From contig PGYM01000002.1 in assembly GCA_002839675.1 (NCBI GenBank), forward strand, positions 166,111-230,110: a DNA stretch of 64,000 nt, read 5' to 3'. Shown piece after piece: positions 1 through 64,000 of the stretch (positions are counted from its first letter, which is position 1; every line of letters starts with the position of its first letter). Under the pieces are notes generated by a model, which saw nothing but the letters and a program-made list of their open reading frames with translations, did not search any database and was not told the origin of the DNA. The position numbers were made by a program, and so were the translations under genes. The DNA comes from Methanomicrobiales archaeon HGW-Methanomicrobiales-1 (lineage in GTDB: Archaea; Halobacteriota; Methanomicrobia; Methanomicrobiales; Methanospirillaceae).

Positions 1-1
1 C

Positions 2-424
2 GGCGCTGAAGGGGCTATTCCGTTCATCGAGAACCTCAACGATGCAGCTATCAAGCGCTTCCAGGAACAGACGGAAATCGTCAACATCATGGAAAGCGAA
101 GACCTCAACGCAATCAAGGCGAAGATCAACGAACTCAAGGCCCGGGACCCGGGTGCGTTCGCTGGCGACGCCATTGTCGTAGAAGTCAAGGAAGCAGCAG
201 GCGGACAGGAAGTTGGCGCTGCAAGTGCAAACCCCCAGTTCCTCGAAATCGAGAAGAGACTCGACAAGATCGAGAAGAAGATCGAGTTCGTGGATGCAGA
301 GGTTGCGCAGCGTGTTGGAAGAAAAATCGGACGGGATATCGGCATACTGTACGGCCTAATGGCAGGCGTTATCGTATTTATCATGCTGCTGTTCCTGTAC
401 CAGAAATTAATGGCATTGGTATAA
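2..424 (+). CDS. mtrG: Tetrahydromethanopterin S-methyltransferase, MtrA-like/MtrG composite subunit (5' end cut)
   Basis: The reading frame is open to the left edge, so the true start lies outside the window. The first part (ending about position 150, at a DPGAF motif) resembles the end of the soluble corrinoid-binding domain of MtrA. The second part has the MtrG signature: a charged helix with EIEKRLDKIEKK, then QRVGRKIGRDIGILYG and a single C-terminal membrane helix (about positions 330-420). MtrG is a small membrane subunit of the Na+-pumping Mtr complex, which moves the methyl group from H4MPT to coenzyme M. Classical operons have separate mtrA, mtrF and mtrG genes before mtrH; here an MtrA-like part and MtrG share one frame, and no mtrF is seen between this gene and mtrH. 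The stop lies 17 bases before mtrH. The MtrG part is secure; how complete the MtrA-like part is cannot be judged here. Confidence 0.8.
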   Translation, partial: GAEGAIPFIENLNDAAIKRFQEQTEIVNIMESEDLNAIKAKINELKARDPGAFAGDAIVVEVKEAAGGQEVGAASANPQFLEIEKRLDKIEKKIEFVDAEVAQRVGRKIGRDIGILYGLMAGVIVFIMLLFLYQKLMALV

Positions 425-441
425 CGGAGGTGTAAACGAAT

Positions 442-1479
442 ATGTTCAGATTTGAAAAAGAACAGAGTGTCTGGGACTTTAACGGCACCAAGATTGGTGG
501 ACAGCCCGGAGAGTACCCAACCGTATTGGGTGCCTCAATTTTCTACAACAAGCACGAGTGCGTGCTTGATGACCACAAGGGAACGATCGACAAGGCAAAG
601 GCAGAAGCCCTCTGGAACCGCTGTCAGGTCCTGTCAGACCTGACCGGAGTTCCACACTTCATCCAGATCATCGCGGAGTACGGCGAAGCCTTTGAGAGCT
701 ACTTCAACTGGTTCGACAGCATCGACAACAAGACCGCATTCCTGATGGACTCATCAGTACCAGCAGCACTTGCCCATGCATGCAAGTATGTTACTGAAGT
801 CGGCCTTGCTAACCGTGCGATCTACAACTCGATCAACGGTTCAATCCTGCCCGAGAGCATCGAAGCACTCAAGAACAGTGACGTCGATGCAGCCATTGTG
901 CTCGCATTCAACCCTGCAGACCCGTCAGTAGCGGGAAGGGAGAAGGTGCTCGTAGAGGGTGGCGTTGCAGGACAGACAAAGGGTATGCTCGAGATCGCAG
1001 AGTACTGCGGTATCAAGCGCCCGATTCTCGACACTGCAGCAACCCCGCTCGGCCTCGGCAGCGGCGGCTCATACCGTGAGATCCTTGCATGCAAGGCAAT
1101 CCACGGGTACCCGACCGGTGGTGCATACCACAACATGACCGTTTCCTGGACCTGGCTCAAGCGCTGGAAGGGGACGAGCAAGACCCCCTCGGTACTCGCA
1201 GCAGGATACGAAGGTAAGGATGTTCTGCTCAAGCAGATGTCCCACCACTACCTCGGCGGTATTGAAGGCATCAAGCAGGCAGCATGGTCAGCCCCCGATA
1301 TCGGCTGCAACATGATTGCTAGCACCCTCGGTGCAGACCTTATCATGTACGGTCCGATCGAGAATGTCGAAGCAATGATCACGGCACAGGCATACACGGA
1401 CATCACTGTCCTTGAAGCAACCCGTCAGCTCGGCATTGAGTGCAAATCAGATAGCCACCCCATCTTTAAACTCATTTAA
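442..1479 (+). CDS. mtrH: Tetrahydromethanopterin S-methyltransferase subunit H
   Basis: MtrH is the soluble peripheral subunit of the Mtr complex. It transfers the methyl group from methyl-H4MPT to the corrinoid carried by MtrA, the first half of the energy-conserving step in methanogenesis. The 345-residue product begins MFRFEKEQ and is recognised along its whole length, including the segments KIGGQPGEYPTVLGASIFY and GADLIMYGPIEN; it is somewhat longer than the roughly 310-320 residues usual in other orders. A strong ribosome binding site GGAGGTG lies at 425-431, about 10 bases before the ATG. It is the last gene of the mtr operon, and a run of T follows directly after the stop. Confidence 0.96.
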   Translation: MFRFEKEQSVWDFNGTKIGGQPGEYPTVLGASIFYNKHECVLDDHKGTIDKAKAEALWNRCQVLSDLTGVPHFIQIIAEYGEAFESYFNWFDSIDNKTAFLMDSSVPAALAHACKYVTEVGLANRAIYNSINGSILPESIEALKNSDVDAAIVLAFNPADPSVAGREKVLVEGGVAGQTKGMLEIAEYCGIKRPILDTAATPLGLGSGGSYREILACKAIHGYPTGGAYHNMTVSWTWLKRWKGTSKTPSVLAAGYEGKDVLLKQMSHHYLGGIEGIKQAAWSAPDIGCNMIASTLGADLIMYGPIENVEAMITAQAYTDITVLEATRQLGIECKSDSHPIFKLI

Positions 1480-1490
1480 TTTTTTTTTCA
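1480..1490 (+). terminator. T-rich terminator after the mtr operon
   Basis: A run of nine T starts right at the end of mtrH. Oligo-T tracts on the coding strand are the usual termination signal in euryarchaea. The remaining spacer to 1731 shows no gene or clear structure. Confidence 0.5.
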
Positions 1491-1731
1491 AGGTCCGCGT
1501 TAGCGGGATTATTCACAAACGAGAAGATTCATTCTGAAATCTCCAACCGGATTGCGGTGCATTTTTCTCCGAACAATCTGCCAATTGCAGCGCCCCTGAT
1601 TAAAGACCACCACTTTCTATCAAAATGGGATCACCCTCCTGATAGTCGTACATGAATAAATGAATCCAACACTGCGAGAATGTTCCGGTGACTGAAAATG
1701 GATAAAAAAAGATATCATCCGGTTAAAAAAA

Positions 1732-2358
1732 TTAAATTTTTGTTGCCCCCTGGGGGAAATTTACGATTAAAAGGCACTCGTCCGCTTCTTTTATTCTCCC
1801 AAGATTGCGGAGAGCAATTGCCTTGTTATAGTATACGAAAGAATTGATGGAGTTGAGATCGAGTGCTTTATCAAAGAATACGAGGGATTCTTCGTTTTTA
1901 CCCAGCTCCCGCAGCGCAATACCTTTTGCCGTCGCTGCCCGGATATTGTTCGGGCTTGATTCAAGTATTTTGTCGAAGCAGACTATCGCTTCCTTATACC
2001 GCCCCAGTTCGTTTAATGCATACCCTTTGTTGCTCAGCGCAAAGGTGTAATCCGGATCAAGGGCCAGCGCCAGATCAAAGCACTCGATCGCATCACTATA
2101 CCGGTGAATCTTCCTCAGGGCATATCCTTTCTCGAACCAGAGGGTGATGAGTTTTGGGTTTATCTTGAGGGCTGCATCGTAAGCCGCGATTGCATCGTTG
2201 TGCCGCCCGAGATAATAATAGACATTCCCTTTTTCCTCAAGAGCCGTGGTATTCCTGCGGTCCAGTTCAAGGACACGGTCATAGTGGGTAATTGCATCAT
2301 CATACCGGCCGATCTTCTTGAGATGATGTGCCTTTTCCAGCAATGCGGTAACGTCCAT
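1732..2358 (-). CDS. Tetratricopeptide repeat (TPR) protein
   Basis: The product is 208 residues from the ATG at 2358 (MDVTALLEKAHHLKK); the frame stays open upstream but has no better start. It consists of about six consecutive 34-residue TPR units with typical spacing, for example YDDAITHYDRVLELD, HNDAIAAYDAALKINP and YSDAIECFDLALALDP. TPR arrays are protein-interaction scaffolds. There is no signal peptide or membrane segment, so it should be cytoplasmic. Many paralogues of such stand-alone TPR proteins occur in Methanomicrobiales; the partner is unknown. Confidence 0.85.
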   Translation of the reverse strand: MDVTALLEKAHHLKKIGRYDDAITHYDRVLELDRRNTTALEEKGNVYYYLGRHNDAIAAYDAALKINPKLITLWFEKGYALRKIHRYSDAIECFDLALALDPDYTFALSNKGYALNELGRYKEAIVCFDKILESSPNNIRAATAKGIALRELGKNEESLVFFDKALDLNSINSFVYYNKAIALRNLGRIKEADECLLIVNFPQGATKI

Positions 2359-2410
2359 ACCAATCAGTATACCATTCACACGATAATACCTTGCGGTAAA
2401 AAAGAAGGAA

Positions 2411-3109
2411 TTAATCCCTGTACAGGATGACAGCACCCGCACACGAGAGCAAGGCAAGGAATACGGTTGCTGGTGGCAGGGATGATTTTGTCGTTGGAAG
2501 GGGAGTTGCCGGAGCTGCCGTTAGCAGGGTTGTCACCGGTTCCGGGGGAGATGTTGGTGCAGGAGTCGGGGAAGGTATGATGAGTATCGGCACCAGGGTC
2601 GAAGCATGCATCTCGGGGTTGAGCGTATACGAAGTCCCGGTGCTGATCGATACTCTGGATGCCTTGTTGGTATCTTTTAAGTAGACTTCAAGAGTCTTGT
2701 AGGTATTCGACCCGCCCAAATGGGCCTTGTCCACCGGCTCGGGGGTGACGTAAACCAGGTACGTTCCGGCCTTGATCTCATTCTCGATACGTGAGGTATC
2801 CCAGCGGAAGGTCCACTCCTGATTGCTGTCCAGGTCGATCTGCGTAAACATTCCCTTGTCAGCCCGCTGGCTCACATCAGTCAGGGTAACCCCGTTCTCC
2901 GGCAGGCCCGGACCGGTCATGAAGAGGTACACGCTGCTGCCCGAGTAGGACACCCCGTGGAGGGTCAGGGTATCTCCCAGTTCTGCTGTGATAGAGGCAT
3001 CAGCCCCGGTGACAGGAAGGATCATGAATGCAGCAAGAAGGCAGACGACGATGATAAAAGTATACCGGCAGATACCGGATCTCTTGATTAAACAGGTCAA
3101 ATCAATCAC
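2411..3109 (-). CDS. Small secreted protein with one S-layer-type domain and a C-terminal anchor
   Basis: The 232-residue product has an N-terminal signal peptide (hydrophobic core about residues 17-34, then GADAS), one globular domain at about 40-150, a Pro/Thr/Ser-rich stalk at about 165-210 and a final hydrophobic segment ending ILYRD. The domain resembles one repeat of the large S-layer protein encoded at 33450-36263: YLFMTGPGLPENG matches YLFIMGPNLKPSG there, and EWTFRWDTS matches TWSWKWGTS. It is therefore probably a cell-surface protein tethered to the membrane through an O-glycosylated stalk. The start is a GTG at 3109; an in-frame TTG at 3100 is an alternative. Exact role unknown. 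Confidence 0.75.
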   Translation of the reverse strand: MIDLTCLIKRSGICRYTFIIVVCLLAAFMILPVTGADASITAELGDTLTLHGVSYSGSSVYLFMTGPGLPENGVTLTDVSQRADKGMFTQIDLDSNQEWTFRWDTSRIENEIKAGTYLVYVTPEPVDKAHLGGSNTYKTLEVYLKDTNKASRVSISTGTSYTLNPEMHASTLVPILIIPSPTPAPTSPPEPVTTLLTAAPATPLPTTKSSLPPATVFLALLSCAGAVILYRD

Positions 3110-3357
3110 TAAATAGTAAATAAACTGCCGGCGGGTTTATAGATATGTGTCATGGAATTTCAGCACCGTACCCCGCGTGACCCCATGGTAAAGCTCGGGG
3201 AAGTTATCCGGAGGAGAAGGGCTCTTACGTCCCGATGCACGCCCGGTTCACATGCAAATAGCAGGATTCTGGCTTTGTAATTCCCCAAACACATTGAAGG
3301 GAATACCGGCAGGATAAACGGGAACGAAAAAAGGCAGGGGAAATGTATTTTCAACTA

Positions 3358-3978
3358 TCAGGCCTGAAGTGGTTCAAATCCCTGTTTGAACACCTTACCG
3401 AACTGCATGCGGATCTTGGGATCCTGCGCACAAACCGGGCAGACATAATCGTCCGGAAGATCCTCAAATTTCGTTCCCGGTTTTATCCCCCGGTGAGGTT
3501 CCCCGCGTTTCTCATCATACACGTAGGAACACATTGAGCAGAGATATCGTGTTGGGCTCCACTCTTCAAATCCCCATTTACCGATCTTTCCTTTTCCCTG
3601 GTACCCGCAGACCGGACAGAGGTACGTGTCGGGAAGATCCTCAAAAGGAGTTCCCGCAGGAATGCCATTGTGCGGTTCGCCACGGAGAGGTGAATAGATG
3701 TACCCGCAGAGCCTGCATTTGTACCGTACGGCTGTTGCAGCAGATTTTTTTGTCCCTCTTTTCGCTGCGCTTTTTTTCACCGTTTTCTTTGGCTGGACCT
3801 TTACCGCAGATTTAACCGGGGTTTTCTTTCTGGCTGCAGCGGTTACTTTCGTCCCCTCAGGTTTACCCACCATACCGGGCTTTTTCTTTGCCACAGATGA
3901 TGCTTTAGCTTTGGCTGCAACCAGTTTTTTTATGCTTTTAGCGCCACTTTTTTTTGTTGCTGTCACTGCTTTTGCCAT
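3358..3978 (-). CDS. Double-rubredoxin protein with Lys/Ala-rich N-terminal tail
   Basis: The 206-residue protein has two rubredoxin-like domains in its C-terminal half, each with paired CxxC knuckles: CRLCG with CPVCG (about residues 89-130) and CSMCS with CPVCA (about 148-190). Each pair should bind one iron in a Cys4 site for one-electron transfer. The first about 86 residues are a low-complexity basic region rich in Lys, Ala, Pro, Ser and Thr (for example [22 protein letters not shown]), like histone H1 tails. Normal rubredoxins have about 53 residues and are acidic, so the tail is unusual; it may bind nucleic acid or an acidic protein. The ATG at 3978 starts directly at the tail. Likely role: electron carrier or oxidative-stress protein; partner unknown. 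Confidence 0.85.
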
Positions 3979-4239
3979 AAAAATCCACCATTGCGGACTT
4001 CTTTTCTCCCGGTAACCCTGTTGCCGGGCGAAGTTCGCTCAAGGGGAACATGGAAATTTATGGGTATTATATATTGTGGACGATGCAAATTGAGGCTGTG
4101 GAAATAGGGAGCAGGTGCACACTCAACTGCCTGCATCCTGATCCTCTATTTCGCGGTATAGAGGGAATCCCGCAGATATATCAAAAAGGTAAGAAACATC
4201 CCGGTTTATCCGTGAACAGCGCACATATTTTAACAGACC

Positions 4240-4836
4240 ATGCAGGACCTGATTCCGGGAATTATCTATTCCTTTGCCGCTCTGTTCATCATCCTCGATC
4301 CCCTTCTGTCGGTACCGATCTTTGCTGCTATGACCAAAGGGCAGACACCAGCAGAGATTCACAAACAGGCTTTCATCGCGGTCGCCGTTGCCGGCGGGCT
4401 GATGTACCTGTTCCTGGTATTCAATAAACTGATCTTTGACATCCTTGGCCTCAATTTGCCCAGTTTCCAGATCGCCGGGGGTATTCTCCTGTTCCTCCTC
4501 GGTATCCAGTATGCGCTGGGAATTGAGATCGGGCACTGCAAAGATCGGGCAAAAACCGCAGTGGGTGTGGTTATCGGAACACCACTCCTGTGCGGCCCGG
4601 GTACCATTACTACCGTGATGCTGCTTTCAAGGGATTACGGCCTCCTTATCCCCTTTATTGCAATCACCCTTTCACTGCTTGCTACGTGGCTTGTCCTTTA
4701 TTACTCTGAATTTATCCAGAGAATTCTCGGCGATGTGGTAACAGACATTATGGGAAAAGTGCTCGGTATGCTTGTCGCTGCTATCGCGGTTAAGATCATT
4801 GCGTCTGGTGTGATCGCACTGGCCGCTGTTGCCTGA
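4240..4836 (+). CDS. MarC family integral membrane protein
   Basis: The 198-residue protein has six hydrophobic segments and the family hallmarks FIILDPLLSVPIFAAMT near the N terminus and GTPLLCGPGTITTVMLLS in the middle. MarC/UPF0056 proteins are small inner-membrane proteins. The early link to multiple antibiotic resistance was not upheld, and the substrate, if any, is unknown. It starts with ATG at 4240 after a 260-base spacer that contains an AT-rich TATA-like stretch near 4064-4080. It appears to be a single-gene unit. Confidence 0.88.
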   Translation: MQDLIPGIIYSFAALFIILDPLLSVPIFAAMTKGQTPAEIHKQAFIAVAVAGGLMYLFLVFNKLIFDILGLNLPSFQIAGGILLFLLGIQYALGIEIGHCKDRAKTAVGVVIGTPLLCGPGTITTVMLLSRDYGLLIPFIAITLSLLATWLVLYYSEFIQRILGDVVTDIMGKVLGMLVAAIAVKIIASGVIALAAVA

Positions 4837-4936
4837 TCCAGCACATCGCTAAAAAAAATCCAAAATCCGTTTTTTTATTCCATCCGGCATTGTTGCAGGT
4901 CACCTGCAGTGCGTGAATTCATGCCTTGGTAAAAAA

Positions 4937-5833
4937 TCAGGAATCGCGTTTTAAGGAATATACTTCAACCATATGATCCGGGTGGTACCGCATCTTTGCT
5001 TCCCGGAGACCGGCAACACCGAGATCGCTTTCCCGGTTGATATACGTGAAATTTTTCCTGAGGATGGATGCGGTTTCCGCATTGATTTCCTTGTAGATGC
5101 CTTCACAATCGGGCATCCCTTTCTCGAAATGGACCAGTGCAGTGTCGTTATTGAGGGGTTCGAAGAGCGACATGGCACCGATCGCTTCACCAATACGGAT
5201 AATCAGCCCGGACAATCCCAGCTCGTTGAAATGATCGATGGCAAAAAACGTTGCATCTTTTTCATGGGCAAGGACCGGATCTCCTTCACAACCTTTCCAT
5301 TCACACCACTGGATCAGGAATCGTTTCACTTCCTCATAGTTCTCCGGCGTGATTGGCTCGAGTGAATAGACACAGTTTTTCCGGAATTTGTTGACGTGAT
5401 GTCGGATGGTAAGGTACTGCTTTCCCGGAAGGTCGGCAAGGTCGGAAGCTCGGTACACGTACTCGAAATGGTTCCGGTCAGGTACCAGGTTCAGGCCGGG
5501 GCAGGTGTCCCGCATCCAGCGGGCAGTATCCGGATCGATCAGCACAACCGGTTCCGCATCACTGATATCCGATGCCAGCCGGATAAGCGAACGCAGGAGT
5601 TCGGGGTTACGGGGCCCGATTGGAGGGCGGAACCGGGTGATACCATCAATCGTGCTGGCAAGAATGACATTTTTCTCGACAAAGGCATACTGGTAATGTG
5701 CGTAATGATTCCAGCAGACCATATTGGTAAACGTATTATCGCTGTGGGTCTGGGGATAATGTGCATAATGCTGCTGGAAAAATGCCCGTTCTGCCAGCGT
5801 GACCGGTTGGAAATCAGTCTGGGTAAGTTTCAT
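4937..5833 (-). CDS. DUF2156 (phosphatidylglycerol lysyltransferase C-terminal-like) protein
   Basis: The 298-residue soluble protein matches the DUF2156 family, a tandem GNAT-like fold related to the catalytic domain of MprF aminoacyl-lipid synthases. Recognisable parts are SDNTFTNMVCWNHY near the N terminus, the basic segment RHHVNKFRKNC in the middle and YINRESDLGVAGLREAKMRYHP near the C terminus. Unlike MprF it has no membrane domain. In this family the acceptor is not known; aminoacyl transfer from aminoacyl-tRNA is an inference from the fold. Its ATG overlaps the stop of the upstream GNAT gene by 4 bases, so the two are translationally coupled. Confidence 0.8.
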   Translation of the reverse strand: MKLTQTDFQPVTLAERAFFQQHYAHYPQTHSDNTFTNMVCWNHYAHYQYAFVEKNVILASTIDGITRFRPPIGPRNPELLRSLIRLASDISDAEPVVLIDPDTARWMRDTCPGLNLVPDRNHFEYVYRASDLADLPGKQYLTIRHHVNKFRKNCVYSLEPITPENYEEVKRFLIQWCEWKGCEGDPVLAHEKDATFFAIDHFNELGLSGLIIRIGEAIGAMSLFEPLNNDTALVHFEKGMPDCEGIYKEINAETASILRKNFTYINRESDLGVAGLREAKMRYHPDHMVEVYSLKRDS

Positions 5834-6261
5834 CCTTCACCCCGGAAGATCAGGGGGACGTGCCCCCCCATGGGTTTAAAACCGAGCGGCAGGTAAAAAT
5901 GTTCGGAGCCCGGCTCTGCAATCAGGGCAATCCACGTTACCCCGGCTTTTACGCACCGGTCGACAAGGGCAGATACCATCTCTTTGCCAATGCCGCTCTT
6001 TCGGTATGCCGGAAGAACCACCAGGTCCTGGATATATCCATCCGAGACTCCATCGGAGATCACTCGTCCCATACCTATGGCCTTCCCGGTTTTTTTGTCA
6101 ACGGCAACGGCAAATGAAAAACTACCCCGGATCAGTGCACCGAGAGCCGATGGATCATATTCATCCTTCCACCATCCTCCGGCGCGGTACAGGTCAGCGA
6201 TCTCGTTGTTGTCCCACGAACAGACCAGCTGGACCACGATCTCATGTTCCACAGATATCAT
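5830..6261 (-). CDS. GNAT family N-acetyltransferase
   Basis: The 143-residue protein is a compact GNAT enzyme. The acetyl-CoA pyrophosphate-binding motif A is seen as VLPAYRKSGIGKEMV at about residues 82-96 (pattern RxxGxG/A), preceded by beta strand YIQDLVV. The ending LPLGFKPMGGHVPLIF fits motif B. The substrate cannot be told. It is the first gene of a two-gene unit with the DUF2156 gene, with an ATGA-type overlap, so both may modify a common amine substrate. Confidence 0.85.
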   Translation of the reverse strand: MISVEHEIVVQLVCSWDNNEIADLYRAGGWWKDEYDPSALGALIRGSFSFAVAVDKKTGKAIGMGRVISDGVSDGYIQDLVVLPAYRKSGIGKEMVSALVDRCVKAGVTWIALIAEPGSEHFYLPLGFKPMGGHVPLIFRGEG

Positions 6262-6363
6262 ACCCCCTGCAATACGTAAAAGATTTCCCGTCTCAACATT
6301 TGATCAGGAAAAAATGAATGGCGTATGCATTGCGGGGAAAAATTCGCAGAAGAACAATGCTGG

Positions 6364-6897
6364 TTATTCGCGCTTGATCTGGGTGATCGCGGTATCAACA
6401 ATGGCACCCAGCGCTTCAACACCCCAGTGCTGGGAGTTCAGGGTCAGGTGATAGATGGAGAGATCGTTGATGTTAATGGAATAATATGACCGGTATCGCA
6501 GGGCTTCACACTGTTCGCGCTCAAGCGTGAGATCCCCGGCAGTCTTTTCATCAGCTACCTGGTCACGGAAGACTATCCTTTTTACCCGGCAGCCGATAGG
6601 TGCATGCAGCCATACCTTGAGGTCTGCATTTTCAATCATCCAGCCGGAGAGCCGGCCTTCAACAATAATATTGTCCTGCTGTTCTGCGATCACTTTCTGC
6701 CGGGCATCAATCATCTTGTCAAAAGACGAATCTTCTTCCGCAAGACGCCCGAACTCGGCAAGCTCCATGTTATGTTCCTTTGCGAGCTGCCGGAATACTT
6801 CGCCTGCTGAAATTAATGTGAAACCGTGGCGTTCTGAAAGGTACCGTGAGAGGGAGGTCGTCCCGCTGCCGGGCAACCCGCTCACGGTAATCCGCAT
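6364..6897 (-). CDS. cmk: Cytidylate kinase, archaeal type
   Basis: Phosphorylates CMP/dCMP with ATP. The product of 177 residues starts at the ATG at 6897, which overlaps the stop of the DUF106 gene (ATGA) and places the P-loop GLPGSGTT at residues 7-14; the open frame further upstream is not needed. SERHGFTLISAGEVFRQLA and IIVEGRLSGWM are typical of the archaeal short CMP kinases. It is the distal gene of the ribosomal/secY/adkA cluster, as in many euryarchaea, where cmk is often followed by ribosomal protein L14e and cbf5; these do not follow here. Confidence 0.92.
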   Translation of the reverse strand: MRITVSGLPGSGTTSLSRYLSERHGFTLISAGEVFRQLAKEHNMELAEFGRLAEEDSSFDKMIDARQKVIAEQQDNIIVEGRLSGWMIENADLKVWLHAPIGCRVKRIVFRDQVADEKTAGDLTLEREQCEALRYRSYYSININDLSIYHLTLNSQHWGVEALGAIVDTAITQIKRE

Positions 6898-7508
6898 CAG
6901 AGTCCCCCGATGTTCAAGGATTTCCGGATCACCTGACTCAAGGTGATAGAACAGATCATATACCAGAGAATCCATGCGGGAATGATCCAGACGGCTGCGT
7001 CATGCAGTCCGATAGTGCCGATATAGGGCATTGTGATGGTGCTTTTCACTTCTTCAAGCCGGTAAAGGAGCCAGAAAAAGATGGGGACCGTCAGCACGAG
7101 GATATATGCCATTGGCTTGAACTGCTGCTGGGACATCTCAAGCTGTTCGCGCATAACCCGGTCTTTTTTCGCATCCATCTTCTTGATCTTCTTCTCATCC
7201 TGGGAGAGCTGGGCTTCGCGGTACTCAGTCTGGAACTCTTTCATCCGTTCCTGGGTTTCAGTCATCTTGTCGTAATCGATGGTATACTTCTGGATGATTG
7301 AAGAGTACAACCCGGTAAATGCTGAAAGAATCACAATCAGGATGTAGAACGGAATTCCGAACCCATCAACGACCGGAGAGAATGCGCCATCGATTCCCCG
7401 GCCTACTCCTACTCGTAGCCACTCAATGCTGTACGAGAACATCATCAGCATCATGAAACCGAGCGCTATGTAAATACCGTATTTATCCCAGATTTTTGAA
7501 AAATCCAT
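6897..7508 (-). CDS. DUF106 family membrane protein (EMC3/TMCO1/YidC-like insertase superfamily)
   Basis: The archaeal DUF106 proteins belong to the Oxa1/YidC/Get1/EMC3 superfamily and probably help insert membrane proteins at the ribosome-Sec site. The product has an N-terminal membrane segment, a second at about residues 45-65, a charged cytoplasmic coiled coil (about 75-125, for example RMKEFQTEYREAQLSQDEKKIKKMD) and two C-terminal segments. The ATG at 7508 is chosen because GGTGA sits 5-9 bases before it; the longer start at 7532 would overlap adkA. Its place between adkA and cmk, just after secY, fits a co-translational insertion role. Confidence 0.88.
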   Translation of the reverse strand: MDFSKIWDKYGIYIALGFMMLMMFSYSIEWLRVGVGRGIDGAFSPVVDGFGIPFYILIVILSAFTGLYSSIIQKYTIDYDKMTETQERMKEFQTEYREAQLSQDEKKIKKMDAKKDRVMREQLEMSQQQFKPMAYILVLTVPIFFWLLYRLEEVKSTITMPYIGTIGLHDAAVWIIPAWILWYMICSITLSQVIRKSLNIGGL

Positions 7509-7512
7509 CTGT

Positions 7513-8085
7513 TCACCTGAGAACGTCTGCAAGTTCGGATGTGGACTTTTCCAGTAAAAAGTCCGCGTTTATTACAATTTTTACGGTGCAACCCGTCATC
7601 ATCGCATAGGCAGCAGCAATCGATCGGTTGAACTGCTGGTGTTCTGCAATGGACCGGGACCCTTCCTTATCCCGTGTACGGGTTTCATCCGCCAGCCGGC
7701 GCATGAGAATCTGGTCATCATCCGTTTCAACGAGAACTATGATGTCCGGCATAATCTCGCGGAGCACCCATTCGGGTAGTCCGGCAAGATAGCCTTTCGG
7801 GGTCTTGACCGATGCGTGCGTATCGATGAGCACATTGCCCGTTACCTGCGCAATCGCCTGGGCAGCACGCTGCTGCAACCGTTTCTGGACGGCGCGATCG
7901 AGCGTTCGCATCTGGTCCCGATCCTGGACAACATTATCGTTCTTTGCTACTTCGAACATGAAGGAGCCGAAATTAATGGATTGGTATTCGACACCCTCGT
8001 CCTTGAGCTTCTTTAATGCCTCGTTGATTACCGTCGTCTTGCCGACGCCCGGTACACCGGTTATGATGACTTTTCTTCCCTGCAT
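7513..8085 (-). CDS. adkA: Adenylate kinase, archaeal AdkA type
   Basis: Interconverts ATP + AMP and 2 ADP. The 190-residue protein has the P-loop GVPGVGKT at residues 10-17 and the archaeal-type sequence LIDTHASVKTPKGYLAGLP around the substrate site; it lacks the zinc/LID domain of bacterial Adk. It follows secY with an 18-base gap and precedes the DUF106 gene, the conserved archaeal order secY-adkA-DUF106-cmk. Confidence 0.95.
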   Translation of the reverse strand: MQGRKVIITGVPGVGKTTVINEALKKLKDEGVEYQSINFGSFMFEVAKNDNVVQDRDQMRTLDRAVQKRLQQRAAQAIAQVTGNVLIDTHASVKTPKGYLAGLPEWVLREIMPDIIVLVETDDDQILMRRLADETRTRDKEGSRSIAEHQQFNRSIAAAYAMMTGCTVKIVINADFLLEKSTSELADVLR

Positions 8086-8103
8086 CCGTGTCCCTTTCCT
8101 GGC

Positions 8104-9537
8104 TCACTCTTTTCCAAAGAATGTCCGCATGAACGGGTACATCTCCATGATCTGCTGGCTTGCAATCTCTTCATAGAGCCGGTAGGTGATACTTACCGTC
8201 AAGAGCAGACCGGTTCCGCTCACGGCACCGATGACACCAAAGAGGTTTGCTATAACACTGAGCACCCCTATAAAGACACCACCTATTACCGTGACACGAG
8301 GGATATACCGGTCAAGATACTTTTCCAGTACCTGCGGATTCCTGCGGTAGCCGGGAATGGACATGCCTGATAGCTGGATCTGACGGGCGACATCCTTTGA
8401 GTCGAGCCCCGCGGTCTTGATCCAGAACAGTGCGAAGATCGCACCGCCGACCACCATAATAGTTGTATCTACTCCCAGACGTAATAGAACCTCCCACGGG
8501 GCATGCCCGAGATCGGTTATCCACCACATCCAGTCACTTGGACCGTTGATCGGCGCAAGATAGTACATAATCCCGTTAAGGGGTGTTGAACCATCGAATT
8601 TTCCGAATATCGTGATACCTATATTGGAGAGGAACATTCCCAGCATCTGGATATTTGCCTGCAGTACACGGACAAGGATCATCGGGAGAACGCTCGCATA
8701 AATGAGTTTCACCGGGAATCGTGCCCGTGCCCCTCGAACCTGCGCGTGGGCAAGCGGTATCTCGATACGCGTGGATTCAACGTATACGATGATGAGGAAG
8801 ATAGTGATAGTAGTAACAAATGCGAGAATATCCTTCCCAAAGTACGTGAGATAATTGCCACCATCTATACCGATGGCAACAAGACGGGGGAAGAACCCGA
8901 CAGGATATGGGTCACTGACCGGCACCCAGTTGATGAACCCGTTGACGATTGCCTGCGATATACCGGCAATAATGAAGAGACCGACACCAGAGCCGATACC
9001 CCATTTTGTCACGACTTCATCCATCAAAAAGACCAGAATACCACCGATACAGATCTGGATAAAGATCAGGAGCGAAACCGCAAACAGGTTGCCACCAAAG
9101 AACTGTGTGGCAATCGTTGGATCAGGTTGCAGGAAACCGCCCACAAGGTTGGGGGCAGCTTCGATGATGATCATGACGATGATCAGGATCTTCTGAAGAC
9201 CCATGTACATGACCTGACCGCGCGTTTCACTCGTATCAATGTGGAGGATGTCAGCGCCTTTGAGCAGCTGGAGCACGATGGATGCGGTGACGATAGGTCC
9301 GATACCGAGGTGGACAATCGAGCCGCTTGCCCCGGCAAGGAGTGCACGCCATGCTGCGAAAAGATCCTGAGACTGGGGTGCAATTCCAAAAAGCGGGATA
9401 TTCGTCAGGGCAAAATACAGAACAAGTATTCCGAACGTCCAAATCAGTTTATTCTTGAAATGAACGTGTCCCTCCGAGCTTCTGACTGCGGGCATCGCAG
9501 CGAGCAGGGGTTCCATTCGATCCAGCAGGTTTCCCAT
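8104..9537 (-). CDS. secY: Preprotein translocase subunit SecY
   Basis: Pore subunit of the Sec61/SecY channel for protein export and membrane insertion. The 477-residue product has the ten-segment pattern; characteristic parts are the plug region after the first segment, QLLKGADILHIDTSE, GIGSGVGLFIIAGI and GYRRNPQVLEKYLDRYIP in the late cytoplasmic loop that contacts the ribosome. It directly follows uL15 at the end of the spc-type ribosomal cluster, the usual archaeal and bacterial position. Confidence 0.97.
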   Translation of the reverse strand: MGNLLDRMEPLLAAMPAVRSSEGHVHFKNKLIWTFGILVLYFALTNIPLFGIAPQSQDLFAAWRALLAGASGSIVHLGIGPIVTASIVLQLLKGADILHIDTSETRGQVMYMGLQKILIIVMIIIEAAPNLVGGFLQPDPTIATQFFGGNLFAVSLLIFIQICIGGILVFLMDEVVTKWGIGSGVGLFIIAGISQAIVNGFINWVPVSDPYPVGFFPRLVAIGIDGGNYLTYFGKDILAFVTTITIFLIIVYVESTRIEIPLAHAQVRGARARFPVKLIYASVLPMILVRVLQANIQMLGMFLSNIGITIFGKFDGSTPLNGIMYYLAPINGPSDWMWWITDLGHAPWEVLLRLGVDTTIMVVGGAIFALFWIKTAGLDSKDVARQIQLSGMSIPGYRRNPQVLEKYLDRYIPRVTVIGGVFIGVLSVIANLFGVIGAVSGTGLLLTVSITYRLYEEIASQQIMEMYPFMRTFFGKE

Positions 9538-9564
9538 GGTTTCACCAAAAAAATATTGGGAGGC

Positions 9565-9993
9565 TCAGACGACCTGCGCCTTTCCACCCATCTTCTCAAT
9601 CTTTGCTTTTGCTGATTCAGAGAATGCCTCTGCAGAGATGTTGATCTTCTTGGTGACCTGGCCGCTGCCGAGCACCTTTTCAATGCCCATATCAGCTGCA
9701 TTGATCGTAACTGCATCTCCTTCCGGTTTGGCAATACCCTGGGCAATAAGCGACGGCATGATCTGGTCGATTATCCCGATATCCATCGTTGTTACAAGAA
9801 CTGCGGGGTTGTGGAAGAAACCATCTTTACCAAAGACGCGTCCTCCCATTTCCTTATACCACTTGACAAAGTGGTGGGCATTGATGCCGGCGCGTCCCCG
9901 GCCTCCACGGTTACCTGCACCACGGCGGTTTTTATGGGTGCCGCCGCCGCATGTCCGCGATCCGCGGTATTTTGATCGTTTATTTGTTGGCAT
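9565..9993 (-). CDS. rpl15: Ribosomal protein uL15
   Basis: Large-subunit protein of 142 residues. The basic, glycine-rich N terminus KYRGSRTCGGGTHKNRRGAGNRGGRG (in shorter pieces SRTCGGGTHKNRRG) and the C-terminal KINISAEAFSESAKAKIE are typical. It lies between uL30 and secY in the conserved operon order. The start at 9993 is an ATG 7 bases after the uL30 stop. Confidence 0.96.
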   Translation of the reverse strand: MPTNKRSKYRGSRTCGGGTHKNRRGAGNRGGRGRAGINAHHFVKWYKEMGGRVFGKDGFFHNPAVLVTTMDIGIIDQIMPSLIAQGIAKPEGDAVTINAADMGIEKVLGSGQVTKKINISAEAFSESAKAKIEKMGGKAQVV

Positions 9994-10000
9994 CTTTGCT

Positions 10001-10462
10001 TCACCTCATTTTGTAGAGGAGAGTATTGATCTCCTGACCATAATAGCCAAGCGCTCCGCCTTGTACGAATGTTCGCTTGGTGGTCTTGTGTCCCTTGCGT
10101 GGCGGGTGAAGACGGAGAACCGGTTTGAGTCCCGGAACATCTCTTAACTTCGTTTCGCCGCTGGCAAGTGCCTGTGCAAACTCATTGATGCTCGCATACG
10201 TGGAGTTGGTTTTTAAGTACTCCTCAGTCAGTGGTGCATCACCGAGAACTTTGCCGCGGGTTTGCAGCAGGGTTTCAACGGTGGGTGCATCCACTTCGCC
10301 GTATGCAACGTAATCCTTCACCTTGCGTATCATGCCGAGATTCTCCGGAGTGTCCGGGACCAGCACGCAGTGATTGATGTGATGGAGACGCAGCATCTTC
10401 AAGGTGTCCTTGATGTCGCGACGGGTTTTTACAACCCCGCGAACCTGAACGACCGCATACAT
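10001..10462 (-). CDS. rpl30: Ribosomal protein uL30
   Basis: Large-subunit protein of 153 residues, the long archaeal/eukaryotic form (bacterial L30 is about 60). The N-terminal VVQVRGVVKTRRDIKDTLKMLRLHHINHC contains the ferredoxin-like uL30 core (key part RGVVKTRRDIKDTLKML), and LRLHPPRKGHKTTKR lies near the end. It starts directly after the uS5 stop without a gap. Confidence 0.96.
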   Translation of the reverse strand: MYAVVQVRGVVKTRRDIKDTLKMLRLHHINHCVLVPDTPENLGMIRKVKDYVAYGEVDAPTVETLLQTRGKVLGDAPLTEEYLKTNSTYASINEFAQALASGETKLRDVPGLKPVLRLHPPRKGHKTTKRTFVQGGALGYYGQEINTLLYKMR

Positions 10463-11080
10463 TTACTGGTTCCCCCCGGTCCTGATCATATTGGTTGCCT
10501 TGAGCGCGTTGAACGTCGCTTTTGCAAAGTTGATCGTAGTTCGGGTCTGTCCGCGGGCAAATGTCCAGGTATCCTTGATACCGGCGAGCTGCAGCACTTT
10601 CTTGCTGATATCACCGGTGACAAGCCCGATACCCTGTGGGGCGGGCTTTAAGGTAACTTTGACACTGCCGGCAGTTCCTTCCACCTGCATGGGAAGCGAG
10701 TGGGTTGCATCGCAACCGCATTCCCAGCTGCCACATCCACGGCGTACTTTTACCAGGTTCATCTTTGCCTTGACAATTGCCTTCTTGATCGCATTGCCGA
10801 CCTGGACATCCTTGCCCTGGCCAAATCCAATGTAACCGTTGCGGTTGCCGACGATGACAACTGCACGGAACTGGACACGGCGGCCCGAATCGGTCATACG
10901 CTGCGTCATGGCGATATCAAGAACCTCGTCCTCCAGATCCGGGAGGAATGCATCGACAATCTCGGGTTCCTTGATAGGCCTGCCGCTTTCGAGCACCTGA
11001 TCAATACTCTTGATCTCTCCCGAGGCGACGAGCTTACCGAGACCGGTGACCGGGTGCCACTCTTGTTTTTCGTATGCCAT
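10463..11080 (-). CDS. rps5: Ribosomal protein uS5
   Basis: Small-subunit protein of 205 residues, involved in decoding accuracy and mRNA helicase activity at the entry site. The double-stranded-RNA-binding-like N-terminal part includes [20 protein letters not shown] with the conserved glycine turn, followed by [13 protein letters not shown] and [20 protein letters not shown] in the C-terminal domain. Stop and start are adjacent to uL30 and uL18, so translation is probably coupled. Confidence 0.97.
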
Positions 11081-11605
11081 TTATACCAGCTCCTTCTTAA
11101 TGGCGTCTGCAGCCAGTTCGACCATCTTTACGATATCTCCGGCATTTTTGTTGTAGGCTGCGATATGCGCACCCTTGGCCCGCTCGTCTGAGGGGAGAAT
11201 CTCTTCGCCATGAGGAACATCAAGACCTGCCTCGACAGCGCCTTTCAGCGCTGCAAAGACCCGGGCGCCTTTGGTTGCCCGGCTGAGTCCGATGTCAAGG
11301 ATTGCGCGTTCATGGTTTGCCTTCTTTGCTTTTACCGCAAAGAGCATGCCAGTCAGATATGCTGCCGGCGTGCTGGAAGTCGATCCCTTGTATCCGTAGT
11401 GTTCCAGCTCGGCAGAATTTGCTGCAACGAGTGTGCGGTCGCCGTCCATCTCAGCGGTGACGAGCTGGATGATGACGTGCCGGTTTGTCCTGCGCACGAC
11501 CATCCTTGGCGCGTCTGCTACGACGAGTGCGGTCCGCTTGTAGTAATCGGTTCTGCCTTCCCTTCGTCTTCGGAAGGGGACAAAATACCGTGCTCCTGTT
11601 GCCAT
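11081..11605 (-). CDS. rpl18: Ribosomal protein uL18
   Basis: 5S-rRNA-binding large-subunit protein of 174 residues (archaeal length). The N terminus MATGARYFVPFRRRREGRTDYYKR and the segment PRMVVRRTNRHVIIQLV are characteristic; MLFAVKAKKANHERAILDIG lies in the middle. It is one base away from the eL19 stop-start junction upstream and abuts uS5 downstream. Confidence 0.96.
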   Translation of the reverse strand: MATGARYFVPFRRRREGRTDYYKRTALVVADAPRMVVRRTNRHVIIQLVTAEMDGDRTLVAANSAELEHYGYKGSTSSTPAAYLTGMLFAVKAKKANHERAILDIGLSRATKGARVFAALKGAVEAGLDVPHGEEILPSDERAKGAHIAAYNKNAGDIVKMVELAADAIKKELV

Positions 11606-11606
11606 G

Positions 11607-12059
11607 TTACTTCATCCTCCCTGCGAGGATCTCCATCTGCGCTTTCATGTGCGCGACACTCCTGAACTGACCGCCTGCTGCTTTCCTGTAGACAAGGCGG
11701 TACATGTGCCGGTCAATCGTTCCGGCATCACGGAGTGCAACGAGCACCTTTCTGATTGCCCGGATCTTCTGGATCCATGCAGTCTTGCTCGGGTTACGGG
11801 CTCCTGCCGCACCTTTTCTTTTTCCGGGACCTTTACAGTGCCCGTACGAACGCTTGGCGATTCGTGCCCTGGCTCTGCCACGGCTCACACCTTTCTTCTG
11901 GCGTGCCTTGATTGCACCATCAGCAACAAGCCCGCGCAGATCTTCGCGTGAAATTGCGTTCTCGATATCCGAGATGCGGGCCGGATCAAACCAGACGCGG
12001 TTGACACCGCACTTTAATACAGCGGCAACGATGCGTTTCTGGCTGAAGACATCACTCAT
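11607..12059 (-). CDS. rpl19e: Ribosomal protein eL19
   Basis: Archaeal/eukaryotic-specific large-subunit protein of 150 residues that takes part in an inter-subunit bridge. It is very basic and helical; recognisable parts are QKRIVAAVLKCGVNRVWFDP, KKGVSRGRARARIAKRSYG and MYRLVYRKAAGGQFRSVAHM. The start overlaps the end of the eL32 gene by 8 bases. Confidence 0.96.
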   Translation of the reverse strand: MSDVFSQKRIVAAVLKCGVNRVWFDPARISDIENAISREDLRGLVADGAIKARQKKGVSRGRARARIAKRSYGHCKGPGKRKGAAGARNPSKTAWIQKIRAIRKVLVALRDAGTIDRHMYRLVYRKAAGGQFRSVAHMKAQMEILAGRMK

Positions 12060-12777
12060 TCTTCTTCACCTCGGAATCGGTTTTCTTTTTCGCCTTTGGC
12101 TTTGAAGCTGCATTCTGTTTTGCTGCTGCAGGCTCGGTGGTTTTTTCGGCCTTGGGATTTGCAGCCTTTTTCGTTGCCGTTTCCGGTGCCTTTACAGCCT
12201 TCTCTGCCTTGGGGGTTTCAGCCTTCTTTGTTTCTTTCGCCGGAGCTTTTTTCGCTTCAGCGCCTTTGTCCGTGGCTTTCTTTGCACCCTTCTTTACCGG
12301 TGCATCGGTTGCCTTGGACTTTGCGGGCTTCTTTGTCTCCTTTTTCGGAGCGGCTGCACCCTTTGCTGCCGGGGTTGCCGCTTCCTTCTTTACGGCACTC
12401 TTTACGGCCTTAACATTGAGAACCTTGAGACCTGCCGCGATTGCCTTTGCCTGAAGACCAACACGCTTTCGGTCGCCGACGGTAGCGGATATACGGACCG
12501 CCTGTGTCTTTGGATCGAGCCCTTCAAGTTCCTTGATCGAGGAGACCAGCACTTCGAAAAATCCGCTGGGGTGCATACCGCGCACCGCTATCGGGCTTCC
12601 GTAGCCGGGCTTGGGGTGAGCGCCTTTAGCTTTCTTCTGCTCCCTCTGTTTGTTGTGCTGCCCTTTGGGCTTTCTCCAGGAATCGGAGAGCTGTCGTTTC
12701 TTGCCGTATCCATCGCGCTTGAAGACGGCACCCTTCTCTACTCGCACTCGGATAAGTCGCTTTATTTCTGTAGTCAT
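12052..12777 (-). CDS. rpl32e: Ribosomal protein eL32 with long Lys/Ala-rich C-terminal tail
   Basis: Residues 1 to about 126 are a normal eL32 (FKRDGYGKKRQLSDSWRKPKG, GSPIAVRGMHPSGF and GDRKRVGLQAKAIAAGLKVLN). A tail of about 115 residues follows that consists almost only of Lys, Ala, Pro, Thr and Glu in short irregular repeats such as AKKAPAKETKKAETPKAEK. Typical archaeal eL32 proteins have about 125-240 residues because some lineages add basic N-terminal tails; a C-terminal extension of this size is unusual. The tail is presumably disordered and could run over the ribosome surface. It overlaps eL19 by 8 bases, so the extended reading frame is kept intact up to the operon neighbour. Confidence 0.94.
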   Translation of the reverse strand: MTTEIKRLIRVRVEKGAVFKRDGYGKKRQLSDSWRKPKGQHNKQREQKKAKGAHPKPGYGSPIAVRGMHPSGFFEVLVSSIKELEGLDPKTQAVRISATVGDRKRVGLQAKAIAAGLKVLNVKAVKSAVKKEAATPAAKGAAAPKKETKKPAKSKATDAPVKKGAKKATDKGAEAKKAPAKETKKAETPKAEKAVKAPETATKKAANPKAEKTTEPAAAKQNAASKPKAKKKTDSEVKKNE

Positions 12778-12783
12778 AGCTCC

Positions 12784-13308
12784 TCAACCCCTCTGTACAA
12801 TATAGATGCCATCCTGGAAGACACGGGGGTCACGGTCACGGATGTGAGTTGCATGCTCGATGTTTGCTGCCGAGTTACCGACCAGTTCACGGTCGATACC
12901 GGTAAGCACAACTTCATCGTTTGCTACCTTTGCTACAACACCCGCTTCGATCCGTGCAGACCGTGCCTTCTTCTCACCAAGGAAATTGGCGATTTCAAGC
13001 CGGTTTCCCTGGAGTTTCAGCTGGATCGGGAAGTGGCTGTAGACTACCTTCATGTGGTACTCAAACCCTTCGCTGACGCCGCGGAACATATTTTTGGTAT
13101 GTGCCTCGAGCGTTCCGACCATTGCTGTGATCTCTTTACGCTTGGATTCTGTTGAGATGGAGACTTCGTTTCCATCACAGGTTACAACAACCTGCGGGAA
13201 CCGCATGTTCCGGGAAAGCTGTCCTTTCGGGCCAGTCACATGAAGCAGCGAGCCGTCAAGCTGGGCTTTAACGCCCTTGGGGATAGTTACTTTTCTGATT
13301 GCCGACAT
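12784..13308 (-). CDS. rpl6: Ribosomal protein uL6
   Basis: Large-subunit protein of 174 residues near the sarcin-ricin loop and factor-binding site. Typical parts are VTIPKGVKAQLDGSLLHVTGPKG at the N terminus (core IPKGVKAQLDG), GFEYHMKVVYSHFPIQLK in the middle and RVFQDGIYIVQRG at the end. Lies between uS8 and eL32 in the conserved order. Confidence 0.96.
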   Translation of the reverse strand: MSAIRKVTIPKGVKAQLDGSLLHVTGPKGQLSRNMRFPQVVVTCDGNEVSISTESKRKEITAMVGTLEAHTKNMFRGVSEGFEYHMKVVYSHFPIQLKLQGNRLEIANFLGEKKARSARIEAGVVAKVANDEVVLTGIDRELVGNSAANIEHATHIRDRDPRVFQDGIYIVQRG

Positions 13309-13321
13309 TTTTTAGCACCTT

Positions 13322-13714
13322 TTAGTAAACATACCCGAGCAGTTCGCCACCAATGCTCTCTTTCCTCGCCTGTTCGTGCGACATCACGCCGCGCGAGGTC
13401 GAAAGCATAATGAGCCCGAAATTCTTTCCAGGCAGGTACTGCTTCTCCCAGTATTCCATTTCATCCAGCTGTACTGAAAACCGCGGCGTGATTGCCCCGC
13501 AGCGGTTAATTCTGCCCGTGAGGTGGACCTTGAGCTGCCCGCCCCTGCCGTCATCGATAAACTCGAAACTTCCAATATAACCGGCGTCCTGCATAATGCG
13601 GAGCATCGCGCCGAGGAGTTTACTAGCGGGTTCGATGATGCACACGGACTTGCCGGTGTCACCGGCGTTTTTCAAGGCACACATTCCGTCTGCTAAAGTA
13701 TTTGATCGTGTCAT
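13322..13714 (-). CDS. rps8: Ribosomal protein uS8
   Basis: Small-subunit protein of 130 residues that binds the central domain of 16S rRNA. The N terminus [18 protein letters not shown] and the C-terminal signature [19 protein letters not shown] are diagnostic (family pattern STSxGxMxHxxA). In the operon between uS14 and uL6. Confidence 0.96.
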
Positions 13715-13727
13715 TGTGCATTCACCT

Positions 13728-13883
13728 TCAGCTCATTTTCTTAAAGCCAATCTTCGAGGCCCATTCGCGGAAGCACTGCCTGCAGAACATGATATGGTAT
13801 CTGCGTACGAGGCCCTGTTTGCGTCCGCACATCTTGCATTCGTTCGCACCGCGACCGTAGATCTTCTTCCTTTCTCCAGCCAT
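13728..13883 (-). CDS. rps14: Ribosomal protein uS14, zinc-binding form
   Basis: This 51-residue protein reads [20 protein letters not shown] and then [20 protein letters not shown], with a zinc site made of CKMC and CRQC. It is a small-subunit head protein. Its ATG at 13883 overlaps the TAA of uL5 (TAATG), and its stop lies 13 bases before the uS8 start. Because it is short it is easily missed; a different frame over the same region gives a longer but meaningless ORF. Confidence 0.96.
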
Positions 13884-14389
13884 TAGCGCACCTCAACCTG
13901 GTATGCCTCTTTGAGGAATGCAATCGCATCCTGCTTGTTCACACGCTGCTTTGCGGGGAGTTTCTTCCTCTCCACGCGCCTGCGGGTGATACGAATACCC
14001 TTACGCTCGAGAACTACGTTCACATCCATGCCGAAGATACCAATCTGGGGATCATACGACATGCCTGGGAAATCCGTGTGTTCCTCAACACCGAACGAGA
14101 TGTTGCCGCCCTTGTCGAACTGGCTCTCGAATACGGTCTTGTTCAGGATGGTGACAGCGGTGTTAAAGAAATCCCGGGCGGTTTTTCCGCGGAGGGTTAC
14201 TTTGCAGCCAATCGGGGCTCCTTTTCTGACGGAGAACGCTGGCTGGGTTTGCTTTGCAATGGTCCTGATGGAGATCTGACCGGTGATCGTCTTCATGATG
14301 TTTTCAGCTTTGACGAGTTTTTCGCCGCTCTCGCCTACTCCCATGTGAACGACAACCTTGTCGATATAGATATCGCGCATCGAGGTCAC
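13883..14389 (-). CDS. rpl5: Ribosomal protein uL5
   Basis: 5S-rRNA-binding protein of 168 residues that also touches the P-site tRNA. The start [22 protein letters not shown], the motif [30 protein letters not shown] (key part [14 protein letters not shown]) and [21 protein letters not shown] are typical. Start overlaps the eS4 stop by 4 bases (ATGA type). Confidence 0.97.
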
Positions 14390-15111
14390 TGCTCATACCC
14401 CCATTGTGCGATTGCGGGCGTCTTTGTGCCTACCATATAGATATAGGGGATAATCGTGTCGAACCGGGTCTTCGTGGCATCATCCTCAAGAATGATTTTG
14501 TTGGGGACGCTTCCAGGAGTATTGATAATCTCGACTATCCGCGCCACCTTACCGGAATGCTTACCTCCGGTGACCATCGCCATGTTGCCGACAGCGAAGG
14601 GGAAATGTTCGAGGATCTTGAACCGGTCTTCGGGTTTTAACGATACAACAACCGAGTCGTTCGATTTGTAGGTATTGTCCGCAAGGATATTGGCACCGTA
14701 ACGCAGGTTCAACTGAACCCTTCCACCGGAGATGACTGTCTTGTTCTGGATCTTGCACAACCTGCTCTGGGCAGCTTCGGCATCAATCTCAACAGCCTGG
14801 TGACGTCCGTTTTTGCCGCGGAGTATCCGGTAATATTTACTCATCTTCGGCAGTGCGATGATATCGAAGATACCGATACCCATCCGGGAGTCACGGCAGG
14901 GTCTTCCGTTGATGATAATATCATGCTGCTGGAGAATCTGCTTGACCTCTTTCAGGTTCCGCGCAAAGCCCATGTGGTCACGAAGCCAGACAGTAATCGG
15001 CATGGCATTCGCGTTGTGTGGACCGGGTGCTGTTTTTGTGATGAATTTGTTTGTTTTCTTTGCGATGTGCCACGAGTCCGGGGCGTCTAACCGCTTTAAA
15101 TGGTCTCCCAT
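14386..15111 (-). CDS. rps4e: Ribosomal protein eS4
   Basis: Archaeal/eukaryotic small-subunit protein of 241 residues with an S4-like RNA-binding part ([38 protein letters not shown]), a central domain and a C-terminal KOW-like part ([16 protein letters not shown]). In the operon between uL24 and uL5, sharing one base with the uL24 stop. Confidence 0.97.
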
Positions 15112-15476
15112 TATTCAGCCTCCGCTAATTTTGCCTCACGGCGCTTGTCTGCAAGGTTCAGTTTGGTTATCTGGACGTTCGACGCATCAACGGGGCGGGG
15201 AACTTCAGTCCCGTCAGCCTTGGTTGACGTAACACCATGGACGACAATCTTTGACTTCCTGGTATCAACAGCATCAACGATCCCTTCATCACCGACAAAA
15301 TCCCCTCGGGTGACTTTTACTGTGTCTCCCTTGACGACCCGCAGTGTCTTTACCTTGTATTGATCTTTCAGTGCAGCGGAAAGCGGGGCGTTTAAGTATT
15401 TGGACTTCACGTGTGAAGGTGCCTGATAGCGTGCCTTTCTTTGCTTTCTTGGCTGTTCGCTTTCGATTCTTACCAT
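15111..15476 (-). CDS. rpl24: Ribosomal protein uL24
   Basis: Assembly-initiating large-subunit protein of 121 residues with a KOW motif (VVKGDTVKVTRGDFVGDEGIVD). The N-terminal ARYQAPSHVKSKYLNAPLS is the archaeal/eukaryotic L26-like form. Sits between uL14 and eS4. Confidence 0.96.
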   Translation of the reverse strand: MVRIESEQPRKQRKARYQAPSHVKSKYLNAPLSAALKDQYKVKTLRVVKGDTVKVTRGDFVGDEGIVDAVDTRKSKIVVHGVTSTKADGTEVPRPVDASNVQITKLNLADKRREAKLAEAE

Positions 15477-15486
15477 ACTTCACACC

Positions 15487-15885
15487 TCATACGATGATCG
15501 TGGCCATGGATCCGAGTTTCGGGAACCGTTCCGCAACTTCACGGGCAACCGGTCCTTTGATCTCTGTTCCTTTTGGCTCATTCTTTTCATCCACCACGAC
15601 AACAGCGTTGTCATCAAAGGACACCCGCATGCCGCTTGGCCTGCGAATCTCCTTCTTCTGCCGGATGACAACCGCACGCACCAGCTTGCGGCGCATGTCG
15701 GGTGTACCTTTCTGGACACTCACCGTGGCGAGATCCCCCAGACCCAGTTTGGGCTGACGGCGCCTGACTCCATGGAAGCCAAAGACTGAAATGATCTGCA
15801 CTGTTCTGGCACCGGTGTTATCGGCGCATGCAAGTCTCGTCCCTGTGGCGAGTGATCGTGGGGTCTTTGAACCCTTTGCTTTCAT
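15487..15885 (-). CDS. rpl14: Ribosomal protein uL14
   Basis: Conserved large-subunit protein at the inter-subunit face. The ATG at 15885 gives a 132-residue product starting [18 protein letters not shown], matching archaeal homologues; it has AGAGGTG upstream as ribosome binding site. The frame opens earlier (15939) but that part overlaps uS17. Signatures: [15 protein letters not shown] and [19 protein letters not shown]. The ATG overlaps the uS17 stop by 4 bases. Confidence 0.96.
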
Positions 15886-16208
15886 GGCTGCTGCACCTCT
15901 ACTACTACAAAGGTGGTGCTCTTTGACAACGGTCTGCACTCAGCAATCTTCACCATATCGCCAACCTTCGCCTGGATGCAGGGGGAGTTGTGCGCATGGA
16001 GTTTCGAGCTGCGTTTTTCGTACCGCTTGTATTTCCGGATGTAGTGCATGAAATTACGCTCTACTACAACCGTTCCCATCATTCGATCGCTCACGACTTT
16101 GCCGGTGATCACCTGGCCGCGCACCGGTAAAGTGCCGTGAAACGGACAATTAACATCCGCGCACTCCTTCTGGGGTGCCTGAACGTTCAATCCAATGTTT
16201 AGTGCCAT
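15882..16208 (-). CDS. rps17: Ribosomal protein uS17
   Basis: Primary 16S-rRNA-binding protein of 108 residues with the OB-fold pattern [30 protein letters not shown] (key part [16 protein letters not shown]) and [15 protein letters not shown] near the end. The N-terminal segment with [17 protein letters not shown] is the archaeal extension. Adjacent to rnp1. Confidence 0.96.
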
Positions 16209-16489
16209 TATGGTATCCTCTTCCTATCGTGCAGGTTGATCCTCTTTTCAGGAGCCAGAGCCATCACGGATCCATCAATCTCGACAATTCTGCTGCCGAT
16301 GTGCAGCTGAAATCTGGTGTGCGTCTTGGGGATACGTTTTGCACCCTGTGATGTCATGATTACCACCAGATTTTTTGTTTCATCGATGATGCGACCGCAA
16401 ATTCCCCGGTGAAGGGGGTTTGTGGCTCCCGAAACCAGAACGTCAAAGCCGATCAATTCGTGCCTGATAACGTTCTGGGGAGAGATCAT
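16208..16489 (-). CDS. rnp1: Ribonuclease P protein component 1 (Rpp29/Pop4)
   Basis: Protein subunit of archaeal RNase P, which trims the 5' ends of tRNA precursors. The 93-residue product has the Sm-like Rpp29 fold; [20 protein letters not shown] and [13 protein letters not shown] are characteristic. Its position between uL29 and uS17 is conserved in archaea. The start overlaps the uL29 stop by 4 bases. Confidence 0.95.
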
Positions 16490-16689
16490 GCAGTTCTCCT
16501 GCGGTTCTGCTCGGTCAACATGCGGGCGATTGTTCGCCGGAGTTCTCTGATGTGTCCCGAGTTCTCGGTTGCGCCACCGGCACTGACTTTACCGTAGTGC
16601 TGGACAAGCTCCATCCGGAGTTTTCCCATCTGTTCCTGAATTTCAACTTCCGAAAGCTGCCGGACATCCTTTGCCCTGAAGATCGCCAT
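16486..16689 (-). CDS. rpl29: Ribosomal protein uL29
   Basis: Small helical large-subunit protein of 67 residues near the nascent-chain exit. IFRAKDVRQLSEVEIQEQM at the start and RELRRTIARMLTEQNRR at the end are typical. It overlaps uS3 upstream by one base and rnp1 downstream by four. Confidence 0.95.
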   Translation of the reverse strand: MAIFRAKDVRQLSEVEIQEQMGKLRMELVQHYGKVSAGGATENSGHIRELRRTIARMLTEQNRRRTA

Positions 16690-17384
16690 TATTGGTCCTC
16701 CCCTAATTTCTCGTCAGGAAGTGCGGGCTCGTCAACCTCTGCGTCACCGATACTGGTGACCGTGGCAACGGCTGCCGGGCGCTTCTTTTCCTGCTCGATG
16801 ATCGTGAAATGATCGGGCATCTTTGCGCCACCGGGGACCAGTTTGACCTGGACACCGATTACACCAAGTTTCTTGATGGCAACTGCGTAGCCTTTCTCAA
16901 CGATCGTGTTGCTGGGTTCACCGCAGTGCTTGATGTAGCCTTCGGTGAACTTCTGGGTACGCGCACGTGCACCGGTCAGCTTACCGGCAATCACGACTTC
17001 ACAACCCAGTGCACCGGATTCCATGACACGGCGCAGGATGCTGGTGCCTGCCTTACGGAAGTACCAGCCCCTCTCCAAGGCATTGGCGAGTCTTTCTGCC
17101 ATGATCTGGGCGTTGAAGCTGGGGTTGGTGACCTGCTGCACTTCGATCTGCGGTGATTCAACACCGTAGTTCTGGGCAAGGTCCAGGGTGAGCTGGTGGA
17201 CGAGTTTCCCGCCCTTACCGATCACGATACCGGGCTTCTCGGCAAAGATGGTGACCTGTGTACCCAGCGGGGTTCTGGCAATATCCATACCGCCATATCC
17301 CGCGCGTTTGAGTTCCTTTGAAAGGTACTTCTCAACGCGGGCTTTCCGTACACCCTCTGAAATGAATTTTCTCTCGACTGCCAT
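16689..17384 (-). CDS. rps3: Ribosomal protein uS3
   Basis: Small-subunit head protein of 231 residues at the mRNA entry. The KH domain contains FAEKPGIVIGKGGKLVHQL with the GxxG loop at IGKGGK; VMESGALGCEVVIAGKLTGARA lies in the C-terminal domain. The acidic last 30 residues (DAEVDEPALPDEKLGEDQ) are a low-complexity tail. Confidence 0.97.
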   Translation of the reverse strand: MAVERKFISEGVRKARVEKYLSKELKRAGYGGMDIARTPLGTQVTIFAEKPGIVIGKGGKLVHQLTLDLAQNYGVESPQIEVQQVTNPSFNAQIMAERLANALERGWYFRKAGTSILRRVMESGALGCEVVIAGKLTGARARTQKFTEGYIKHCGEPSNTIVEKGYAVAIKKLGVIGVQVKLVPGGAKMPDHFTIIEQEKKRPAAVATVTSIGDAEVDEPALPDEKLGEDQ

Positions 17385-17849
17385 TTATGCCACCTCTCGG
17401 ACTACGATCTCAAGGTTCACGGATTCGCGGACCTTGGGGGTTGCTCGTCCCATTGCTCTTGGGAAGAATGCCTTCTGAGCCCGCCCGCGGCTTGCCGTGG
17501 CATGGATGATCTCTAAGTTTTCCGGGTCGAGACCAATGTACTCGGCATTCTTCTTTATCGATTCAAGGAGGCGGATATAGGCCTTTGATGCCTTGACCGG
17601 GTACCTGCCTGCATCCCAGTTACCGGGAAGACCACGCTTGTGGGCAACGTTCCGGTTAAATCGCCGGAACGGAATTGCCTTTTTCAAGGTGACGACCTGA
17701 TTCAGGTATGCAATTGCATCGTTCACATGCTGATGCCTGATGAACGTGGCAATTTCGATCGAATGCTTGGGCGACATATTCAGTTCGTTAGCCTTTCCTC
17801 TGGCTATGTCATCGCCTGCGATTTTCAGTGAATAATCAATTCGTGCCAT
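17385..17849 (-). CDS. rpl22: Ribosomal protein uL22
   Basis: Lines the peptide exit tunnel. The ATG at 17849 ([14 protein letters not shown]) fits the family start; in-frame GTG at 17858 and ATG at 17855 are possible, the latter overlapping the uS19 stop. [17 protein letters not shown]-type sequence ([15 protein letters not shown]), [16 protein letters not shown] and the beta-hairpin region at the C terminus are characteristic. Confidence 0.95.
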
Positions 17850-17854
17850 TTCCA

Positions 17855-18274
17855 TCACTTCAGCGGAACGTACTTGCTTCCTCGTGTTGCACCGATACCG
17901 GCGCTTCCGTGAGAGATCTTCTTTCTGGTCAGTGCAAATTCACCGAGGTAGTGGAAGACAGACTCCGGCTGGAATTCCACCTTGAGGAACTCTTTGCCAT
18001 TGTAAATCTCGATGGTCTTGCCGATCATTTCCGGCATGACCAGCATCTCACGGAGATGTGTTCTGACTTTTTCATCGCCACTGCGAACCTTAGCGAGTAA
18101 TGTCTCTTCTCCACGGGAGAAACCGCGAACAATCTTGCGGCGGGGACGGGAAGGCATAAGCGGGAGGAGTTCGCTGATTCCCTTTGCCTTGAGCTCGTCT
18201 ATTGTAAAGCCGCGATAGGTGAACTCCTCACGCCGTCTTGGCATTCTCTTCTGTGTCTTTTTAGGTGCTGCCAT
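17855..18274 (-). CDS. rps19: Ribosomal protein uS19
   Basis: Small-subunit head protein. The ATG at 18274 gives [22 protein letters not shown]; an in-frame GTG at 18283 lies within the uL2 end and is less likely. Family signatures are [19 protein letters not shown] and [21 protein letters not shown], with the ending [19 protein letters not shown]. Confidence 0.96.
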
Positions 18275-18279
18275 ACCCT

Positions 18280-18996
18280 TCACTTCCTGCTCTTACCTGT
18301 CCTGCGTGCAGCCACATGCCCTACAGTCCTGCCTGGAGATGTGCCTCTCGCAACAGTCTTCGGGCGACCAGTGTGCTGGTGTCCACCGCCACCGAACGGG
18401 TGGTCGATAACGTTCATTGCGACACCACGGACGCGTGGCCAGTTGGATGCGGTGTTCTGCATCTTATGGTGCTTGTTGCCTGCTTTGACAAACGGCTTGT
18501 CTACGCGACCGCCACCGGCTACGATACCGATAGTTGCACGGCAGCGGTGGTTGAACCACTTGGTCTTGCCGCTGGGCATCTTAATACCGACCCGGTCTTC
18601 TATTTTATCAACGACAACTGCCTGGACTCCTGACGCCCTGACAAACTTGCCGCCATCATTGGGGCGGGCTTCGATATTGCAGATGTAGGTACCGGTCGGG
18701 ATGTGCTGGAGAGTGAGTGTGTTTCCGTTCTTCACTTCTCCGCTGGAACCCCAGGTGATAACTTCTCCGATTCCGAGCCCTTCGGTCACAAGCATATAAA
18801 CCTTGGATCCACTCTCGAGTTTGACGAGTGCAATAGGTGCATTGCGGGCCGGGTCGTGCTCGATGTCGATAACACTGCCGGTGATATTCTGTGTGTCGTC
18901 ACCGATGTGTTTCAACTCTGCTTTGTAACGGTGGGATGGCGCCCGGTATGTCGGACCTCCTTTTCCACGCGCTTGTGTAGTAATGCGATGTCCCAT
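18280..18996 (-). CDS. rpl2: Ribosomal protein uL2
   Basis: Core large-subunit protein of 238 residues needed for peptidyl-transferase assembly. The C-terminal signature GVAMNVIDHPFGGGGHQHTG is diagnostic. The N terminus MGHRITTQARGKGGPTYRAPS is the archaeal form. Located after uL23 in the S10-type cluster. Confidence 0.97.
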   Translation of the reverse strand: MGHRITTQARGKGGPTYRAPSHRYKAELKHIGDDTQNITGSVIDIEHDPARNAPIALVKLESGSKVYMLVTEGLGIGEVITWGSSGEVKNGNTLTLQHIPTGTYICNIEARPNDGGKFVRASGVQAVVVDKIEDRVGIKMPSGKTKWFNHRCRATIGIVAGGGRVDKPFVKAGNKHHKMQNTASNWPRVRGVAMNVIDHPFGGGGHQHTGRPKTVARGTSPGRTVGHVAARRTGKSRK

Positions 18997-19006
18997 TTTT
19001 CCCCAC

Positions 19007-19255
19007 CTACATTATGCCAAGCCGGCTCAGAATTTCCTCGGCTGCTTTTTCGTTCTCAAAGCTCACGGTGGCTTTCTTTTCACCGTGCATGTTCATGAGA
19101 GTGCAAACGCTCTTTACCTTCTGTCCGAACGTCTTTTCCATCTCGCGTTTGATGGAGATCTTTGTTGCCTGACGGTTAACGAGGAACTGGAGTTTGCTCT
19201 GGTTCTCTAACAGGACCATCGCCTTTTCAGTTACAAACGGGTATTTCAGAACCAT
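19007..19255 (-). CDS. rpl23: Ribosomal protein uL23
   Basis: Protein at the tunnel exit that docks SRP and chaperones. The 82-residue product begins MVLKYPFVTEKAMVLLE and has KISIKREMEKTFGQKVKSV. Its start directly follows the uL4 stop. Confidence 0.96.
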   Translation of the reverse strand: MVLKYPFVTEKAMVLLENQSKLQFLVNRQATKISIKREMEKTFGQKVKSVCTLMNMHGEKKATVSFENEKAAEEILSRLGIM

Positions 19256-20002
19256 TTATCTCCCCTCCAGCCGGACGAGTGCACTTTCGGTCCATACGGT
19301 CAGGCGTCCTGCCAGCATACCGGGTGCAAGGTGCTCTACATTCAGTTGGTCTACAGTCACTACATCGACACCGGAAAGGTTGCGTGCTGCACGCAGCGGT
19401 GTTCCGGCAGTGACGATGAGCAGGCTCTTTCGCTGCTTGAACCGGCGACCGCGCATCTTGCCTCTCCCGGCTTTGACTTTCTTGCTGTCCTTTGACCGCT
19501 CAACATCTCCGTAGAGACCTGCTGTAGTGAGGGCGGTGATGACATCTGCTGTCTTGTCAAGAGACTCAAACTTGTCCTCGAGGACAAACGGGGCTGCGCC
19601 ATTGAAGATGTGGCCTCTTCCCCTGATGAGTTCTTCACAGATGCTTGCTGCAACCGCAGAGCGGAATGCCTTCTGTTTTTCCTTCTGGTTGATCTCTTTG
19701 ATCAGTATTTTGGCTACTTTCGGGGGGTGTGCTTCACGCCCGCCCTTTGCCTGCGGAACCTTGGCTGCCCGTGAACCGTTTTTGAGACGGGGCACGTGCG
19801 ATGAACCACGACCGCTTCCCCAGCCTACTGCTGACGAGCAGATGCCGGCAAACGGGTTAGTCCCGTGCGGCTGCCTGCGGGTGCTCTGGAGGGCCATGAC
19901 TGCCTTTTTGATCAGATCGGGGCGGTATGCTTCGGAAAAGAGTTCCGGAAGTTCAATGTCTTTTACAACGCCGCCATCAAGTGTTTTAACCTGTGCTTTC
20001 AT
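19256..20002 (-). CDS. rpl4: Ribosomal protein uL4
   Basis: Large-subunit protein of 248 residues with a long loop reaching the exit tunnel. QSTRRQPHGTNPFAG, GWGSGRGSSHVPRLKNGSRAAKVPQAKGG (key part GSGRGSSHVPRL) and GRGKMRGRRFKQRKSLLIV are typical of the archaeal form (L1e/L4e). Confidence 0.97.
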   Translation of the reverse strand: MKAQVKTLDGGVVKDIELPELFSEAYRPDLIKKAVMALQSTRRQPHGTNPFAGICSSAVGWGSGRGSSHVPRLKNGSRAAKVPQAKGGREAHPPKVAKILIKEINQKEKQKAFRSAVAASICEELIRGRGHIFNGAAPFVLEDKFESLDKTADVITALTTAGLYGDVERSKDSKKVKAGRGKMRGRRFKQRKSLLIVTAGTPLRAARNLSGVDVVTVDQLNVEHLAPGMLAGRLTVWTESALVRLEGR

Positions 20003-20008
20003 CTCTGA

Positions 20009-21022
20009 TCACCCCTGCTTGCTCTGGACGCTCACAAACTGGATTGCGGGCATCTTGACAACTTGTTCACCGAGACGAATTGCCGGGCGGATACGTACAA
20101 GACGCTTGACCGGACCGGGTATCGATCCCTTGACCAGAACATACGGGCTCTTTAAAACACCATAGTGAAGGAATCCACCTGCTGGTGTGATTTCACTGGC
20201 ATTCTCGCTGACTTTTAAGATCCGCTTGTTGAATTCAGTGCGCTGCTGGAATCCCAGCTGACCAATCTGGGGGACCTGCCACCTTACATGGTGGGGGTTC
20301 CATGGTCCAAGAGTACCGATATGTCGTTCTTTCTTGCCGCGAGAGTGCTTGCGTTTGCGCAGTGCGATACCCCAGCGCTTTACAGCACCCTGGGTACCTT
20401 TACCGGTTGTGATCGCCGTAATATCGGCAAACGCGCCGGTCTGGATGACATTATCTAACGTGATCTCTTGTCCTAAGAGACCCTGCGCAAATTCAAACAA
20501 TTTCGCGATATCGCCACCGCCGACCTTGATTTCCATAAGGTCGGGGACTTTCTTGGGAACTCCGGAAAGGGCTGCGGGTTGTGTGTAGGTAACCGCATGG
20601 ATCTCTGCAACAATACCGGCTGTAATTGCATCTGCAAATTTTTTCTGCGCGGCTTCTTTGTTGTAATCCTTGGGCATAGTGATCCTGCGTCCAAGAACTG
20701 CATCGAGCGGGTCTGCCCAGATTTCGGTCAGGGCATGTTTACCGTATGTATCACGGGAGTATGCGCGGATTGCAGCCACTTTCATCGAGGGTATTTCAAT
20801 AACGGTGACGGGCACCATTATCTCCTTACCTTCGGTGGGGCTGGTCTTGCGATCGTCCACCATGATAACATGCGTCATACCTACTTTGTATCCTGCAAAT
20901 CCCTGCAGCATCGGTGCCCCTTCGGTAACGGGCCACGACTGGTACTTCGGGATTGGGCTCTTTGCACGCTTTCTCGGGCTGAATGCAAGAGAACCACGGC
21001 GGGGTCTGTTAATTTTTGGCAT
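20009..21022 (-). CDS. rpl3: Ribosomal protein uL3
   Basis: First gene of the S10-type operon here and a key early assembly protein near the peptidyl-transferase centre. The 337-residue archaeal form starts [36 protein letters not shown] and [23 protein letters not shown] are diagnostic. The long region before it (21023-21680) should contain the operon promoter and a hairpin-rich segment. Confidence 0.97.
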
Positions 21023-21130
21023 GTGTTAATCAATCCTTTTTTGCGTGTAGGTTATTCTGATTGCGACACGAATTTGAGATTAATCCGAGCTTTTGAAACA
21101 AATTTTGTTCCAGAAACTAACACGCGACAC

Positions 21131-21510
21131 GGAGAATGAACCCATTAACAACCATCAGCGAAATCAATCCGTAGTAACGGATTGCTGACTCTGGTGACTG
21201 ATGCTGGTTTTTCGTCCGTAATTTAGGGGATGCAACAGAATTGCATCACTGTGCCGATGTGCTCCGGCATTCCTGTCTCGCGAAAGAAGATCCTGATATT
21301 GGCGCATCCACTTGCTGCTTGGTGCAGCAGAGGGAACGGGCTCGTTGCACGAACGTCGACCCATGCGTCCTAATCAGACCCACTCTGTCAGCCTGTTGTG
21401 ACGAATCACAACTCCTTCTCGGTTTACCCCTCCCTTATGGGGAGAGGCACCAATCGAGGAACACCCACGGCACAACCGTTATTCTTTGTGTCTGGAGATA
21501 CGGTTCCGCC
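21131..21510. other. Hairpin-rich non-coding region before the S10 operon, candidate structured RNA or leader
   Basis: The 658-base gap 21023-21680 has no convincing gene. Several stable hairpins follow one another: 21165-21184 (8-bp stem CAATCCGT/ACGGATTG), 21229-21247 (7-bp stem GATGCAA/TTGCATC), 21251-21270, 21313-21329 (TGCTGC/GCAGCA), 21337-21363, 21395-21412 (GTTGTGA-CGAA-TCACAAC) and 21418-21458 (two-part stem CTCGGTT/AATCGAG enclosing a seven-pair C-rich stem with one bulged A). I could not match it to SRP RNA (found elsewhere), RNase P RNA or tRNA. It is either a free-standing non-coding RNA or part of the leader of the ribosomal operon; the strand is not settled. TATA-like sequences on the minus strand near 21605-21620 and 21520-21530 would allow transcription toward rpl3. 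Confidence 0.5.
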
Positions 21511-21680
21511 GTTTCAAGAGATCAAAAATATGCTTTTCATCTGAAAAACATACTGATTCTCGATAGGATAACCTCATATCGGCTTCCATAATGATTGTAG
21601 AGAAGAAGATATAAATATATGCCAGAGGGGTGTCGGTTTTTCACCGGGGAGAAAACAACCACGTGCGGCGAATGGGATTA

Positions 21681-22085
21681 TTATCCGAAATAGAGTTCTC
21701 CCTGATCGGTGATATACACCACAATATCCTCGCACATGCACCGGGCCTTGCAGCACTGGGGGCGCGCTTCCCGGATACGGTTGATCAAGGATATGGTATC
21801 GTATTTGACTTTGATATTGATCTTTTCTGCTTCACCGAATACAATGGCAGGAACATCGAACAGGTCCGTACCTGAGGGAATGGTGCAGAGATGAGTGGCA
21901 TCGAGGGTGTAAAGGAACTCAAGCGTCTCTTTTGCACGACGAATATTTTCCATAGCACTCTTTTCTATAGTGCAGACATTGGCTTTGGATGTGGAAATAA
22001 TATCGGCGATCTGTTGCTGGGTCAGCCCCTGTTTCCGGTACCTGAGAACCTCCATCTGACGATCAGTAAGCAGCCCATCTTTCAT
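21681..22085 (-). CDS. tfx: Tfx family DNA-binding protein
   Basis: The 134-residue protein has an N-terminal helix-turn-helix (about residues 8-45: LTDRQMEVLRYRKQGLTQQQIADII, key part KQGLTQQQIADIISTSKANV) and the Tfx C-terminal region with GTDLFDVPAIVFGEAEK. Tfx was described in Methanothermobacter as a regulator binding downstream of the fmdECB promoter. A Cys cluster CCKARCMC near the C terminus could bind a metal or respond to redox. It is divergent from mtd, with their starts 200 bases apart, so control of mtd is plausible but not shown. Confidence 0.82.
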   Translation of the reverse strand: MKDGLLTDRQMEVLRYRKQGLTQQQIADIISTSKANVCTIEKSAMENIRRAKETLEFLYTLDATHLCTIPSGTDLFDVPAIVFGEAEKINIKVKYDTISLINRIREARPQCCKARCMCEDIVVYITDQGELYFG

Positions 22086-22231
22086 GGAAAATAGTATTCC
22101 GGTAGAACTTAAACACTTTTCGTTAACTCAGGTATACTGAGGACTTATGACCAGGCTGACTGCAGCAGAATATCGCCGGGCAGAGAAAACGAATTCTGGA
22201 TTTTTTCGACGTAAAATGACATTTCAAAATG

Positions 22232-22239
22232 TTTATATG
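22232..22239 (+). promoter_or_regulatory. TATA box of mtd
   Basis: TTTATATG lies about 55 bases before the mtd start, preceded by an A-rich BRE-like stretch (CAAAATG). Transcription would begin near 22260, leaving a short leader. A strong ribosome binding site GAGGTGA at 22274-22280 precedes the ATG. Confidence 0.6.
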
Positions 22240-22286
22240 AATACTAGGCCATAATATCGTGTTATAACAAATCGAGGTGAAAATAG

Positions 22287-23126
22287 ATGGTTGTTAAAGT
22301 AGGAGTTGCCAAGCTCGGCAACATCGCAAGTGGTGTAATGGCAGAACTGCTTCTCGATGAGAGAGCAGACCGTGAAGACATGCAGACATTCATGGCGACC
22401 AGCGGCACAAAACTCGAGCCGGCTGATGTTGACCGTGTTGTTTCCAACCTGAAGGCATACAAACCTGACTTCTGTATTGTTGTCTCCCCCAACGGGGTTC
22501 TCCCCGGCCCAACCGGTGCCCGCGAACAGCTCGCAGCAGCAGGTATCCCGGTCATCATCATCACTGATGATGTAACCACCAAGAAGGAATGGGAAGGAGT
22601 CAAGGCAAGCACTTTCGGCTACATTATCATGAAGGCAGACTCCATGATTGGTGCCCGCAGAGAGTTCCTTGACCCCACCGAGATGGCCGACTTCAACGGC
22701 AACCTTGTGAAAGTGCTGGCACTTACCGGTGCATTCCGCAAGATGCAGCTTGCTATTGATCTGGTCATCGACCAGGTGAAGGCAGGAAAGAAGGGCGCAG
22801 AACTTGTGCTCCCCAAGATCGTCATGACCACCGACAAGGCAGTCGACGGCGAATTTACCAACAACTATGCACTCGCAAAGGCACGCGCTGCCCACGAGAT
22901 TGCAATGGCCGTTGCAGGACAGAACGTCAAGGGCTGCTTCATGACCAAGGAATGGGAGAAATACATCCCCATAGTTGCCAGCGCTCACGAAATGATGAGA
23001 TGCGCAGCAGCACTCTGCGATGAAGCCCGCGAGATCGAGAAGGCCGGCGACAGCATTATGCGCAAGCCCCACAAGAAAGACGGCACACTCGTCTGCAAGA
23101 ACAAACTCGTTGCAAAATTCGAGTAA
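22287..23126 (+). CDS. mtd: F420-dependent methylene-tetrahydromethanopterin dehydrogenase
   Basis: Reduces methenyl-H4MPT to methylene-H4MPT with reduced coenzyme F420, a central step of CO2 reduction to methane. The 279-residue length is standard, and [29 protein letters not shown], of which [13 protein letters not shown] is the hallmark, plus [16 protein letters not shown] and [22 protein letters not shown]-type ending ([14 protein letters not shown]) identify it clearly. Promoter and ribosome binding site are strong, as expected for an abundant enzyme. It meets the galT-like gene tail to tail with a 7-base gap rich in T. Confidence 0.98.
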
Positions 23127-23133
23127 ATTTATT

Positions 23134-24063
23134 TTATTTTTTCTCTTTTTTGTAGAATTTTCCCAGGTCTTCGGGAAGCGTCATTATTACTGGTTCCAAG
23201 TGGAGCCGTTCCATGAAGGCGGAATCACTTGTTGATGAAGGGTTGGGATTGATCCGGGAAATCATGGAGCAGAACGCCCGGAATCCGTGATCATTGCCCG
23301 TCTTGTCAAAAAATAGCGACATATTGAACGCATGGGTTCCCAGTTCCCGGTATAATGCGATGATCTCGAGGATCCCCTGCGCTATAAGATCAACGTAACT
23401 TTCCAGTCCATCAAGCGTGGAGATGGGCAGGATTCCCCGTACCTCGCGCTCGCCCAGGGGAACCGCATGGGCAGACCAGAGAATCTCATCACCGAACAGG
23501 TACCGGTCGGTGGTTTTTTCCTGCTCCCTCACCGCATCCCAGTAGTTCCTGCCTTGTGTTTTTCGGTACTGCTCACTTGCGGAAAGATAGAGATCTACAA
23601 TATGTGATGGGCGGGAATCTGACAAACCCTGCATATGAGGATGGACCAGACTCGCCCCTGCGGATGGCAAAAAGTTCCAGTTGATGCTGGGGTAGCCATC
23701 TACTGGCCGGAGTGCCTCGATCTGGGAGAGAAGGGCATCAACAACGTGTTGCCTGCTGAAGGTGACGACCGCATGTTCACGGGTCATAACCGTTACCACA
23801 TGGCCTTCCCCGAAAGGAAAAAGGTTGGGAAACGTGACGCTTTCACCGCGGATGATCCGGGTGCCATCGGGAAATGTTGGGGTTACTGTCATTACTGTAT
23901 CACGGCAGAACGGGCAACCCTCCGCATTTGATGGCAGGTATAATGCCTGATCGATCTGTCGCTTTAGACGGCCCGGACTGATCCTGCACCGGAGGCCGGT
24001 GAGATGCTCCCCACGATACTGTAACGTGCCCCTGCCGGTGACAACTTCCCTTACCGAAAACAT
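23134..24063 (-). CDS. GalT-like nucleotidyltransferase (HIT superfamily)
   Basis: The 309-residue protein resembles galactose-1-phosphate uridylyltransferases. It has a CPFC zinc knuckle at 50-53, the substrate-site segment FPNLFPFGEGH at 78-88 and the active-site motif HPHMQ at 141-145 with the catalytic histidine. It is shorter than classical GalT (about 350) and the segment after HPH lacks other landmarks, so it belongs to the GalT-like archaeal branch; the sugar-1-phosphate or nucleotide it acts on is not known. It may supply UDP-sugars for surface glycans. Confidence 0.78.
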   Translation of the reverse strand: MFSVREVVTGRGTLQYRGEHLTGLRCRISPGRLKRQIDQALYLPSNAEGCPFCRDTVMTVTPTFPDGTRIIRGESVTFPNLFPFGEGHVVTVMTREHAVVTFSRQHVVDALLSQIEALRPVDGYPSINWNFLPSAGASLVHPHMQGLSDSRPSHIVDLYLSASEQYRKTQGRNYWDAVREQEKTTDRYLFGDEILWSAHAVPLGEREVRGILPISTLDGLESYVDLIAQGILEIIALYRELGTHAFNMSLFFDKTGNDHGFRAFCSMISRINPNPSSTSDSAFMERLHLEPVIMTLPEDLGKFYKKEKK

Positions 24064-24328
24064 GCCTGTTCAGGATTATATTTCCGACAGGATCTGATAG
24101 TCGTTTGCACTTGAGCCGTTAAGTCCACCCGCTGGTTCCGCGGTCTGATCGCACTGCCGTCAATCGCTTTCCTATACCAGTTACCGTGCAATTCTCGTGA
24201 AAATGGGCAGACCCGGTATCGCATCTTTTGTGTTCAGTTCAATGCACAATATCCTTTTTTTTATCGCACTTTTTGCCAGACCCTGCTCAAAAAATTTCAG
24301 GTAGGGTACGGGGGTGTTAGTAAACCTG

Positions 24329-24358
24329 CCAACAGTTGGATAATTATCCAACTGTTGG
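24329..24358. promoter_or_regulatory. Perfect 30-bp palindrome, candidate operator
   Basis: The half site CCAACAGTTGGATAA is followed immediately by its exact complement TTATCCAACTGTTGG. Part of it (GTTGGATAATGATCTAAC) recurs as an imperfect inverted repeat at 24354-24371. It lies in a 710-base gene-free stretch (24064-24773) between the convergent ends of the galT-like gene start side and mer, with nothing else clear in that stretch except T- and G-runs. It could bind a dimeric regulator or be a transcribed hairpin. Confidence 0.6.
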
Positions 24359-24773
24359 ATAATGATCTAACAGCAAATCCTTTTATCCGGCGTAACGATC
24401 CGCACGAGGGATCCAAGGTTCGATTGAAAAAAAATGAGCGGGGGGTGAGGGGGTGATTGAATTTTTTTTGCCGGAGATCGATCGCAATGTAAAATTTTCT
24501 GCAGGACATGGCTTCCGGGTCCTGCGCTTGTGCATGTGCCCGCATGGGATACGGACCGGTCCATAGTGTTCCCAGCCAATAAACGAGGTGCGTTATTAGT
24601 CTGCGGAATTTGAGAAAGCCACGCCCATTTTATGTTTCGAAATCCCGGTAACAGCCAAACAAGTAAGGTGAAAAGGTCACGGAAGGAAAATAGAAAGAAA
24701 AAATGATTGATAATATCTGTCAGAAACGGGTGCTCCTTTTTTAAAAAGCACACTGGCAGGTATTGTTCCGCGC

Positions 24774-25760
24774 TTATACGACGTATTTGCCGAGGAGGCG
24801 GATCGAGTTGGTCATGTCGGGGCCAAGGGGTGAGCCGAAGATGATCTGGGTGACACCGGCCTTGGTGAGGTCTTCGCATTTCTGCTTGACCATGTCAGGG
24901 GTTCCTGCAATGGTGAATGCATCGATCTCTTTATCTCCAACGAGTTCTCCAACGGTCTTGAAGTCGAACTTTCCGAGTGCTGCCTTGATCTTCGCAACAT
25001 TGGCAAGGTCGAGTCCGTGGCGGGTGAGCAGAGGTTCCGGTGAGCCGGCTGCAATAAATGCTGCAACAATCTTTGCTGCATTGCGGGCCTTCTTCTCGCT
25101 CTGGTCAATGGACATTGCAGTGTATGCACCGATGTCAAAGTTCTTCTTGCCTACCTTTTCGGTGGCTGCCTTGATGATCGGGATTGCAACGGCGAAATCC
25201 TTGGGGTTGGATGCATTGATCAATGCACCGTCACCAATTCTTCCGGCAAGGTCAAGGACCTTGGGGCCCTGTGCACCGATGTACATCGGGATACCCTTCT
25301 TTCCGGGCAGGGTGACACCGGTCAGCTTTGCTCCGTCATAGTCAAAGAACTGCATTCCTGACTTCTTGACTTCTTCACCGGCACAGAGCTTGCGGATCTG
25401 CACAACAGCTTCCTCGAGGCGTCCGACTGGCTTGTCGGGGCTGATTGCCAGCTTCGGGAGCGTGGAGAGGTCACCGGGACCAATCCCGAGGACTGCGCGT
25501 CCATCGGAGATCTCATTCAGCGTGCAGGCAAAGGATGCCATTGCTGCTGGGGTGTCGGTAAATGCGTTCATGATACCCGGTCCCATCTTAAGGGACGAAG
25601 TCGCCAGCGCGATGGCAGCGAGAGTGGGGTAGCAGTGGCGGTTGTTGTAGTGGTTTGTGATCCATGCGAAATCGATGTCTTTGGATTCTGCAAGTTTACA
25701 ATAGTTGACAACTTGCTTTACGTTGACATTTCCTGGTACAAATTCAATTCCATATGTCAA
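24774..25760 (-). CDS. mer: F420-dependent methylene-tetrahydromethanopterin reductase
   Basis: Reduces methylene-H4MPT to methyl-H4MPT with reduced F420, the step between Mtd and Mtr. The 328-residue product is a luciferase-like TIM barrel; FAWITNHYNNRHCYPTLAAIA, VLGIGPGDLSTLPKL and AGVTQIIFGSPLGPD are typical. The family start TYGIEFVPGN is reached only from a TTG codon at 25758-25760; no ATG or GTG is available in frame nearby, and GAGGTGA lies about 7 bases before it. A TATA-like TTTATTTAAA occurs at 25797-25806 on the same strand. Confidence 0.97.
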   Translation of the reverse strand: MTYGIEFVPGNVNVKQVVNYCKLAESKDIDFAWITNHYNNRHCYPTLAAIALATSSLKMGPGIMNAFTDTPAAMASFACTLNEISDGRAVLGIGPGDLSTLPKLAISPDKPVGRLEEAVVQIRKLCAGEEVKKSGMQFFDYDGAKLTGVTLPGKKGIPMYIGAQGPKVLDLAGRIGDGALINASNPKDFAVAIPIIKAATEKVGKKNFDIGAYTAMSIDQSEKKARNAAKIVAAFIAAGSPEPLLTRHGLDLANVAKIKAALGKFDFKTVGELVGDKEIDAFTIAGTPDMVKQKCEDLTKAGVTQIIFGSPLGPDMTNSIRLLGKYVV

Positions 25761-25796
25761 GGTTAGTTCACCTCATGGAGTATTATCGTACACGCG

Positions 25797-25806
25797 TTTA
25801 AATAAA
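25797..25806 (-). promoter_or_regulatory. TATA box of mer
   Basis: TTTATTTAAA on the minus strand lies about 40 bases before the TTG start, which predicts a very short leader holding the GAGGTGA site. The rest of the 431-base gap up to 26191 is AT-rich and shows no supported gene. Confidence 0.5.
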
Positions 25807-26191
25807 TTATGATTTTATGTTGACGTATTTGGAACTCTCCCGGAAAAAAAGCCCATTCTGACGTTTTTTAAATAAAAAACCCTGAATCGTGAGTCCGATC
25901 GGAGGTGAACGCAGGAAGATCCAGTCATTCGATTGGCAGAAGTATGTTTTTTATAAAAACAGTTTGTTCAAAAAACAGGTTTCATGAAAAACAACCGGTT
26001 CCTGCATTTCTGTCCTTTGGAAAATATAAAAAAAATTATGACCCTTCAATACCAGATATAGGAAAACAGGGAGATTCCTGTTCATGGAGCAACAAACCTT
26101 TTTTTTTATCAGATGGTATTATCCTATAAGATATTGAACTTCGAACAATCTATTGTACATATCGTATAACCGGGCTTAACAAGGGACGTGC

Positions 26192-28507
26192 ATGAGAATA
26201 CTGGCAATCGGACTTGGGGGTGCAGGCTGCAGGATCGTCAACAGCCTGTATTCCATCGACCGTCGCAGCAGCAACGTGGCTTGTGTCAATGCGTTTGCTT
26301 TAGATGTCGATGACGTTACCTTAGCGCAGCTCAAAGGCCTGCCGGAAAGTGCAAAGATATACTTCCCTGCACTGGATCCCGGATTTGCGGATGCTGCTGG
26401 AGAGACTCCCCGGACTGCAACGATCGATATCGGTGAAGTTGTCTCAAGGATCCAGAACCTGGAATATGCAGAGACCGATGCAATCTTCATCTGTTGCGGG
26501 CTTGGCGGAAGCATGGTGGACGTGGCACCCCATATCATTACAGCTCTTCGGAACACGGTCGCAGAACCCATATTCGGTCTCGTCACGCTTCCCTGTCTTG
26601 CCGAAGGTGAGCGTAAATCCGGAAAGGCTGCGGATGATATCGATATGCTTTCACCCCTGCTCGATGGCATTATTCTCTTTGATAACGAGACATGGTATAA
26701 AAAAACCAGGTCACGTAAATCCACCCTGGCAAAAAGAGAGAAGAGTTTTGCAGAAAAGATGGGCTTTGTAAAAGAGCAACCTGCACTCTCTCCAAAACTT
26801 GCAACCTATCTCCTGTTAAACGATGCAATTGTCAAGAGGATCAGTCTTATCCTGCGGGCAGGGGAGTTCAAGGCTGACGGGGGACTTGAACTCGCAGAAG
26901 TGGTTCTGGATTCCGGAGAGATTCTCAATACAATGAAAGGGATGGGCTTCATCACCATCGGTTATGCTGTGGAACACCTTCCCCACGAGCCACTGGGTTT
27001 CCTGTCATGGCTGCGACCAGCAGGTGTATCCGCCGATGACCATAATAAAAAGGCATCTCGTATCGTTGAACTCGCAAAGCAGGCAATATATCACGAGATT
27101 TCAACACCGTGTGACATGACCAGCGCCCACAAGGCACTCGTTCTGGTTGCCGGGCCATCGCATGAACTCTCCATGAAAGGGTTCATGACCGTACGCAAAT
27201 GGATCGATCGCAGTATTGCCGGGCTCGAGACCCGTTCCGGGGATTATCCCGTGGTAAACACCCACAATGTTGCGATCATTGTCATGCTCTCCGGCCTGGA
27301 GAATATTCCCCGTATCGATGAGATCCGGGGGATCCGTGCTCAGGGAAGAACCGGGTACCAGAGACCTCCTGATACAGAAACCGAATCCATTTCTTTGGAT
27401 TCTATCACCTTGCCAAAGAGTCCGGGTAGAACCGCGGACACCGGCGCAATATCTCCAAAACAGAGAGAGAGGCAATCCCGTGACGAGATGGTCGTTCTTT
27501 CTGCAAGAGACAGCCCGGACCGGGATATCAGTTCGCGTTCTCCTTCCGCTCGTCCGCACATTCAAGAGAGTATTTCGGAAGGAACAGACCGAACCTCAAA
27601 AAAGGGGTTGCCGGATACAGATTATCTGCCACCAGCCGATACCAGATCCCCGACTGCAGCTCTCCATGAAAAAACCCGACAACCGCAGGATCTAAGGGAT
27701 TCCACACCACAACGCCGGGTTGTTGTCACGGAAGAACACGAAGCGCACCCTGACCGCTCATCCACCTTTAACCCTCCCCAGCCACACAAAGTATCACACC
27801 ACGATGCCCCGGCACCAGCCAGACAGCAGGAACCTGCCAGAGAAACGGGTGTGCACATCAATGAAAACCAGATACGGGCAAAAGACACTGAGCGCCAGAG
27901 GATTGAAAAAGACTTGCAGAGGCAGAGGATGATTGCCATATCCGGCCGGACCCTCAAGATAAATACCGATATTCCGAAAAAACCGGTGGCTTCACCAAGC
28001 CGGACGGTCATTCACCACGATTCGCCCGACCATGAACCCCATATTCGTGTGCAGGAGCGCGACAGACCAGTTCTCCCTGTAGAAAAACTCCCGGAACAAA
28101 AAACGGTCATTATTGGCAGGCGAAAAACTGCACCAATAATGGATCGCCCAATCTATGCGGAAGATCCAACTGACACAGAAACTGTGGTTCATGAGGATTT
28201 TTCCGTTTCATCAGAACCCGATACCTATACACCCAAAGCAGCCACTGACGGGAAAAATGTCAGCGTGAAAGAGCCGAGTTACCGGGCAAAAGATGATATT
28301 TTTGGGGGAAAGAGTGTTGCACGCTCATCGGTTCCAACAGCTCGGGACTCCGGGCTGGTCCATACGCAGCTCACCCCGAAAAATATCGCTGCGAATCCAG
28401 CGGAGGAGGAGAGAGAATCGCAGGATGATTCCAACACCGGACAGTCCCAGACTCCGGAGAAAAAACGGAAAATTACCACAAAAAAAGATGATATTTCATG
28501 GATCTGA
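26192..28507 (+). CDS. CetZ/FtsZ-like tubulin-superfamily protein with long disordered tail
   Basis: Residues 1 to about 390 form a tubulin/CetZ-like GTPase domain: ILAIGLGGAGCRIV at 3-16 (first nucleotide loop), FICCGLGGSMVDVAP at 99-113 where CetZ has GLGGGTGSG, EPIFGLVTLPCLAEGE at 125-140, and GIILFDNETWYKK at 159-171 (CetZ: LLVFDNDAW). The loop that should bind the GTP phosphates thus lacks the GTGxG part, so nucleotide binding may be altered or lost. Residues 390-771 are a charged, Pro/Ser/Arg-rich region without globular sequence, which no ordinary FtsZ or CetZ has. A role in cell shape or as a membrane or division scaffold is inferred from the fold only. Single gene, with NrpR on the opposite strand behind it. 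Confidence 0.75.
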   Translation: MRILAIGLGGAGCRIVNSLYSIDRRSSNVACVNAFALDVDDVTLAQLKGLPESAKIYFPALDPGFADAAGETPRTATIDIGEVVSRIQNLEYAETDAIFICCGLGGSMVDVAPHIITALRNTVAEPIFGLVTLPCLAEGERKSGKAADDIDMLSPLLDGIILFDNETWYKKTRSRKSTLAKREKSFAEKMGFVKEQPALSPKLATYLLLNDAIVKRISLILRAGEFKADGGLELAEVVLDSGEILNTMKGMGFITIGYAVEHLPHEPLGFLSWLRPAGVSADDHNKKASRIVELAKQAIYHEISTPCDMTSAHKALVLVAGPSHELSMKGFMTVRKWIDRSIAGLETRSGDYPVVNTHNVAIIVMLSGLENIPRIDEIRGIRAQGRTGYQRPPDTETESISLDSITLPKSPGRTADTGAISPKQRERQSRDEMVVLSARDSPDRDISSRSPSARPHIQESISEGTDRTSKKGLPDTDYLPPADTRSPTAALHEKTRQPQDLRDSTPQRRVVVTEEHEAHPDRSSTFNPPQPHKVSHHDAPAPARQQEPARETGVHINENQIRAKDTERQRIEKDLQRQRMIAISGRTLKINTDIPKKPVASPSRTVIHHDSPDHEPHIRVQERDRPVLPVEKLPEQKTVIIGRRKTAPIMDRPIYAEDPTDTETVVHEDFSVSSEPDTYTPKAATDGKNVSVKEPSYRAKDDIFGGKSVARSSVPTARDSGLVHTQLTPKNIAANPAEEERESQDDSNTGQSQTPEKKRKITTKKDDISWI

Positions 28508-28516
28508 TTGAAGGGA

Positions 28517-29467
28517 TCAGTTCGTCTCCATCACTTTTGAATAGGGGATATTCCCGGCCCCGATCTCTGTTTTAATCTCAATACCGTGTTCAACAGTATT
28601 CCCTATATAATTCAGCCCGCTGAAGGCAACAATTGAGAGCCGGTAGGGATTGCTGGGTAAATTGAAAACCTGCGTTCCCAAAGTGACGGGAAAGATGAAT
28701 CCACATTTGTTCATCTGTTGAATGGTCTCTTCAACCTGCGATTTCGCGGCGCAGGGCACTTCACGGACGTTTGCGAGGGCAATGCCGGTTTTTGTTCGGG
28801 CAAAACTGGAAATCGTGGTGAGCCCGGAGGAGATAAAAAGTTCCAGAGGATCGATGGTAGTTCCCCGGTAACCGATCAGATCCCTGAAGCGTTTGGGTGT
28901 ACCCTGTTCGATCTCCAGCCTTCCGCCAAATGCCATCTTAACCGGGATTCCCTTTCTCTGGAATACTCCATCCATGGAAATACTGCAAAGGGTCATCAGA
29001 CCTACCGATCCGGGAGGGATCCGGGGATCACGATCAATAATCCGGTAAGAGTTAAAAAATCCACAGCCGGATTTTGCCACTTCATCAAAGGCAATGGTAA
29101 CCTTTTCCAGAGCCTCGGCAGGCACAATAGAGAGATTATACGCAACGTCCCCGGTGCCGGTCTCCGGATCGAACGTGCTCCGGAACGCGAGCCGCTCGAG
29201 TTTTGATATGATAAATCCAATCCGGTCGTCAACAAGGGCATTGTCGGTCTCATCCCGGCCAAGAGTGGTCAATACCCTTCCCAGGTTCCCGACCTTCTCG
29301 GTAAACCCCATTGTATCAAGATAACTGAGATAGTACTGAACCGCACGGTCACTCAGGACAAAACCCCGCTCCGCCATCAGTTCTGAAAGTCGTTTTGCCC
29401 CCACCGGCTCACTGTGCTCTTTTAGGATTCTTAGTATTTCGATATATTTTCTTTCGGTACGAATCAT
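28517..29467 (-). CDS. NrpR-type transcriptional regulator
   Basis: NrpR proteins repress nitrogen-fixation and ammonium-assimilation genes in methanogens and are released by 2-oxoglutarate. The 316-residue product has an N-terminal winged helix (ERKYIEILRILKEHSEPVGAKRLSELM) and one DUF128 effector domain (LSIVPAEALEKVTIAFDEVAKSG; GFIFPVTLGTQVFNLPS). The ATG at 29467 is preferred to an in-frame GTG at 29473 that overlaps the upstream stop. The prototype has two DUF128 domains or two subunits, so a second partner may be encoded elsewhere. No nitrogen genes are next to it; a dUTPase-like gene precedes it. Confidence 0.85.
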   Translation of the reverse strand: MIRTERKYIEILRILKEHSEPVGAKRLSELMAERGFVLSDRAVQYYLSYLDTMGFTEKVGNLGRVLTTLGRDETDNALVDDRIGFIISKLERLAFRSTFDPETGTGDVAYNLSIVPAEALEKVTIAFDEVAKSGCGFFNSYRIIDRDPRIPPGSVGLMTLCSISMDGVFQRKGIPVKMAFGGRLEIEQGTPKRFRDLIGYRGTTIDPLELFISSGLTTISSFARTKTGIALANVREVPCAAKSQVEETIQQMNKCGFIFPVTLGTQVFNLPSNPYRLSIVAFSGLNYIGNTVEHGIEIKTEIGAGNIPYSKVMETN

Positions 29468-29469
29468 GA

Positions 29470-29907
29470 TCACTTCGCCTCCACAACACCCTTACTATCC
29501 TGGTAACGCCCCGAATATAATCGGGTTCCTTCCCTTACCTCATGAAGAACCATCTGTACAATCCGGTCATCCTTCTGTATAGGTATTGTATCTGCACCCA
29601 TATTGGTCAGGCAAAGCGTCAGTTGCCCCCGAAAACCCGGATCCACAAAGCCTGCACCCAGTAATACACCACGTCTCCCCATCGAGGATCTGCACCGCAA
29701 TGTTCCGGCAATATCCATAGGGAGTTCAACCCATTCCAGTGTCGGGACAAGCGTGCATACGCCTCGTTCCAGCACGATATTGCCGGCAGCGCGGAGATCA
29801 TAAGATGCAGGTTGCTGGCATTCAGCCCCATACGGGGTGATAACAAGTTTCCCTGCTGCGCTGTCGAGGTCGAGACGGCGCTCAATTTCAGGTGCAGACA
29901 AAATCAT
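29470..29907 (-). CDS. dUTPase/dCTP-deaminase superfamily protein, probably dUTPase
   Basis: The ATG at 29907 gives 145 residues (MILSAPEIERRLDLD). RCRSSMGRRGVLLGAGFVDPGFRGQLTLCLTNMG corresponds to the conserved core (key parts RSSMGRRG and GAGFVDPGFRGQL). In dCTP deaminase the segment after the DPGF motif carries the catalytic Glu (LEL or LEF); here the position reads TLCLTN, without Glu. The acid in FVDPGF remains, so a dUTP diphosphatase, which removes dUTP and makes dUMP, is more likely than a deaminase. It is also shorter than the about 190-200 residues of typical Dcd. dUMP is then the substrate of the thymidylate synthase at 37063. Confidence 0.75.
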   Translation of the reverse strand: MILSAPEIERRLDLDSAAGKLVITPYGAECQQPASYDLRAAGNIVLERGVCTLVPTLEWVELPMDIAGTLRCRSSMGRRGVLLGAGFVDPGFRGQLTLCLTNMGADTIPIQKDDRIVQMVLHEVREGTRLYSGRYQDSKGVVEAK

Positions 29908-29963
29908 CCAGTAGTTTATCGGTAGAAAATACTTAATATCTTTTGATTTAAAGAAGATGAGAA

Positions 29964-30035
29964 GGATCCATGGGGTAGAGGATATCCTCTTGGGCTTCGA
30001 ACCCAAGGACGCGGGTTCGATTCCCGCTGGGTCCG
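29964..30035 (+). tRNA. tRNA-Arg (anticodon TCG)
   Basis: Cloverleaf: acceptor GGATCCA paired with TGGGTCC, anticodon stem TTGGG/CCCAA with loop CTTCGAA (anticodon TCG, reading CGA), T arm GCGGG-TTCGATT-CCCGC and discriminator G. The D stem has only three good pairs. CCA is not encoded. Confidence 0.93.
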
Positions 30036-30223
30036 TTTTTTCTTGAAATTATTTTAAAAAAAACAAATTTTGATGCAATTTTTCCATAACCATCAACGAT
30101 TCTGGGAGTAAAGTGTTGCAATGGTGCCGGAGTATCAGGTGTACCAACGCTTTTACTGATTGTGCAAATCACTCCGATCGAGTACTTTTTTAATAATCGG
30201 TAAAAACAGTCCGAAAAAAGGTA

Positions 30224-31615
30224 TTATATGTCGTTCCTTCGCGTAGTGTGGCGTCGCTTATGGTGACCGAGCATCCGGATTACTGCAAACAGCACAAGAA
30301 CCCCCACAATCCCTGCTGCAATAATGGTGATCAGGCCCCAGTCAAGATTCTTTTCCAGGGTGATAGTCTCCGTTGCGGTTGTATTGCCCTGAACGACTTG
30401 TTTCTGGATTGATACGGGCTGGTAACCCTCCTTTGAAGCGGTGATATTGTAGAACGAATTAAATTTGAGTCTGGTATTGTACTGCCCGTGAACATCGGTC
30501 ACACCGAGTACATTCCCGTTGATAGAGATACTGGCATCCGGAATAATCTTCTTGTCGTTATCCTGGACAAGAAGCGTGAAATCGGCGTTCTCCAATGCCA
30601 TCTGGAAGGTATAGTCATCATTGGTGTTTGATACCTGAATAGGACGACTTACGGTTACATATCCGGTCTTTCGGATCTCAACTGGATAGGTTCCCAGGAC
30701 AAGGCTGGGTACTGTACTGCGCCCGTACTGGTTGGTTGACCCTGCCAGATTACCATTGATGTATACATCCGCACCATTGATCGCGGCATTGTTTTCATCA
30801 AAAACATAGATAAACGCACCAATGGGGGCTTTGGCGATTTCTACAGAATAGAATGCATCGCCTTCACTGATGATTCTTGATTCCAGGTACGTCTGGTATC
30901 CCAGTTTCCTGATCTCAATGGAATAGGCTTTTCCGCGGGTAACCGGTATGACCAGTCTTCCTTTGGCATCGGTCTTTCCCACAGACACTGAATCGATACT
31001 CACTTCTGCATCGGGAATGGGTGCCTTTCCATCTTTATCCTTGATCTCAATTGCAAAGCGGTCTCCGGAGAGCAACCAGTACTGGATCTCCTGATTTTCC
31101 GCAACCATATCCACGGTCCCGCTGCGAGGCTGGTAGTTTGGTGCAATAACATCCACTGAATACAGGGTTACGGCGTTCACTCCAAATGTTGCAGAGCCGG
31201 AGAGATCAGTCTGCTTTCCCAACGTCACATTTTCTGCGGAAATATTCACGTTGGCTCCTGAAACCGGCACAAGAGTATCCGAGTCATAAAGACTCACTTT
31301 AAGCGTCAGGGTTTTCCTGCTCAGGTTGACCAGAAGGGAGGTTTCATTTCTGCTCACCGTGTTAACCCAGTCATCATAACCGGTCATGGAAACCCGGATA
31401 TTCAGATCATTCGCTCCGGAATGACTGATATACACCTGACCAAGAGTATTTGCCCGGGCATAGTTGCCACCGTTGAGGAATACCGTAGCGTGAGGAATCG
31501 TGGAATTATCAATACTGTCCTGCACAGATATCTGCAGGTTCGTTGCCTGTACTGAGCTGCAGAGAAGGATCAAACACAGCAGAGCAAAAAGGAAACGATG
31601 CCTATGACTATTCAT
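30224..31615 (-). CDS. Surface protein with PEGA/carboxypeptidase-regulatory-like repeats
   Basis: The 463-residue protein has a signal peptide (hydrophobic about residues 7-24), five consecutive about 80-residue beta-sandwich repeats and a C-terminal membrane helix (about 428-448) followed by the basic cytoplasmic end GHHKRRHTTRR. Each repeat shows the sequence pattern of carboxypeptidase regulatory-like/PEGA domains: a variant of PDAxVSINGxxxGxTDxxGxxxI followed by YxIxxxKxGYQ. It is therefore anchored in the membrane with its repeats outside. The family function is structural or adhesive; ligand unknown. Confidence 0.8.
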   Translation of the reverse strand: MNSHRHRFLFALLCLILLCSSVQATNLQISVQDSIDNSTIPHATVFLNGGNYARANTLGQVYISHSGANDLNIRVSMTGYDDWVNTVSRNETSLLVNLSRKTLTLKVSLYDSDTLVPVSGANVNISAENVTLGKQTDLSGSATFGVNAVTLYSVDVIAPNYQPRSGTVDMVAENQEIQYWLLSGDRFAIEIKDKDGKAPIPDAEVSIDSVSVGKTDAKGRLVIPVTRGKAYSIEIRKLGYQTYLESRIISEGDAFYSVEIAKAPIGAFIYVFDENNAAINGADVYINGNLAGSTNQYGRSTVPSLVLGTYPVEIRKTGYVTVSRPIQVSNTNDDYTFQMALENADFTLLVQDNDKKIIPDASISINGNVLGVTDVHGQYNTRLKFNSFYNITASKEGYQPVSIQKQVVQGNTTATETITLEKNLDWGLITIIAAGIVGVLVLFAVIRMLGHHKRRHTTRRNDI

Positions 31616-31655
31616 GATAAATTATCGCCACCTGCTCATATATCAGCCAATCGGT

Positions 31656-33179
31656 CTAAATCTCTGAAATTGAGGGCACACGGTCTAAAAGCATACCTTC
31701 AACCAGCACCGGCATGAGCCGCCGCCCTTCCTCAATGGCGTTCTGTAGCCGCCAGTTCCGTTCAGCAAACAGAGTAAAGAGCGGTTCTCCGGCTTTGACG
31801 AGCTTGCCCTTTTTGGCATGCAGGAGAATACCGGCGCCACGGTCCTGGGGGGCTCCCGCAGTGCGGGCAAGGGTTACAAGGGAACGGTTGTTCATCTCGA
31901 TTACGTACCCTGATACGGGAGCTTTTATCACAAACTGGTGTTCTCCAGGGATAATATCTTCGGATTTCACCAGGGGATCACCGCCCTGTATCTCAATAAT
32001 CTGCCGGAATTTTTCGAGCGCTTTTCCATTTGCAAGGATTTCCTGTGCCATTGCTGCTCCGGTACCCCGTGCAGCCTTTCCTGACATTTCAAATGCGATT
32101 CCCGCAAGTGAGATACTCTTCTGGATAAAGGAGTTGGGTTCCGTTGCTCCCTCAAGTACCCGGAGGGCTTCTTTGACCTCAAGTTTTGGCCCGATACTGT
32201 GCCCTACAGGAATATCCCCATAGGTCAGCGCACATTCAACCTTCATGTTAAGCCGTTCGCCCAGTTCAATAAACTCCCGGGCAAGTTTTCTTCCTTCAGC
32301 CATGTTCGCAACTTTGGTATGCTGACCTACGGGGATATCAATAACCACGATATTTGCACCAACGGCATACTTTTTTGCCATGACACTGGCAAGCATCTGA
32401 CCCCGGGCATCAATCTTGAAAGGGTATTCCTGGATGATGATGCGATCATCGGCAGGTGCGATATTCGTCGCCCCGCCCCAAACAATTGCACCGCCCACTT
32501 TTTCGGTCATCTGCTGGACTTCGCTTGCAGAGAACTCAACGAAAGCGAGGACTTCCATGAGATCCGCTGTGCCACCGGCACCCGTGATTGCCCGCGAACT
32601 GGTCTTTGGGATTTTCAGGCCGCTTGCAGCGATGATGGGGACTACGAGTAGGGAGATCTTGTTACCCGGCACGCCACCAATGGAATGTTTATCAACAATC
32701 GGGCGTGATGCGAACTTGATCTGTTCCCCGGTCTCAACCATCGCACGGGTGAGATGTTCGACTTCATCCATATCGAGCGGGTTGATGTAGGACGCGGTGA
32801 TGAATGCCGTCAGTTCGGCAGCGGATAAATCGTCGCTGACTACATCCTTGATGATGGTCAGCGTCTCTTCTTTGGTGAGCCGGACACCATCCATCTTCTT
32901 TTTTATAAAGTCAAGGGATGCGGGTCTTCGTGCTTCCCGGATCTCTATTTCATCACCATCTTCGAGATGCAAACGCTCATTGGTAATGCGGTATATCCCA
33001 ACAGTTCCCTGTTGTGCAATCGTTGAGGTTGTCTGCACTAATGCCGCAGATGAAATGCTGTTTTTTGAATTTATTACCTGGACACGATCTCCGTCAAGCA
33101 CACCGATGCTGCGGGCATCAGCCCTGTTGAGAAGTATGCCTCGCGTTGCAATATCCAAGATTTTTGCACTGAATTTCAC
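31656..33179 (-). CDS. deoA: AMP phosphorylase
   Basis: Catalyses phosphorolysis of AMP to ribose-1,5-bisphosphate and adenine, the entry step of the archaeal AMP pathway that ends in form III RuBisCO. The 507-residue length matches, as do [12 protein letters not shown]-like N-terminal helix [37 protein letters not shown] and [17 protein letters not shown], the phosphate- and substrate-binding glycine segments. It has an extra N-terminal domain of about 85 residues, typical of archaeal AMPpase. The start is a GTG with GGAGGAAC ahead. RuBisCO and R15P isomerase are not in the window. Confidence 0.9.
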
Positions 33180-33449
33180 TGCCAGTTCCTCCGCATGTAA
33201 TGAGGCCTCCTTCCGGAAGCATTACAGTTACATCTACGTTAACCGCTCTGGCATTAAAAGGTGCCACGCCGGACCTGGTGAATACGCAAAAACCCGGATA
33301 AAATCGTTGTAATAAAACAAACGTTCAGCATGAACGAATCTTGCATGAAATATATCAAAACATTTTCATCGGATATGCAGGAAAGCCAATCCGGCTTAAC
33401 TCTGAATTTTTGAAAACTGCAAATAAAAAAAAGATTTTTAGATGTTAGT

Positions 33450-36263
33450 TCAGTGCCTGCGGACAACGATGAACGCAACTGCGCCGAGACCAATCAATGC
33501 AATGAGTGCACCGTACCCGGGCGACTTGGTGGTCGGGATCGGGGTCGGGACTGCGGTTGCTACAGTGGTCGGGACTGCGGTTGGTACTGCGGTTGTCATA
33601 ACAGGTGCTGTAGTTGTAACAACAGGTGCTGCGCCTTCAAGAACATTGAAGAGTGCAGTTCCGGTTGCGGTCTGAAGGATTGCATCTGCAGTAACAATGT
33701 ACTCGTCCGGTTTGAATGTTGATGAATCAACATCGAACGAGATCTTGTTCATGCCGCTGTCTCCCTTAGCTACCTTGACAGTGCCGGTTGCACCGCTGAA
33801 CTCGCCGCTCTGGCTCTTCTGAGTCGGCTTGAATGATGATGAGTAGACCTGGACGAGGATTTCGTCATCTACCGCGAGGTTGGTTGCTGCAGTGATGGTG
33901 AACTTGTCACCAACGTGCTTGTCGCCAACGGGGTCGATACGAATGACGGGTACCTCGACGAGGAACTGGAGCTTGGTGTAGGTATCATCGACGTTGGGGT
34001 CGTTGATTCCCTGGACAAGTGCTTCAGCTGCGTCTGAACCCTGGAGGCTTCCTGCTCCGAGGAGGGTGAAGACGTTTGTACCGGTGGTGAGACCTACTCC
34101 GTTCAGCTGCATGTTCCTGACGTAGGTTTTACCTGAAGCTGTATCTTCTACGGGCTTAACATCGAACACATTGTTCTGCATTGGGTGCTGAACAACGACG
34201 AAGTACTGGCCGGGGTAGAGTGTCTTGGTTGCTGCCTGGGTGACCTCGTAACTGAACGTGGCGTCAGCGTTTACAGATTCATCCTGGACCTGTCCGGGGG
34301 TGGTCGGGTAGTTCTTACCAAGGATCCAGATCTTGACACCAGAGGGGTTACCCTCTGCGGTACCGGTGATGAATACTTTGTCACCCTGAGCGACAGTGGA
34401 CTGCGATGCAGTTGCTGAAACGAACGGCTTCTTGATGATGATAGAGACCGTTCCGAATGCTGCTTCTGCAAGAGCTGCCGAGTCATACTGCTTGGGCTGG
34501 CTTACTGCGTAGATGGTGTACGTGCCTGCATCAAGTGCAACGGCTGATGTTCCCCACTTCCATGACCAGGTGTTGTCACCGTTGACATCAACGATCTTGA
34601 ATGTATTCAGATCATTGGTTGCAACTGGAACAGTACGGGGGTTGGATGAGTCGATCTTTGAACCGGATGGCTTCAGGTTCGGACCCATGATGAACAGGTA
34701 GGTCTTGTAGGACTCGGTGTTGGTACCGGAGAACTTGATCTCCTCTCCGAGGTAGTAGCTCTGGTCGCCGGCTGCCACGATAGTGACTGCGCCCTTCTCG
34801 ACCTTTACATCGACCTCATCGCTCTTGTACTGTGTACCGAATAAGTTTTCTACACGGATGGTGTATTTCTGTGCCTTGGTCCAGTTGTTGGTTGTGAACT
34901 CAATGGTTCTGGTACCAGAGGTTGACAGGGTAACGTTACCATATACATAGGTACCGTTTCCGAGCAGAGCCTTGTTGGCGTCATTTGAACCAGATGCTAC
35001 ATCTTGCCAGATCACTTGGTTATTACCATTTTCGTAGAGGTAGGCACCTACATCCTGAGTACCAAGATAGTAAACGGGTGTAGCGGCGTTAGTGTATTTA
35101 TCCTGGGTGACACCAAGCTGGTTTGCCTTCACCATCGGGGGCTGGCTATCATATGCACCAGACATTGTGCTGGTACCCTTGACCCAGAAGTGATAGATGG
35201 TGTTGGGCTTACCTGTGACAGTAACCGAGAAAGGTTTGCTGCGAACGACTGAGTCCTTGTTGGCTTCGATCTTGATTGTGTCAGAAACCAATGTAACAGT
35301 AACTACCTGAGAGACCGTCTTTCCGGTATAATCTGCTCCCGCATTCTTGTAGTTATCATTCATTGCGTTGAGCTTGGACGTTGCGGAAATACTGTAGGTT
35401 CCCGGCGGGTATGCATACTGACCATTAACATCAGTAGCATCGGTTGACCAGTTAGAGGGAACGCCACCAATTGCTTGGTATGCCCCACCCCAGGTATATG
35501 GCTGGGTAGATACGTTAAGCTTAACAATCGTGTTGGCTAACTTGGATTGGTTCAACAGTGCTGTTAAGGTGGAACCGGATGCGTCCTTAAAGTTGATATC
35601 AATGTAACCTTCGAGAGCGTTGTTGTACTGGACCCATGGGAAGTCAGTGGCCGCACCCGTTGGGATTCCATTTGCCCAAGCGGACTGATTTGCGGACCAG
35701 CGGTTATTGGCCAGTGCAACGTACTGGTTGGTGTTAATCTTGAAACCAAGGTAGTCTCCCTGGGGGATTGACTTGCCAGTTACATCGAAATTGTTGTTCG
35801 TTACACCATTGGTAAAGTCCCAAACCTGAATATCAATGCTTGGATCTGCAGCCACGAATGCAGCCGGTGTGTTTGCGTAACCGGTGGACGTGTTGATAAG
35901 ATACCAGTTACCGGCATATGCACCAAAGTCTGATGGTTCAACAGTAAACGAGCCACTGCGTCCAACTAATGAAAGTGACTTTGTGGGTGAAGTGGTAGTA
36001 AGCTGTGCTGCTGATGCCCACCAGCCAATTTGTGCTGCTGCTCCATCTGCTGCAGGTGCTAATACCGAGGTATTAGTAGGGGTATAATATACTCCGTTGT
36101 TCACTACTGCGGACAGGTTCAAGCCCTGTTCTCCAATAAAGACCGTTGCGCCCTGTGTAATGTTCGTTCTGGTTGCGTAGGGAGCTGCCGATACCGGCAT
36201 CACTACTGCGAGAATGAACAACAGAGCAACTGCAACGAGTGCAATGCTTAATCGCTTAGTCAT
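33450..36263 (-). CDS. Major S-layer glycoprotein (DUF3821-type)
   Basis: Product of 937 residues from the ATG at 36263 with GGAGGAAC before it; the frame is open to 36350 but there is no support for the longer start. A signal peptide (MTKRLSIALVAVALLFILAVVMPVSA-type core) is followed by ITQGATVFIGEQGLNLS, the DUF3821 start, and then several beta-rich repeats with similar units such as TWSWKWGTS and VITVTGKPNTIYHFWVKG. Near the C terminus a Thr/Pro/Val-rich stalk leads to SPGYGALIALIGLGAVAFIVVRRH (short motif SPGYG plus a hydrophobic helix and RR), which resembles the PGF-CTERM signal for archaeosortase. Many NxT/S sites suggest N-glycosylation. It likely forms the cell envelope lattice. A large leader with a hairpin lies upstream. 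Confidence 0.88.
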   Translation of the reverse strand: MTKRLSIALVAVALLFILAVVMPVSAAPYATRTNITQGATVFIGEQGLNLSAVVNNGVYYTPTNTSVLAPAADGAAAQIGWWASAAQLTTTSPTKSLSLVGRSGSFTVEPSDFGAYAGNWYLINTSTGYANTPAAFVAADPSIDIQVWDFTNGVTNNNFDVTGKSIPQGDYLGFKINTNQYVALANNRWSANQSAWANGIPTGAATDFPWVQYNNALEGYIDINFKDASGSTLTALLNQSKLANTIVKLNVSTQPYTWGGAYQAIGGVPSNWSTDATDVNGQYAYPPGTYSISATSKLNAMNDNYKNAGADYTGKTVSQVVTVTLVSDTIKIEANKDSVVRSKPFSVTVTGKPNTIYHFWVKGTSTMSGAYDSQPPMVKANQLGVTQDKYTNAATPVYYLGTQDVGAYLYENGNNQVIWQDVASGSNDANKALLGNGTYVYGNVTLSTSGTRTIEFTTNNWTKAQKYTIRVENLFGTQYKSDEVDVKVEKGAVTIVAAGDQSYYLGEEIKFSGTNTESYKTYLFIMGPNLKPSGSKIDSSNPRTVPVATNDLNTFKIVDVNGDNTWSWKWGTSAVALDAGTYTIYAVSQPKQYDSAALAEAAFGTVSIIIKKPFVSATASQSTVAQGDKVFITGTAEGNPSGVKIWILGKNYPTTPGQVQDESVNADATFSYEVTQAATKTLYPGQYFVVVQHPMQNNVFDVKPVEDTASGKTYVRNMQLNGVGLTTGTNVFTLLGAGSLQGSDAAEALVQGINDPNVDDTYTKLQFLVEVPVIRIDPVGDKHVGDKFTITAATNLAVDDEILVQVYSSSFKPTQKSQSGEFSGATGTVKVAKGDSGMNKISFDVDSSTFKPDEYIVTADAILQTATGTALFNVLEGAAPVVTTTAPVMTTAVPTAVPTTVATAVPTPIPTTKSPGYGALIALIGLGAVAFIVVRRH

Positions 36264-36346
36264 ATGTTTAGTTCCTCCAAAGTTTACATCATACATTTCA
36301 AGCCGCGAACCGTTTCGACAGATGCCGAATAACAGTTCTGCGAGCC

Positions 36347-36372
36347 CCATACTCCGTTTAGACGGAATATGG
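36347..36372 (-). promoter_or_regulatory. Leader hairpin of the S-layer gene
   Basis: CCATACTCCGT and ACGGAATATGG, separated by TTAG, form an 11-bp stem with one T/G mismatch. It is about 85-110 bases before the ATG and close to the expected transcription start, so it would sit at the 5' end of a long leader and could stabilise the abundant mRNA. Confidence 0.55.
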
Positions 36373-36392
36373 AACAGTATTTGTTAAAGAGC

Positions 36393-36402
36393 TAATATAT
36401 CC
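36393..36402 (-). promoter_or_regulatory. TATA box of the S-layer gene
   Basis: GGATATATTA on the minus strand, about 130 bases before the S-layer ATG. Transcription would start near 36368, at the foot of the hairpin. The rest of the 799-base gap to 37063 is AT-rich with two related TACTGTACA elements (36581-36609 and 36933-36955) and no gene. Confidence 0.5.
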
Positions 36403-36580
36403 TTTGTGGTCATTTTTTTAGGGGATTTAACAACCTAAATGAGCCCCATTTTTGATTTAAAAGAAATAAATAGGGTTTTCATTGCCCCATACTTCTCCGG
36501 TTCCCTTCATGGTTTTTTGCACACGGCATTGTGAATTGGTTATATGTCGCGCACGGTGATATTTCACTAAAATCACTGTA

Positions 36581-36609
36581 TACTGTACACAATTGTATAG
36601 AATTGTACA
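36581..36609. repeat. TACTGTACA element, copy 1
   Basis: TACTGTACACAATTGTATAG followed by AATTGTACA: an inverted-repeat-like AT-rich element bounded by TGTACA. A related copy lies at 36933-36955. Spaced about 350 bases apart between the S-layer gene and thymidylate synthase; possible operators. Confidence 0.35.
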
Positions 36610-36932
36610 TTCATCCTTTCCATTGAGATTCTTTTGCAAGAACAATCCAATCAACAGGACTTTTCTAACTGTATGATATACGATTCTCCCTGTAAAAATG
36701 ATGCCCCGGCCCCCGCCCATACACCTTCAGGAGAAGCATGACATCTACTCCGCTCAAAGGATTCCCATTCTATACCCAATCTGAATGCTACATCTGCAAT
36801 CACCCCTCATCAAAGCCAGAAGTGCAAAATCCCAGACTCTGGACATAGGTATGAACATTTTACCCTTCGCGATTTCCAAATGAAGAGGGAGAATATGAAC
36901 CCACTTTAAGTAATTAGAGCTGCCTGATAGCA

Positions 36933-36955
36933 TACTGTACAATAATACAATGTAC
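36933..36955. repeat. TACTGTACA element, copy 2
   Basis: TACTGTACAATAATACAATG followed by TACC; shares TACTGTACA and the following AT-rich part with copy 1. It lies about 110 bases before the thymidylate synthase start. Confidence 0.35.
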
Positions 36956-37062
36956 CATCCTTTTCATTTCTTACATACTAAGAATGGCAATCCACATCAT
37001 TACCCTCAGTGTCCGGCACACATTTCAACACATATACAATATACCAAAACCCACATTTCTTC

Positions 37063-37788
37063 ATGAGAGTTATCCGGGCTCCAAGCATCGGGGGGGCACA
37101 CGAACAGGTCATTAAAATGATCTTAGAGAAAGGCTGGACCCTCCGGACAGAAGATGCCGAAGCAACAGTCGAGTTCGAAGAAGTTACCCTGCAGGTGGAC
37201 ACCCCGCTTGCCGAACCCATGACAAGCCCGCACTCCCGGTTCCAGCAGAGATTCGTTGAACAGTATGCCCGGGACCTGATTCACGGATCAAACGCAAACT
37301 TCGAGTACGATTACCATGGGCGCCTCTTCGACTGGGGCGAACGCCTTGTCACTGATGGGCAGCCAGTGCATGTGGACCAGATTGCCTATATTGTGGACAA
37401 ACTCCGGTCCCAGCCGGAAACCCGAAGGGCAGTCGCAATTACCTGGAACCCGGTTATTGATGAGAAACTCGATGACTGTCCCTGCCTCCAGCTCGTCCAG
37501 TGCGTGGTGCGGGACAACAAACTCCACATGCGGGTGGTCTTCCGCTCCAATGATATGCTCACCGCTGCCGGTGCCAATATGTATGCCCTTGTCCAGCTCC
37601 AGAAACATATCGCCGATCAGCTCGGTATTACCTGCGGAACATACACCCACATCTCGCTCGTTCCTCACATCTATTATATCCGGGATATGCATGATATCGA
37701 ACCGTTCTGCGGCAAAGGCGAGTTCATCCACCCGGTCAAAGAAGTCTGCCGCGCCTGCAAAGGATGTAAGCGGGCGGAGAGCATATAA
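37063..37788 (+). CDS. thyA: Archaeal-type thymidylate synthase
   Basis: Makes dTMP from dUMP. The ATG at 37063 gives 241 residues (MRVIRAPSIGGAHEQVI), the usual archaeal start; the open frame to 37009 adds residues unlike the family. SNANFEYDYHGRLFDWG, ETRRAVAITWNP with the substrate-phosphate Arg, DCPCLQLVQC with the nucleophilic Cys, and RSNDMLTAAGANMYAL are the recognisable active-site parts. The C1 donor in archaea with H4MPT is not settled. Upstream spacer carries repeat elements. Confidence 0.93.
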   Translation: MRVIRAPSIGGAHEQVIKMILEKGWTLRTEDAEATVEFEEVTLQVDTPLAEPMTSPHSRFQQRFVEQYARDLIHGSNANFEYDYHGRLFDWGERLVTDGQPVHVDQIAYIVDKLRSQPETRRAVAITWNPVIDEKLDDCPCLQLVQCVVRDNKLHMRVVFRSNDMLTAAGANMYALVQLQKHIADQLGITCGTYTHISLVPHIYYIRDMHDIEPFCGKGEFIHPVKEVCRACKGCKRAESI

Positions 37789-37847
37789 CCGGCACAAATA
37801 ATCCGTCACTTTAATTAAGCTACAGCGGCAAAAAGTATGAGGCATAT

Positions 37848-37920
37848 AGCCCGGTAGTGTAGCGGTCAATCATGGTGGCCTCTGGAGCCGCCGACAGCAG
37901 TTCGAATCTGCTCCGGGCTA
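37848..37920 (+). tRNA. tRNA-Gln (anticodon CTG)
   Basis: Acceptor AGCCCGG pairs with CCGGGCT, discriminator A, anticodon loop CTCTGGA (anticodon CTG, reading CAG), T arm AGCAG-TTCGAAT-CTGCT. The body matches archaeal tRNA-Gln, which starts with AGCCCGG. CCA not encoded. Confidence 0.92.
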
Positions 37921-38003
37921 CTTCTTTTCGCGTTTTTGTTAAAAATGATTGAATCATTTTAATTCTAACTGATTCTGCAACGCCAGCCTGCGTATGTAAA
38001 AAA

Positions 38004-38720
38004 TTATGCGATAAGCGCCGGCAGGATACAGCAGATAAAAATTGCACTGAAAGTTCCCGCTCCGCCAATGCTCATTTCAGGAACTTCAAGATCCCTGATA
38101 CGATTGAGCCGGGCGATATTTCCCCCAAGCAGGGTACCGACAGTCCCGCTCACAAAGGCTACGACCGTAGCCGGAATACCGGCTCCCCCAAACAGGAGCA
38201 GGCCCATAAGAAGGGCGGTGAGGGCCGGTATAAGCAGGGGAACACGCAATCCCACACCGGATACCGGTCGCGTTGCGAAATAGGTGATGAGGGCCACAAC
38301 CAAAATCCCCGCTCCCACCGGCACAATCAATGAGGAGCTGGTAATCGAAAATGCCTGGTATAACAGGTAGAGCGATATGCACACGGGCAGAATCGCACCC
38401 CCAAGATTAATTGAGACAACGGTCTCCCAGACCGGATCCGCCTGCCACGGCGAACCGGATCCGAATACTGCCGTGGTATCAGAATTCATCCGGACCATAT
38501 CGCGTTTGATCCGGTATAACGGGATACTGACATAACTTCCAAAGAGCATCAGCAGGACAACGGCAATGGCCGTAATCCAGGAAAAACCCAGTTTGGTAAA
38601 TGCAGCTCCGATTACCCCGAGAATGAGCAGGGGAATGAGGACAATAATCAACCCGACAAACAGGAGAATTGCGAGCACCGGGAGGGCCCCGGCAGAAACA
38701 AAACGGACACCATCAGCCAT
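38004..38720 (-). CDS. DUF1614 integral membrane protein
   Basis: From the ATG at 38720 the product has 238 residues with six or seven membrane segments. It matches the DUF1614 family of archaeal/bacterial membrane proteins: GGAILPVCISLYLL and the glycine-rich FVSGTVGTLLGGNI and EMSIGGAGTFSAIFICCILPAL near the end. Function unknown. Follows the fibrillarin gene, whose stop lies just after its start, so it is probably co-transcribed with flpA and nop5 without a clear functional link. Confidence 0.78.
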   Translation of the reverse strand: MADGVRFVSAGALPVLAILLFVGLIIVLIPLLILGVIGAAFTKLGFSWITAIAVVLLMLFGSYVSIPLYRIKRDMVRMNSDTTAVFGSGSPWQADPVWETVVSINLGGAILPVCISLYLLYQAFSITSSSLIVPVGAGILVVALITYFATRPVSGVGLRVPLLIPALTALLMGLLLFGGAGIPATVVAFVSGTVGTLLGGNIARLNRIRDLEVPEMSIGGAGTFSAIFICCILPALIA

Positions 38721-38727
38721 GCTGCTC

Positions 38728-39336
38728 TCACACCCCTGACCGGGTGCAGACAATCGCCGCATGATCCTGGTGGTAGGGTGCAAGCCAGATACTCTCCTGC
38801 ACTACAAACCCTGCTGAAGTGAGTGCATCCACGGTCTCCTGGAAGACAACATCGGGCTCTTTTCTGACATCAACACTCCGGGTCTTGAGCATCAGGATAA
38901 TCTGCCCACCGGGACGCAGGAACGCGGAGTTCCGGATTGCAATTGTTGCCTGATCCGGCTGAGCTACATCCTGATACACGAGATCCACCATTTCAACCAA
39001 AGGTGCGTACTGCTCCGGGCGGGTTGCATCAGCCATAATCGGCACAATATTTTTGCGGCGGCGGGACACTTCGAGCAAATCCTGCATGGGGCGGGGAGCG
39101 AACTCAATAGCATAAACCACATCGGCATAATCCGCCACATGCGAGACGGTAGTCCCGTTTGCAGCACCCAGATAGAGTACCCGGGTTTCCGCTGTTATCT
39201 CCACACCAGTTCCCTTATGGTAGAGGGCCGCCAGCTTGCTGCGGAACGGATCCCAAACCCGCGCAGTGCCCAGCATACGTTCACTGTATACACCGCCTTC
39301 GCCATGCGAAACCAGCACATCGCCAATCCAGATCAT
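38728..39336 (-). CDS. flpA: Fibrillarin-like rRNA/tRNA 2'-O-methyltransferase
   Basis: Catalytic subunit of the C/D box RNP that 2'-O-methylates rRNA and tRNA. The 202-residue product has the SAM motif VLYLGAANGTTVSHVAD at about 53-69, IEFAPRPMQDLLEV and the conserved VDLVYQDVAQPDQ. Upstream nop5 overlaps its start by 4 bases, giving the universal archaeal nop5-flpA pair. Confidence 0.95.
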   Translation of the reverse strand: MIWIGDVLVSHGEGGVYSERMLGTARVWDPFRSKLAALYHKGTGVEITAETRVLYLGAANGTTVSHVADYADVVYAIEFAPRPMQDLLEVSRRRKNIVPIMADATRPEQYAPLVEMVDLVYQDVAQPDQATIAIRNSAFLRPGGQIILMLKTRSVDVRKEPDVVFQETVDALTSAGFVVQESIWLAPYHQDHAAIVCTRSGV

Positions 39337-40232
39337 GATTCATTCTCCTTTCCGGTTATTTTTTCGGTCCCTTTTCCGGTACTATTCATAGTCAGATCGA
39401 TGCGTGCCTGCGCAGATTCGAGGAACTCCGGGTCCGCAACCCCCCGGTAGTGATCGATCCGGGCGGCAATTGCCAGTTTTCCGGCAAGTACGCGGGCAAC
39501 CTTGCCACGGCAATCCCGGGGCGCATTGTGTACCCTCCGGTGCTGGAAGATGATCCCGTGCTTGGGAGACGGTGTCTTTGTCCGGAGATGGGCAAACAGG
39601 GCCGTCCTTGCACCGAGCACCTGAATAGCGCTGGCTGGCATACGGGAAAGATCTGAAAGTCCACCGGCGTGCGCCATAAGCCGGGCGGCAACCAGCCCGC
39701 CGATAAGTGCACTGGTATTCGGCATCACGTCATTCGCCCGTCCCGAAACCGCTTTTGCAAGTTCCGTCCGGGTAGCAGAGAGACGCTCAATCTCCCCGGC
39801 CACGAAAGAAAGCGCACCACGGGATTTCTCTCGGATGTTCTTCACCACGATGTGCGCAGGCGTCTTTCGATACTTCCGGGTGAAGGTCGGATGCCGGAGC
39901 TGGTACCATTCCACTGCCCGTTCGGTAAGCAGGTTGATCACGGTATCCATCTCATCAAGAGTCCTCACCATCTGGAGCAGTTCGGCATCCTTGCCGGAAT
40001 ACTGCTGGCGTATGTCGCGATCGGCAGCAGCAAAACAGACCTCGCGGAGTCTTGCAATATAATCCGCACGGTCACGGCATGCGCCGCACGCGACCGCAGT
40101 TTCCCAGGTAAGAGGAATAAAAGGGTCCATACTGGTGCGAATCGTGCGGACACGGTCAGCTTTTGCCTGCGCATCACCGCCAGAGGGTGTACACTGTCCA
40201 TCCTCGACATCCCCGAACCAGTAGGATCGCAT
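39333..40232 (-). CDS. Nop5/Nop56-Nop58 family C/D box RNP scaffold
   Basis: Core scaffold that joins fibrillarin and L7Ae on C/D guide RNAs. From the ATG at 40232 it has 299 residues, with a helical coiled-coil domain (about residues 60-140) and the C-terminal Nop domain: MPNTSALIGGLVAARLMAHAGGLSDLSRMPASAIQVLGA, whose key part is GGLSDLSRMPASAIQVLG, followed by HGIIFQHRRVHNAP. Overlaps flpA by 4 bases. The longer upstream frame (to 40304) crosses into the spacer before the TctA-like gene. Confidence 0.93.
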   Translation of the reverse strand: MRSYWFGDVEDGQCTPSGGDAQAKADRVRTIRTSMDPFIPLTWETAVACGACRDRADYIARLREVCFAAADRDIRQQYSGKDAELLQMVRTLDEMDTVINLLTERAVEWYQLRHPTFTRKYRKTPAHIVVKNIREKSRGALSFVAGEIERLSATRTELAKAVSGRANDVMPNTSALIGGLVAARLMAHAGGLSDLSRMPASAIQVLGARTALFAHLRTKTPSPKHGIIFQHRRVHNAPRDCRGKVARVLAGKLAIAARIDHYRGVADPEFLESAQARIDLTMNSTGKGTEKITGKENES

Positions 40233-40319
40233 AGTAGAAAGATAAGGGGTGTGAGTCCGTATAAAACCATAGATCAACCTGGCCACCCCAACGTTGAAAG
40301 GCATGTACGAATGTCGGGA

Positions 40320-41534
40320 TCAGATACCCGCAATACCAAACGAGTAAAGCATCACCGGGATCATAATCGCACCCATACAGTACATTCTCGGCACATTCAC
40401 CAGGTGCGGCACAAGGCCAAGCGCTGTTGCAAGGATCAGGACCATAATGCCGAACGGGCCGGTGAGGATGATGCAGAGAATGATAATGAACGCAATAACT
40501 GCACGGTTCAGTAACCACGCATCAATCCCATTGAGATGATGCGCATATTTTGAGAGCCACACGGTAATCAGGTATGCAGCAACGGCCGCAAGCACGCCGA
40601 TCACGGTGAGCTCGCTCATCGAAGGCAGCGGCAGTTCCGAAAGAGCGACCATCACGCCGTTGCGCATCCTCGACAGGGCAAATAGTGCAGCAAGGCCGAT
40701 GAAAGCATTGGAGGTGTTTGCCGCATTCGTTGCGAGGATATACGCGCGACGATCCTTGTCGTACCCGATCACTGATGCAAGCACCCCGTTTGCCGATGCC
40801 GTGGAAAGACCGGGAAGCCAGCCAACTGCAACACCGGCTGCTGTGCCAAGCACCGAGCATTTCACTACAGTCCGGTCGTCCATGCGAATGCCTTTGAACT
40901 GCTGGTCGGGCATCTTCCCCTGCGAGGAGGTGAGGAGTACCGAAATACCGAACAATCCGGTAAGCAGCGGCATGAGAATCGCACTGCCTCCCGCAAGAGT
41001 GTGCCAGCCGAGAAATGCATAGTGGAGCGAGAACGCACCCAGCAGTCCGGAGACAATGAAGATACCAAACGCCCAGCCCGGCGCCTCGCTGGTGACGATC
41101 ATATACCCCACCGAAGCAATCAGCAGGATGCCAATCCACCAGTCAAAGTACGGCTGGAGTGCCGGGAGTAACAGGAAACAGAGAATCGATAGCGGCACTG
41201 CAATTATCATCGCACAGGCACTGCCCAGTGCAGCGATCCGCACGGCTTCTTCTCCATTGCCTTCAAGGCAGAGAGCATGGGCGGGCAGTACCGCAAGCGA
41301 TGTATCGGCATCCGGAATACCGAGAAATGTGCTGGGAATCGCATCGACAAATGTGTGGGTGATAAGGGCTGCAAACATCGCACCGGCAAGCGCGACCGGT
41401 CCGAGCAGTGACAGGAGCGCAACCTGCATGCTCAAGAGTACACCGGCAAGGGTGTTGGCATGCACCCCGGGGATGATCCCGCTGATGGTGCCGAGAATCA
41501 CCCCGATAACGACACCCAGCAGGATCTCTATCAT
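40320..41534 (-). CDS. TctA-like integral membrane permease (DUF112)
   Basis: 404-residue protein with about ten membrane segments related to the TctA large subunit of tripartite tricarboxylate transporters; the archaeal branch stands alone, without the TctB/TctC partners. Conserved parts are GTISGIIPGVHANTLAGVLLS near the start (TctA: GxxPGxxP region) and FLGIPDADTSLAVLPAHALCLEGNG. The substrate is unknown. Convergent-independent of the nop5 operon though on the same strand; 88 bases separate them. Confidence 0.78.
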   Translation of the reverse strand: MIEILLGVVIGVILGTISGIIPGVHANTLAGVLLSMQVALLSLLGPVALAGAMFAALITHTFVDAIPSTFLGIPDADTSLAVLPAHALCLEGNGEEAVRIAALGSACAMIIAVPLSILCFLLLPALQPYFDWWIGILLIASVGYMIVTSEAPGWAFGIFIVSGLLGAFSLHYAFLGWHTLAGGSAILMPLLTGLFGISVLLTSSQGKMPDQQFKGIRMDDRTVVKCSVLGTAAGVAVGWLPGLSTASANGVLASVIGYDKDRRAYILATNAANTSNAFIGLAALFALSRMRNGVMVALSELPLPSMSELTVIGVLAAVAAYLITVWLSKYAHHLNGIDAWLLNRAVIAFIIILCIILTGPFGIMVLILATALGLVPHLVNVPRMYCMGAIMIPVMLYSFGIAGI

Positions 41535-41612
41535 TGACTAAAGATAAGGGAGAGCGAACATAAATTCACCGAAATGCATATGATATTATCATACAGGGGC
41601 CATGAATCCGTA

Positions 41613-42302
41613 ATGAATATCGCAGTCACCCGTCTTTCAGGAAAAGAGAAGAGCGATGCTGCGCGATGCGCAAAGGCCGGGCATACCTGCTACAGCGTTC
41701 ACCCGCTCCGCTCGGATCTGCGCGATGCGGAGATCGCGGAGTTTGTGAAGGGAGTTGAGCGCAATGAGTTCGACTGCATCTTCTTTACCAGCGCCCTCCC
41801 GGCAAAGATCATTGCCCCGCTCCTCAAAAAGGTCCCCCGCGTGATTGCGATCGGGCCCCAGACTGCAAAAGAACTGGTGCAATCCGGTATCGCGTGCGAG
41901 ACGCTCCCGGGATTTTATTCACGGGACTTTGTTCCCTATCTCGGCGACTGGATCCGGGAAAAACATATCGGCATCCCCCGAGCCGATGTCCCGAACCCTA
42001 TGCTCATCGATGCGATCACGGCAGCGGGGGGAATTGTCCATGAATTCCGGTGTTATGGGCTTGAACCTACCGGAGAGACGCTTGCGCTTGATGCAGCTGA
42101 AGCAATCCTCTTTACCAGTGCCATGTCATATACAAAAGCTATCTGGACACCACGCAGTAATCTGCTCGTCATGGCAATTGGTGACATAACGGCAGCGGCC
42201 ATGCGTTCGGGGGGCACGGTGCCTGCAATCGTGGGAGACGGGTCTCTTGAAGGGACCCTTGCGGCACTCAACGAATATCTCGACAATAACCGGAGCAAAT
42301 AA
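41613..42302 (+). CDS. hemD: Uroporphyrinogen-III synthase
   Basis: Closes and inverts ring D to make uroporphyrinogen III, the branch point to F430, cobamides and siroheme. The ATG at 41613 gives 229 residues beginning MNIAVTRLSGKEKSD. The weakly conserved family is recognised by MNIAVTRLxGKEK, VIAIGPQTAKELVQSG, EFRCYGLEPTGETL and FTSAMSYTKAIW, where the central strands and the SAM-free ring-binding cleft are expected. It abuts the cbf5 gene (next ATG 2 bases after the stop). Confidence 0.85.
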   Translation: MNIAVTRLSGKEKSDAARCAKAGHTCYSVHPLRSDLRDAEIAEFVKGVERNEFDCIFFTSALPAKIIAPLLKKVPRVIAIGPQTAKELVQSGIACETLPGFYSRDFVPYLGDWIREKHIGIPRADVPNPMLIDAITAAGGIVHEFRCYGLEPTGETLALDAAEAILFTSAMSYTKAIWTPRSNLLVMAIGDITAAAMRSGGTVPAIVGDGSLEGTLAALNEYLDNNRSK

Positions 42303-42303
42303 T

Positions 42304-43332
42304 ATGGAATTACCGATTGCGGATAATGAGCAGACTCAGCAGGAAAAAAAGGCGGCCTTATGGAAAGGTGCGGGCATCATCGTAGTGGACAAGACCCAAG
42401 GTCCGTCAAGCCACGAGATCGCCGCATGGGTTGGGCAGATGCTCGGGTGCGAAGTGGGGCATTCCGGCACGCTTGATCCCCAGGTTTCCGGGTTACTTCT
42501 CATTATGCTCGGCAACGCTGTTCGTCTCGCACCGCTGCTCCTTGCCCATGACAAGGAATATGTCTGCCTGATGCGGCTGCATGGCGATGTCGACCCGGCC
42601 TGTATCCAGAAGATGGGAGAGGAGTTCACCGGCAGACTCTACCAGCGCCCGCCCCGTAAAAGCGCGGTCAAGCGGAATTTGCGGATCCGCACGATCCACA
42701 AACTCGAGATCCTCAGTATCGAGGGACGCCTTGTCCTCTTCCGGGTGAACTGCGAGGCAGGAACTTACATCCGCTCGCTCTGCCACCACATGGGTTTTGC
42801 GCTGGGCGTCGGGGGGCACATGCAGGAGCTGCGCCGCACCCGTTCCGGGACATTCGATGAGACGACCATGCACACGCTCCACGAGCTCAAGGATGCCTGC
42901 GTGGCGGCAGAAGCCGGGGACCGGGCGGCTCTTGAGTCCATGGTGATGTCGGTCGATGCCGCAGTGCCGGATCTTCCGGCAGTTATTGTGCGCGATACCG
43001 CGATCGATGCGATCTGCCGGGGCGCGATCCTTGCAGGTGTTGGGGTGATCAGTTGCGATGAGTTCGGTAAGAACCAGACTGTTGCGGTCCTCTCCCAGAA
43101 ACGCGAATTTGTCTGCCTGGGCAAGGCGCTCGTCCCATCGTCATCGTTTAAACCCGGTGAGACCGGACTGGTTGTTGCACCTACATCCGTGTTCCTGGCT
43201 CCGGGGACCTATCCCCGTGGCTGGACGAAATCTGATAAGCCCGTATCACACGATAAGAAACCGGCGAAAAAACCGGTACAGAAACCAGCCAGAAGACCCT
43301 CCCCCCAGTTCCAGAGAAAGAGATACCATTAA
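42304..43332 (+). CDS. cbf5: Cbf5/TruB-type tRNA/rRNA pseudouridine synthase
   Basis: Catalytic subunit of H/ACA RNPs; also makes Psi55 in tRNA. From the ATG at 42304 it has 342 residues: a TruB-like domain with the catalytic Asp in GHSGTLDPQVSG (D58), the RSLCHHMGFALGVGGHMQELRRTR segment (key part GGHMQELRRTRSG) and a PUA domain (VIVRDTAIDAICRGAILAGVGVI). The last about 30 residues, KKPAKKPVQKPARRP, are a Lys/Pro-rich tail, found also on other proteins here. In many euryarchaea this gene follows cmk in the ribosomal cluster; here it is coupled to hemD instead. Confidence 0.94.
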   Translation: MELPIADNEQTQQEKKAALWKGAGIIVVDKTQGPSSHEIAAWVGQMLGCEVGHSGTLDPQVSGLLLIMLGNAVRLAPLLLAHDKEYVCLMRLHGDVDPACIQKMGEEFTGRLYQRPPRKSAVKRNLRIRTIHKLEILSIEGRLVLFRVNCEAGTYIRSLCHHMGFALGVGGHMQELRRTRSGTFDETTMHTLHELKDACVAAEAGDRAALESMVMSVDAAVPDLPAVIVRDTAIDAICRGAILAGVGVISCDEFGKNQTVAVLSQKREFVCLGKALVPSSSFKPGETGLVVAPTSVFLAPGTYPRGWTKSDKPVSHDKKPAKKPVQKPARRPSPQFQRKRYH

Positions 43333-43367
43333 AAAAATCCCCCGCATACAGATAGGATACACTTTTT

Positions 43368-43460
43368 GCTGAGGTAGTCTAGCGGTAGGGCGCAGGCCTG
43401 GAAAGCCTGTGGTGCGAAAGTGCCTCGGGGGTTCAATTCCCCCCCTCACCCCCCTCAGCG
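43368..43460 (+). tRNA. tRNA-Ser (anticodon GGA) with 9-nt duplication near the 3' end
   Basis: The class-II body is clear: acceptor GCTGAGG, TA at 8-9, anticodon arm CAGGC-CTGGAAA-GCCTG (anticodon GGA, reading TCC), a variable arm with a GAAA loop, and T arm GGGGG-TTCAATT-CCCCC. The directly following CCTCACC pairs with the acceptor except C2/C71, and the next base is C. Nine bases later the sequence CCTCAGC-G gives a perfect acceptor and the G discriminator normal for tRNA-Ser. So a 9-nt tandem duplication (CCTCACCCC, 43444-43452) interrupts the gene, or the acceptor has a mismatch. Without the insertion the tRNA would end at 43451. Confidence 0.85.
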
Positions 43461-43573
43461 CTTCATCTTGTTTTCTTGGATTTTTGGTTCTTTTTAAAAA
43501 ACCTGAAGCGAAGCAATAGTCGCTCATTGGGGTCTTCATCCATTGACTTTCACTCTGCGGATCCCTGCTGAAT

Positions 43574-43644
43574 GGGGGGTAGGGTCCCCACTTAACCTAA
43601 GAGGGGAGGGTGGGGGTCAAAACTTTTTCAAGTGAAGGGGGGGT
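43574..43644. repeat. GC-rich direct repeat, copy 1
   Basis: Begins GGGGGGTAGGGTCCCCACTT and includes CAAAACTTTTTCAAGTGAAG before a run of seven G. A near-identical copy lies at 43784-43855, differing at three bases plus one G. The 465-base gap from 43452 to 43916 holds no gene: it contains the two copies, an inverted copy of the GGGTAGGGTCCCC part near 43697-43711, and G/C runs. Confidence 0.75.
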
Positions 43645-43783
43645 GAGCACCCACCCCTCTTTTTTTGGAAGGGAGGGTCCCCTCCGGGCACACAAGGGGA
43701 CCCTACCCCCTCCCGCTGATAAGCATGAAAAATACTCTCCGTCGTGATTCCACACGAAACCATGCTGGAGTTTATGCAAAAAA

Positions 43784-43855
43784 GGGGGGGTAGGGCCCCC
43801 ACTTAGCCTAAGAGGGGAGGGCGGGGGTCAAAACTTTTTCAAGTGAAGGGGGGGT
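43784..43855. repeat. GC-rich direct repeat, copy 2
   Basis: Same arrangement as copy 1 (GGGGGGGTAGGGCCCCCACTT then CCTAAGAGGGGAGGGCGGGG and CAAAACTTTTTCAAGTGAAG; each piece within 20 bases). About 95 percent identical to copy 1 by eye. Both copies have the short inverted ends CACTT and AAGTG. It may be a miniature repeat element of this genome. Confidence 0.75.
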
Positions 43856-43916
43856 TCCCCTAGTGCAAATGAGGGGCCCCCATCCCCATATGAATTTTAA
43901 GGGAACCTGGAAAGAG

Positions 43917-44501
43917 TCAGCACTTACTGCCGAATGCCCGTCCCGACTCGAACGCCTTCACATTGATCTCCACGGTCTTTTTCGGCACAAGGCGCCGGAC
44001 CGCTTCAAGCAGTGACTCGGGTTTGAGGGGTATGGATCCGGATGCAGCACCCAGCATCACCACATTCTGGGAGAGCGGACTTCCTGCATCAGCTGCCATT
44101 TTGTCTGCATCGAGCAAGCACAGAGAGTTCTTCTTCAGCGCGGCAATAACCTCATCTTCCGTTGGCGCGACAAGTTTCTGCGTGTATACCGATGTGGGTA
44201 GCACGACATGATTATTGACAACAATCCGCCCCTCTTTTTTCAGGTAATGGGCATAGCGGAGGGCTTCCAGGAGATCGAACGCGATCATGAGATCCGCCTG
44301 CCCGGGGGGGATCAGGGGGCCGAATAAACCGTCTATACGGATATGACTCTCAACGGAGCCGCCGCGTTGAGCCATACCGTGGGTCTCGGCTCCTTTCACC
44401 GGCCTCCCTTCAATCAGGCAGGCTTCGCCAAGGATATTGGAAGCAAGGATCGTTCCCTGCCCCCCGATTCCTACCATCAGAATATCGAAACTTCCGCTCA
44501 T
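43917..44501 (-). CDS. iorB: Indolepyruvate ferredoxin oxidoreductase, beta subunit
   Basis: Smaller subunit of the enzyme that reversibly converts aryl pyruvates, CoA and ferredoxin to aryl-acetyl-CoA; it serves in aromatic amino-acid metabolism. The ATG at 44501 (MSGSFDILMVGIGGQGTIL) is chosen because GGAGGGG lies before it and it overlaps the iorA stop. The gamma-type domain features MVGIGGQGTILASNILGEA and GAETHGMAQRGGSVESHI are plain. Confidence 0.93.
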   Translation of the reverse strand: MSGSFDILMVGIGGQGTILASNILGEACLIEGRPVKGAETHGMAQRGGSVESHIRIDGLFGPLIPPGQADLMIAFDLLEALRYAHYLKKEGRIVVNNHVVLPTSVYTQKLVAPTEDEVIAALKKNSLCLLDADKMAADAGSPLSQNVVMLGAASGSIPLKPESLLEAVRRLVPKKTVEINVKAFESGRAFGSKC

Positions 44502-46267
44502 TTCTTCCCCTCCCTGCCTATTGCTCCCACAGGACATAGCTGGACGCAGACGGCACACCCGCTGCAGAGATCATTGATCGATGCCTTATTATCGACAAAC
44601 TCGATGGCAGGGCACCCGAACCGCACGCAGTTGCCGCAACCGGTGCAGGTTTCAGCATCGACCTGATACCGACCGCGCTTTATCCCGGCACGGCGGGCAG
44701 TGATCACGCACATCTGCTTTGCGATGATAACCTTGACACCTTTGCGTTTCTTTGCTGCCTCGAGGACATTGATCATACCAGTGAGATCGTACGGGTCGAT
44801 GGTCTCGACAAAACTGGCACCACAGGAGCGGCAGATCGCATCGAGCGAGATAGGCGGGCTCTCTACACCGCAGGCAGTCGCACCGCTGTTCGGGTTCGGC
44901 TGGTGGCCGGTCATTGCCGTGATCCGGTTATCAAGGATCACGACTGTCATGTTCGCGCCATTGTAGACTGCATTCATCAGGCCCTGGATACCCGTATGGA
45001 GGAACGTGGAATCTCCGATGGTACAGATCACATCCCGTGGCTCTCCGGAATGGGCGATACCGCTGCCAACGGTAATAGATGCCCCCATGCAGATCGTTGT
45101 ATCCACTGCACCAAGCTGAAGCCCCAGCGTGTAACAGCCAATGTCGCTGGGATAAATCGCGTCTTTGAAGACTTTTTTAATCGCATAGAACGCCACGCGG
45201 TGATGACAGCCGGCACACAGGATCGGCGGACGGGGGGGCAGGTTCTGCACAGCATCTACCGTTGGGAACGGGTTGTGAGGCAGGACTCCGGCCTTTGCCA
45301 TAATCGCTGCAACAGCTGGTGGGGACAATTCTCCTTCATAGGATGCATACCCGTTTTTCTTCCCGAACACGGGCACACAACCGGCTACCTGCCGGACAAT
45401 CTCTTCAACTTCCGGCGCAAGTTCCTCGATTACCAGTATTTTTTCATGCTTCTGAACAAAGGCACCGAGCCATTCCTCATCGATAGGATAGGCACCGATC
45501 TTCATAAATGAAACACCGGCAGGCAGCAGTTCCTGTACATAGGATGCAGCAATACCACTGGCAATAACGGCAGTCTTTCCCCGTATTTCAAAACGGTTGA
45601 ATCCCAGTTCCACCAGCCGTTTTTTTATTGCGGGCTGCTTCTCGTTGAGTTTCTTGTGGAGGATGCGGGTATGGGCCGGGATTACGACATACTGGCGCGG
45701 ATCCTTGTGGAACTCTCCTTTGCGGGTACTGGGGACAACATCTCCCAGCGCAACGTCTCCTTTCGAGTGACAGATACGGGTTGTCGGGCGGAATATCACC
45801 GGTAATCCAAACTCTTCGGAAAGACCGAACGCCGCGGGGATCATATCATGCGCTTCCTGCACGCTGGCAGGATCAAAACAGGGTACCCGCGCGAAATGGG
45901 CATAGCACCGGGTATCCTGTTCATTCTGGGAACTGTGCGCGAATGGATCATCTGCACTCAGGATCACAAGACCCCCGGTAACACCGGTATAGGCACTGGT
46001 CATGAGCGGATCGGCAGCAACATTGAGCCCCACGTGTTTCATGGTACAGAGTGCGCGGATGCCACACCATGCAGCGGCAAGGGCGTTTTCCAGTGCCACC
46101 TTCTCGTTCACCGACCATTCAAGGTAATATGACCGATCCGGTTGTGCCCGCAGTACATCAACGACTTCCGATGAAGGCGTACCGGGGTAACCGCTCACAA
46201 AATCCACACCGGATTCAATACAGGCGTGGGCGATCGCTTCATTCCCAAGGAGATATTTTCGTTCCAT
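44498..46267 (-). CDS. iorA: Indolepyruvate ferredoxin oxidoreductase, alpha subunit
   Basis: Large subunit with thiamine-diphosphate domain and two [4Fe-4S] clusters. From the ATG at 46267 it has 589 residues: YLLGNEAIAHACIESGVDFVSGYPGTPSSE (start, key part GYPGTPSSEVVDVL), CxxCGxCxxxC-type cluster segments near the end (ETCTGCGNCVRFGCP and NDLCSGCAVCVQLCP), and CTIGDSTFLHTGIQGLMNAVYNGANMTVVILDN for ThDP binding (key part GDSTFLHTGIQ). Overlaps iorB by 4 bases. Confidence 0.95.
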   Translation of the reverse strand: MERKYLLGNEAIAHACIESGVDFVSGYPGTPSSEVVDVLRAQPDRSYYLEWSVNEKVALENALAAAWCGIRALCTMKHVGLNVAADPLMTSAYTGVTGGLVILSADDPFAHSSQNEQDTRCYAHFARVPCFDPASVQEAHDMIPAAFGLSEEFGLPVIFRPTTRICHSKGDVALGDVVPSTRKGEFHKDPRQYVVIPAHTRILHKKLNEKQPAIKKRLVELGFNRFEIRGKTAVIASGIAASYVQELLPAGVSFMKIGAYPIDEEWLGAFVQKHEKILVIEELAPEVEEIVRQVAGCVPVFGKKNGYASYEGELSPPAVAAIMAKAGVLPHNPFPTVDAVQNLPPRPPILCAGCHHRVAFYAIKKVFKDAIYPSDIGCYTLGLQLGAVDTTICMGASITVGSGIAHSGEPRDVICTIGDSTFLHTGIQGLMNAVYNGANMTVVILDNRITAMTGHQPNPNSGATACGVESPPISLDAICRSCGASFVETIDPYDLTGMINVLEAAKKRKGVKVIIAKQMCVITARRAGIKRGRYQVDAETCTGCGNCVRFGCPAIEFVDNKASINDLCSGCAVCVQLCPVGAIGREGKK

Positions 46268-46401
46268 GATCCTGTCCGTACTATTACCGTGATTTTTCTG
46301 CACATATCCCTATCTGAATACTACTCAGGTTTGTCCGGGCGATTCACAACCTATAAAAACTCTGGTGGAGTAGTTATTAGGGTAAAATAAGGCAATCTTT
46401 T

Positions 46402-46475
46402 GGGCCCGTAGCATAGCCCGGTGGTGCGCCCGGCTGATAACCGGGAGGTCATGTGTTCGAATCACATCGGGCCCA
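46402..46475 (+). tRNA. tRNA-Ile (anticodon GAT)
   Basis: Acceptor GGGCCCG/CGGGCCC, anticodon arm CCCGG-CTGATAA-CCGGG (anticodon GAT), T arm ATGTG-TTCGAAT-CACAT, discriminator A. CCA not encoded. Confidence 0.95.
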
Positions 46476-46745
46476 TCCAGCGCAATTTTGTTTTTATGAT
46501 TTATCATTCGCTTCGAAGAGATGATATTATCATTCTTTTTCAGAGCAGCACTTTTTAGGGTCTGAAACTCATGGTCACCCTGAATAATTACGGTGCAAAA
46601 ACCATGACCGGTTTCATGCCGCACCATATCATACGCAATGGGTAACTCATCCCGAAATTTTTTCCGATTGGGAATAAAATCGAGGAATCTGCTGAAGAAA
46701 TGCAGACCATGCTAAAAATCTAAAAAAAGAAAAATATGAGATTTT

Positions 46746-47285
46746 TCACGCTTTTGTGGCAAAAGTATACCCGATTACCTTATCGAGTGCTGCAATCAGT
46801 GCCTCTTCACCCTCAAGGTAATCGTGAAGCGCACGATAAAGCATGAACAGGACGTCATAGCCATAATGCTCAAGTGCGGTCTGTGCATCGATAGGGTTCA
46901 GGTATGAATCGGTAAGAAAACCATCAAAACTGTACATTAATTCAAATATTTTCCCTTCATCGGACAAGACACAGAACTGATCGGTGATCTGTTTCTGGGG
47001 GTTGTCCGGGCGGAATGCAGCAGGTTCGGATTTTCCGAGAATGATCATCTTCCGGGGATAATACATGGGATCGTAAATTTCCCCTTTGGTATCCTGCTTG
47101 CCCATTTTGAGCAAATCGAGACCAACTGTTTTTACTACAGGTATGGCAGATTTTGCCATACGGGCGAGAAGTTTTGCATCATTCTCTTTGATCTTGGCCG
47201 AAAGATCTGCTGTCTTCCCCCGGTTCGCTTCGATCTTCTCTATCAGTTTTTCAAACCCGGTTTCAATTTCATCCATTGCATTCAC
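46746..47285 (-). CDS. Conserved protein of unknown function
   Basis: 179 residues without signal peptide or membrane segment. The N-terminal about 60 residues are a charged helix that may form a coiled coil (EKLIEKIEANRGKTADLSAKIKEND); the rest is mixed, with MYYPRKMIILGKSEPAAF, FCVLSDEGKIFELMYSFDGFL and DVLFMLYRALHDYLEGEEAL. I do not recognise the family. Isolated on the minus strand after tRNA-Ile and before nadX. Confidence 0.6.
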   Translation of the reverse strand: MNAMDEIETGFEKLIEKIEANRGKTADLSAKIKENDAKLLARMAKSAIPVVKTVGLDLLKMGKQDTKGEIYDPMYYPRKMIILGKSEPAAFRPDNPQKQITDQFCVLSDEGKIFELMYSFDGFLTDSYLNPIDAQTALEHYGYDVLFMLYRALHDYLEGEEALIAALDKVIGYTFATKA

Positions 47286-47629
47286 CAGAACCCGTCACAA
47301 TTTTGCGAAGGTTAAGATCTGTTTATACTACGGCTATAAAACCACTTGTTTCCTGAACCGGGTTCTGCCCCCGGGAAATACCTGACTGACAAGTTCCCCG
47401 ATAAAAAAAACCTTCGATAGTAGGTAATGACTGCTTTTCCTTCATGTCCCAATGGGAGGTCATGATTGAGAACTATGCCGGTATAGTTCGGAGTTCTTGC
47501 CATCAACAGATCCATTAAACGCATTCGGATACAAGGCCAGTTTTTCTTCCTTTTGATTTTTCCTGTGCCACGATATACTGCATTGCGCAAGCACAACGCT
47601 TAACCAATGGCACCCATAATCTGTTTACC

Positions 47630-48388
47630 ATGATGAGAATCGGGCTGCTCGGCTGTGGCAATATCGGGCATATCATCGCACAGCATGCGGGCAGTTTCGA
47701 GATAACAGCCGTATTCGACCAGGTTCTGGAACGGGCAGAGGAGATCGCAGCCCTGTCGGGAGCCCGGACCTATGAAAATGTTGAGGCATTTCTTTCTGCG
47801 GATATTGATATCATTGTCGAGGCAGCCTCAGTTAACGCGGTAAAAATCTATGCGGGAAAGGTCCTTTCCCACCACAAAGATATGGTGATCATGAGTGTCG
47901 GGGCACTTGCCGATACAGCGTTTCACGAAGAGCTCAGGAAAATCGCACTTGAGTCAGGGCAAAAAATCTACATCCCCAGCGGCGCGATATTCGGGCTCGA
48001 TAACCTGAAGATTGGCAGGATCTCAAAGTTCAAAAAGCTCCTTCTCAGGACGACAAAAAGTCCAAAATCCCTGGGTATTGCTTCTGATTCCCGCAGGATG
48101 ATATTCTCGGGAAAAGCCAATGAATGCATCAAGGCATTCCCAAAAAACGTCAATGTCTCGGTTGCCATGAGCCTTGCGGCAGGACAGGATACGGATGTGG
48201 AGCTCTGGATCGATCCCGCTGTCGACCGGAATGTGCACGAGTTGTTTGTTGAAGGGGATTTCGGCGAAACCTATGTCAAAGTGACAAATTTCCCGAGCCC
48301 GGACAACCCGGCAACAAGCTACCTCGCGGCTCTTTCCATCCTTTCGCTCCTTGAAGATCTTAACAGTCCGATCGTGGTAGGAACATGA
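47630..48388 (+). CDS. nadX: L-aspartate dehydrogenase
   Basis: Oxidises L-aspartate to iminoaspartate with NAD(P)+ for quinolinate synthesis, an archaeal replacement for L-aspartate oxidase. The 252-residue product has the N-terminal Rossmann motif MRIGLLGCGNIGHIIAQ, EAASVNAVKIYAGKVL and IPSGAIFGLDNLKIGRISKF, the signature of the family. The downstream gene is nadC, so both belong to the de novo NAD pathway; nadA is not in the window. Confidence 0.92.
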   Translation: MMRIGLLGCGNIGHIIAQHAGSFEITAVFDQVLERAEEIAALSGARTYENVEAFLSADIDIIVEAASVNAVKIYAGKVLSHHKDMVIMSVGALADTAFHEELRKIALESGQKIYIPSGAIFGLDNLKIGRISKFKKLLLRTTKSPKSLGIASDSRRMIFSGKANECIKAFPKNVNVSVAMSLAAGQDTDVELWIDPAVDRNVHELFVEGDFGETYVKVTNFPSPDNPATSYLAALSILSLLEDLNSPIVVGT

Positions 48389-48413
48389 TTCCGGCGTATT
48401 GGTGAATACATCT

Positions 48414-49247
48414 ATGGTTTCGCTCGATTACCTGCTCCATTTTATCGACGAGGATGCCCCATTCGGGGATGTGACATCAGAATCAGTTATATCCGACATC
48501 CGCTGTCATGCAGAGATTTCTTCAGAGCAGAATGGCACGATTGCCGGGCTCTGCGAAGCAACCATGCTGTTTTCTCATTATGGTATTTCGGTAGAGCAGG
48601 TTGCGCATGACGGAGATACGGTAAAAGCAGGAGATATCCTCCTCATACTCACAGGAAATGCAAAAAAGATCCTGCTGGTTGAACGTACTGCACTCAACAT
48701 CATCGGCAGGATGAGTGGCATTGCATCCCAGACGCGGGAGATGGTAAAGATCGTTTCAGCAATAAACGGACACTGCCGGATCGCAGCAACGCGAAAAACC
48801 TGCCCCGGGTTCAGGATACTAGACAAAAAGGCAGTGCAGATCGGTGGCGGGGATCCCCACCGTGAGACCCTGAGCGATGGTATCCTTATCAAAGACAACC
48901 ACCTGGCACTGGTTTCCCTGAAAGATGCTATATCAGCTGCAAAAAAGGCAACCATCTACAAGAAGATCGAGGTGGAAGTCGAAACAACAGACGATGCCCT
49001 GCTGGCTGCATCCGTGGGTGCGGATATTATCCTTCTCGACAATATGAATCCCGGGCTTGTAAAAACCACACTCGACGCACTCAGGGAAAAGGGATTACGG
49101 GAGCGGGTGACTATCGAATTGTCGGGGGGGATTGATCATACCACGCTCCGTGACTTTGCATCATTGGATGTCGATGTCATCAGCATAGGTGCACTCACGC
49201 ACACGGTCAGGAATTTTTCCGTAAAACTTGAAATTCAGCCGGAATAA
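48414..49247 (+). CDS. nadC: Nicotinate-nucleotide pyrophosphorylase (quinolinate phosphoribosyltransferase)
   Basis: Converts quinolinate and PRPP to nicotinate mononucleotide. The ATG at 48414 (MVSLDYLLHFIDEDAPFGDVTSE) is preceded by GGTGA at 48401-48405; upstream GTG at 48402 and TTG at 48399 are less likely. RKTCPGFRILDKKAVQIGGGDPHR, whose key part is RKTCPGFR and GGGDPHR, and the phosphate-binding end GIDHTTLRDFASLDVDVISIGALTH identify it. Starts 25 bases after nadX. Confidence 0.94.
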   Translation: MVSLDYLLHFIDEDAPFGDVTSESVISDIRCHAEISSEQNGTIAGLCEATMLFSHYGISVEQVAHDGDTVKAGDILLILTGNAKKILLVERTALNIIGRMSGIASQTREMVKIVSAINGHCRIAATRKTCPGFRILDKKAVQIGGGDPHRETLSDGILIKDNHLALVSLKDAISAAKKATIYKKIEVEVETTDDALLAASVGADIILLDNMNPGLVKTTLDALREKGLRERVTIELSGGIDHTTLRDFASLDVDVISIGALTHTVRNFSVKLEIQPE

Positions 49248-49407
49248 TAACCAACAATTCCTATTCCCGATACACAAAGGGCTAATTTTTTACCATCTTT
49301 GGGAGTTTTAAGAGAAATTCTTGTGTTTTCCTGACATTTTTTCTAAAGAATAAAAGGAAAACCTTAATAGTCCGACACCACGTATCGGAGGCTATTGAGG
49401 CTGGATA

Positions 49408-49980
49408 ATGGGCGATACTGAATTGCCGGTTCCTGAAAAAGAAATCCCTGAAGAAGATCCTGTTGTCGTAGAAGAGCGGCGAAAGGGACGAGTTAAAGAA
49501 TATATCAACCTCTTAAAAAGTGATCACCTCCATTACCGCTGGAAAGCCGCAGAAGCACTGGGAGAGGAGGGGGACCCGGAAGCGGTAGAACCACTCTTGA
49601 AAGCACTTAATGATCCCTACGTCGATGTCCAGTGGCTTGCTGCAAAATCATTGGGAAAACTTGGCGATCTTCGGGCAGTTGAGCCCCTGATTGCGGCACT
49701 GAAAGCCGATGACAAATGGCTCCGCCAGGGTGCGGCATGGGGGCTGGGAAGGCTCCGTGATCCACGGGCGGTTGAATCACTTCTCGCACTTCTTGGCGAT
49801 AAGAAAAAAGGCGTACGGAAAAATACCGCATGGGCATTGGGAAACATCGGTGACAAACGAGCCATCGAAGGACTTACTGCTTTGTTAAAAGATCCTGATG
49901 AGGAGGTCCGTGAAGCTGCACAGAAAGCACTGGCCTCCATCAACAGGGGGAAAAATGTTGTTTTTACTACTCCTGGATAA
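49408..49980 (+). CDS. HEAT/PBS-lyase-like repeat protein
   Basis: 190 residues with an acidic N-terminal 35 residues followed by four to five HEAT-like (PBS lyase) repeats of about 31 residues, each with the pattern D...AVEPLLKALxDpxxxVxxxAAxALGxLGD, for example RAVEPLIAALKADDKWLRQG. Such arrays mediate protein contacts; in methanogens similar proteins exist near chemotaxis and other genes, but no partner is indicated here. Confidence 0.8.
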   Translation: MGDTELPVPEKEIPEEDPVVVEERRKGRVKEYINLLKSDHLHYRWKAAEALGEEGDPEAVEPLLKALNDPYVDVQWLAAKSLGKLGDLRAVEPLIAALKADDKWLRQGAAWGLGRLRDPRAVESLLALLGDKKKGVRKNTAWALGNIGDKRAIEGLTALLKDPDEEVREAAQKALASINRGKNVVFTTPG

Positions 49981-50013
49981 TTTCGCAACAGAACCAGTAT
50001 GTCTGTAATCAAT

Positions 50014-50379
50014 TTATTTTGCAAAACGGATATCTTCTGCAGAATTTACCATAATTTCTTTCTTCCCGCGATAGGTCTCGACAATCCCATATGCTGAAAT
50101 ACGATCTCCTTTCTTCACCACCAAATCACGGGCTGCCTGAGCAGGAATAAAAATCGTGATATCATTGATCTGGACGGTCATGTGCCCACCGGTTTTTGTC
50201 AGGGCAACCTGATCGATGGTCCCTTCAACATACACCAGTTCGCCATCTGCTGAATTGTTCGTAAATGGCTTGGAAAAGGGTTGTTTTCCGAGCGAACCCA
50301 GAATCAGGTGCGCTGCTATTACGGCTACTGCAACGCCGATCAACAGCAGGATTGCCACCCGTTCCTGGCGTTCGAACAT
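50014..50379 (-). CDS. Membrane-anchored OB-fold protein
   Basis: 121 residues: an N-terminal membrane segment (about 8-28, VAILLLIGVAVAVIAAHLIL), a short Ser/Asn-rich linker and a C-terminal domain of about 75 residues with an OB-fold pattern (ELVYVEGTIDQVALTKTGGHMTVQINDITIFIP, in pieces ELVYVEGTIDQ and GGHMTVQINDITIFI). This resembles tRNA_anti/RecG-type OB domains, so it could bind single-stranded nucleic acid or ligands outside or at the membrane. The function is not known. Divergent from the HTH pair at 50450. Confidence 0.7.
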   Translation of the reverse strand: MFERQERVAILLLIGVAVAVIAAHLILGSLGKQPFSKPFTNNSADGELVYVEGTIDQVALTKTGGHMTVQINDITIFIPAQAARDLVVKKGDRISAYGIVETYRGKKEIMVNSAEDIRFAK

Positions 50380-50420
50380 AATGGAGTATTGAAAATGGGA
50401 ATTTAAATTACCGATAGTTT

Positions 50421-50445
50421 AATGTGTTAACAGTGTTAACATATT
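50421..50445. promoter_or_regulatory. Inverted repeat, candidate operator of the HTH regulator
   Basis: AATGTGTTAACA-G-TGTTAACATATT, a 25-base imperfect palindrome with 11 of 12 matching pairs, containing two GTTAAC sites. It ends 4 bases before the start of the winged-helix gene and lies in the promoter region shared with the divergent OB-fold gene, so autoregulation is likely. Confidence 0.6.
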
Positions 50446-50449
50446 GAAC

Positions 50450-50695
50450 ATGTATTCTACAACATTACCCCCGTCATCAAAGACGGTGCTTGAGATACTG
50501 GATCACGGCGGCGCAATGACCCACAAAGACATTGTATCGCAAACAAAACTCGCCCCGCGGACCGTGCGGTATGCCTTAAAGAAACTCAAAGAACGCCACC
50601 TCATCATCGAGAAGTTCAACTTCCGGGATGCACGGCAGATTATCTACCAGAACCGCACTGAACAGGCAACTAAGCCCCAACCCGCGTGTGTATGA
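50450..50695 (+). CDS. Winged-helix transcriptional regulator
   Basis: 81 residues from the ATG at 50450; the in-frame TTG at 50444 lies inside the inverted repeat. SSKTVLEILDHGGAMTHKDIVSQTKLAPRTVRYALKKLKERHLIIEKFN (key part APRTVRYALKKLKERHLI) is a compact winged helix-turn-helix of the MarR/ArsR-like type. Overlaps the next gene by 4 bases, and the operator-like repeat sits directly upstream. Confidence 0.78.
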   Translation: MYSTTLPPSSKTVLEILDHGGAMTHKDIVSQTKLAPRTVRYALKKLKERHLIIEKFNFRDARQIIYQNRTEQATKPQPACV

Positions 50696-51000
50696 CAAAA
50701 CATACCTGTACCCTGATGCACTGTGACACAATGGTCCGGAATCTCCTCCCACCGATGAGAGCGGAAATGGTGTCCCGGCTCGTCCAGAAACAAGGACTCA
50801 GCCAGAGCGATGCTGCAAAACGGCTCGGTGTAACACGGGCAGCAGTTTCCCAGTACATGAGCAGAAAGCGGGGTGCGGGCGAAGTTGAACTGTCAACAGA
50901 ACTGGATTCAATTATTGATCGCTGGGCTCTTGCCGTAGTCACCGGAGAGAGCGATATTAACCTGTGTGACGTGTGCCAGTGTGCACTCAAGAAATTCTGA
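50692..51000 (+). CDS. Predicted HTH (XRE-like) transcriptional regulator
   Basis: 102 residues with an HTH at about 30-60: QGLSQSDAAKRLGVTRAAVSQYMSRKRG. The N terminus (HTCTLMHCDTM) and the C-terminal CDVCQCAL contribute several Cys/His that could bind a metal. It belongs to the family of archaeal predicted regulators described as COG2522. Its ATG overlaps the stop of the winged-helix gene (ATGA), so the two are coupled and may control the same target. Confidence 0.75.
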   Translation: MTKHTCTLMHCDTMVRNLLPPMRAEMVSRLVQKQGLSQSDAAKRLGVTRAAVSQYMSRKRGAGEVELSTELDSIIDRWALAVVTGESDINLCDVCQCALKKF

Positions 51001-51093
51001 TCCTATGTGTTCGGTGTGAACACCTGTTTTTCGCAGCAATATTTTGCTGATTTCTCCGATTCTTATTCTACTTCTTCTAAATTGACGTTCTCT

Positions 51094-52767
51094 CTACCGG
51101 ATATGCCTGCGATAGTAGATGATAAGCAGCAGCAGGATGACAACAGCCACTATGACGATTTTGAGATAATCTGTTTTCTTTTCCGGGGATGTCACCGCAT
51201 GATTCCAGTCATCTTCAAACACGCTCAGGAAATACCGGGCAACACCGGGATGATCGATGATTACCCCGGCTTCCCGGTTGAAATTGGGAGAATTGCTGTT
51301 CCAGTTGATGCTGCTCACCAGCACCCGCTGCCCGTCAACAATCACACCTTTGTTATGGATCTTCTCCAGGTTACTTGCGGTCAGATCCGCACAACGCGCT
51401 TCAAGCGGAATGTGTTCGGTTGTTCCGATACGAGTGATAAGGGCAGCCATCTCGTCGTTGTCCTTTTCGTCTTCGGTATTATACCAGTACGAGTCCAGCA
51501 GCACCCTAACATGGACACCGCGACGGGACGCGTTAATTGCGGATGCAAGATACGGGTTTAACGTCAGGGGCGTCTCGTTGGTAATGTATGCCTGCTCAAT
51601 CTCGATGGTCGTTTGCGAGGACTGTATCAGATCAGTAATCTGACTGCTGGTGTCAGGTGCAATAACAGGTCTGACTGTAGCACCGGAAAAACGAGCGGGT
51701 GTAAATTCGACTGCGTGCTTCGATGAGGGGACTGGTTCGGCATTACCCGGGGAGCCGTTGATGGGGATTACTGATTGGCTACTCGAATCGAACCTGTAAA
51801 CCGTTGAAAAATACCCGGCAAGTGCAGGATCTTCAAGATACACACCCCACCCGCGGTTACTGTTGAAACCCGGAGGGGGAAATCCACTGTACTTGAAATT
51901 CTCACTCGTGAGCAGGACTGCCCGGCGGTCGATAACAACATATTTTGCATGGTCATAGCGATAAGGTGGATGAGCACCATTGTCGGAAGCCATCGTAAAG
52001 ACCGGGATTCCCCCGGTATTCATCCTCCAGATCGCAGATTTTCCCTCTGTACTTATCCCACCGACCGGCCCCCCCTCGATAAGAACCGCAACATCCACTC
52101 CCCGCTGCCGTGCAGAGATCAGGGAATCGGCCATCACAGGACTGGAAAATTCATAGACATTGAGAAGGATCTCATCCGATGCATGATCCACAACATAGGT
52201 AAACATCTCACTGGAGCAGTCCGGGGAGACGAAAGTCGTGACGGTTACATTATGGAATACTGCTGGTTCAAACCGGGACTGACCGATCATAAGAGGGCGG
52301 GGATCCCACATCCCATTCTCGAAGTAATGAACCTGCCCTTCGCGGGGTTTCACATCCTGCGGCCATACAACACGCTGGATCAGGTCAGTGTTTTCGTAGA
52401 GCAATAGTTCGTCTCCGGTATTTGCAAGACGGAGCGGATTGCCATTGATGACATTTGGTACAACTGGTGAATAGTCCAGCCACTCGAAATCCGGCAGTTT
52501 TCCATGACTTTGTAAAAATGCCGGCCCACTGCGGGCGACAATCAGGGCGCCATTGATTTGCGTCCCGGGAGGAAAACGGAATCCCCCCCTCCCATCAGAG
52601 ATTGTTATGCCATCAAGCGATCCGGTGCCGGATAGCACCAGGTACTCATCCATATCATCATGGAGATACGGATCGGGGCAAAATTCCGTAATCCTGATGG
52701 CAGTGCCTGCATGAACAACACCCACAATGAGCAGGAATAAAATGAAAAGCAGGCAGAACCGGCGCAT
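51094..52767 (-). CDS. Secreted lamin-tail/phospholipase-D-like nuclease or lipase
   Basis: 557 residues: signal peptide (1-20), a lamin-tail-like beta domain (about 21-135, RITEFCPDPYLHDDMDEYLVL), two PLD half-domains each with an HxKxxxxD motif (HAKYVVID at 273-280 and HNKGVIVD at 471-478), and a C-terminal membrane helix (about 535-553) with basic end. Such exported LTD-PLD proteins cleave phosphodiesters; nucleic acid is a likely substrate because LTD domains accompany many secreted nucleases, but phospholipids are not excluded. Anchored to the outer face of the membrane. Confidence 0.82.
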   Translation of the reverse strand: MRRFCLLFILFLLIVGVVHAGTAIRITEFCPDPYLHDDMDEYLVLSGTGSLDGITISDGRGGFRFPPGTQINGALIVARSGPAFLQSHGKLPDFEWLDYSPVVPNVINGNPLRLANTGDELLLYENTDLIQRVVWPQDVKPREGQVHYFENGMWDPRPLMIGQSRFEPAVFHNVTVTTFVSPDCSSEMFTYVVDHASDEILLNVYEFSSPVMADSLISARQRGVDVAVLIEGGPVGGISTEGKSAIWRMNTGGIPVFTMASDNGAHPPYRYDHAKYVVIDRRAVLLTSENFKYSGFPPPGFNSNRGWGVYLEDPALAGYFSTVYRFDSSSQSVIPINGSPGNAEPVPSSKHAVEFTPARFSGATVRPVIAPDTSSQITDLIQSSQTTIEIEQAYITNETPLTLNPYLASAINASRRGVHVRVLLDSYWYNTEDEKDNDEMAALITRIGTTEHIPLEARCADLTASNLEKIHNKGVIVDGQRVLVSSINWNSNSPNFNREAGVIIDHPGVARYFLSVFEDDWNHAVTSPEKKTDYLKIVIVAVVILLLLIIYYRRHIR

Positions 52768-52825
52768 TGATCCAGTTGTTTCTCCATCCCCCTTTTATAA
52801 TCTGGCGATATAATTCTCCGGAGAG

Positions 52826-53446
52826 ATGGTGCAGGCAGGAGAATCACCGGGTAACCCGCAGGCCCCGCTGGTAGTGAAACTGGGGGGAAGCCTGCATCAC
52901 CAGATTCCTGACATTATACCGTTGTTATGCAAATCCAGGCGCCCGTTGCTGGTTATTCCCGGGGGGGGAATATTTGCCGATGCCGTAAGGCAGGAAGCGG
53001 TGACAGATGATGCCGCACACTGGATGGCTATTGCTGCAATGGAGCAGTATGGCTGGCTGATCGCATCGCAGGGAATGAAGACAACCGATATACTCGCAGT
53101 GCCGGAAACAACCACGGTCTTTCTTCCCTATGTCAGCATGAGACATCGCGATCCCCTCCCTCACTCCTGGGATATCACATCAGACTCCATTGCTGCATGG
53201 ATAGCAGCTGAACTGGGAATTGAGCTCCTCCTCCTCAAATCAGTTGACGGGATCTTCCTCAATGGACTATTTCAGAAACAGGTAACAACACCCATTGATA
53301 CTGAACAAGTAGATCCATTTTTCATCCCCTTTGTCCTGAAACACCGGATAAAAACAACCATTATCAACGGAAAAGAGGGAGAATGGGTAGACAAATTCCT
53401 GAAAGGTCAAACAGTCAGGTGCTCCCGGATTAGTACAACCTTTTAA
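52826..53446 (+). CDS. mfnE: Amino-acid-kinase-fold kinase, probably MfnE of methanofuran synthesis
   Basis: 206 residues of the amino acid kinase fold: PLVVKLGGSLHHQI at 14-27 (phosphate loop), PLLVIPGGGIFADAVRQ at 40-56 and LLLLKSVDGIFLNGLF (KxVDG). It matches the methanogen-specific family described as [5-(aminomethyl)furan-3-yl]methyl phosphate kinase, which makes the diphosphate used to join the furan to the tyramine part of methanofuran. The other mfn genes are not nearby. Confidence 0.78.
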   Translation: MVQAGESPGNPQAPLVVKLGGSLHHQIPDIIPLLCKSRRPLLVIPGGGIFADAVRQEAVTDDAAHWMAIAAMEQYGWLIASQGMKTTDILAVPETTTVFLPYVSMRHRDPLPHSWDITSDSIAAWIAAELGIELLLLKSVDGIFLNGLFQKQVTTPIDTEQVDPFFIPFVLKHRIKTTIINGKEGEWVDKFLKGQTVRCSRISTTF

Positions 53447-53488
53447 AGGTTCTAAAAGAGATACTATAGGAATCCTTGGAGGAGCTAA

Positions 53489-53650
53489 ATGTCAGATAAA
53501 AAATGTACATCCTGCAGTGCTCCGCTTGCAGAAGAGGGCGCAACGATATTCGGGTGCCCCGCATGCGGTTTTGAGATTGACCGGTGTTACCGGTGCAGAG
53601 AACAGAGCATCCCCTACACCTGCCCGAAATGTGGATTTGGGGGACCGTAA
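53489..53650 (+). CDS. Small zinc-ribbon protein upstream of aEF1-beta
   Basis: 53 residues with two zinc knuckle pairs: CTSCSAPL with CPACGFEI, and CYRCREQ with CPKCGFGGP. It starts with ATG after AGGAG, and lies three bases before the aEF1-beta gene. This pair (zinc-ribbon protein and EF-1 beta) is common in archaea; the haloarchaeal relative is a small zinc-finger protein. Likely linked to translation, function unknown. Confidence 0.88.
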   Translation: MSDKKCTSCSAPLAEEGATIFGCPACGFEIDRCYRCREQSIPYTCPKCGFGGP

Positions 53651-53653
53651 GGT

Positions 53654-53911
53654 ATGGGAAGTGTTGCAGTCATTATGCGGGTGATGCCGGATTCACCCGA
53701 TGTCGATCTTGAACAACTCAAGAAGGCACTCAAAGAAAAACTGCCCGGTATTCAGGACATGCAGATAGAGCCCATCGGATTTGGCTTAAAAGCAATCAAG
53801 CTTGCCGCAGTTGTCAATGACTGTGGGGGCGAAACAGATGCAATCGAAAAGTCCCTCAGCGAGATCGCGGGCGTTGAGCGGGCAGAGATTATTGAAGTGA
53901 CACTGAACTAA
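53654..53911 (+). CDS. Elongation factor 1-beta
   Basis: Nucleotide-exchange factor for aEF1-alpha (EF-Tu homologue). The 85-residue product is a ferredoxin-like fold: VAVIMRVMPDSPDVDLEQLKKALK and EPIGFGLKAIKLAAVVND are typical, with the ending RAEIIEVTLN. Co-transcribed with the zinc-ribbon gene. Confidence 0.94.
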   Translation: MGSVAVIMRVMPDSPDVDLEQLKKALKEKLPGIQDMQIEPIGFGLKAIKLAAVVNDCGGETDAIEKSLSEIAGVERAEIIEVTLN

Positions 53912-53932
53912 AACAGTCAGTTCATCTTTTTT

Positions 53933-54883
53933 TCATTTATCTTCAAGAGCCGCGAGAACTTTCTGGGTATTCTTCCGTATTTTTTCAACAGACTTTCGGA
54001 ATGCAATCACTTCAGATTCATCGATCCTGATAGTGATCGGAAAAACCCCTTCGCGGTTTAACCGTGCAGGAACACCAATACACACATTGCCAATCCCGTG
54101 CACCTCAGATTTAACATACGTAGACACGGTAAGGATACGGTTTTCATCAGATAGGACAGTTCTGACGAGGGTAGCAATTGCTTCCCCGGGCCCATAGACC
54201 GTTGAACCCTTGTTTTTTATGATCTCGGCACCGCCGGTCTTTACAGAGTGGATAATATCCTGCATGGGTAGATGAGAAAATGTCGGCAGGTTCGAGATCC
54301 TGATACCTCCAATTGTTGTCGCAGACCAGAGTGGGACCAGACTATCGCCATGTTCCCCGATAATGCGCGTATGGACTTCACTTACGTGCACTTTGAAATA
54401 TGCTGCAATCAGGGATTTTAGTCGCATCGAATCCAGGTGCGTTCCCAATCCGAATACCTGGCTTGGCGGAAGACCTGAGAACTTCAGCGCAACACAGGTC
54501 ATTATATCGACCGGATTGGTCACCATCAGAATTTTTGTCTGCGGTGCAATGACACCGATTGACTGGGCAAGCGGTGCAATAATCCTGGCGTTTCCCACGG
54601 CAAGATCCATACGATCCTGACCGGAGATACGCGGGGCACCTGCGGTAATAACAATAACATCAGAACCGGCAGCATCATTTAAGTTCGTGGTCCAGTTGAC
54701 CTTGACATCTGTCCCCCGTGCAGCGAATGCATCGACAAAGTCCTGGGTTATTCCCTTTAAAAGAGACTCGCGCCCTTCCCGTCCATGAAGAAGGATCTCA
54801 CTTACATGCGGAATCGAGGAAATCGCGAGTGCAGCGAACATCCCCACATTGCCTGTTGCCCCGACGATGGTAACTTTTGCCAT
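53933..54883 (-). CDS. mdh: Malate (lactate-type) dehydrogenase
   Basis: 316 residues from the ATG at 54883 (MAKVTIVGATGNVGMFAAL). The nucleotide loop GATGNVG at 8-14, the substrate loop APRISGQDRMDLA and the catalytic His in IIGEHGDSLVPLWS identify the LDH/MDH family; Arg at the loop favours malate/oxaloacetate. In methanogens it links oxaloacetate to the reductive branch of the incomplete TCA cycle. The frame stays open upstream to 55105, but that part overlaps the SRP RNA and is not coding. Confidence 0.9.
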   Translation of the reverse strand: MAKVTIVGATGNVGMFAALAISSIPHVSEILLHGREGRESLLKGITQDFVDAFAARGTDVKVNWTTNLNDAAGSDVIVITAGAPRISGQDRMDLAVGNARIIAPLAQSIGVIAPQTKILMVTNPVDIMTCVALKFSGLPPSQVFGLGTHLDSMRLKSLIAAYFKVHVSEVHTRIIGEHGDSLVPLWSATTIGGIRISNLPTFSHLPMQDIIHSVKTGGAEIIKNKGSTVYGPGEAIATLVRTVLSDENRILTVSTYVKSEVHGIGNVCIGVPARLNREGVFPITIRIDESEVIAFRKSVEKIRKNTQKVLAALEDK

Positions 54884-54896
54884 AATAACCGGAAAT

Positions 54897-55203
54897 GGGG
54901 ACGTGTTATCGGTCGACTGTACGTTACTACGTTTACCAAAGCATTCATCCTCTGCCCCGTTACCCCATGGGCGCCGGATGTCTACGGTAAGTCTGCTCCC
55001 TTCCGGGCCTGAACCGGTCCCCGCAGCAACAGGTCGCCATTCCCTCCGGAATATTGATACCTGGCCATCGACCTCATGGGACGAGGTTTCACTGTCAGAA
55101 CGCACAGGCTCCCGCAGGCCGTTGCAGCCTTCGTCAAACTTCGCCCCCCGCGTAACGACGGTTTCAGGTTACAAGTGACGCCGAGCCACCCGGGCTAGTC
55201 CCC
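54897..55203 (-). ncRNA. Signal recognition particle RNA (7S RNA)
   Basis: On the minus strand the sequence has the SRP helix-8 motif CCCGGAAGGGAGCAG (54994-55008) and the archaeal Alu-domain start CGGGTGGCTCGGCGTCAC with CTTGTAACC (55160-55190). The ends pair as GGGGAC (5', 55198-55203) with GTCCCC (3', 54897-54902), forming helix 1, and the length of about 307 fits archaeal 7S RNA. A TATA-like TTTATTGA at 55223-55230 lies about 25 bases upstream. SRP RNA scaffolds SRP19 and SRP54 to target membrane proteins to SecY. The exact ends are estimated from helix 1. Confidence 0.93.
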
Positions 55204-55222
55204 ATATATCATTGTACCAAGC

Positions 55223-55230
55223 TCAATAAA
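55223..55230 (-). promoter_or_regulatory. TATA box of the SRP RNA gene
   Basis: TTTATTGA on the minus strand, 20-27 bases before the predicted 5' end of the 7S RNA, as expected for an archaeal promoter. Confidence 0.5.
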
Positions 55231-55283
55231 GGCTTTTTACCGATCAGAGAAACAGTTCTGCGATCACGAAACATTTTGGGGGA

Positions 55284-56315
55284 TTATGGAACGAATATAT
55301 CCCCCCCCACGTTTTCCCCCCATTCTTTTTTTATTTTCTGGATTCCGGATGTGTCCCCCTTATCAAAAATATCAATTGCAGTAACCGGTAAACTCCCGGG
55401 GGGAATCACGGCGTGGAGCTGCCTGAAATCACCCTGGTAAACTTCAATTATCTGTTCTCCTTCCGTTTCGGCAATCTTAATGGGATTTTTCATGACCGGG
55501 TGCTTCACCATATCTTCTATCTGTTCGAATATCCTGACCCGGCTAACCTTGAAATACTCCCGGTTTACTTCGAGATTGAAAGCGGACCAGAATGCCGAGG
55601 CATACCAGGCATCATTCATAATCACGTGCGGCACCCCAAGATATGCAGCGGACAGCCCGAGCGTCCCGACACCGGAACAGGCATCAATAAGCAGCTTTGC
55701 CGGAGGATTTCCAATATGCTGTTCCAACGCCCGGATCTTAGGTGCATATCCCCGTGAAAATTCTATATGGACCAGTGACTGCTGTTTGTATATGACAAGC
55801 GGCCCGTTCCTGAGCGGAAAAATGTCTGCCCGTACATCGCACCCTGCCAGAAGATCGTATACATTAGGTACTGACTTTAAATCAGCGCTTGTAATCCCCG
55901 GTACAAAATTCCCGGTTTTTACTACCCCACGCAGTTCAGGAACATCCCTCATGAGCCGTTCTGCAGTTTTTTTGGTTGCTTTCTGGGTTAACAGTACAAG
56001 GGATTTCTCAGGAAGAAATGGCGGGCGTTCCATGGGAAATCCCGGGTGGACAAGCGGGGATCCCACAGAAATCAATGGTTCGGTCGGTTTCATATCCCCT
56101 TCTTCCACCATGATCACGTAGATATGGGCAAAAACCTCATCAATGAACCGTTTCCCGCAGGAGCAGGGCAACGTGTATTCAAGAGTGGGAAGCGGGGCCC
56201 GTTTATCCAGTACGCGGGCACTGCATTCTGCACAGGGACTGAACAGGGACGGGAGCGTGGCAATAATATCCCTTGCTGATCTGACACAGTCCATCTGGCA
56301 GACAGGGCACTTCAT
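55284..56315 (-). CDS. Zinc-ribbon SAM-dependent methyltransferase, function unknown
   Basis: 343 residues. The N-terminal about 60 residues have CPVCQMDC, CAECSA and CSCG (zinc ribbons); the middle holds CDVRADIFPLRNGPLVIYKQQSLVHIEFSRGY; then LIDACSGVGTLGLSAAYLGVPHVIMND is the Rossmann SAM-binding motif of class I methyltransferases. The rest ends DIFDKGDTSGIQKIKKEW. The motif and the preceding FSRGYAP region recall tRNA methyltransferases, but I do not recognise the exact family; the substrate may be RNA. Lies before the SRP RNA promoter, tail to head. Confidence 0.72.
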   Translation of the reverse strand: MKCPVCQMDCVRSARDIIATLPSLFSPCAECSARVLDKRAPLPTLEYTLPCSCGKRFIDEVFAHIYVIMVEEGDMKPTEPLISVGSPLVHPGFPMERPPFLPEKSLVLLTQKATKKTAERLMRDVPELRGVVKTGNFVPGITSADLKSVPNVYDLLAGCDVRADIFPLRNGPLVIYKQQSLVHIEFSRGYAPKIRALEQHIGNPPAKLLIDACSGVGTLGLSAAYLGVPHVIMNDAWYASAFWSAFNLEVNREYFKVSRVRIFEQIEDMVKHPVMKNPIKIAETEGEQIIEVYQGDFRQLHAVIPPGSLPVTAIDIFDKGDTSGIQKIKKEWGENVGGDIFVP

Positions 56316-56410
56316 TACCCTCCCTTTGTGCGTCCCGCAATAGAAACTTTTTCAATTCGTTCAGGAGGAAAGTGTGCGCCAGAGCTTCAGGAAAAACATG
56401 AAAAAAACAA

Positions 56411-56485
56411 TGGGCCCGAAGGGATTCGAACCCATGACCGCCCGGTTATGAGCCGGGCGCTCTAACCGGACTGAGCTACGGGCCC
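56411..56485 (-). tRNA. tRNA with anticodon CAT (Met elongator or Ile2)
   Basis: Acceptor GGGCCCG/CGGGCCC, anticodon arm CCCGG-CTCATAA-CCGGG, discriminator A. Initiator tRNAs of archaea start AGC and have a different body, so this is an elongator or an Ile2 tRNA (C34 modified to agmatidine). Acceptor and anticodon stem are identical to tRNA-Ile(GAT) at 46402. The T stem ATGGG/CCCTT has one T/T mismatch. Confidence 0.9.
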
Positions 56486-56494
56486 CCTTAAAAA

Positions 56495-56567
56495 CGCCCC
56501 CCACAGGGCTCGAACCTGTGACATTCGGATTAACAGTCCGACACTCTACCAACTGAGTTAGGGAGGC
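56495..56567 (-). tRNA. tRNA-Asn (anticodon GTT)
   Basis: Acceptor GCCTCCC/GGGGGGC (one G/T pair), anticodon arm TCGGA-CTGTTAA-TCCGA (anticodon GTT), T arm CACAG-GTTCGAGC-CTGTG, discriminator G. It is 9 bases from the CAT tRNA, so both may be one transcript. Confidence 0.95.
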
Positions 56568-56664
56568 ACGTTAATGCGCCTTATTAGATTCTTTTCGGGG
56601 ACTTTTAAAGGTAACTATGAGGGTGATCGCAGTTGAACACGGGAAAAACCAGAGACATACCGGA

Positions 56665-56949
56665 TCACGGTCGCTTCATCGCCGCGAGCAACCGGATAAG
56701 GTCATCCAGGTCCTCATTGAGATGCTGGAATAATTCCGCAGTACGGGGTGTGGCAACGGCTCCTTCCGGGGATGCGCGGATATACCCGAGTTGTTCCAGT
56801 ATATGGAGGGAGTACCGGATCCGGTGCGAGGGGAGGTCAAGCAGCTCGGACAACTTCATAATGCCGATTGGTTCATGATCGGCAACTGCTTTTGCCACTT
56901 CAATATGACGGCTCAGCAGTTCGATTTCATCCTTCATCTTTTTGAGCAT
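56665..56949 (-). CDS. Small winged-helix regulator
   Basis: 94 residues: a winged helix at about 15-65 (ADHEPIGIMKLSELLDLPSHRIRYSLHILEQLGYIRASPEGA, key part LPSHRIRYSLHILEQLGYI) followed by a C-terminal helix LFQHLNEDLDDLIRLLAAM that may dimerise. The ATG at 56949 or the second at 56937 can serve. Function and operator unknown. Confidence 0.72.
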   Translation of the reverse strand: MLKKMKDEIELLSRHIEVAKAVADHEPIGIMKLSELLDLPSHRIRYSLHILEQLGYIRASPEGAVATPRTAELFQHLNEDLDDLIRLLAAMKRP

Positions 56950-56977
56950 AATTCTCCGAAAAACTCCCGGTCACAAA

Positions 56978-57256
56978 CTATGCAGTCTTGTCGTTCTGTC
57001 CGGGGTCTTCCCCTTCTTTACTCTTCTCTGGTTGTGCATAAAGCCAAGCTTTCGTTTGCCGGTATCTCTTTACAAAATCCAGACAAAGGACCAGGGCAAG
57101 GACAAGCATCGCAAGGATCGCCATCGGGGCATAGGGTGAATGGATAATGAAAAAGACGAGAATAGACAGGGCTACAAGCATCACAATAATATTCAGCTCA
57201 ATGGTGAGTCCATAAAATTTCCATCTGAACTGGGTTTTGGCATCATCTTCCATCAA
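56978..57256 (-). CDS. Small two-segment membrane protein
   Basis: 92 residues with two hydrophobic segments at about 20-40 and 44-62 (LNIIVMLVALSILVFFII; MAILAMLVLALVLCL) and a charged C terminus (QPEKSKEGEDPGQND). I do not recognise a family. It lies immediately before, and opposite to, the M24 peptidase gene, whose open frame overlaps it only in an unsupported extension. Confidence 0.55.
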   Translation of the reverse strand: MMEDDAKTQFRWKFYGLTIELNIIVMLVALSILVFFIIHSPYAPMAILAMLVLALVLCLDFVKRYRQTKAWLYAQPEKSKEGEDPGQNDKTA

Positions 57257-57313
57257 AGGATTGTCAACTCCGGAATAAAAGTACTTGACGTTTCACCACA
57301 TATATCAACCTTG

Positions 57314-58441
57314 ATGGACACTTTATCCCGTGCAGTCAGAAAAAGTGGTGCGGATGCATTTGTGATGTATGCATCCTCACGCGACGCAGACATGCGTTAC
57401 CTGACACAATTTGTCACCAGTGACCCATTTGTCTATTTTAAAAAGGCAAACGAGAATGGCATGATCATCATCTCCCAGATGGAAACCGGACGCGCATCCC
57501 GCGAGTCCACTGCTTCCGTGATGACCCGGACCCAGGCGGGGCTTCCGGATATCCTGAAAACTGAAAAAGATCCCTGGAAAGCAACCGCAAAAATGATCGC
57601 CGGGCAGGTTGGCAAAAAAGTACTGGTCCCCCCAAATTTCCCTGTAGCGCTGGCAAATGCCCTCGGGGAATTTTGCACAGTACTGGTTGACAGCGGCACG
57701 GTACCTGCAATGCGGGAAAAGAAGAGCCGGAACGAAATACAAGCAATGAAACACGTCCAGAAGATAACCGAGACCGCTATGGGTATTGCGGTTTCGCTGA
57801 TACGGCATTCCAGTGTAAAAAACGGCATCCTGCATTCTGACGGGAAACCGCTGACATCAGAGATGATTAAATTCTCCATGCATTCCTATCTTCTCGAACA
57901 TGGATGCACTGCAGTAGATACCATAGTTTCGTGCGGGGAAGAGACCGCGGTCCCGCACATAACCGGGACTGGCCCATTACATGCGGACAACCCGATTGTC
58001 ATCGACCTGTTCCCCTGCGAGGAGAAAACCGGATACTACGCGGATATGACGCGCACGGTGGTAAAAGGTGAACCCACACCGGAGATACGTGAAATGTATG
58101 CCGCCCTGTGTGAAGCAAAACAACTGGGCATCTCCCGGGTCAGGGCCGGGGCATACGGATCCGATATTTACCAGTCCGTTGTTGACTTTTTCAAAGAACG
58201 GGGATATGATAGCGATACCCGGGGATTTGTTCATAACCTCGGTCACGGGGTGGGCCTCCAGGTACACGAGCTGCCTACGGTCGGACCTGCAGGAAAAGAA
58301 CTCAGGGCAGGCAGCGTTATCACGATCGAGCCGGGGCTCTACTATCCGAAAATAGGGGGAGTGCGCCTCGAAGATATCGGAGAGGTCACGACAAAAGGGT
58401 TTAACAATTTCACACAATTTCCGGAGGATCTCGTTGTATGA
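57314..58441 (+). CDS. M24 family Xaa-Pro-type peptidase
   Basis: 375 residues from the ATG at 57314. The C-terminal pita-bread domain carries the metal ligands: IDLFPCEEKTGYYADMTRT (two Asp), GHGVGLQVHE with His, and Glu in ITIEPGLYY and VRLEDIGEV. The N-terminal domain is of the prolidase type. It cleaves Xaa-Pro bonds or dipeptides in the cytoplasm. The next gene, map, overlaps its stop by 4 bases, so both peptidases are translated together. Confidence 0.88.
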   Translation: MDTLSRAVRKSGADAFVMYASSRDADMRYLTQFVTSDPFVYFKKANENGMIIISQMETGRASRESTASVMTRTQAGLPDILKTEKDPWKATAKMIAGQVGKKVLVPPNFPVALANALGEFCTVLVDSGTVPAMREKKSRNEIQAMKHVQKITETAMGIAVSLIRHSSVKNGILHSDGKPLTSEMIKFSMHSYLLEHGCTAVDTIVSCGEETAVPHITGTGPLHADNPIVIDLFPCEEKTGYYADMTRTVVKGEPTPEIREMYAALCEAKQLGISRVRAGAYGSDIYQSVVDFFKERGYDSDTRGFVHNLGHGVGLQVHELPTVGPAGKELRAGSVITIEPGLYYPKIGGVRLEDIGEVTTKGFNNFTQFPEDLVV

Positions 58442-59313
58442 ATGACGATATATTTGAGAAATACGTCGAAGCTGGTGCCATCGCTTCAAGGATTCTTCGA
58501 CAGGGGGCACAGGATATCAGAATAGGGGAATCATATCTCGATCTCGTAGAAAGCATTGAGTCAAGAGTCCTTGAGGAAGGTGCGTTTCTCGCGTTTCCTC
58601 TCAATCTCTCGCTAAACGAGGATGCTGCCCATGATACTGCATCTCCTGCCGATACGCGGGTTTTCGAGAAAGGAAACGTAGCAAAACTCGATCTCGGCGT
58701 CCACATTGACGGGTATATCGCAGACACGGCTACTACCGTTGATCTGGGCAGCAACTCCCTGCTCCTGGCAGCATCAGAAAAGGCGCTCGAGGCAGCAATA
58801 AAAACGGTCAGGCCGGGTTCAACAGCCGGCGAACTGGGCGCGGCAGTCCAGCACGAGATCGAGAGCAGGGGATACCGCCCTATCTCAAACCTGACAGGGC
58901 ATGGACTTGACCAGTATGTTCTTCACCGCGCACCCACCATCCCCAATGTCGGCAATAACGGGGGGATCGTGCTTGAGGAGGGGATGGTCTTTGCAATCGA
59001 ACCTTTCGCAACGACGGGGAGCGGCCATGTAGGGGAAAAAACCCGGATGGAGATCTATTCCCAGATCTCACAAAAACCCGTGCGGATCCCGGCAGCGCGT
59101 GCGATTCTCGAGACCGTGAAAGATCGTCACGGGCTCCCGTTTTCCCGTCGCTGGCTTAAGGAACGGAAACAGGATATGGCACTTCCCACACTGCTCAGAT
59201 CGCACACGCTCCATGCATACCCGGTCCTCTCCGATATCCCGGGGTCTCTCGTATCCCAGCATGAGCATACGGTTATTGTGACCGTTGATGGTTGCGTCGT
59301 CACAACACGATGA
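58438..59313 (+). CDS. map: Methionine aminopeptidase, type II
   Basis: Removes the initiator methionine. 291 residues with the five metal ligands of the M24 fold: Asp in KLDLGVHIDGYIADTATTVDL (two Asp), His in LTGHGLDQYVLH, and Glu in FAIEPFATTGSG and HEHTVIVT. The about 60-residue insertion of type II enzymes is present around 190-250 (KDRHGLPFSRRWLKE). ATG overlaps the preceding stop. Confidence 0.94.
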   Translation: MNDDIFEKYVEAGAIASRILRQGAQDIRIGESYLDLVESIESRVLEEGAFLAFPLNLSLNEDAAHDTASPADTRVFEKGNVAKLDLGVHIDGYIADTATTVDLGSNSLLLAASEKALEAAIKTVRPGSTAGELGAAVQHEIESRGYRPISNLTGHGLDQYVLHRAPTIPNVGNNGGIVLEEGMVFAIEPFATTGSGHVGEKTRMEIYSQISQKPVRIPAARAILETVKDRHGLPFSRRWLKERKQDMALPTLLRSHTLHAYPVLSDIPGSLVSQHEHTVIVTVDGCVVTTR

Positions 59314-59357
59314 GATAGTCTTATTCAATCCGGAAAAGAATAATTGAGGTTACAGCC

Positions 59358-60632
59358 ATGTCTGGAGATTCTGAAACCCTGCGCATAATGGATGTCGTTC
59401 TGACCGCTGAAATATTCAACCAGAACCCCCAGCTCGATATCAATGACTTGACGCCGGCCTGCCGCGATATTTTTAGCATCACCAGCGCAGCTGATGTGAA
59501 GCGGCCGGTTTACGTGAGCGACGGAGTGATCAAACGAACACTGTCCATAGCTGATGCTCACCTGAAAATGTCTGCAAACCCCTTTGTGGCATATGAGGAT
59601 TTCGGCCAGCGTCTTCGTATCACGGCGCTCGAATCTGCGGCCCAGTGGTTCCTTAAACAGGGAGGGAAGTCGCTTATTGAGAAAAATCCGACTCTCGCTT
59701 TCTATTTTGGGAAACTGGATTCCGTTGATGTTGAGTATAAAACGGTCCGTGCTGCAAACCCGCCCTATGAAGACACCAAAGCTCATCTCGATGCACGCCT
59801 CTCGAAGCTGATCGGTGAAGACGAAAAACTCCGCGGTGCAATGGATCTCGTCATGATCAGCGCACCCGAGGAAGTGGAGCAGAGAATGGAGGACCTTGTC
59901 TGCACACCCTCGCAGCTTGCAGTCATCTCTAAGATCCAGAACGCTCTCATACACCGGGAGTACCTGCAACATCACCGCATCCACGAAGTGGGTAAACTCC
60001 TCTTTGTCGGTCCACCCGGTACGGGAAAAACCTCGATAGCCCTTGCCATGTCCAACATCATGCACATGCCGGTGCTGGAAGTCCGCCTCTCGATGATCAC
60101 CTCGCAGTATCTTGGCGAAACCTCGAAAAATATCGATCGCATTTTCGATCTGGCAAAAAAACTCTCCCCATCCATCCTTTTCATCGATGAATTCGATTTT
60201 GTCGCAAAGAGCCGGGTTGCCGATGATCACGGTGCCATGAAACGCGCGGTCAACTCGCTGTTAAAAAATATTGACAGGATAAACCTGGTTAAAAATGGCG
60301 TGATCCTTATCGGCGCCACCAACCACCCCCAGCTGCTTGATGAAGCGGCATGGCGGCGGTTTGACGAAGTGGTGGAATTCTCGTTACCTGATGAAGACAT
60401 GCGAAAAAAAATCCTGCAAAAAGTGACTGCATCTCTCAGCTGCGATATAGACTACCAGATGCTCGCGTCAAAAACAGAGGGATTTTCCGGTTCCGATCTC
60501 CGCATGATGATCAAAGAAGCAGTCCTTTCCGCACTTATGGACAACCGCCAGTCCCTTTCCCATGAAGATGTCAGGAAAGGCATCCTTATGGTGAAAAACC
60601 GGGACGCAATCCGACACCTGAACTGGTTGTAA
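59358..60632 (+). CDS. AAA family ATPase
   Basis: 424 residues: an N-terminal domain of about 200 residues without a known motif, then one AAA module with Walker A GPPGTGKT (218-225), Walker B ILFIDEFD (273-280), sensor ILIGATNHP and Arg finger region WRRFD. The C-terminal helical part ends FSGSDLRMMIKEAVLSAL. It is like archaeal single-AAA ATPases related to the VAT/SpoVK group; the substrate-selecting N-terminal domain is unassigned. Start has no gap problem: 45 bases after map. Followed by the MBL gene after 1 base. Confidence 0.85.
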   Translation: MSGDSETLRIMDVVLTAEIFNQNPQLDINDLTPACRDIFSITSAADVKRPVYVSDGVIKRTLSIADAHLKMSANPFVAYEDFGQRLRITALESAAQWFLKQGGKSLIEKNPTLAFYFGKLDSVDVEYKTVRAANPPYEDTKAHLDARLSKLIGEDEKLRGAMDLVMISAPEEVEQRMEDLVCTPSQLAVISKIQNALIHREYLQHHRIHEVGKLLFVGPPGTGKTSIALAMSNIMHMPVLEVRLSMITSQYLGETSKNIDRIFDLAKKLSPSILFIDEFDFVAKSRVADDHGAMKRAVNSLLKNIDRINLVKNGVILIGATNHPQLLDEAAWRRFDEVVEFSLPDEDMRKKILQKVTASLSCDIDYQMLASKTEGFSGSDLRMMIKEAVLSALMDNRQSLSHEDVRKGILMVKNRDAIRHLNWL

Positions 60633-60633
60633 T

Positions 60634-61356
60634 ATGAAGATCACGCTGCTGGGAACCGGCGATGCGATTGGTACACCCAAAGTTGGATGTACCTGCCCCC
60701 AGTGTACTCACGCCAAAGAAACCGGCAGGATGCGATTGCGCACCTCCCTGCTCGTGGAGAATGAGGGGCATCGCCTCCTCATTGATTCCTCTCCGGATCT
60801 TCGCCAGCAGCTTCTCTTGAACGGCTCGCCGCATATCGATGCCGTGATCTGGACGCATGGTCACTACGATCACTTCGTCGGGTTTGGCGAGTTCTACCGC
60901 GTCCAGAACATCCCTCCGGCCTTTGCCGCACCCCCGGTCCTGAACTACTGTGCAGAAGCATTCCGGTTTCTCACGTTCGACAAAGTCGCAATCCAGCCGT
61001 ACGTACCATTCGAGATCTTCGGAATTACCGCCACCCTTTTCATGGTAAAACATCCCCCAGCGTATACCTGTGGAATACTCTTTGAAACAGACCAGTCACG
61101 CGTGGCATTTACTTCAGACACGAACATCGACATTCCCCAGCAGAGTCTTGATCTCTTACAGGATCTCGATCTCCTGCTTCTGGACAGCCTCGTGCCTTCG
61201 AACATCTCGATTGGAAAGCACATGAATTACCTTGAGGCATGCTCACTTGCCGGGAGCCTAGCGCCAAAGGATTTCCGTTGTGTGCACATGAGCCATATGA
61301 TCCCGTGGGAACTTCCCCACACAGGAAAAGACGGGGAAATATTCGAATTCCCCTGA
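60634..61356 (+). CDS. Metallo-beta-lactamase-fold hydrolase, PhnP-like
   Basis: 240 residues of the MBL fold: LLGTGDAIGTPKVGC at 5-19, THGHYDH at 74-80 (zinc ligands), SDTNIDIP and HMSHMIPWE near the end, with the CxCPQC pair at 19-24. It is closest to PhnP (phosphoribosyl-1,2-cyclic phosphate phosphodiesterase) and tRNase Z-like MBL proteins; the actual substrate is unknown. Starts 1 base after the AAA gene stop, hence likely one operon. Confidence 0.82.
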   Translation: MKITLLGTGDAIGTPKVGCTCPQCTHAKETGRMRLRTSLLVENEGHRLLIDSSPDLRQQLLLNGSPHIDAVIWTHGHYDHFVGFGEFYRVQNIPPAFAAPPVLNYCAEAFRFLTFDKVAIQPYVPFEIFGITATLFMVKHPPAYTCGILFETDQSRVAFTSDTNIDIPQQSLDLLQDLDLLLLDSLVPSNISIGKHMNYLEACSLAGSLAPKDFRCVHMSHMIPWELPHTGKDGEIFEFP

Positions 61357-61530
61357 TTTTTTCCCCATCTGGTCAACTCTTTTTAGGTTATGGGAAAATG
61401 AGCCCGCATAAAAACCCGGGATGTACTAACAAAAAGACATCTCACGAGGCAACTACCCATATTTCGTTTCCAGGGCTTGTATGCGGATCACCCATACCTT
61501 AATGATTTTCAGGTGCCCAACCATAGGTGC

Positions 61531-61800
61531 ATGATTGTAAAAATGCTCGAGCTCGAGAAGGACAAGGTGCGGCTCGTCATCCAGGGGCAGGGTCACACGT
61601 TCATGAACGCCCTTGTCGAGGAATTGTTAACCGATTCCGATATTGATGTCGCCCGCTACATGATAGAATTCCAGTTCTCTGACCCGGAACTCTTCGTCAC
61701 AACCAAAGGCAAGAAAAATCCCCTCCCCATCATCAAGAAAGCGTGCAAGCGTATCTCCGGTAACTGCAACGAGCTCATCAAGGGCTTAAAGAAACAGTAA
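61531..61800 (+). CDS. rpoL: DNA-directed RNA polymerase subunit L (Rpo11)
   Basis: 89 residues from the ATG at 61531. It is the archaeal homologue of RPB11 and pairs with Rpo3 for polymerase assembly. LELEKDKVRLVIQGQGHTFMNALVEELL is the typical N-terminal half (key part GQGHTFMNALVEELL). The frame opens at 61477 but that part is not conserved. Confidence 0.93.
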   Translation: MIVKMLELEKDKVRLVIQGQGHTFMNALVEELLTDSDIDVARYMIEFQFSDPELFVTTKGKKNPLPIIKKACKRISGNCNELIKGLKKQ

Positions 61801-62008
61801 GTTAACATTCAATATTTTTTTGCATGAAACTGTGCCAGTGCATTTCGTTTGACAATCCCTCCGGGGATGTCCATGCAAACATCTCAAAAGCATCAGATTG
61901 ATGACTGTTTTTATCAGGTGTGGCTGATTGCCAACGTGACGTTACAAACCGAGTGATTAAAAAAAGGTTTTACTGGATAATTGTTCTTGGGAAAACCCGG
62001 GTAAAAAA

Positions 62009-62626
62009 TTATTCTTCTGCTCTCTCGGTAAAAACGATCGAGCCCGAGATACGGGATATCTTGATCTTTATCTTCATACCCGGCTTGGAATTGGCTACAT
62101 ACATGATGTAACGTCCCATCTTGACGACCCCGTCCCCACGCTTGGAGATCGACTGGATCTCAACATCCATGATCTGGCCTTCTTCAAGATTCTCGGAAAC
62201 GGGTTCTGTGCGGGCTTTTCGCTTTCTTACCGGACGGTGACTTCCACAGGCATCGCAGCGGAGCAGCGTTACACGGTCATCCTTGACAAGACGGGTATCA
62301 GGTTTACCGCATTCTGAACAGATTACGTAGTCTTCTACGTAACTCTTGATGATCATCTTGATGAGCGAGATCTCGAATTTCCCGTTAAAGATCGCCCGGT
62401 TACCATCAACTTTCCCTGACGTTCCCAGTTCTCCTAAAAGAAACTTCATCAGGTGATCCGGATCACGGCGGACTTTGCTGACAATATCAGTGAAATTCTC
62501 AAGAACTGTGGTCTTGCCCTCCACGTATGCTTTGGCCTCGGGAACTACAAAACGTTCCGAAGATTCTGATTTTTCGGTGATATTGGAATAGGCCTGTTTA
62601 AGGAGATTTTCATATGAGTCCGTCAT
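62009..62626 (-). CDS. Translation initiation factor 2 beta subunit with TRAM domain
   Basis: 205 residues from the ATG at 62626. aIF2 delivers initiator tRNA to the small subunit. The central core and the zinc site CSEC/CDAC (Cys103, 106, 124, 127) are typical of aIF2-beta. Residues 145-205 form a TRAM domain ([28 protein letters not shown]), an RNA-binding extension seen in some archaeal aIF2-beta. The open frame further upstream (to 62764) is not conserved. Confidence 0.9.
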
Positions 62627-62825
62627 AGTTGTATAATATAAAGGCGCCCTGCATCCAAAAGACTTTCTCAGGAAAGATACATTCCCGACAACACCCTTAT
62701 TTTTGTCCATGAATTGAAATGGGCGGGTCTGGGGCAATTTCAGGAAGAAGTCCCGGCCCCACATACGGGATTGTGTAATAGAATCATATTCACAAAAAGG
62801 TAGTTTCTTGTTATTAAGGTTAAAA

Positions 62826-63308
62826 TTATACTTTTATTGAAGAAGATACGAGCGCGATTAATTCTTTGTTCGTTTTCACATTTTCTACATCATTCTGGTT
62901 GATATTAGTCACGGCAACTGACACCATTCCCCGGGCTTCGATCCATTTTTTAAACGTTTCATCCGCTTGGCCAGGTCTGCCACCATGCGTGGAAAAAGCA
63001 ACCGCCGGTTTTCCCATGCAACCCTTAAGCCCGGCAATTGCAGCATGAATCGCAGGGGTTGGCTTGAACGCCCAGACCGGGGAACCGAAAACCACCAGAT
63101 CATACTCGGATACATCAACGGATGCCGGCTCAATTGTCGTCAGCTCTTCCCCGCGTGCCATCTTGCACCTGACCAGGAACCGTGTCAGCCGCGAATACGG
63201 TGCAACATCATTAATTTCCACAAGAAATGAGTCGAATGCTGAAGACAGGTGTTGGGCAATATGACGGGTATTTCCGGTCTCGCTGTGATATATAATGCAG
63301 ATTTTCAT
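62826..63308 (-). CDS. Flavodoxin family protein
   Basis: 160 residues with the FMN phosphate loop [10 protein letters not shown] near the N terminus and [19 protein letters not shown] in the second FMN loop; [15 protein letters not shown] completes it. It carries electrons by FMN, perhaps as a ferredoxin substitute; no partner in the neighbourhood. ATG at 63308. Confidence 0.88.
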
Positions 63309-63360
63309 CTACTGATAGGTAAGCAGCCGGATGCAAAAAAGATATCAGAAAAAAAGAGGA

Positions 63361-64000
63361 TTATTTCTTGCGGGCAGGTGCTTTCACTGCCTTTTTCGCG
63401 GTTGGTTTAACAGGTTTCTTTCCCTCGTTCTGCTGGAACTGGGGCATCATTCCGCGGACTTCTTTGCCCACTTCTTCAATAAGATGGTCCTCATCTGCTG
63501 CGGTGAGCGCGTTAAAGACCGGCCGGTTTACCATGTTCTCAAGCATCCATTCCCGGGCAAACTTACCGCTCTGGATCTCTTCGAGGATCTCCTCCATCGC
63601 GATATAACTCTCTTCTCCAATAACACGAGGCCCTCTTGTGAGATCGCCATACTGCGCGGTGTTGCTGATGTACTTGCGCATGTTTGTCAGCCCGCCTTCA
63701 TAGATCAGGTCAACAATGAGTTTTGTCTCATGAAGTACTTCGAGATATGCCATCTCGGGTGCATAACCCGCGTCAACGAGAGTTTCAAATCCCGCTTTAA
63801 TTAAGGACGTCATACCGCCACAGAGAACGGCCTGTTCACCAAATAGATCGGTCTCGGTCTCTTCACGGAATGAAGTCTCTAATACCACTGCACGGGTTGC
63901 CCCGATTCCCTTTGCATAGGCAAGCGCGATCTTATGCGCATTTCCCGAATGATCCTGGTGGATTGCGATAAGAGCGGGGACACCTTTGCCTTCCTCGTAC
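63361..64000 (-). CDS. ilvC: Ketol-acid reductoisomerase with Lys/Pro-rich tail (5' end cut)
   Basis: Second step of branched-chain amino-acid synthesis. The visible C-terminal 213 codons begin [21 protein letters not shown] and continue through [12 protein letters not shown] and [17 protein letters not shown], the metal/substrate site of KARI, to [20 protein letters not shown]. After the normal end there is a tail of about 25 residues ([20 protein letters not shown]) rich in Lys, Pro and Ala, absent from ordinary KARI. The start lies beyond position 64000. Confidence 0.94.

Follow-up and report, generated by a model that had tools for sequence, protein, structure and literature searches.

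An RF03135-bearing leader before a ribosomal-protein operon in Methanomicrobiales, apparently derived from a decayed SPOUT methyltransferase gene

The S10-operon leader of Escherichia coli is bound by L4. Relatives of the SPOUT RNA methyltransferase family PF02598 (Methyltrn_RNA_3) have solved structures, namely MT0001 (1k3r) and human C9orf114 (4rg1). In archaea, the RNA motif RF03135 (L4-Archaeoglobi) was described by Eckert and Weinberg (2020) as lying before rplC, rplD, rplW, and rplB (PMC7247131). That paper infers the ligand, L4, from earlier r-leaders (entered as 'Prior'), and its Table 1 assigns the motif to Archaeoglobi with a rating of '?', which stands for borderline (PMC7247131). 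No description of an overlap between RF03135 and a methyltransferase gene was found in titles and the beginnings of abstracts, a scope outside which the supplement of PMC7247131 on the borderline rating lies.

The window, by which we mean the whole 64,000-nucleotide stretch of DNA that was analyzed, comes from a relative of Methanoregula and contains about 650 nt without a credible gene between the gene of a TFX-type regulator (21681–22085) and rpl3 (uL3; 20009–21022; PF00297), both on the minus strand. rpl3 is the first gene of an operon that continues on the same strand with uL4 (19256–20002; PF00573), uL23 (19007–19255; PF00276), and uL2 (18280–18996; PF03947), after which an ORF at 17855–18283 comes next. 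The TFX gene, which encodes a TFX_C-type DNA-binding protein (PF14601, TIGR00721), adjoins the ribosomal leader on its upstream side, and mtd (methylene-H4MPT dehydrogenase; 22287–23126, plus strand) is divergent from it. A first-pass annotation had described positions 21131–21510 as a gene-free array of stable hairpins, either an unrecognized non-coding RNA or a leader controlling the ribosomal operon. The region indeed holds mechanical ORFs only, and all of the named stems were found on the minus strand: perfect stems at 21412–21395 (7 bp), 21247–21229 (7 bp), and 21184–21165 (8 bp), as well as the C-rich stem at 21447–21427 nested within a second stem. The array proved longer than first described, extending from approximately 21588 to 21023. 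The hairpins located 5' of 21275 are kept in relatives; no sequence conservation among relatives was detected for those at 21274–21130.

The minus-strand RNA of 21020–21530 folds at −170.7 kcal/mol in comparison to −146.0 ± 6.5 kcal/mol for its 100 dinucleotide shuffles, none of which was as low (z = −3.79), and the plus strand of 21131–21510 gave z = −2.75 with one of 100 shuffles as low. That both strands fold better than most shuffles might favor a separate small non-coding RNA, encoded on either strand and independent of the operon. We consider such an RNA highly unlikely, however, given that the distance and strand relative to uL3 are conserved, that the structured region has a promoter block at its 5' end and the ribosome-binding site at its 3' end, and that the coding copies described below sit inside a reading frame of the operon. 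The arrangement points instead to a long 5' leader (about 21588–21023) of the uL3-uL4-uL23-uL2 mRNA. The leader suggestion of the first-pass annotation fits these results, as the region lies on the same strand directly before those four genes, in a conserved place and with covariation; its origin from a decayed methyltransferase gene had not been foreseen.

Followed 5' to 3' on the minus strand, the leader is preceded by a TATA-box-like element (21609–21620) of the putative operon promoter. The conserved 5'-end block GGAAGCCGATATGAGGTTATCC (21566–21587) provides the leader start and the 5' arm of the closing helix (helices 1 and 2), and in all 34 genus loci with enough sequence this promoter-proximal block (GGAAGCCGATATGAGG) has a TATA-like word no more than 45 nt upstream. 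The 5' domain (21456–21574; RNAalifold, 36 relatives) comprises the closing helix, a covarying side helix 3, and helix 4, the latter formed by 21511–21502 and 21477–21468. It is followed by the C-rich hairpin (helix 6; 21427–21447), the sequence of which is variable with its pairing kept; by eye, other families of the order, as well as the intact gene of locus L160, have a hairpin of different sequence at this position. The word CCGAGA (21417–21422) is the 5' partner of a proposed long-range pairing, and after it comes the 7-bp hairpin GUUGUGA-UUCG-UCACAAC (21395–21412). The pairs of this hairpin are invariant in 36 of 36 rows and therefore give no covariation evidence within the genus; across the order, one of them is kept by double change in 2 of 67 rows. 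The full core (21288–21381) is closed by P1, with arms GGGUCUGA and UCAGGAUCU and a bulged G; the same arms occur in the haloarchaeal coding sequence, and the pairs are changed in Methanoperedens. Beyond the Rfam model, the stretch 3' of the core (21275–21291) reads AUCUUCUUUCGCGAGAC and is recognizable elsewhere, being AUCUAUUUGCGAAGAC-like in Methanoperedens and UCUUUUCGAGAUGAC in Methanosarcinaceae. Nearer to rpl3 are GCUCGG (21085–21090), the 3' partner of CCGAGA, and AGGA (21034–21037), the likely rpl3 ribosome-binding site, within the conserved AAGGATTGA. Either CGUGUC (21070–21065) or GCGUGU (21125–21120) could pair with ACACGC (21048–21043), just before this site, and these words are kept mainly in the genus and its sister.

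The core of the leader is a member of RF03135. Positions 21377–21293 of the minus strand match the whole 85-position model at 50.4 bits (gathering score, 34.5), this is the single match in the genome, and the core ends 270 nt before uL3 on the same strand. The first-pass annotation had itself set a known-family match against its term 'unrecognized'; such a match now exists, and the term is lost for these 85 nt. It holds for the 5' domain, the C-rich hairpin, and the 21412–21395 hairpin, which lie outside the core and have no match to any Rfam family. By the Rfam model, RF03135 was located just before uL3 in 57 of the 108 genomes of the window's family, and across the phylum 230 of 392 genomes contain it, with one match in each. 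A further model, R1, was built from 23 of the 36 genus copies (alignment A3). Of 47 uL3 loci in the order, two of which carry an intact gene, R1 recognized the element upstream of uL3 in 45, and its matches include most of the genomes missed by the Rfam model; the loci missed by R1 were L143, which is without a uL3 start, and L162. Three genus genomes without an Rfam match have no uL3 match in their assemblies either. R1 also detected the element in 26 of 27 coding loci and in 61 of 80 named loci, in all of the 61 on the uL3 strand and just upstream of uL3. Neither a methyltransferase gene nor the element was found by the model in 15 of the 80, of which eight show the element architecture by eye. 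Loci L217 and L222 (both Methanococcoides), L220, L229, L230, L231, and L238 have no methyltransferase ORF and nothing core-like by simple pattern before uL3, and are possibly true losses of both gene and element. A match to the Rfam group II intron D1-D4-7 was noted upstream of uL3 at 789–899 (minus strand) of L212, a Methanosarcinaceae (ANME-3) contig.

When 97 loci were oriented by uL3, the element lengths outside the order were 85, 88, 94, 97, 100, and 103, every one of them 1 mod 3. In all coding copies examined, the element is crossed by an open frame. This frame encodes a SPOUT RNA methyltransferase (PF02598; 190 bits for L090), and its stop is close before the uL3 start. A length of 1 mod 3 was seen at 29 of 29 coding loci; the 68 non-coding loci split 27/25/16 over the three classes (L079 being left out of the 68 copies for alignment A1). 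The element lies within the SPOUT ORF directly before uL3 in Archaeoglobi, haloarchaea, Methanotrichaceae, ANME-2, and two rare Methanomicrobiales. Among the 80 named loci, 21 have the element inside a full-length SPOUT ORF (including Archaeoglobi, Methanotrichaceae, ANME-2, Methanocellales, and the two Methanomicrobiales), a count that leaves out L178, where the element is accompanied by a relic frame only (71 codons, 15.9 bits). A further 39 have the element without a SPOUT ORF, and four, all Archaeoglobales, have a SPOUT ORF and no model match, although three of these match Rfam. Placement of RF03135 in a 5'-UTR is thus true of the window, whereas in Archaeoglobi, haloarchaea, Methanotrichaceae, and ANME-2 the motif is within the SPOUT ORF, and the 'leader' of the eponymous lineage is therefore coding sequence.

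PF02598 was not detected in the window's genome at E-values up to 10 or in any of the 108 genomes of its family; in the other families of the order it was present in 2 of 34. Using tblastn, the intact gene of L090 was aligned to 21381–21277 of the window leader (E = 1.2e-7) with an in-frame stop, and that of L091 to 21430–21275 (E = 9.4e-6). The alignments span two frames of a SPOUT reading-frame relic (21275–21430, minus strand; REGVVIRHN... and GSD*DAWVDVRATSPFPL...), and the window holds relic fragments only, with no open frame over the domain. A sense-strand relic at E ≤ 0.01 was observed in 39, and an antisense relic in none, of the 111 leaders that lack the gene (107 from the order and four from Methanoperedens). 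The indels in gene-less copies of the element are out of frame. Comparison with the intact genes shows that the window leader is the remnant of a SPOUT (PF02598) methyltransferase gene once placed first in the operon. A similar 5'-end block precedes the methyltransferase ORF in both intact-gene relatives, L090 and L091, and for this reason the present leader seems to have kept the start of the old operon mRNA.

In the uL3 tree, the order forms one clade (100/99) within which the two intact-gene genomes stand apart, one of them joining six gene-less genomes as their sister with clade support of 100/98. On the named tree, constructed without L182 and L253 (L253 is too short), gene presence needs four changes, three of which are forced by starred branches. 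Losses only would be the simpler biology for this pattern, the alternative being one loss with regains inside the order. Methanoperedens has PF02598 in none of four genomes and shows a short element 81–125 nt before uL3, the arms of which read GGAUUUGA/UCAAAAUCU where the window has GGGUCUGA/UCAGGAUCU; compared with the window P1, a C-G pair is changed to U-A and the bulge is in place. The R1 E-values for this element range from 5.8e-5 to 0.52 and Rfam has no match, so its assignment rests on architecture and place. PF02598 was likewise found in none of five Methanosarcinaceae genomes, which show GGGCCAAU...GCCC with arms of the UUUAACA/UGUUUAA kind (11 of 13 loci compared). By itself, the copy of Methanosarcina does not fold with P1 (z = 0.29), and the assignment in this family is for that reason rated as probable only. 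Judged from the genome sequences, the enzyme is gone and the element kept in Methanomicrobiales and Methanoperedens, and probably also in Methanosarcinaceae.

For the 36 genus leaders, RNAalifold yielded a structure of 72 pairs in 12 helices. Paired cells amounted to 95.6% versus 90.3% in shuffles, double-changed pairs to 24 of 72 versus 16.2, and double-changed cells to 150 versus 50.2, each value being reached in 0 of 500 shuffles; the rows are related, which inflates the shuffle control, and the structure was derived from the same rows. Slid structures gave at most 49.1% paired cells and 49 double-changed cells. Compensatory changes in orthologous leaders, which the first-pass annotation had named as a check, are present in these 150 cells. 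Double changes occur in five of six pairs of core helix 12 and also outside the Rfam model, where they affect six of six pairs of side helix 3 in the 5' domain, four of four of the C-rich hairpin, and three of nine of helix 4. Within the genus, a number of core helices do not vary at all and are hence uninformative on covariation; most P1 pairs are also invariant there and are changed on both sides in Methanoperedens. We conclude that the leader is a structured, selected RNA of one operon, independent of the enzyme.

Codon choice was compared in haloarchaea, where the closing-helix arms read GGA-YCT-GA and TC-AGG-RTC-TCT. In 30 of the 31 rows (L060 left out), the Arg codon of the arm is AGG at 30 of 30 sites, a codon that serves 14 of 1512 Arg residues in the remainder of these genes and in uL3, the Ser codon after it is TCT at 30 of 30 versus 26 of 867 elsewhere, and the Gly codon is GGA at 30 of 30 versus 242 of 1873 elsewhere. 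Across all 31 rows, 12 of 22 residue-conserved columns within the element have a fixed codon, compared with 13 of 105 beyond it (Fisher, 5e-5, for rows that are not independent). Protein conservation does not account for the frozen rare codons of the arms. These data bear on a reading in which RF03135 is a conserved stretch of SPOUT protein-coding sequence and no RNA, and the window match a decaying pseudogene. Such a reading would suit the well-conserved reading frame in which the match lies outside the gene-loss lineages, and the borderline rating of the motif by its discoverers (PMC7247131, Table 1). It predicts drift after gene loss, yet nearly all relatives retain the core, with indels out of frame, pairs changed on both sides, and synonymous arm positions frozen on rare codons in haloarchaea, and we regard it as exceedingly improbable. 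The dead-gene covariation, the indel frames, and the frozen codons led us to reject RF03135 as a false family produced by coding conservation alone.

The best explanation as a whole, to which we assign a probability of about 0.72, is a decayed-gene leader with a retained RF03135 element that acts as an r-leader. The comparison indicates that the ancestral SPOUT gene carried the element within its reading frame and that, as the protein gene decayed, the RNA persisted and became part of a larger structured leader. Excess uL4 or uL3 may bind the core and lower expression of the operon. The published guess for the ligand is uL4, and uL3, encoded next, would be equally good; feedback by an operon product is suggested by position. 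We infer ligand and feedback from position because no rRNA-like site was found by model or descriptor: the best R1 match to the partial 23S of the window's genome reached 7.0 bits (E = 0.13), and on the genus 23S locus, flanks included, the hairpin descriptor did no better than shuffled sequence and shared words did not exceed chance. The 23S gene of the window's genome is incomplete because it runs into the end of contig C5 (G000, L173). Mimicry of rRNA by three-dimensional shape only is possible. The SPOUT enzyme cannot be the required ligand, as the element is still present in genomes that have lost the enzyme gene. The finding of no rRNA mimicry and the long multi-domain architecture would also suit a functional leader that works without a ribosomal protein, through mRNA stability or processing, transcription pausing or attenuation, or the sensing of a small molecule. 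In every locus examined, over the whole phylum, the element is nevertheless tied to one operon, which established knowledge and PMC7247131 treat as the usual signature of autogenous r-leaders, and we find this alternative rather unlikely.

Under regulation by uL4 or uL3, the read-out in the genus could be a switch between a local UUGG/CCGA stem and a long-range stem that would enclose the core, formed by CCGAGA and, close to the start of rpl3, UCUCGG or GCUCGG. The CCGA of CCGAGA also pairs with UUGG (21453–21450) in helix 5, in the genus and its sister, so that the two stems would be mutually exclusive. Most genus members have UCUCGG where the window has GCUCGG. In 106 rows, counted with no correction for relatedness and with one genome (G457) entered twice, CCGAGA before the 21412–21395 hairpin and UCUCGG near uL3 were both present in 55, both absent in 40, and present singly in 11; the local partner GATTGG was present in 38 of 62. 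Among the rows listed, UCUCGG lies between 36 and 146 nt from the uL3 start, a spread to be expected if pairing and not place matters. The proposed switch depends on one word pair, of which the window has five of the six base pairs, and is a lead, not a result. On a wider scale, we think it likely that a cis-regulatory RNA lodged in the SPOUT gene controls the r-protein operon from within coding sequence across Halobacteriota, and that, once the gene had become dispensable in at least two to three lineages, RNA selection by itself kept the stretch as a non-coding leader, to which new helices and a long-range switch were added.

These results turn a borderline, one-class Rfam family into a phylum-wide element that exists both as RNA inside coding sequence and as a free leader. 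The gene losses serve as natural experiments that separate RNA selection from protein selection and exclude the enzyme as a needed ligand. The locus provides a concrete archaeal case of part of a protein gene turned regulatory RNA. It also opens archaeal r-protein feedback to tests in Haloferax volcanii and Methanosarcina, and it is a warning that annotated genes can conceal r-leaders.

What is new here is the origin and extent of the element, its core being already in Rfam. The leader resembles RF03135 in core sequence and structure, in its above-cut-off score, and in its place before rplC-rplD-rplW-rplB. It differs in that the published lineage is Archaeoglobi (PMC7247131), compared with 230 of 392 genomes of the phylum here; in that most lineages have the element within the coding sequence of the gene upstream, a non-coding copy occurring only where that gene has been lost; and in that the window leader has, beyond the family model, additional hairpins and a 5' domain with covariation. 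From the gene of the PF02598 SPOUT methyltransferase the window leader descends, with a relic only and no PF02598 match in the genome. The rRNA-mimic r-leaders (S15, eL15) have a likeness to the rRNA site of their ligand that was not seen in the window core. Unlike the S10-operon leader of E. coli, to which we claim no relation in sequence or structure, the archaeal element is found inside a gene; the two have in common an operon with L3, L4, L23, and L2 and a likely feedback by an operon product.

Follow-up and report, generated by a model that had tools for sequence, protein, structure and literature searches.

In the window, the whole 64,000-nucleotide stretch of Methanomicrobiales DNA analysed here, a gene on the forward strand extends from an ATG at 26192 to a stop codon at 28507 and, according to the ORF call and its orthologues, encodes a protein of 771 aa, which we refer to as pseudo-CetZ. 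Comparison of gene neighbourhoods placed it between a gene for a mer-type, luciferase-like protein (F420-dependent methylene-H4MPT reductase; 24774..25760, reverse strand) and a convergent gene for an NrpR-like regulator (28517..29473, reverse strand), the latter followed by a dCTP deaminase/dUTPase-like gene (dcd; 29470..30006, reverse strand). Both downstream genes are in conserved synteny, and the order mtd, galT-like, mer, pseudo-CetZ, nrpR, dcd was observed in most genera. Positions 23134-24063 encode a 309-aa protein that adjoins mer across the order, appears to be of the galT/HIT type by eye, and had no Pfam match at E 0.001. As a clue to function the neighbours were set aside, since mer, mtd, nrpR, and dcd give the impression of an ancestral gene order frozen in place more than of a pathway.

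Predicted fold and loss of the nucleotide loops

The Pfam Tubulin family matched residues 2-170 with 39 bits, which is above its curated cut-off, and CetZ_C matched residues 205-379 with 144 bits (curated cut-off 21.6); a match to NCBIfam FtsZ was weak and far under its cut-off. The protein thus consists of an N-terminal tubulin/FtsZ GTPase-like domain (residues 1-170; 26192..26701), whose switch loops are lost, a CetZ_C domain (residues 205-379; 26804..27328) with the highest conservation in the protein, and a long tail. An AlphaFold2 model of the core, built on 32 orthologous cores, reached a pLDDT of 77 and a pTM of 0.80. Its best match in the PDB was CetZ1 (4b46; Foldseek E 2.8e-29; VIA-align Z 37.5, rmsd 2.4 over 316 residues), with CetZ2 (4b45) as the other closest solved structure. 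A full-length AlphaFold2 model was poor (pLDDT 41, shallow alignment) and was used for the tail helix only. An earlier note on this DNA had recognized fold hallmarks of CetZ/FtsZ and suggested structure prediction as a check; the domain matches and the core model confirm a predicted CetZ/tubulin fold.

To describe the nucleotide-binding face, loops were compared with those of ordinary CetZ. At the T4 position, the ordinary CetZ of the same genome reads GLGGGTGSGGSP and pseudo-CetZ reads GLGGSMVDVAP (residues 103-113; 26498..26530), so that, relative to the ordinary GLGGGTGSGG, the phosphate-binding GTGSG tip and one residue are missing; in the core model, a helix begins at residue 108, directly after GLGGS. 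The broken loop GLGGSMVD of the earlier note is therefore genuine, and the damage extends past T4 to T3, which has been deleted or scrambled, and to T2, where Asp replaces Asn. The T1 loop GLGGAGCRI (residues 7-15; 26210..26236) retains its glycines with the CetZ Gln changed to Gly, and part of T5 and the T6 Asn survive as well. None of 106 orthologues has an intact T4, the GTP-binding signature GGGTGSG being absent. Among the 46 residues of T1-T6 that are invariant in ordinary CetZ, 14 are kept in the Methanomicrobiales pseudo-CetZ. Within the latter, the pocket residues GxGGAG in T1, D38 in T2, GxGG at the base of T4, E138, N165, and N210 are invariant, and, judging from these base- and ribose-side positions, the pocket may hold some ligand.

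Pseudo-CetZ is universal in the order and accompanies an ordinary CetZ

All 135 Methanomicrobiales genomes searched, representing 28/28 genera, carry pseudo-CetZ, which rules out a restriction to Methanoregula; 43 loci were obtained from the contig search. In a 391-genome sample of the phylum, matches outside Methanomicrobiales were of the ordinary CetZ kind only, limited to the C-domain and at most 162 bits, and full-length matches of the pseudo-CetZ type were found only in Methanomicrobiales and Archaeoglobi.

The source genome encodes four tubulin relatives, namely two FtsZ proteins, an ordinary CetZ (L003, 392 aa) with an intact GLGGGTGSGG, and pseudo-CetZ, whose gene is unlinked to the ordinary cetZ and lies on a different contig. 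At least 134 of the 135 Methanomicrobiales genomes also gave a CetZ_C match that was stronger and of the ordinary kind, and T4 was intact in all 31 ordinary proteins read. Hence, homologues with an intact loop, which according to the earlier note would make this copy merely degenerate, do exist, but as a separate paralogue and not among the orthologues. The one genome without an ordinary CetZ match (G043) is 95% complete, and the absence may be an assembly gap. Several genomes of genus g17 (G005-G011) have two or three ordinary copies instead of one. At the C-terminus of the ordinary CetZ of Methanomicrobiales (L050-L079), the peptide (D/E)xLFE is strongly conserved and is a possible partner-binding motif. 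In G109, pseudo-CetZ (L091 / L028) is split by an in-frame TAA after about 199 residues into an N-domain ORF and an ORF for the C-domain plus tail; this is either a real nonsense mutation or an assembly error.

The T7 face is retained

In filaments of FtsZ and tubulin, the T7 loop reaches the nucleotide of the neighbouring subunit. The T7 loop of pseudo-CetZ, EVVLDSGEILNTM (residues 236-248; 26897..26935), aligns with that of 4b46 such that D240 and E243 correspond to CetZ1 D215 and E218, the latter of which we take to be the T7 glutamate. The acidic pair is kept in 103/103 full-length orthologues (Glu in 101, Asp in 2 at the second position). Across both eroded CetZ families, that of Methanomicrobiales and that of Archaeoglobi described below, the Asp of T7 is never replaced, and the Glu position is occupied by Glu or Asp.

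Conservation along the protein was reversed relative to ordinary CetZ. Among six genomes of different genera, mean pairwise identity of ordinary CetZ was 0.86 for the N-domain and 0.78 for T7 plus C-domain; for pseudo-CetZ of the same genomes, the corresponding values were 0.48 and 0.66, as would be expected if the nucleotide face had been lost and the T7 face kept. Against close relatives, and taken only where dS was unsaturated, dN/dS was 0.08-0.19 for the N-domain, 0.03-0.09 for the C-domain, and 0.23-0.41 for the tail, demonstrating that the core is under purifying selection. With ordinary residues kept at 0.60 versus 0.57, it is the whole C-domain that is conserved and not T7 alone, so that in Methanomicrobiales the persistence of T7 cannot be distinguished clearly from conservation of the C-domain in general. 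The contrast between T7 and T1-T6 was non-significant in Methanomicrobiales (Fisher p 0.28) and reached p 0.003 in the Archaeoglobi family.

A second, more eroded CetZ in Archaeoglobi

Twelve genomes of one family, putatively Archaeoglobaceae, were tested first, and each of them encodes, in addition to an ordinary CetZ, a second protein with CetZ_C, about 310 aa long. In the second protein, T1, T3, T4, and T6 are essentially gone and 3 of the 46 ordinary-invariant residues are kept, and a T7 stretch GEVV-DTSD--N is invariant. A wider search confined full-length relatives of this protein to the same family and one other. In a genome of the other family (G279), the gene for the eroded CetZ (L225 7286-8305, reverse strand) lies 147 bp upstream of an ordinary cetZ (L225 5987-7138) on the same strand. 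This adjacency is the sole direct gene-linkage support for a CetZ pair.

A phylogenetic tree contained one clade each for ordinary CetZ (support 97/98), for the form in Methanomicrobiales, and for that in Archaeoglobi. In this comparison, of the kind proposed in the earlier note, pseudo-CetZ lies outside ordinary CetZ, as a sister clade. A joint clade of the eroded Methanomicrobiales and Archaeoglobi (L162-L173) forms was neither supported nor rejected (AU p 0.20 and 0.32), since the long branches meet the outgroup.

A variable tail with a conserved terminal peptide

The tail (residues 389-771; 27356..28504) comprises 383 aa, is charged and rich in P, S, R, D, T, and E, and has a hydrophobic fraction of 0.25 compared to 0.44 in the core. 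It was modelled at a pLDDT of about 35 outside a helix at residues 558-583, but, because the full-length model was poor, the assignment of disorder rests mainly on composition and lack of conservation. The helix, ERQRIEKDLQRQR (27863..27940), has a pLDDT of about 60-70, and its pattern recurs in 29/84 tailed sequences. Thus, the charged, disordered tail of about 380 residues described in the earlier note holds for most of this region and fails for the helix. Additional islands conserved in close relatives are a TVII-K patch and a D-xx-L-xx-T-x-LK patch, and comparison of relatives also delineated an island DIFGGK ... RDSGLVHTQL at about residues 697-731 (28280..28384). Tail length varies: proteins of about 360-420 aa have none, and at the other extreme the protein is more than 1,100 aa long. 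The tail as an essential feature of the family was ruled out, because many genera do without it; in several, the protein is about 360-470 aa long and its tail is short or missing.

The protein terminates in DDISWI (28487..28504), and an acidic-hydrophobic-x-W-hydrophobic end was present in 39/60 tailed orthologues, compared with an expectation of 0.15 after shuffling. The motif is missing from some long-tailed orthologues, and reading the other frames past the stop in 12 of them recovered none. FtsZ2 of Methanomicrobiales ends in LEWVG, LVDWVM, or LIDFL. Archaeal SepF binds FtsZ C-terminal peptides bearing a GID-centred motif (PMC8178401). The pseudo-CetZ end has a shape similar to the LEWVG/LIDFL ends but is without GID; a docking partner common to pseudo-CetZ and FtsZ2 ends, e.g., archaeal SepF, is possible. 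Regarding the role in the envelope or a cytoskeletal scaffold considered in the earlier note, the resemblance of this conserved peptide to the archaeal FtsZ2 end is the sole hint.

Discussion

The CetZ fold, the lack of an intact loop in any orthologue, and its presence in all genomes of the order that were sampled lend good support to the proposal of the earlier note that this protein is a non-canonical, regulatory tubulin relative of methanogens. Being fixed across a whole order, it must have a function that matters, and pseudo-enzymes are known to regulate many enzyme families. What has been lost are the loops that hold and sense the gamma-phosphate of GTP (T3, the T4 tip, and the T2 Asn) and what is invariant are the T7 acids, a combination that points to a non-switching pseudo-GTPase. 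Pseudo-CetZ is likely to be non-polymerising. Since the T7 polymerisation and hydrolysis face is kept, it would more probably assemble with ordinary CetZ from one side than be inert.

With moderate confidence, we therefore favour a pseudo-GTPase with a CetZ fold, a sister of ordinary CetZ that does not switch and that would act as a cap or regulator by docking, through its T7 face, onto the end of its partner where GTP is bound, with the tail as a tether. In the docking, capping, and tethering steps that we infer, the T7 face of pseudo-CetZ would bind the nucleotide that an ordinary CetZ filament exposes at its growing end and supply Asp and Glu for GTP hydrolysis there. Its blind nucleotide face could then not properly accept the next subunit, and the filament would be capped, shortened, or turned over. 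The tail, where present, would serve as a long tether whose terminal peptide might bind a partner, possibly a binder of FtsZ2 ends such as archaeal SepF. A bolder version, which we put forward tentatively, is an ancient two-component tubulin system in which ordinary CetZ and a pseudo-tubulin reduced to its T7 half, acting as a one-sided, hydrolysis-triggering cap, would already have been paired in the common ancestor of Archaeoglobi and Methanomicrobiales, the tether being added later in many methanogens. With such a CetZ pair, the two faces of a tubulin protofilament could be studied apart from each other in a simple and testable manner, and the capping or turnover of an archaeal filament could be understood.

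The invariant pocket residues of the Methanomicrobiales form raise the alternative that the pocket is not dead but has changed its ligand, binding GDP/GMP, another nucleotide, or a dinucleotide without a gamma-phosphate switch, and that the protein serves as a sensor or constitutive subunit. Their pattern is that of a conserved pocket and not of random erosion, and GxGxxG together with an acidic residue ending strand 2 resembles Rossmann dinucleotide sites. However, T2 of tubulin is likewise acidic, and the 3/46 pocket residues kept by the Archaeoglobi relatives indicate that a ligand is dispensable in that branch; we regard a changed ligand as doubtful. Rather unlikely, in our assessment, is an independent, nucleotide-free scaffold or homopolymer functionally unlinked to ordinary CetZ. 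Such a protein would fit a locus of its own beside mer/nrpR/dcd, on a contig other than that of ordinary cetZ, and a long tail with motifs of its own, but it would have no obvious use for strictly conserved T7 acids in the absence of a neighbour's nucleotide, and the gene adjacency in G279 speaks against it.

That adjacency, the near-universal pairing with ordinary CetZ, and the intact T7 face would also suit an obligate, alternating heterofilament, in which pseudo-CetZ is the non-exchanging subunit in the manner of alpha-tubulin. Yet alpha-tubulin retains a full GTP site, the nucleotide face of pseudo-CetZ lacks the T3 and T4 contacts, and ordinary CetZ occurs elsewhere without such a partner, full-length matches being limited to Methanomicrobiales and Archaeoglobi, which makes this arrangement quite unlikely. 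A merely degenerate or decaying CetZ copy, as the broken T4 loop and the nonsense codon in G109 might suggest, is effectively refuted by its universality (135/135 genomes), conserved synteny, low dN/dS, and strongly conserved C-domain.

The cap or regulator that we favour can be set against known systems. Pseudo-CetZ shares its fold, C-domain, and T7 loop with ordinary CetZ1 and CetZ2 (4b46, 4b45), which are without the long tail; it differs in the absence of the T3/T4 GTP loops and in its sister-clade position. CetZ of Methanosaeta (Methanothrix) thermophila (3zid) has the same fold (VIA Z 34.4) but keeps its T4, SGGTGS, which pseudo-CetZ has lost. Brown and Duggin 2023 (PMC9856176) describe two CetZs per genome in Methanomicrobiales/Archaeoglobales, one Halobacteria-like and one deep-branching, and suggests functional pairs. 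The deep-branching CetZ is most likely pseudo-CetZ, an identification based on nearly all genomes having two CetZ_C proteins. Neither the portion of that article consulted nor the other literature searched mentions the lost phosphate loop, the retained T7, the long tail, or the adjacency in G279, and this literature likewise contained no pseudo-GTPase of the CetZ or FtsZ kind whose T7 face is live. The CetZ gene that a 2025 Methanoculleus study places in an operon with mer and mtd (PMC12008871) is probably the pseudo-CetZ locus. The thaumarchaeal FtsZ of Nitrosopumilus (PMC3684127) is likewise an archaeal FtsZ/tubulin relative without the GTP-binding motif, but it has lost T7 too and did not polymerise in a yeast assay, whereas pseudo-CetZ retains T7. 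A precedent for a regulatory reading is chloroplast ARC3, an inhibitor of FtsZ assembly (PMC5471200) whose descent from FtsZ we take from the title of a cited reference. ARC3 belongs to another lineage and carries a C-terminal MORN region.
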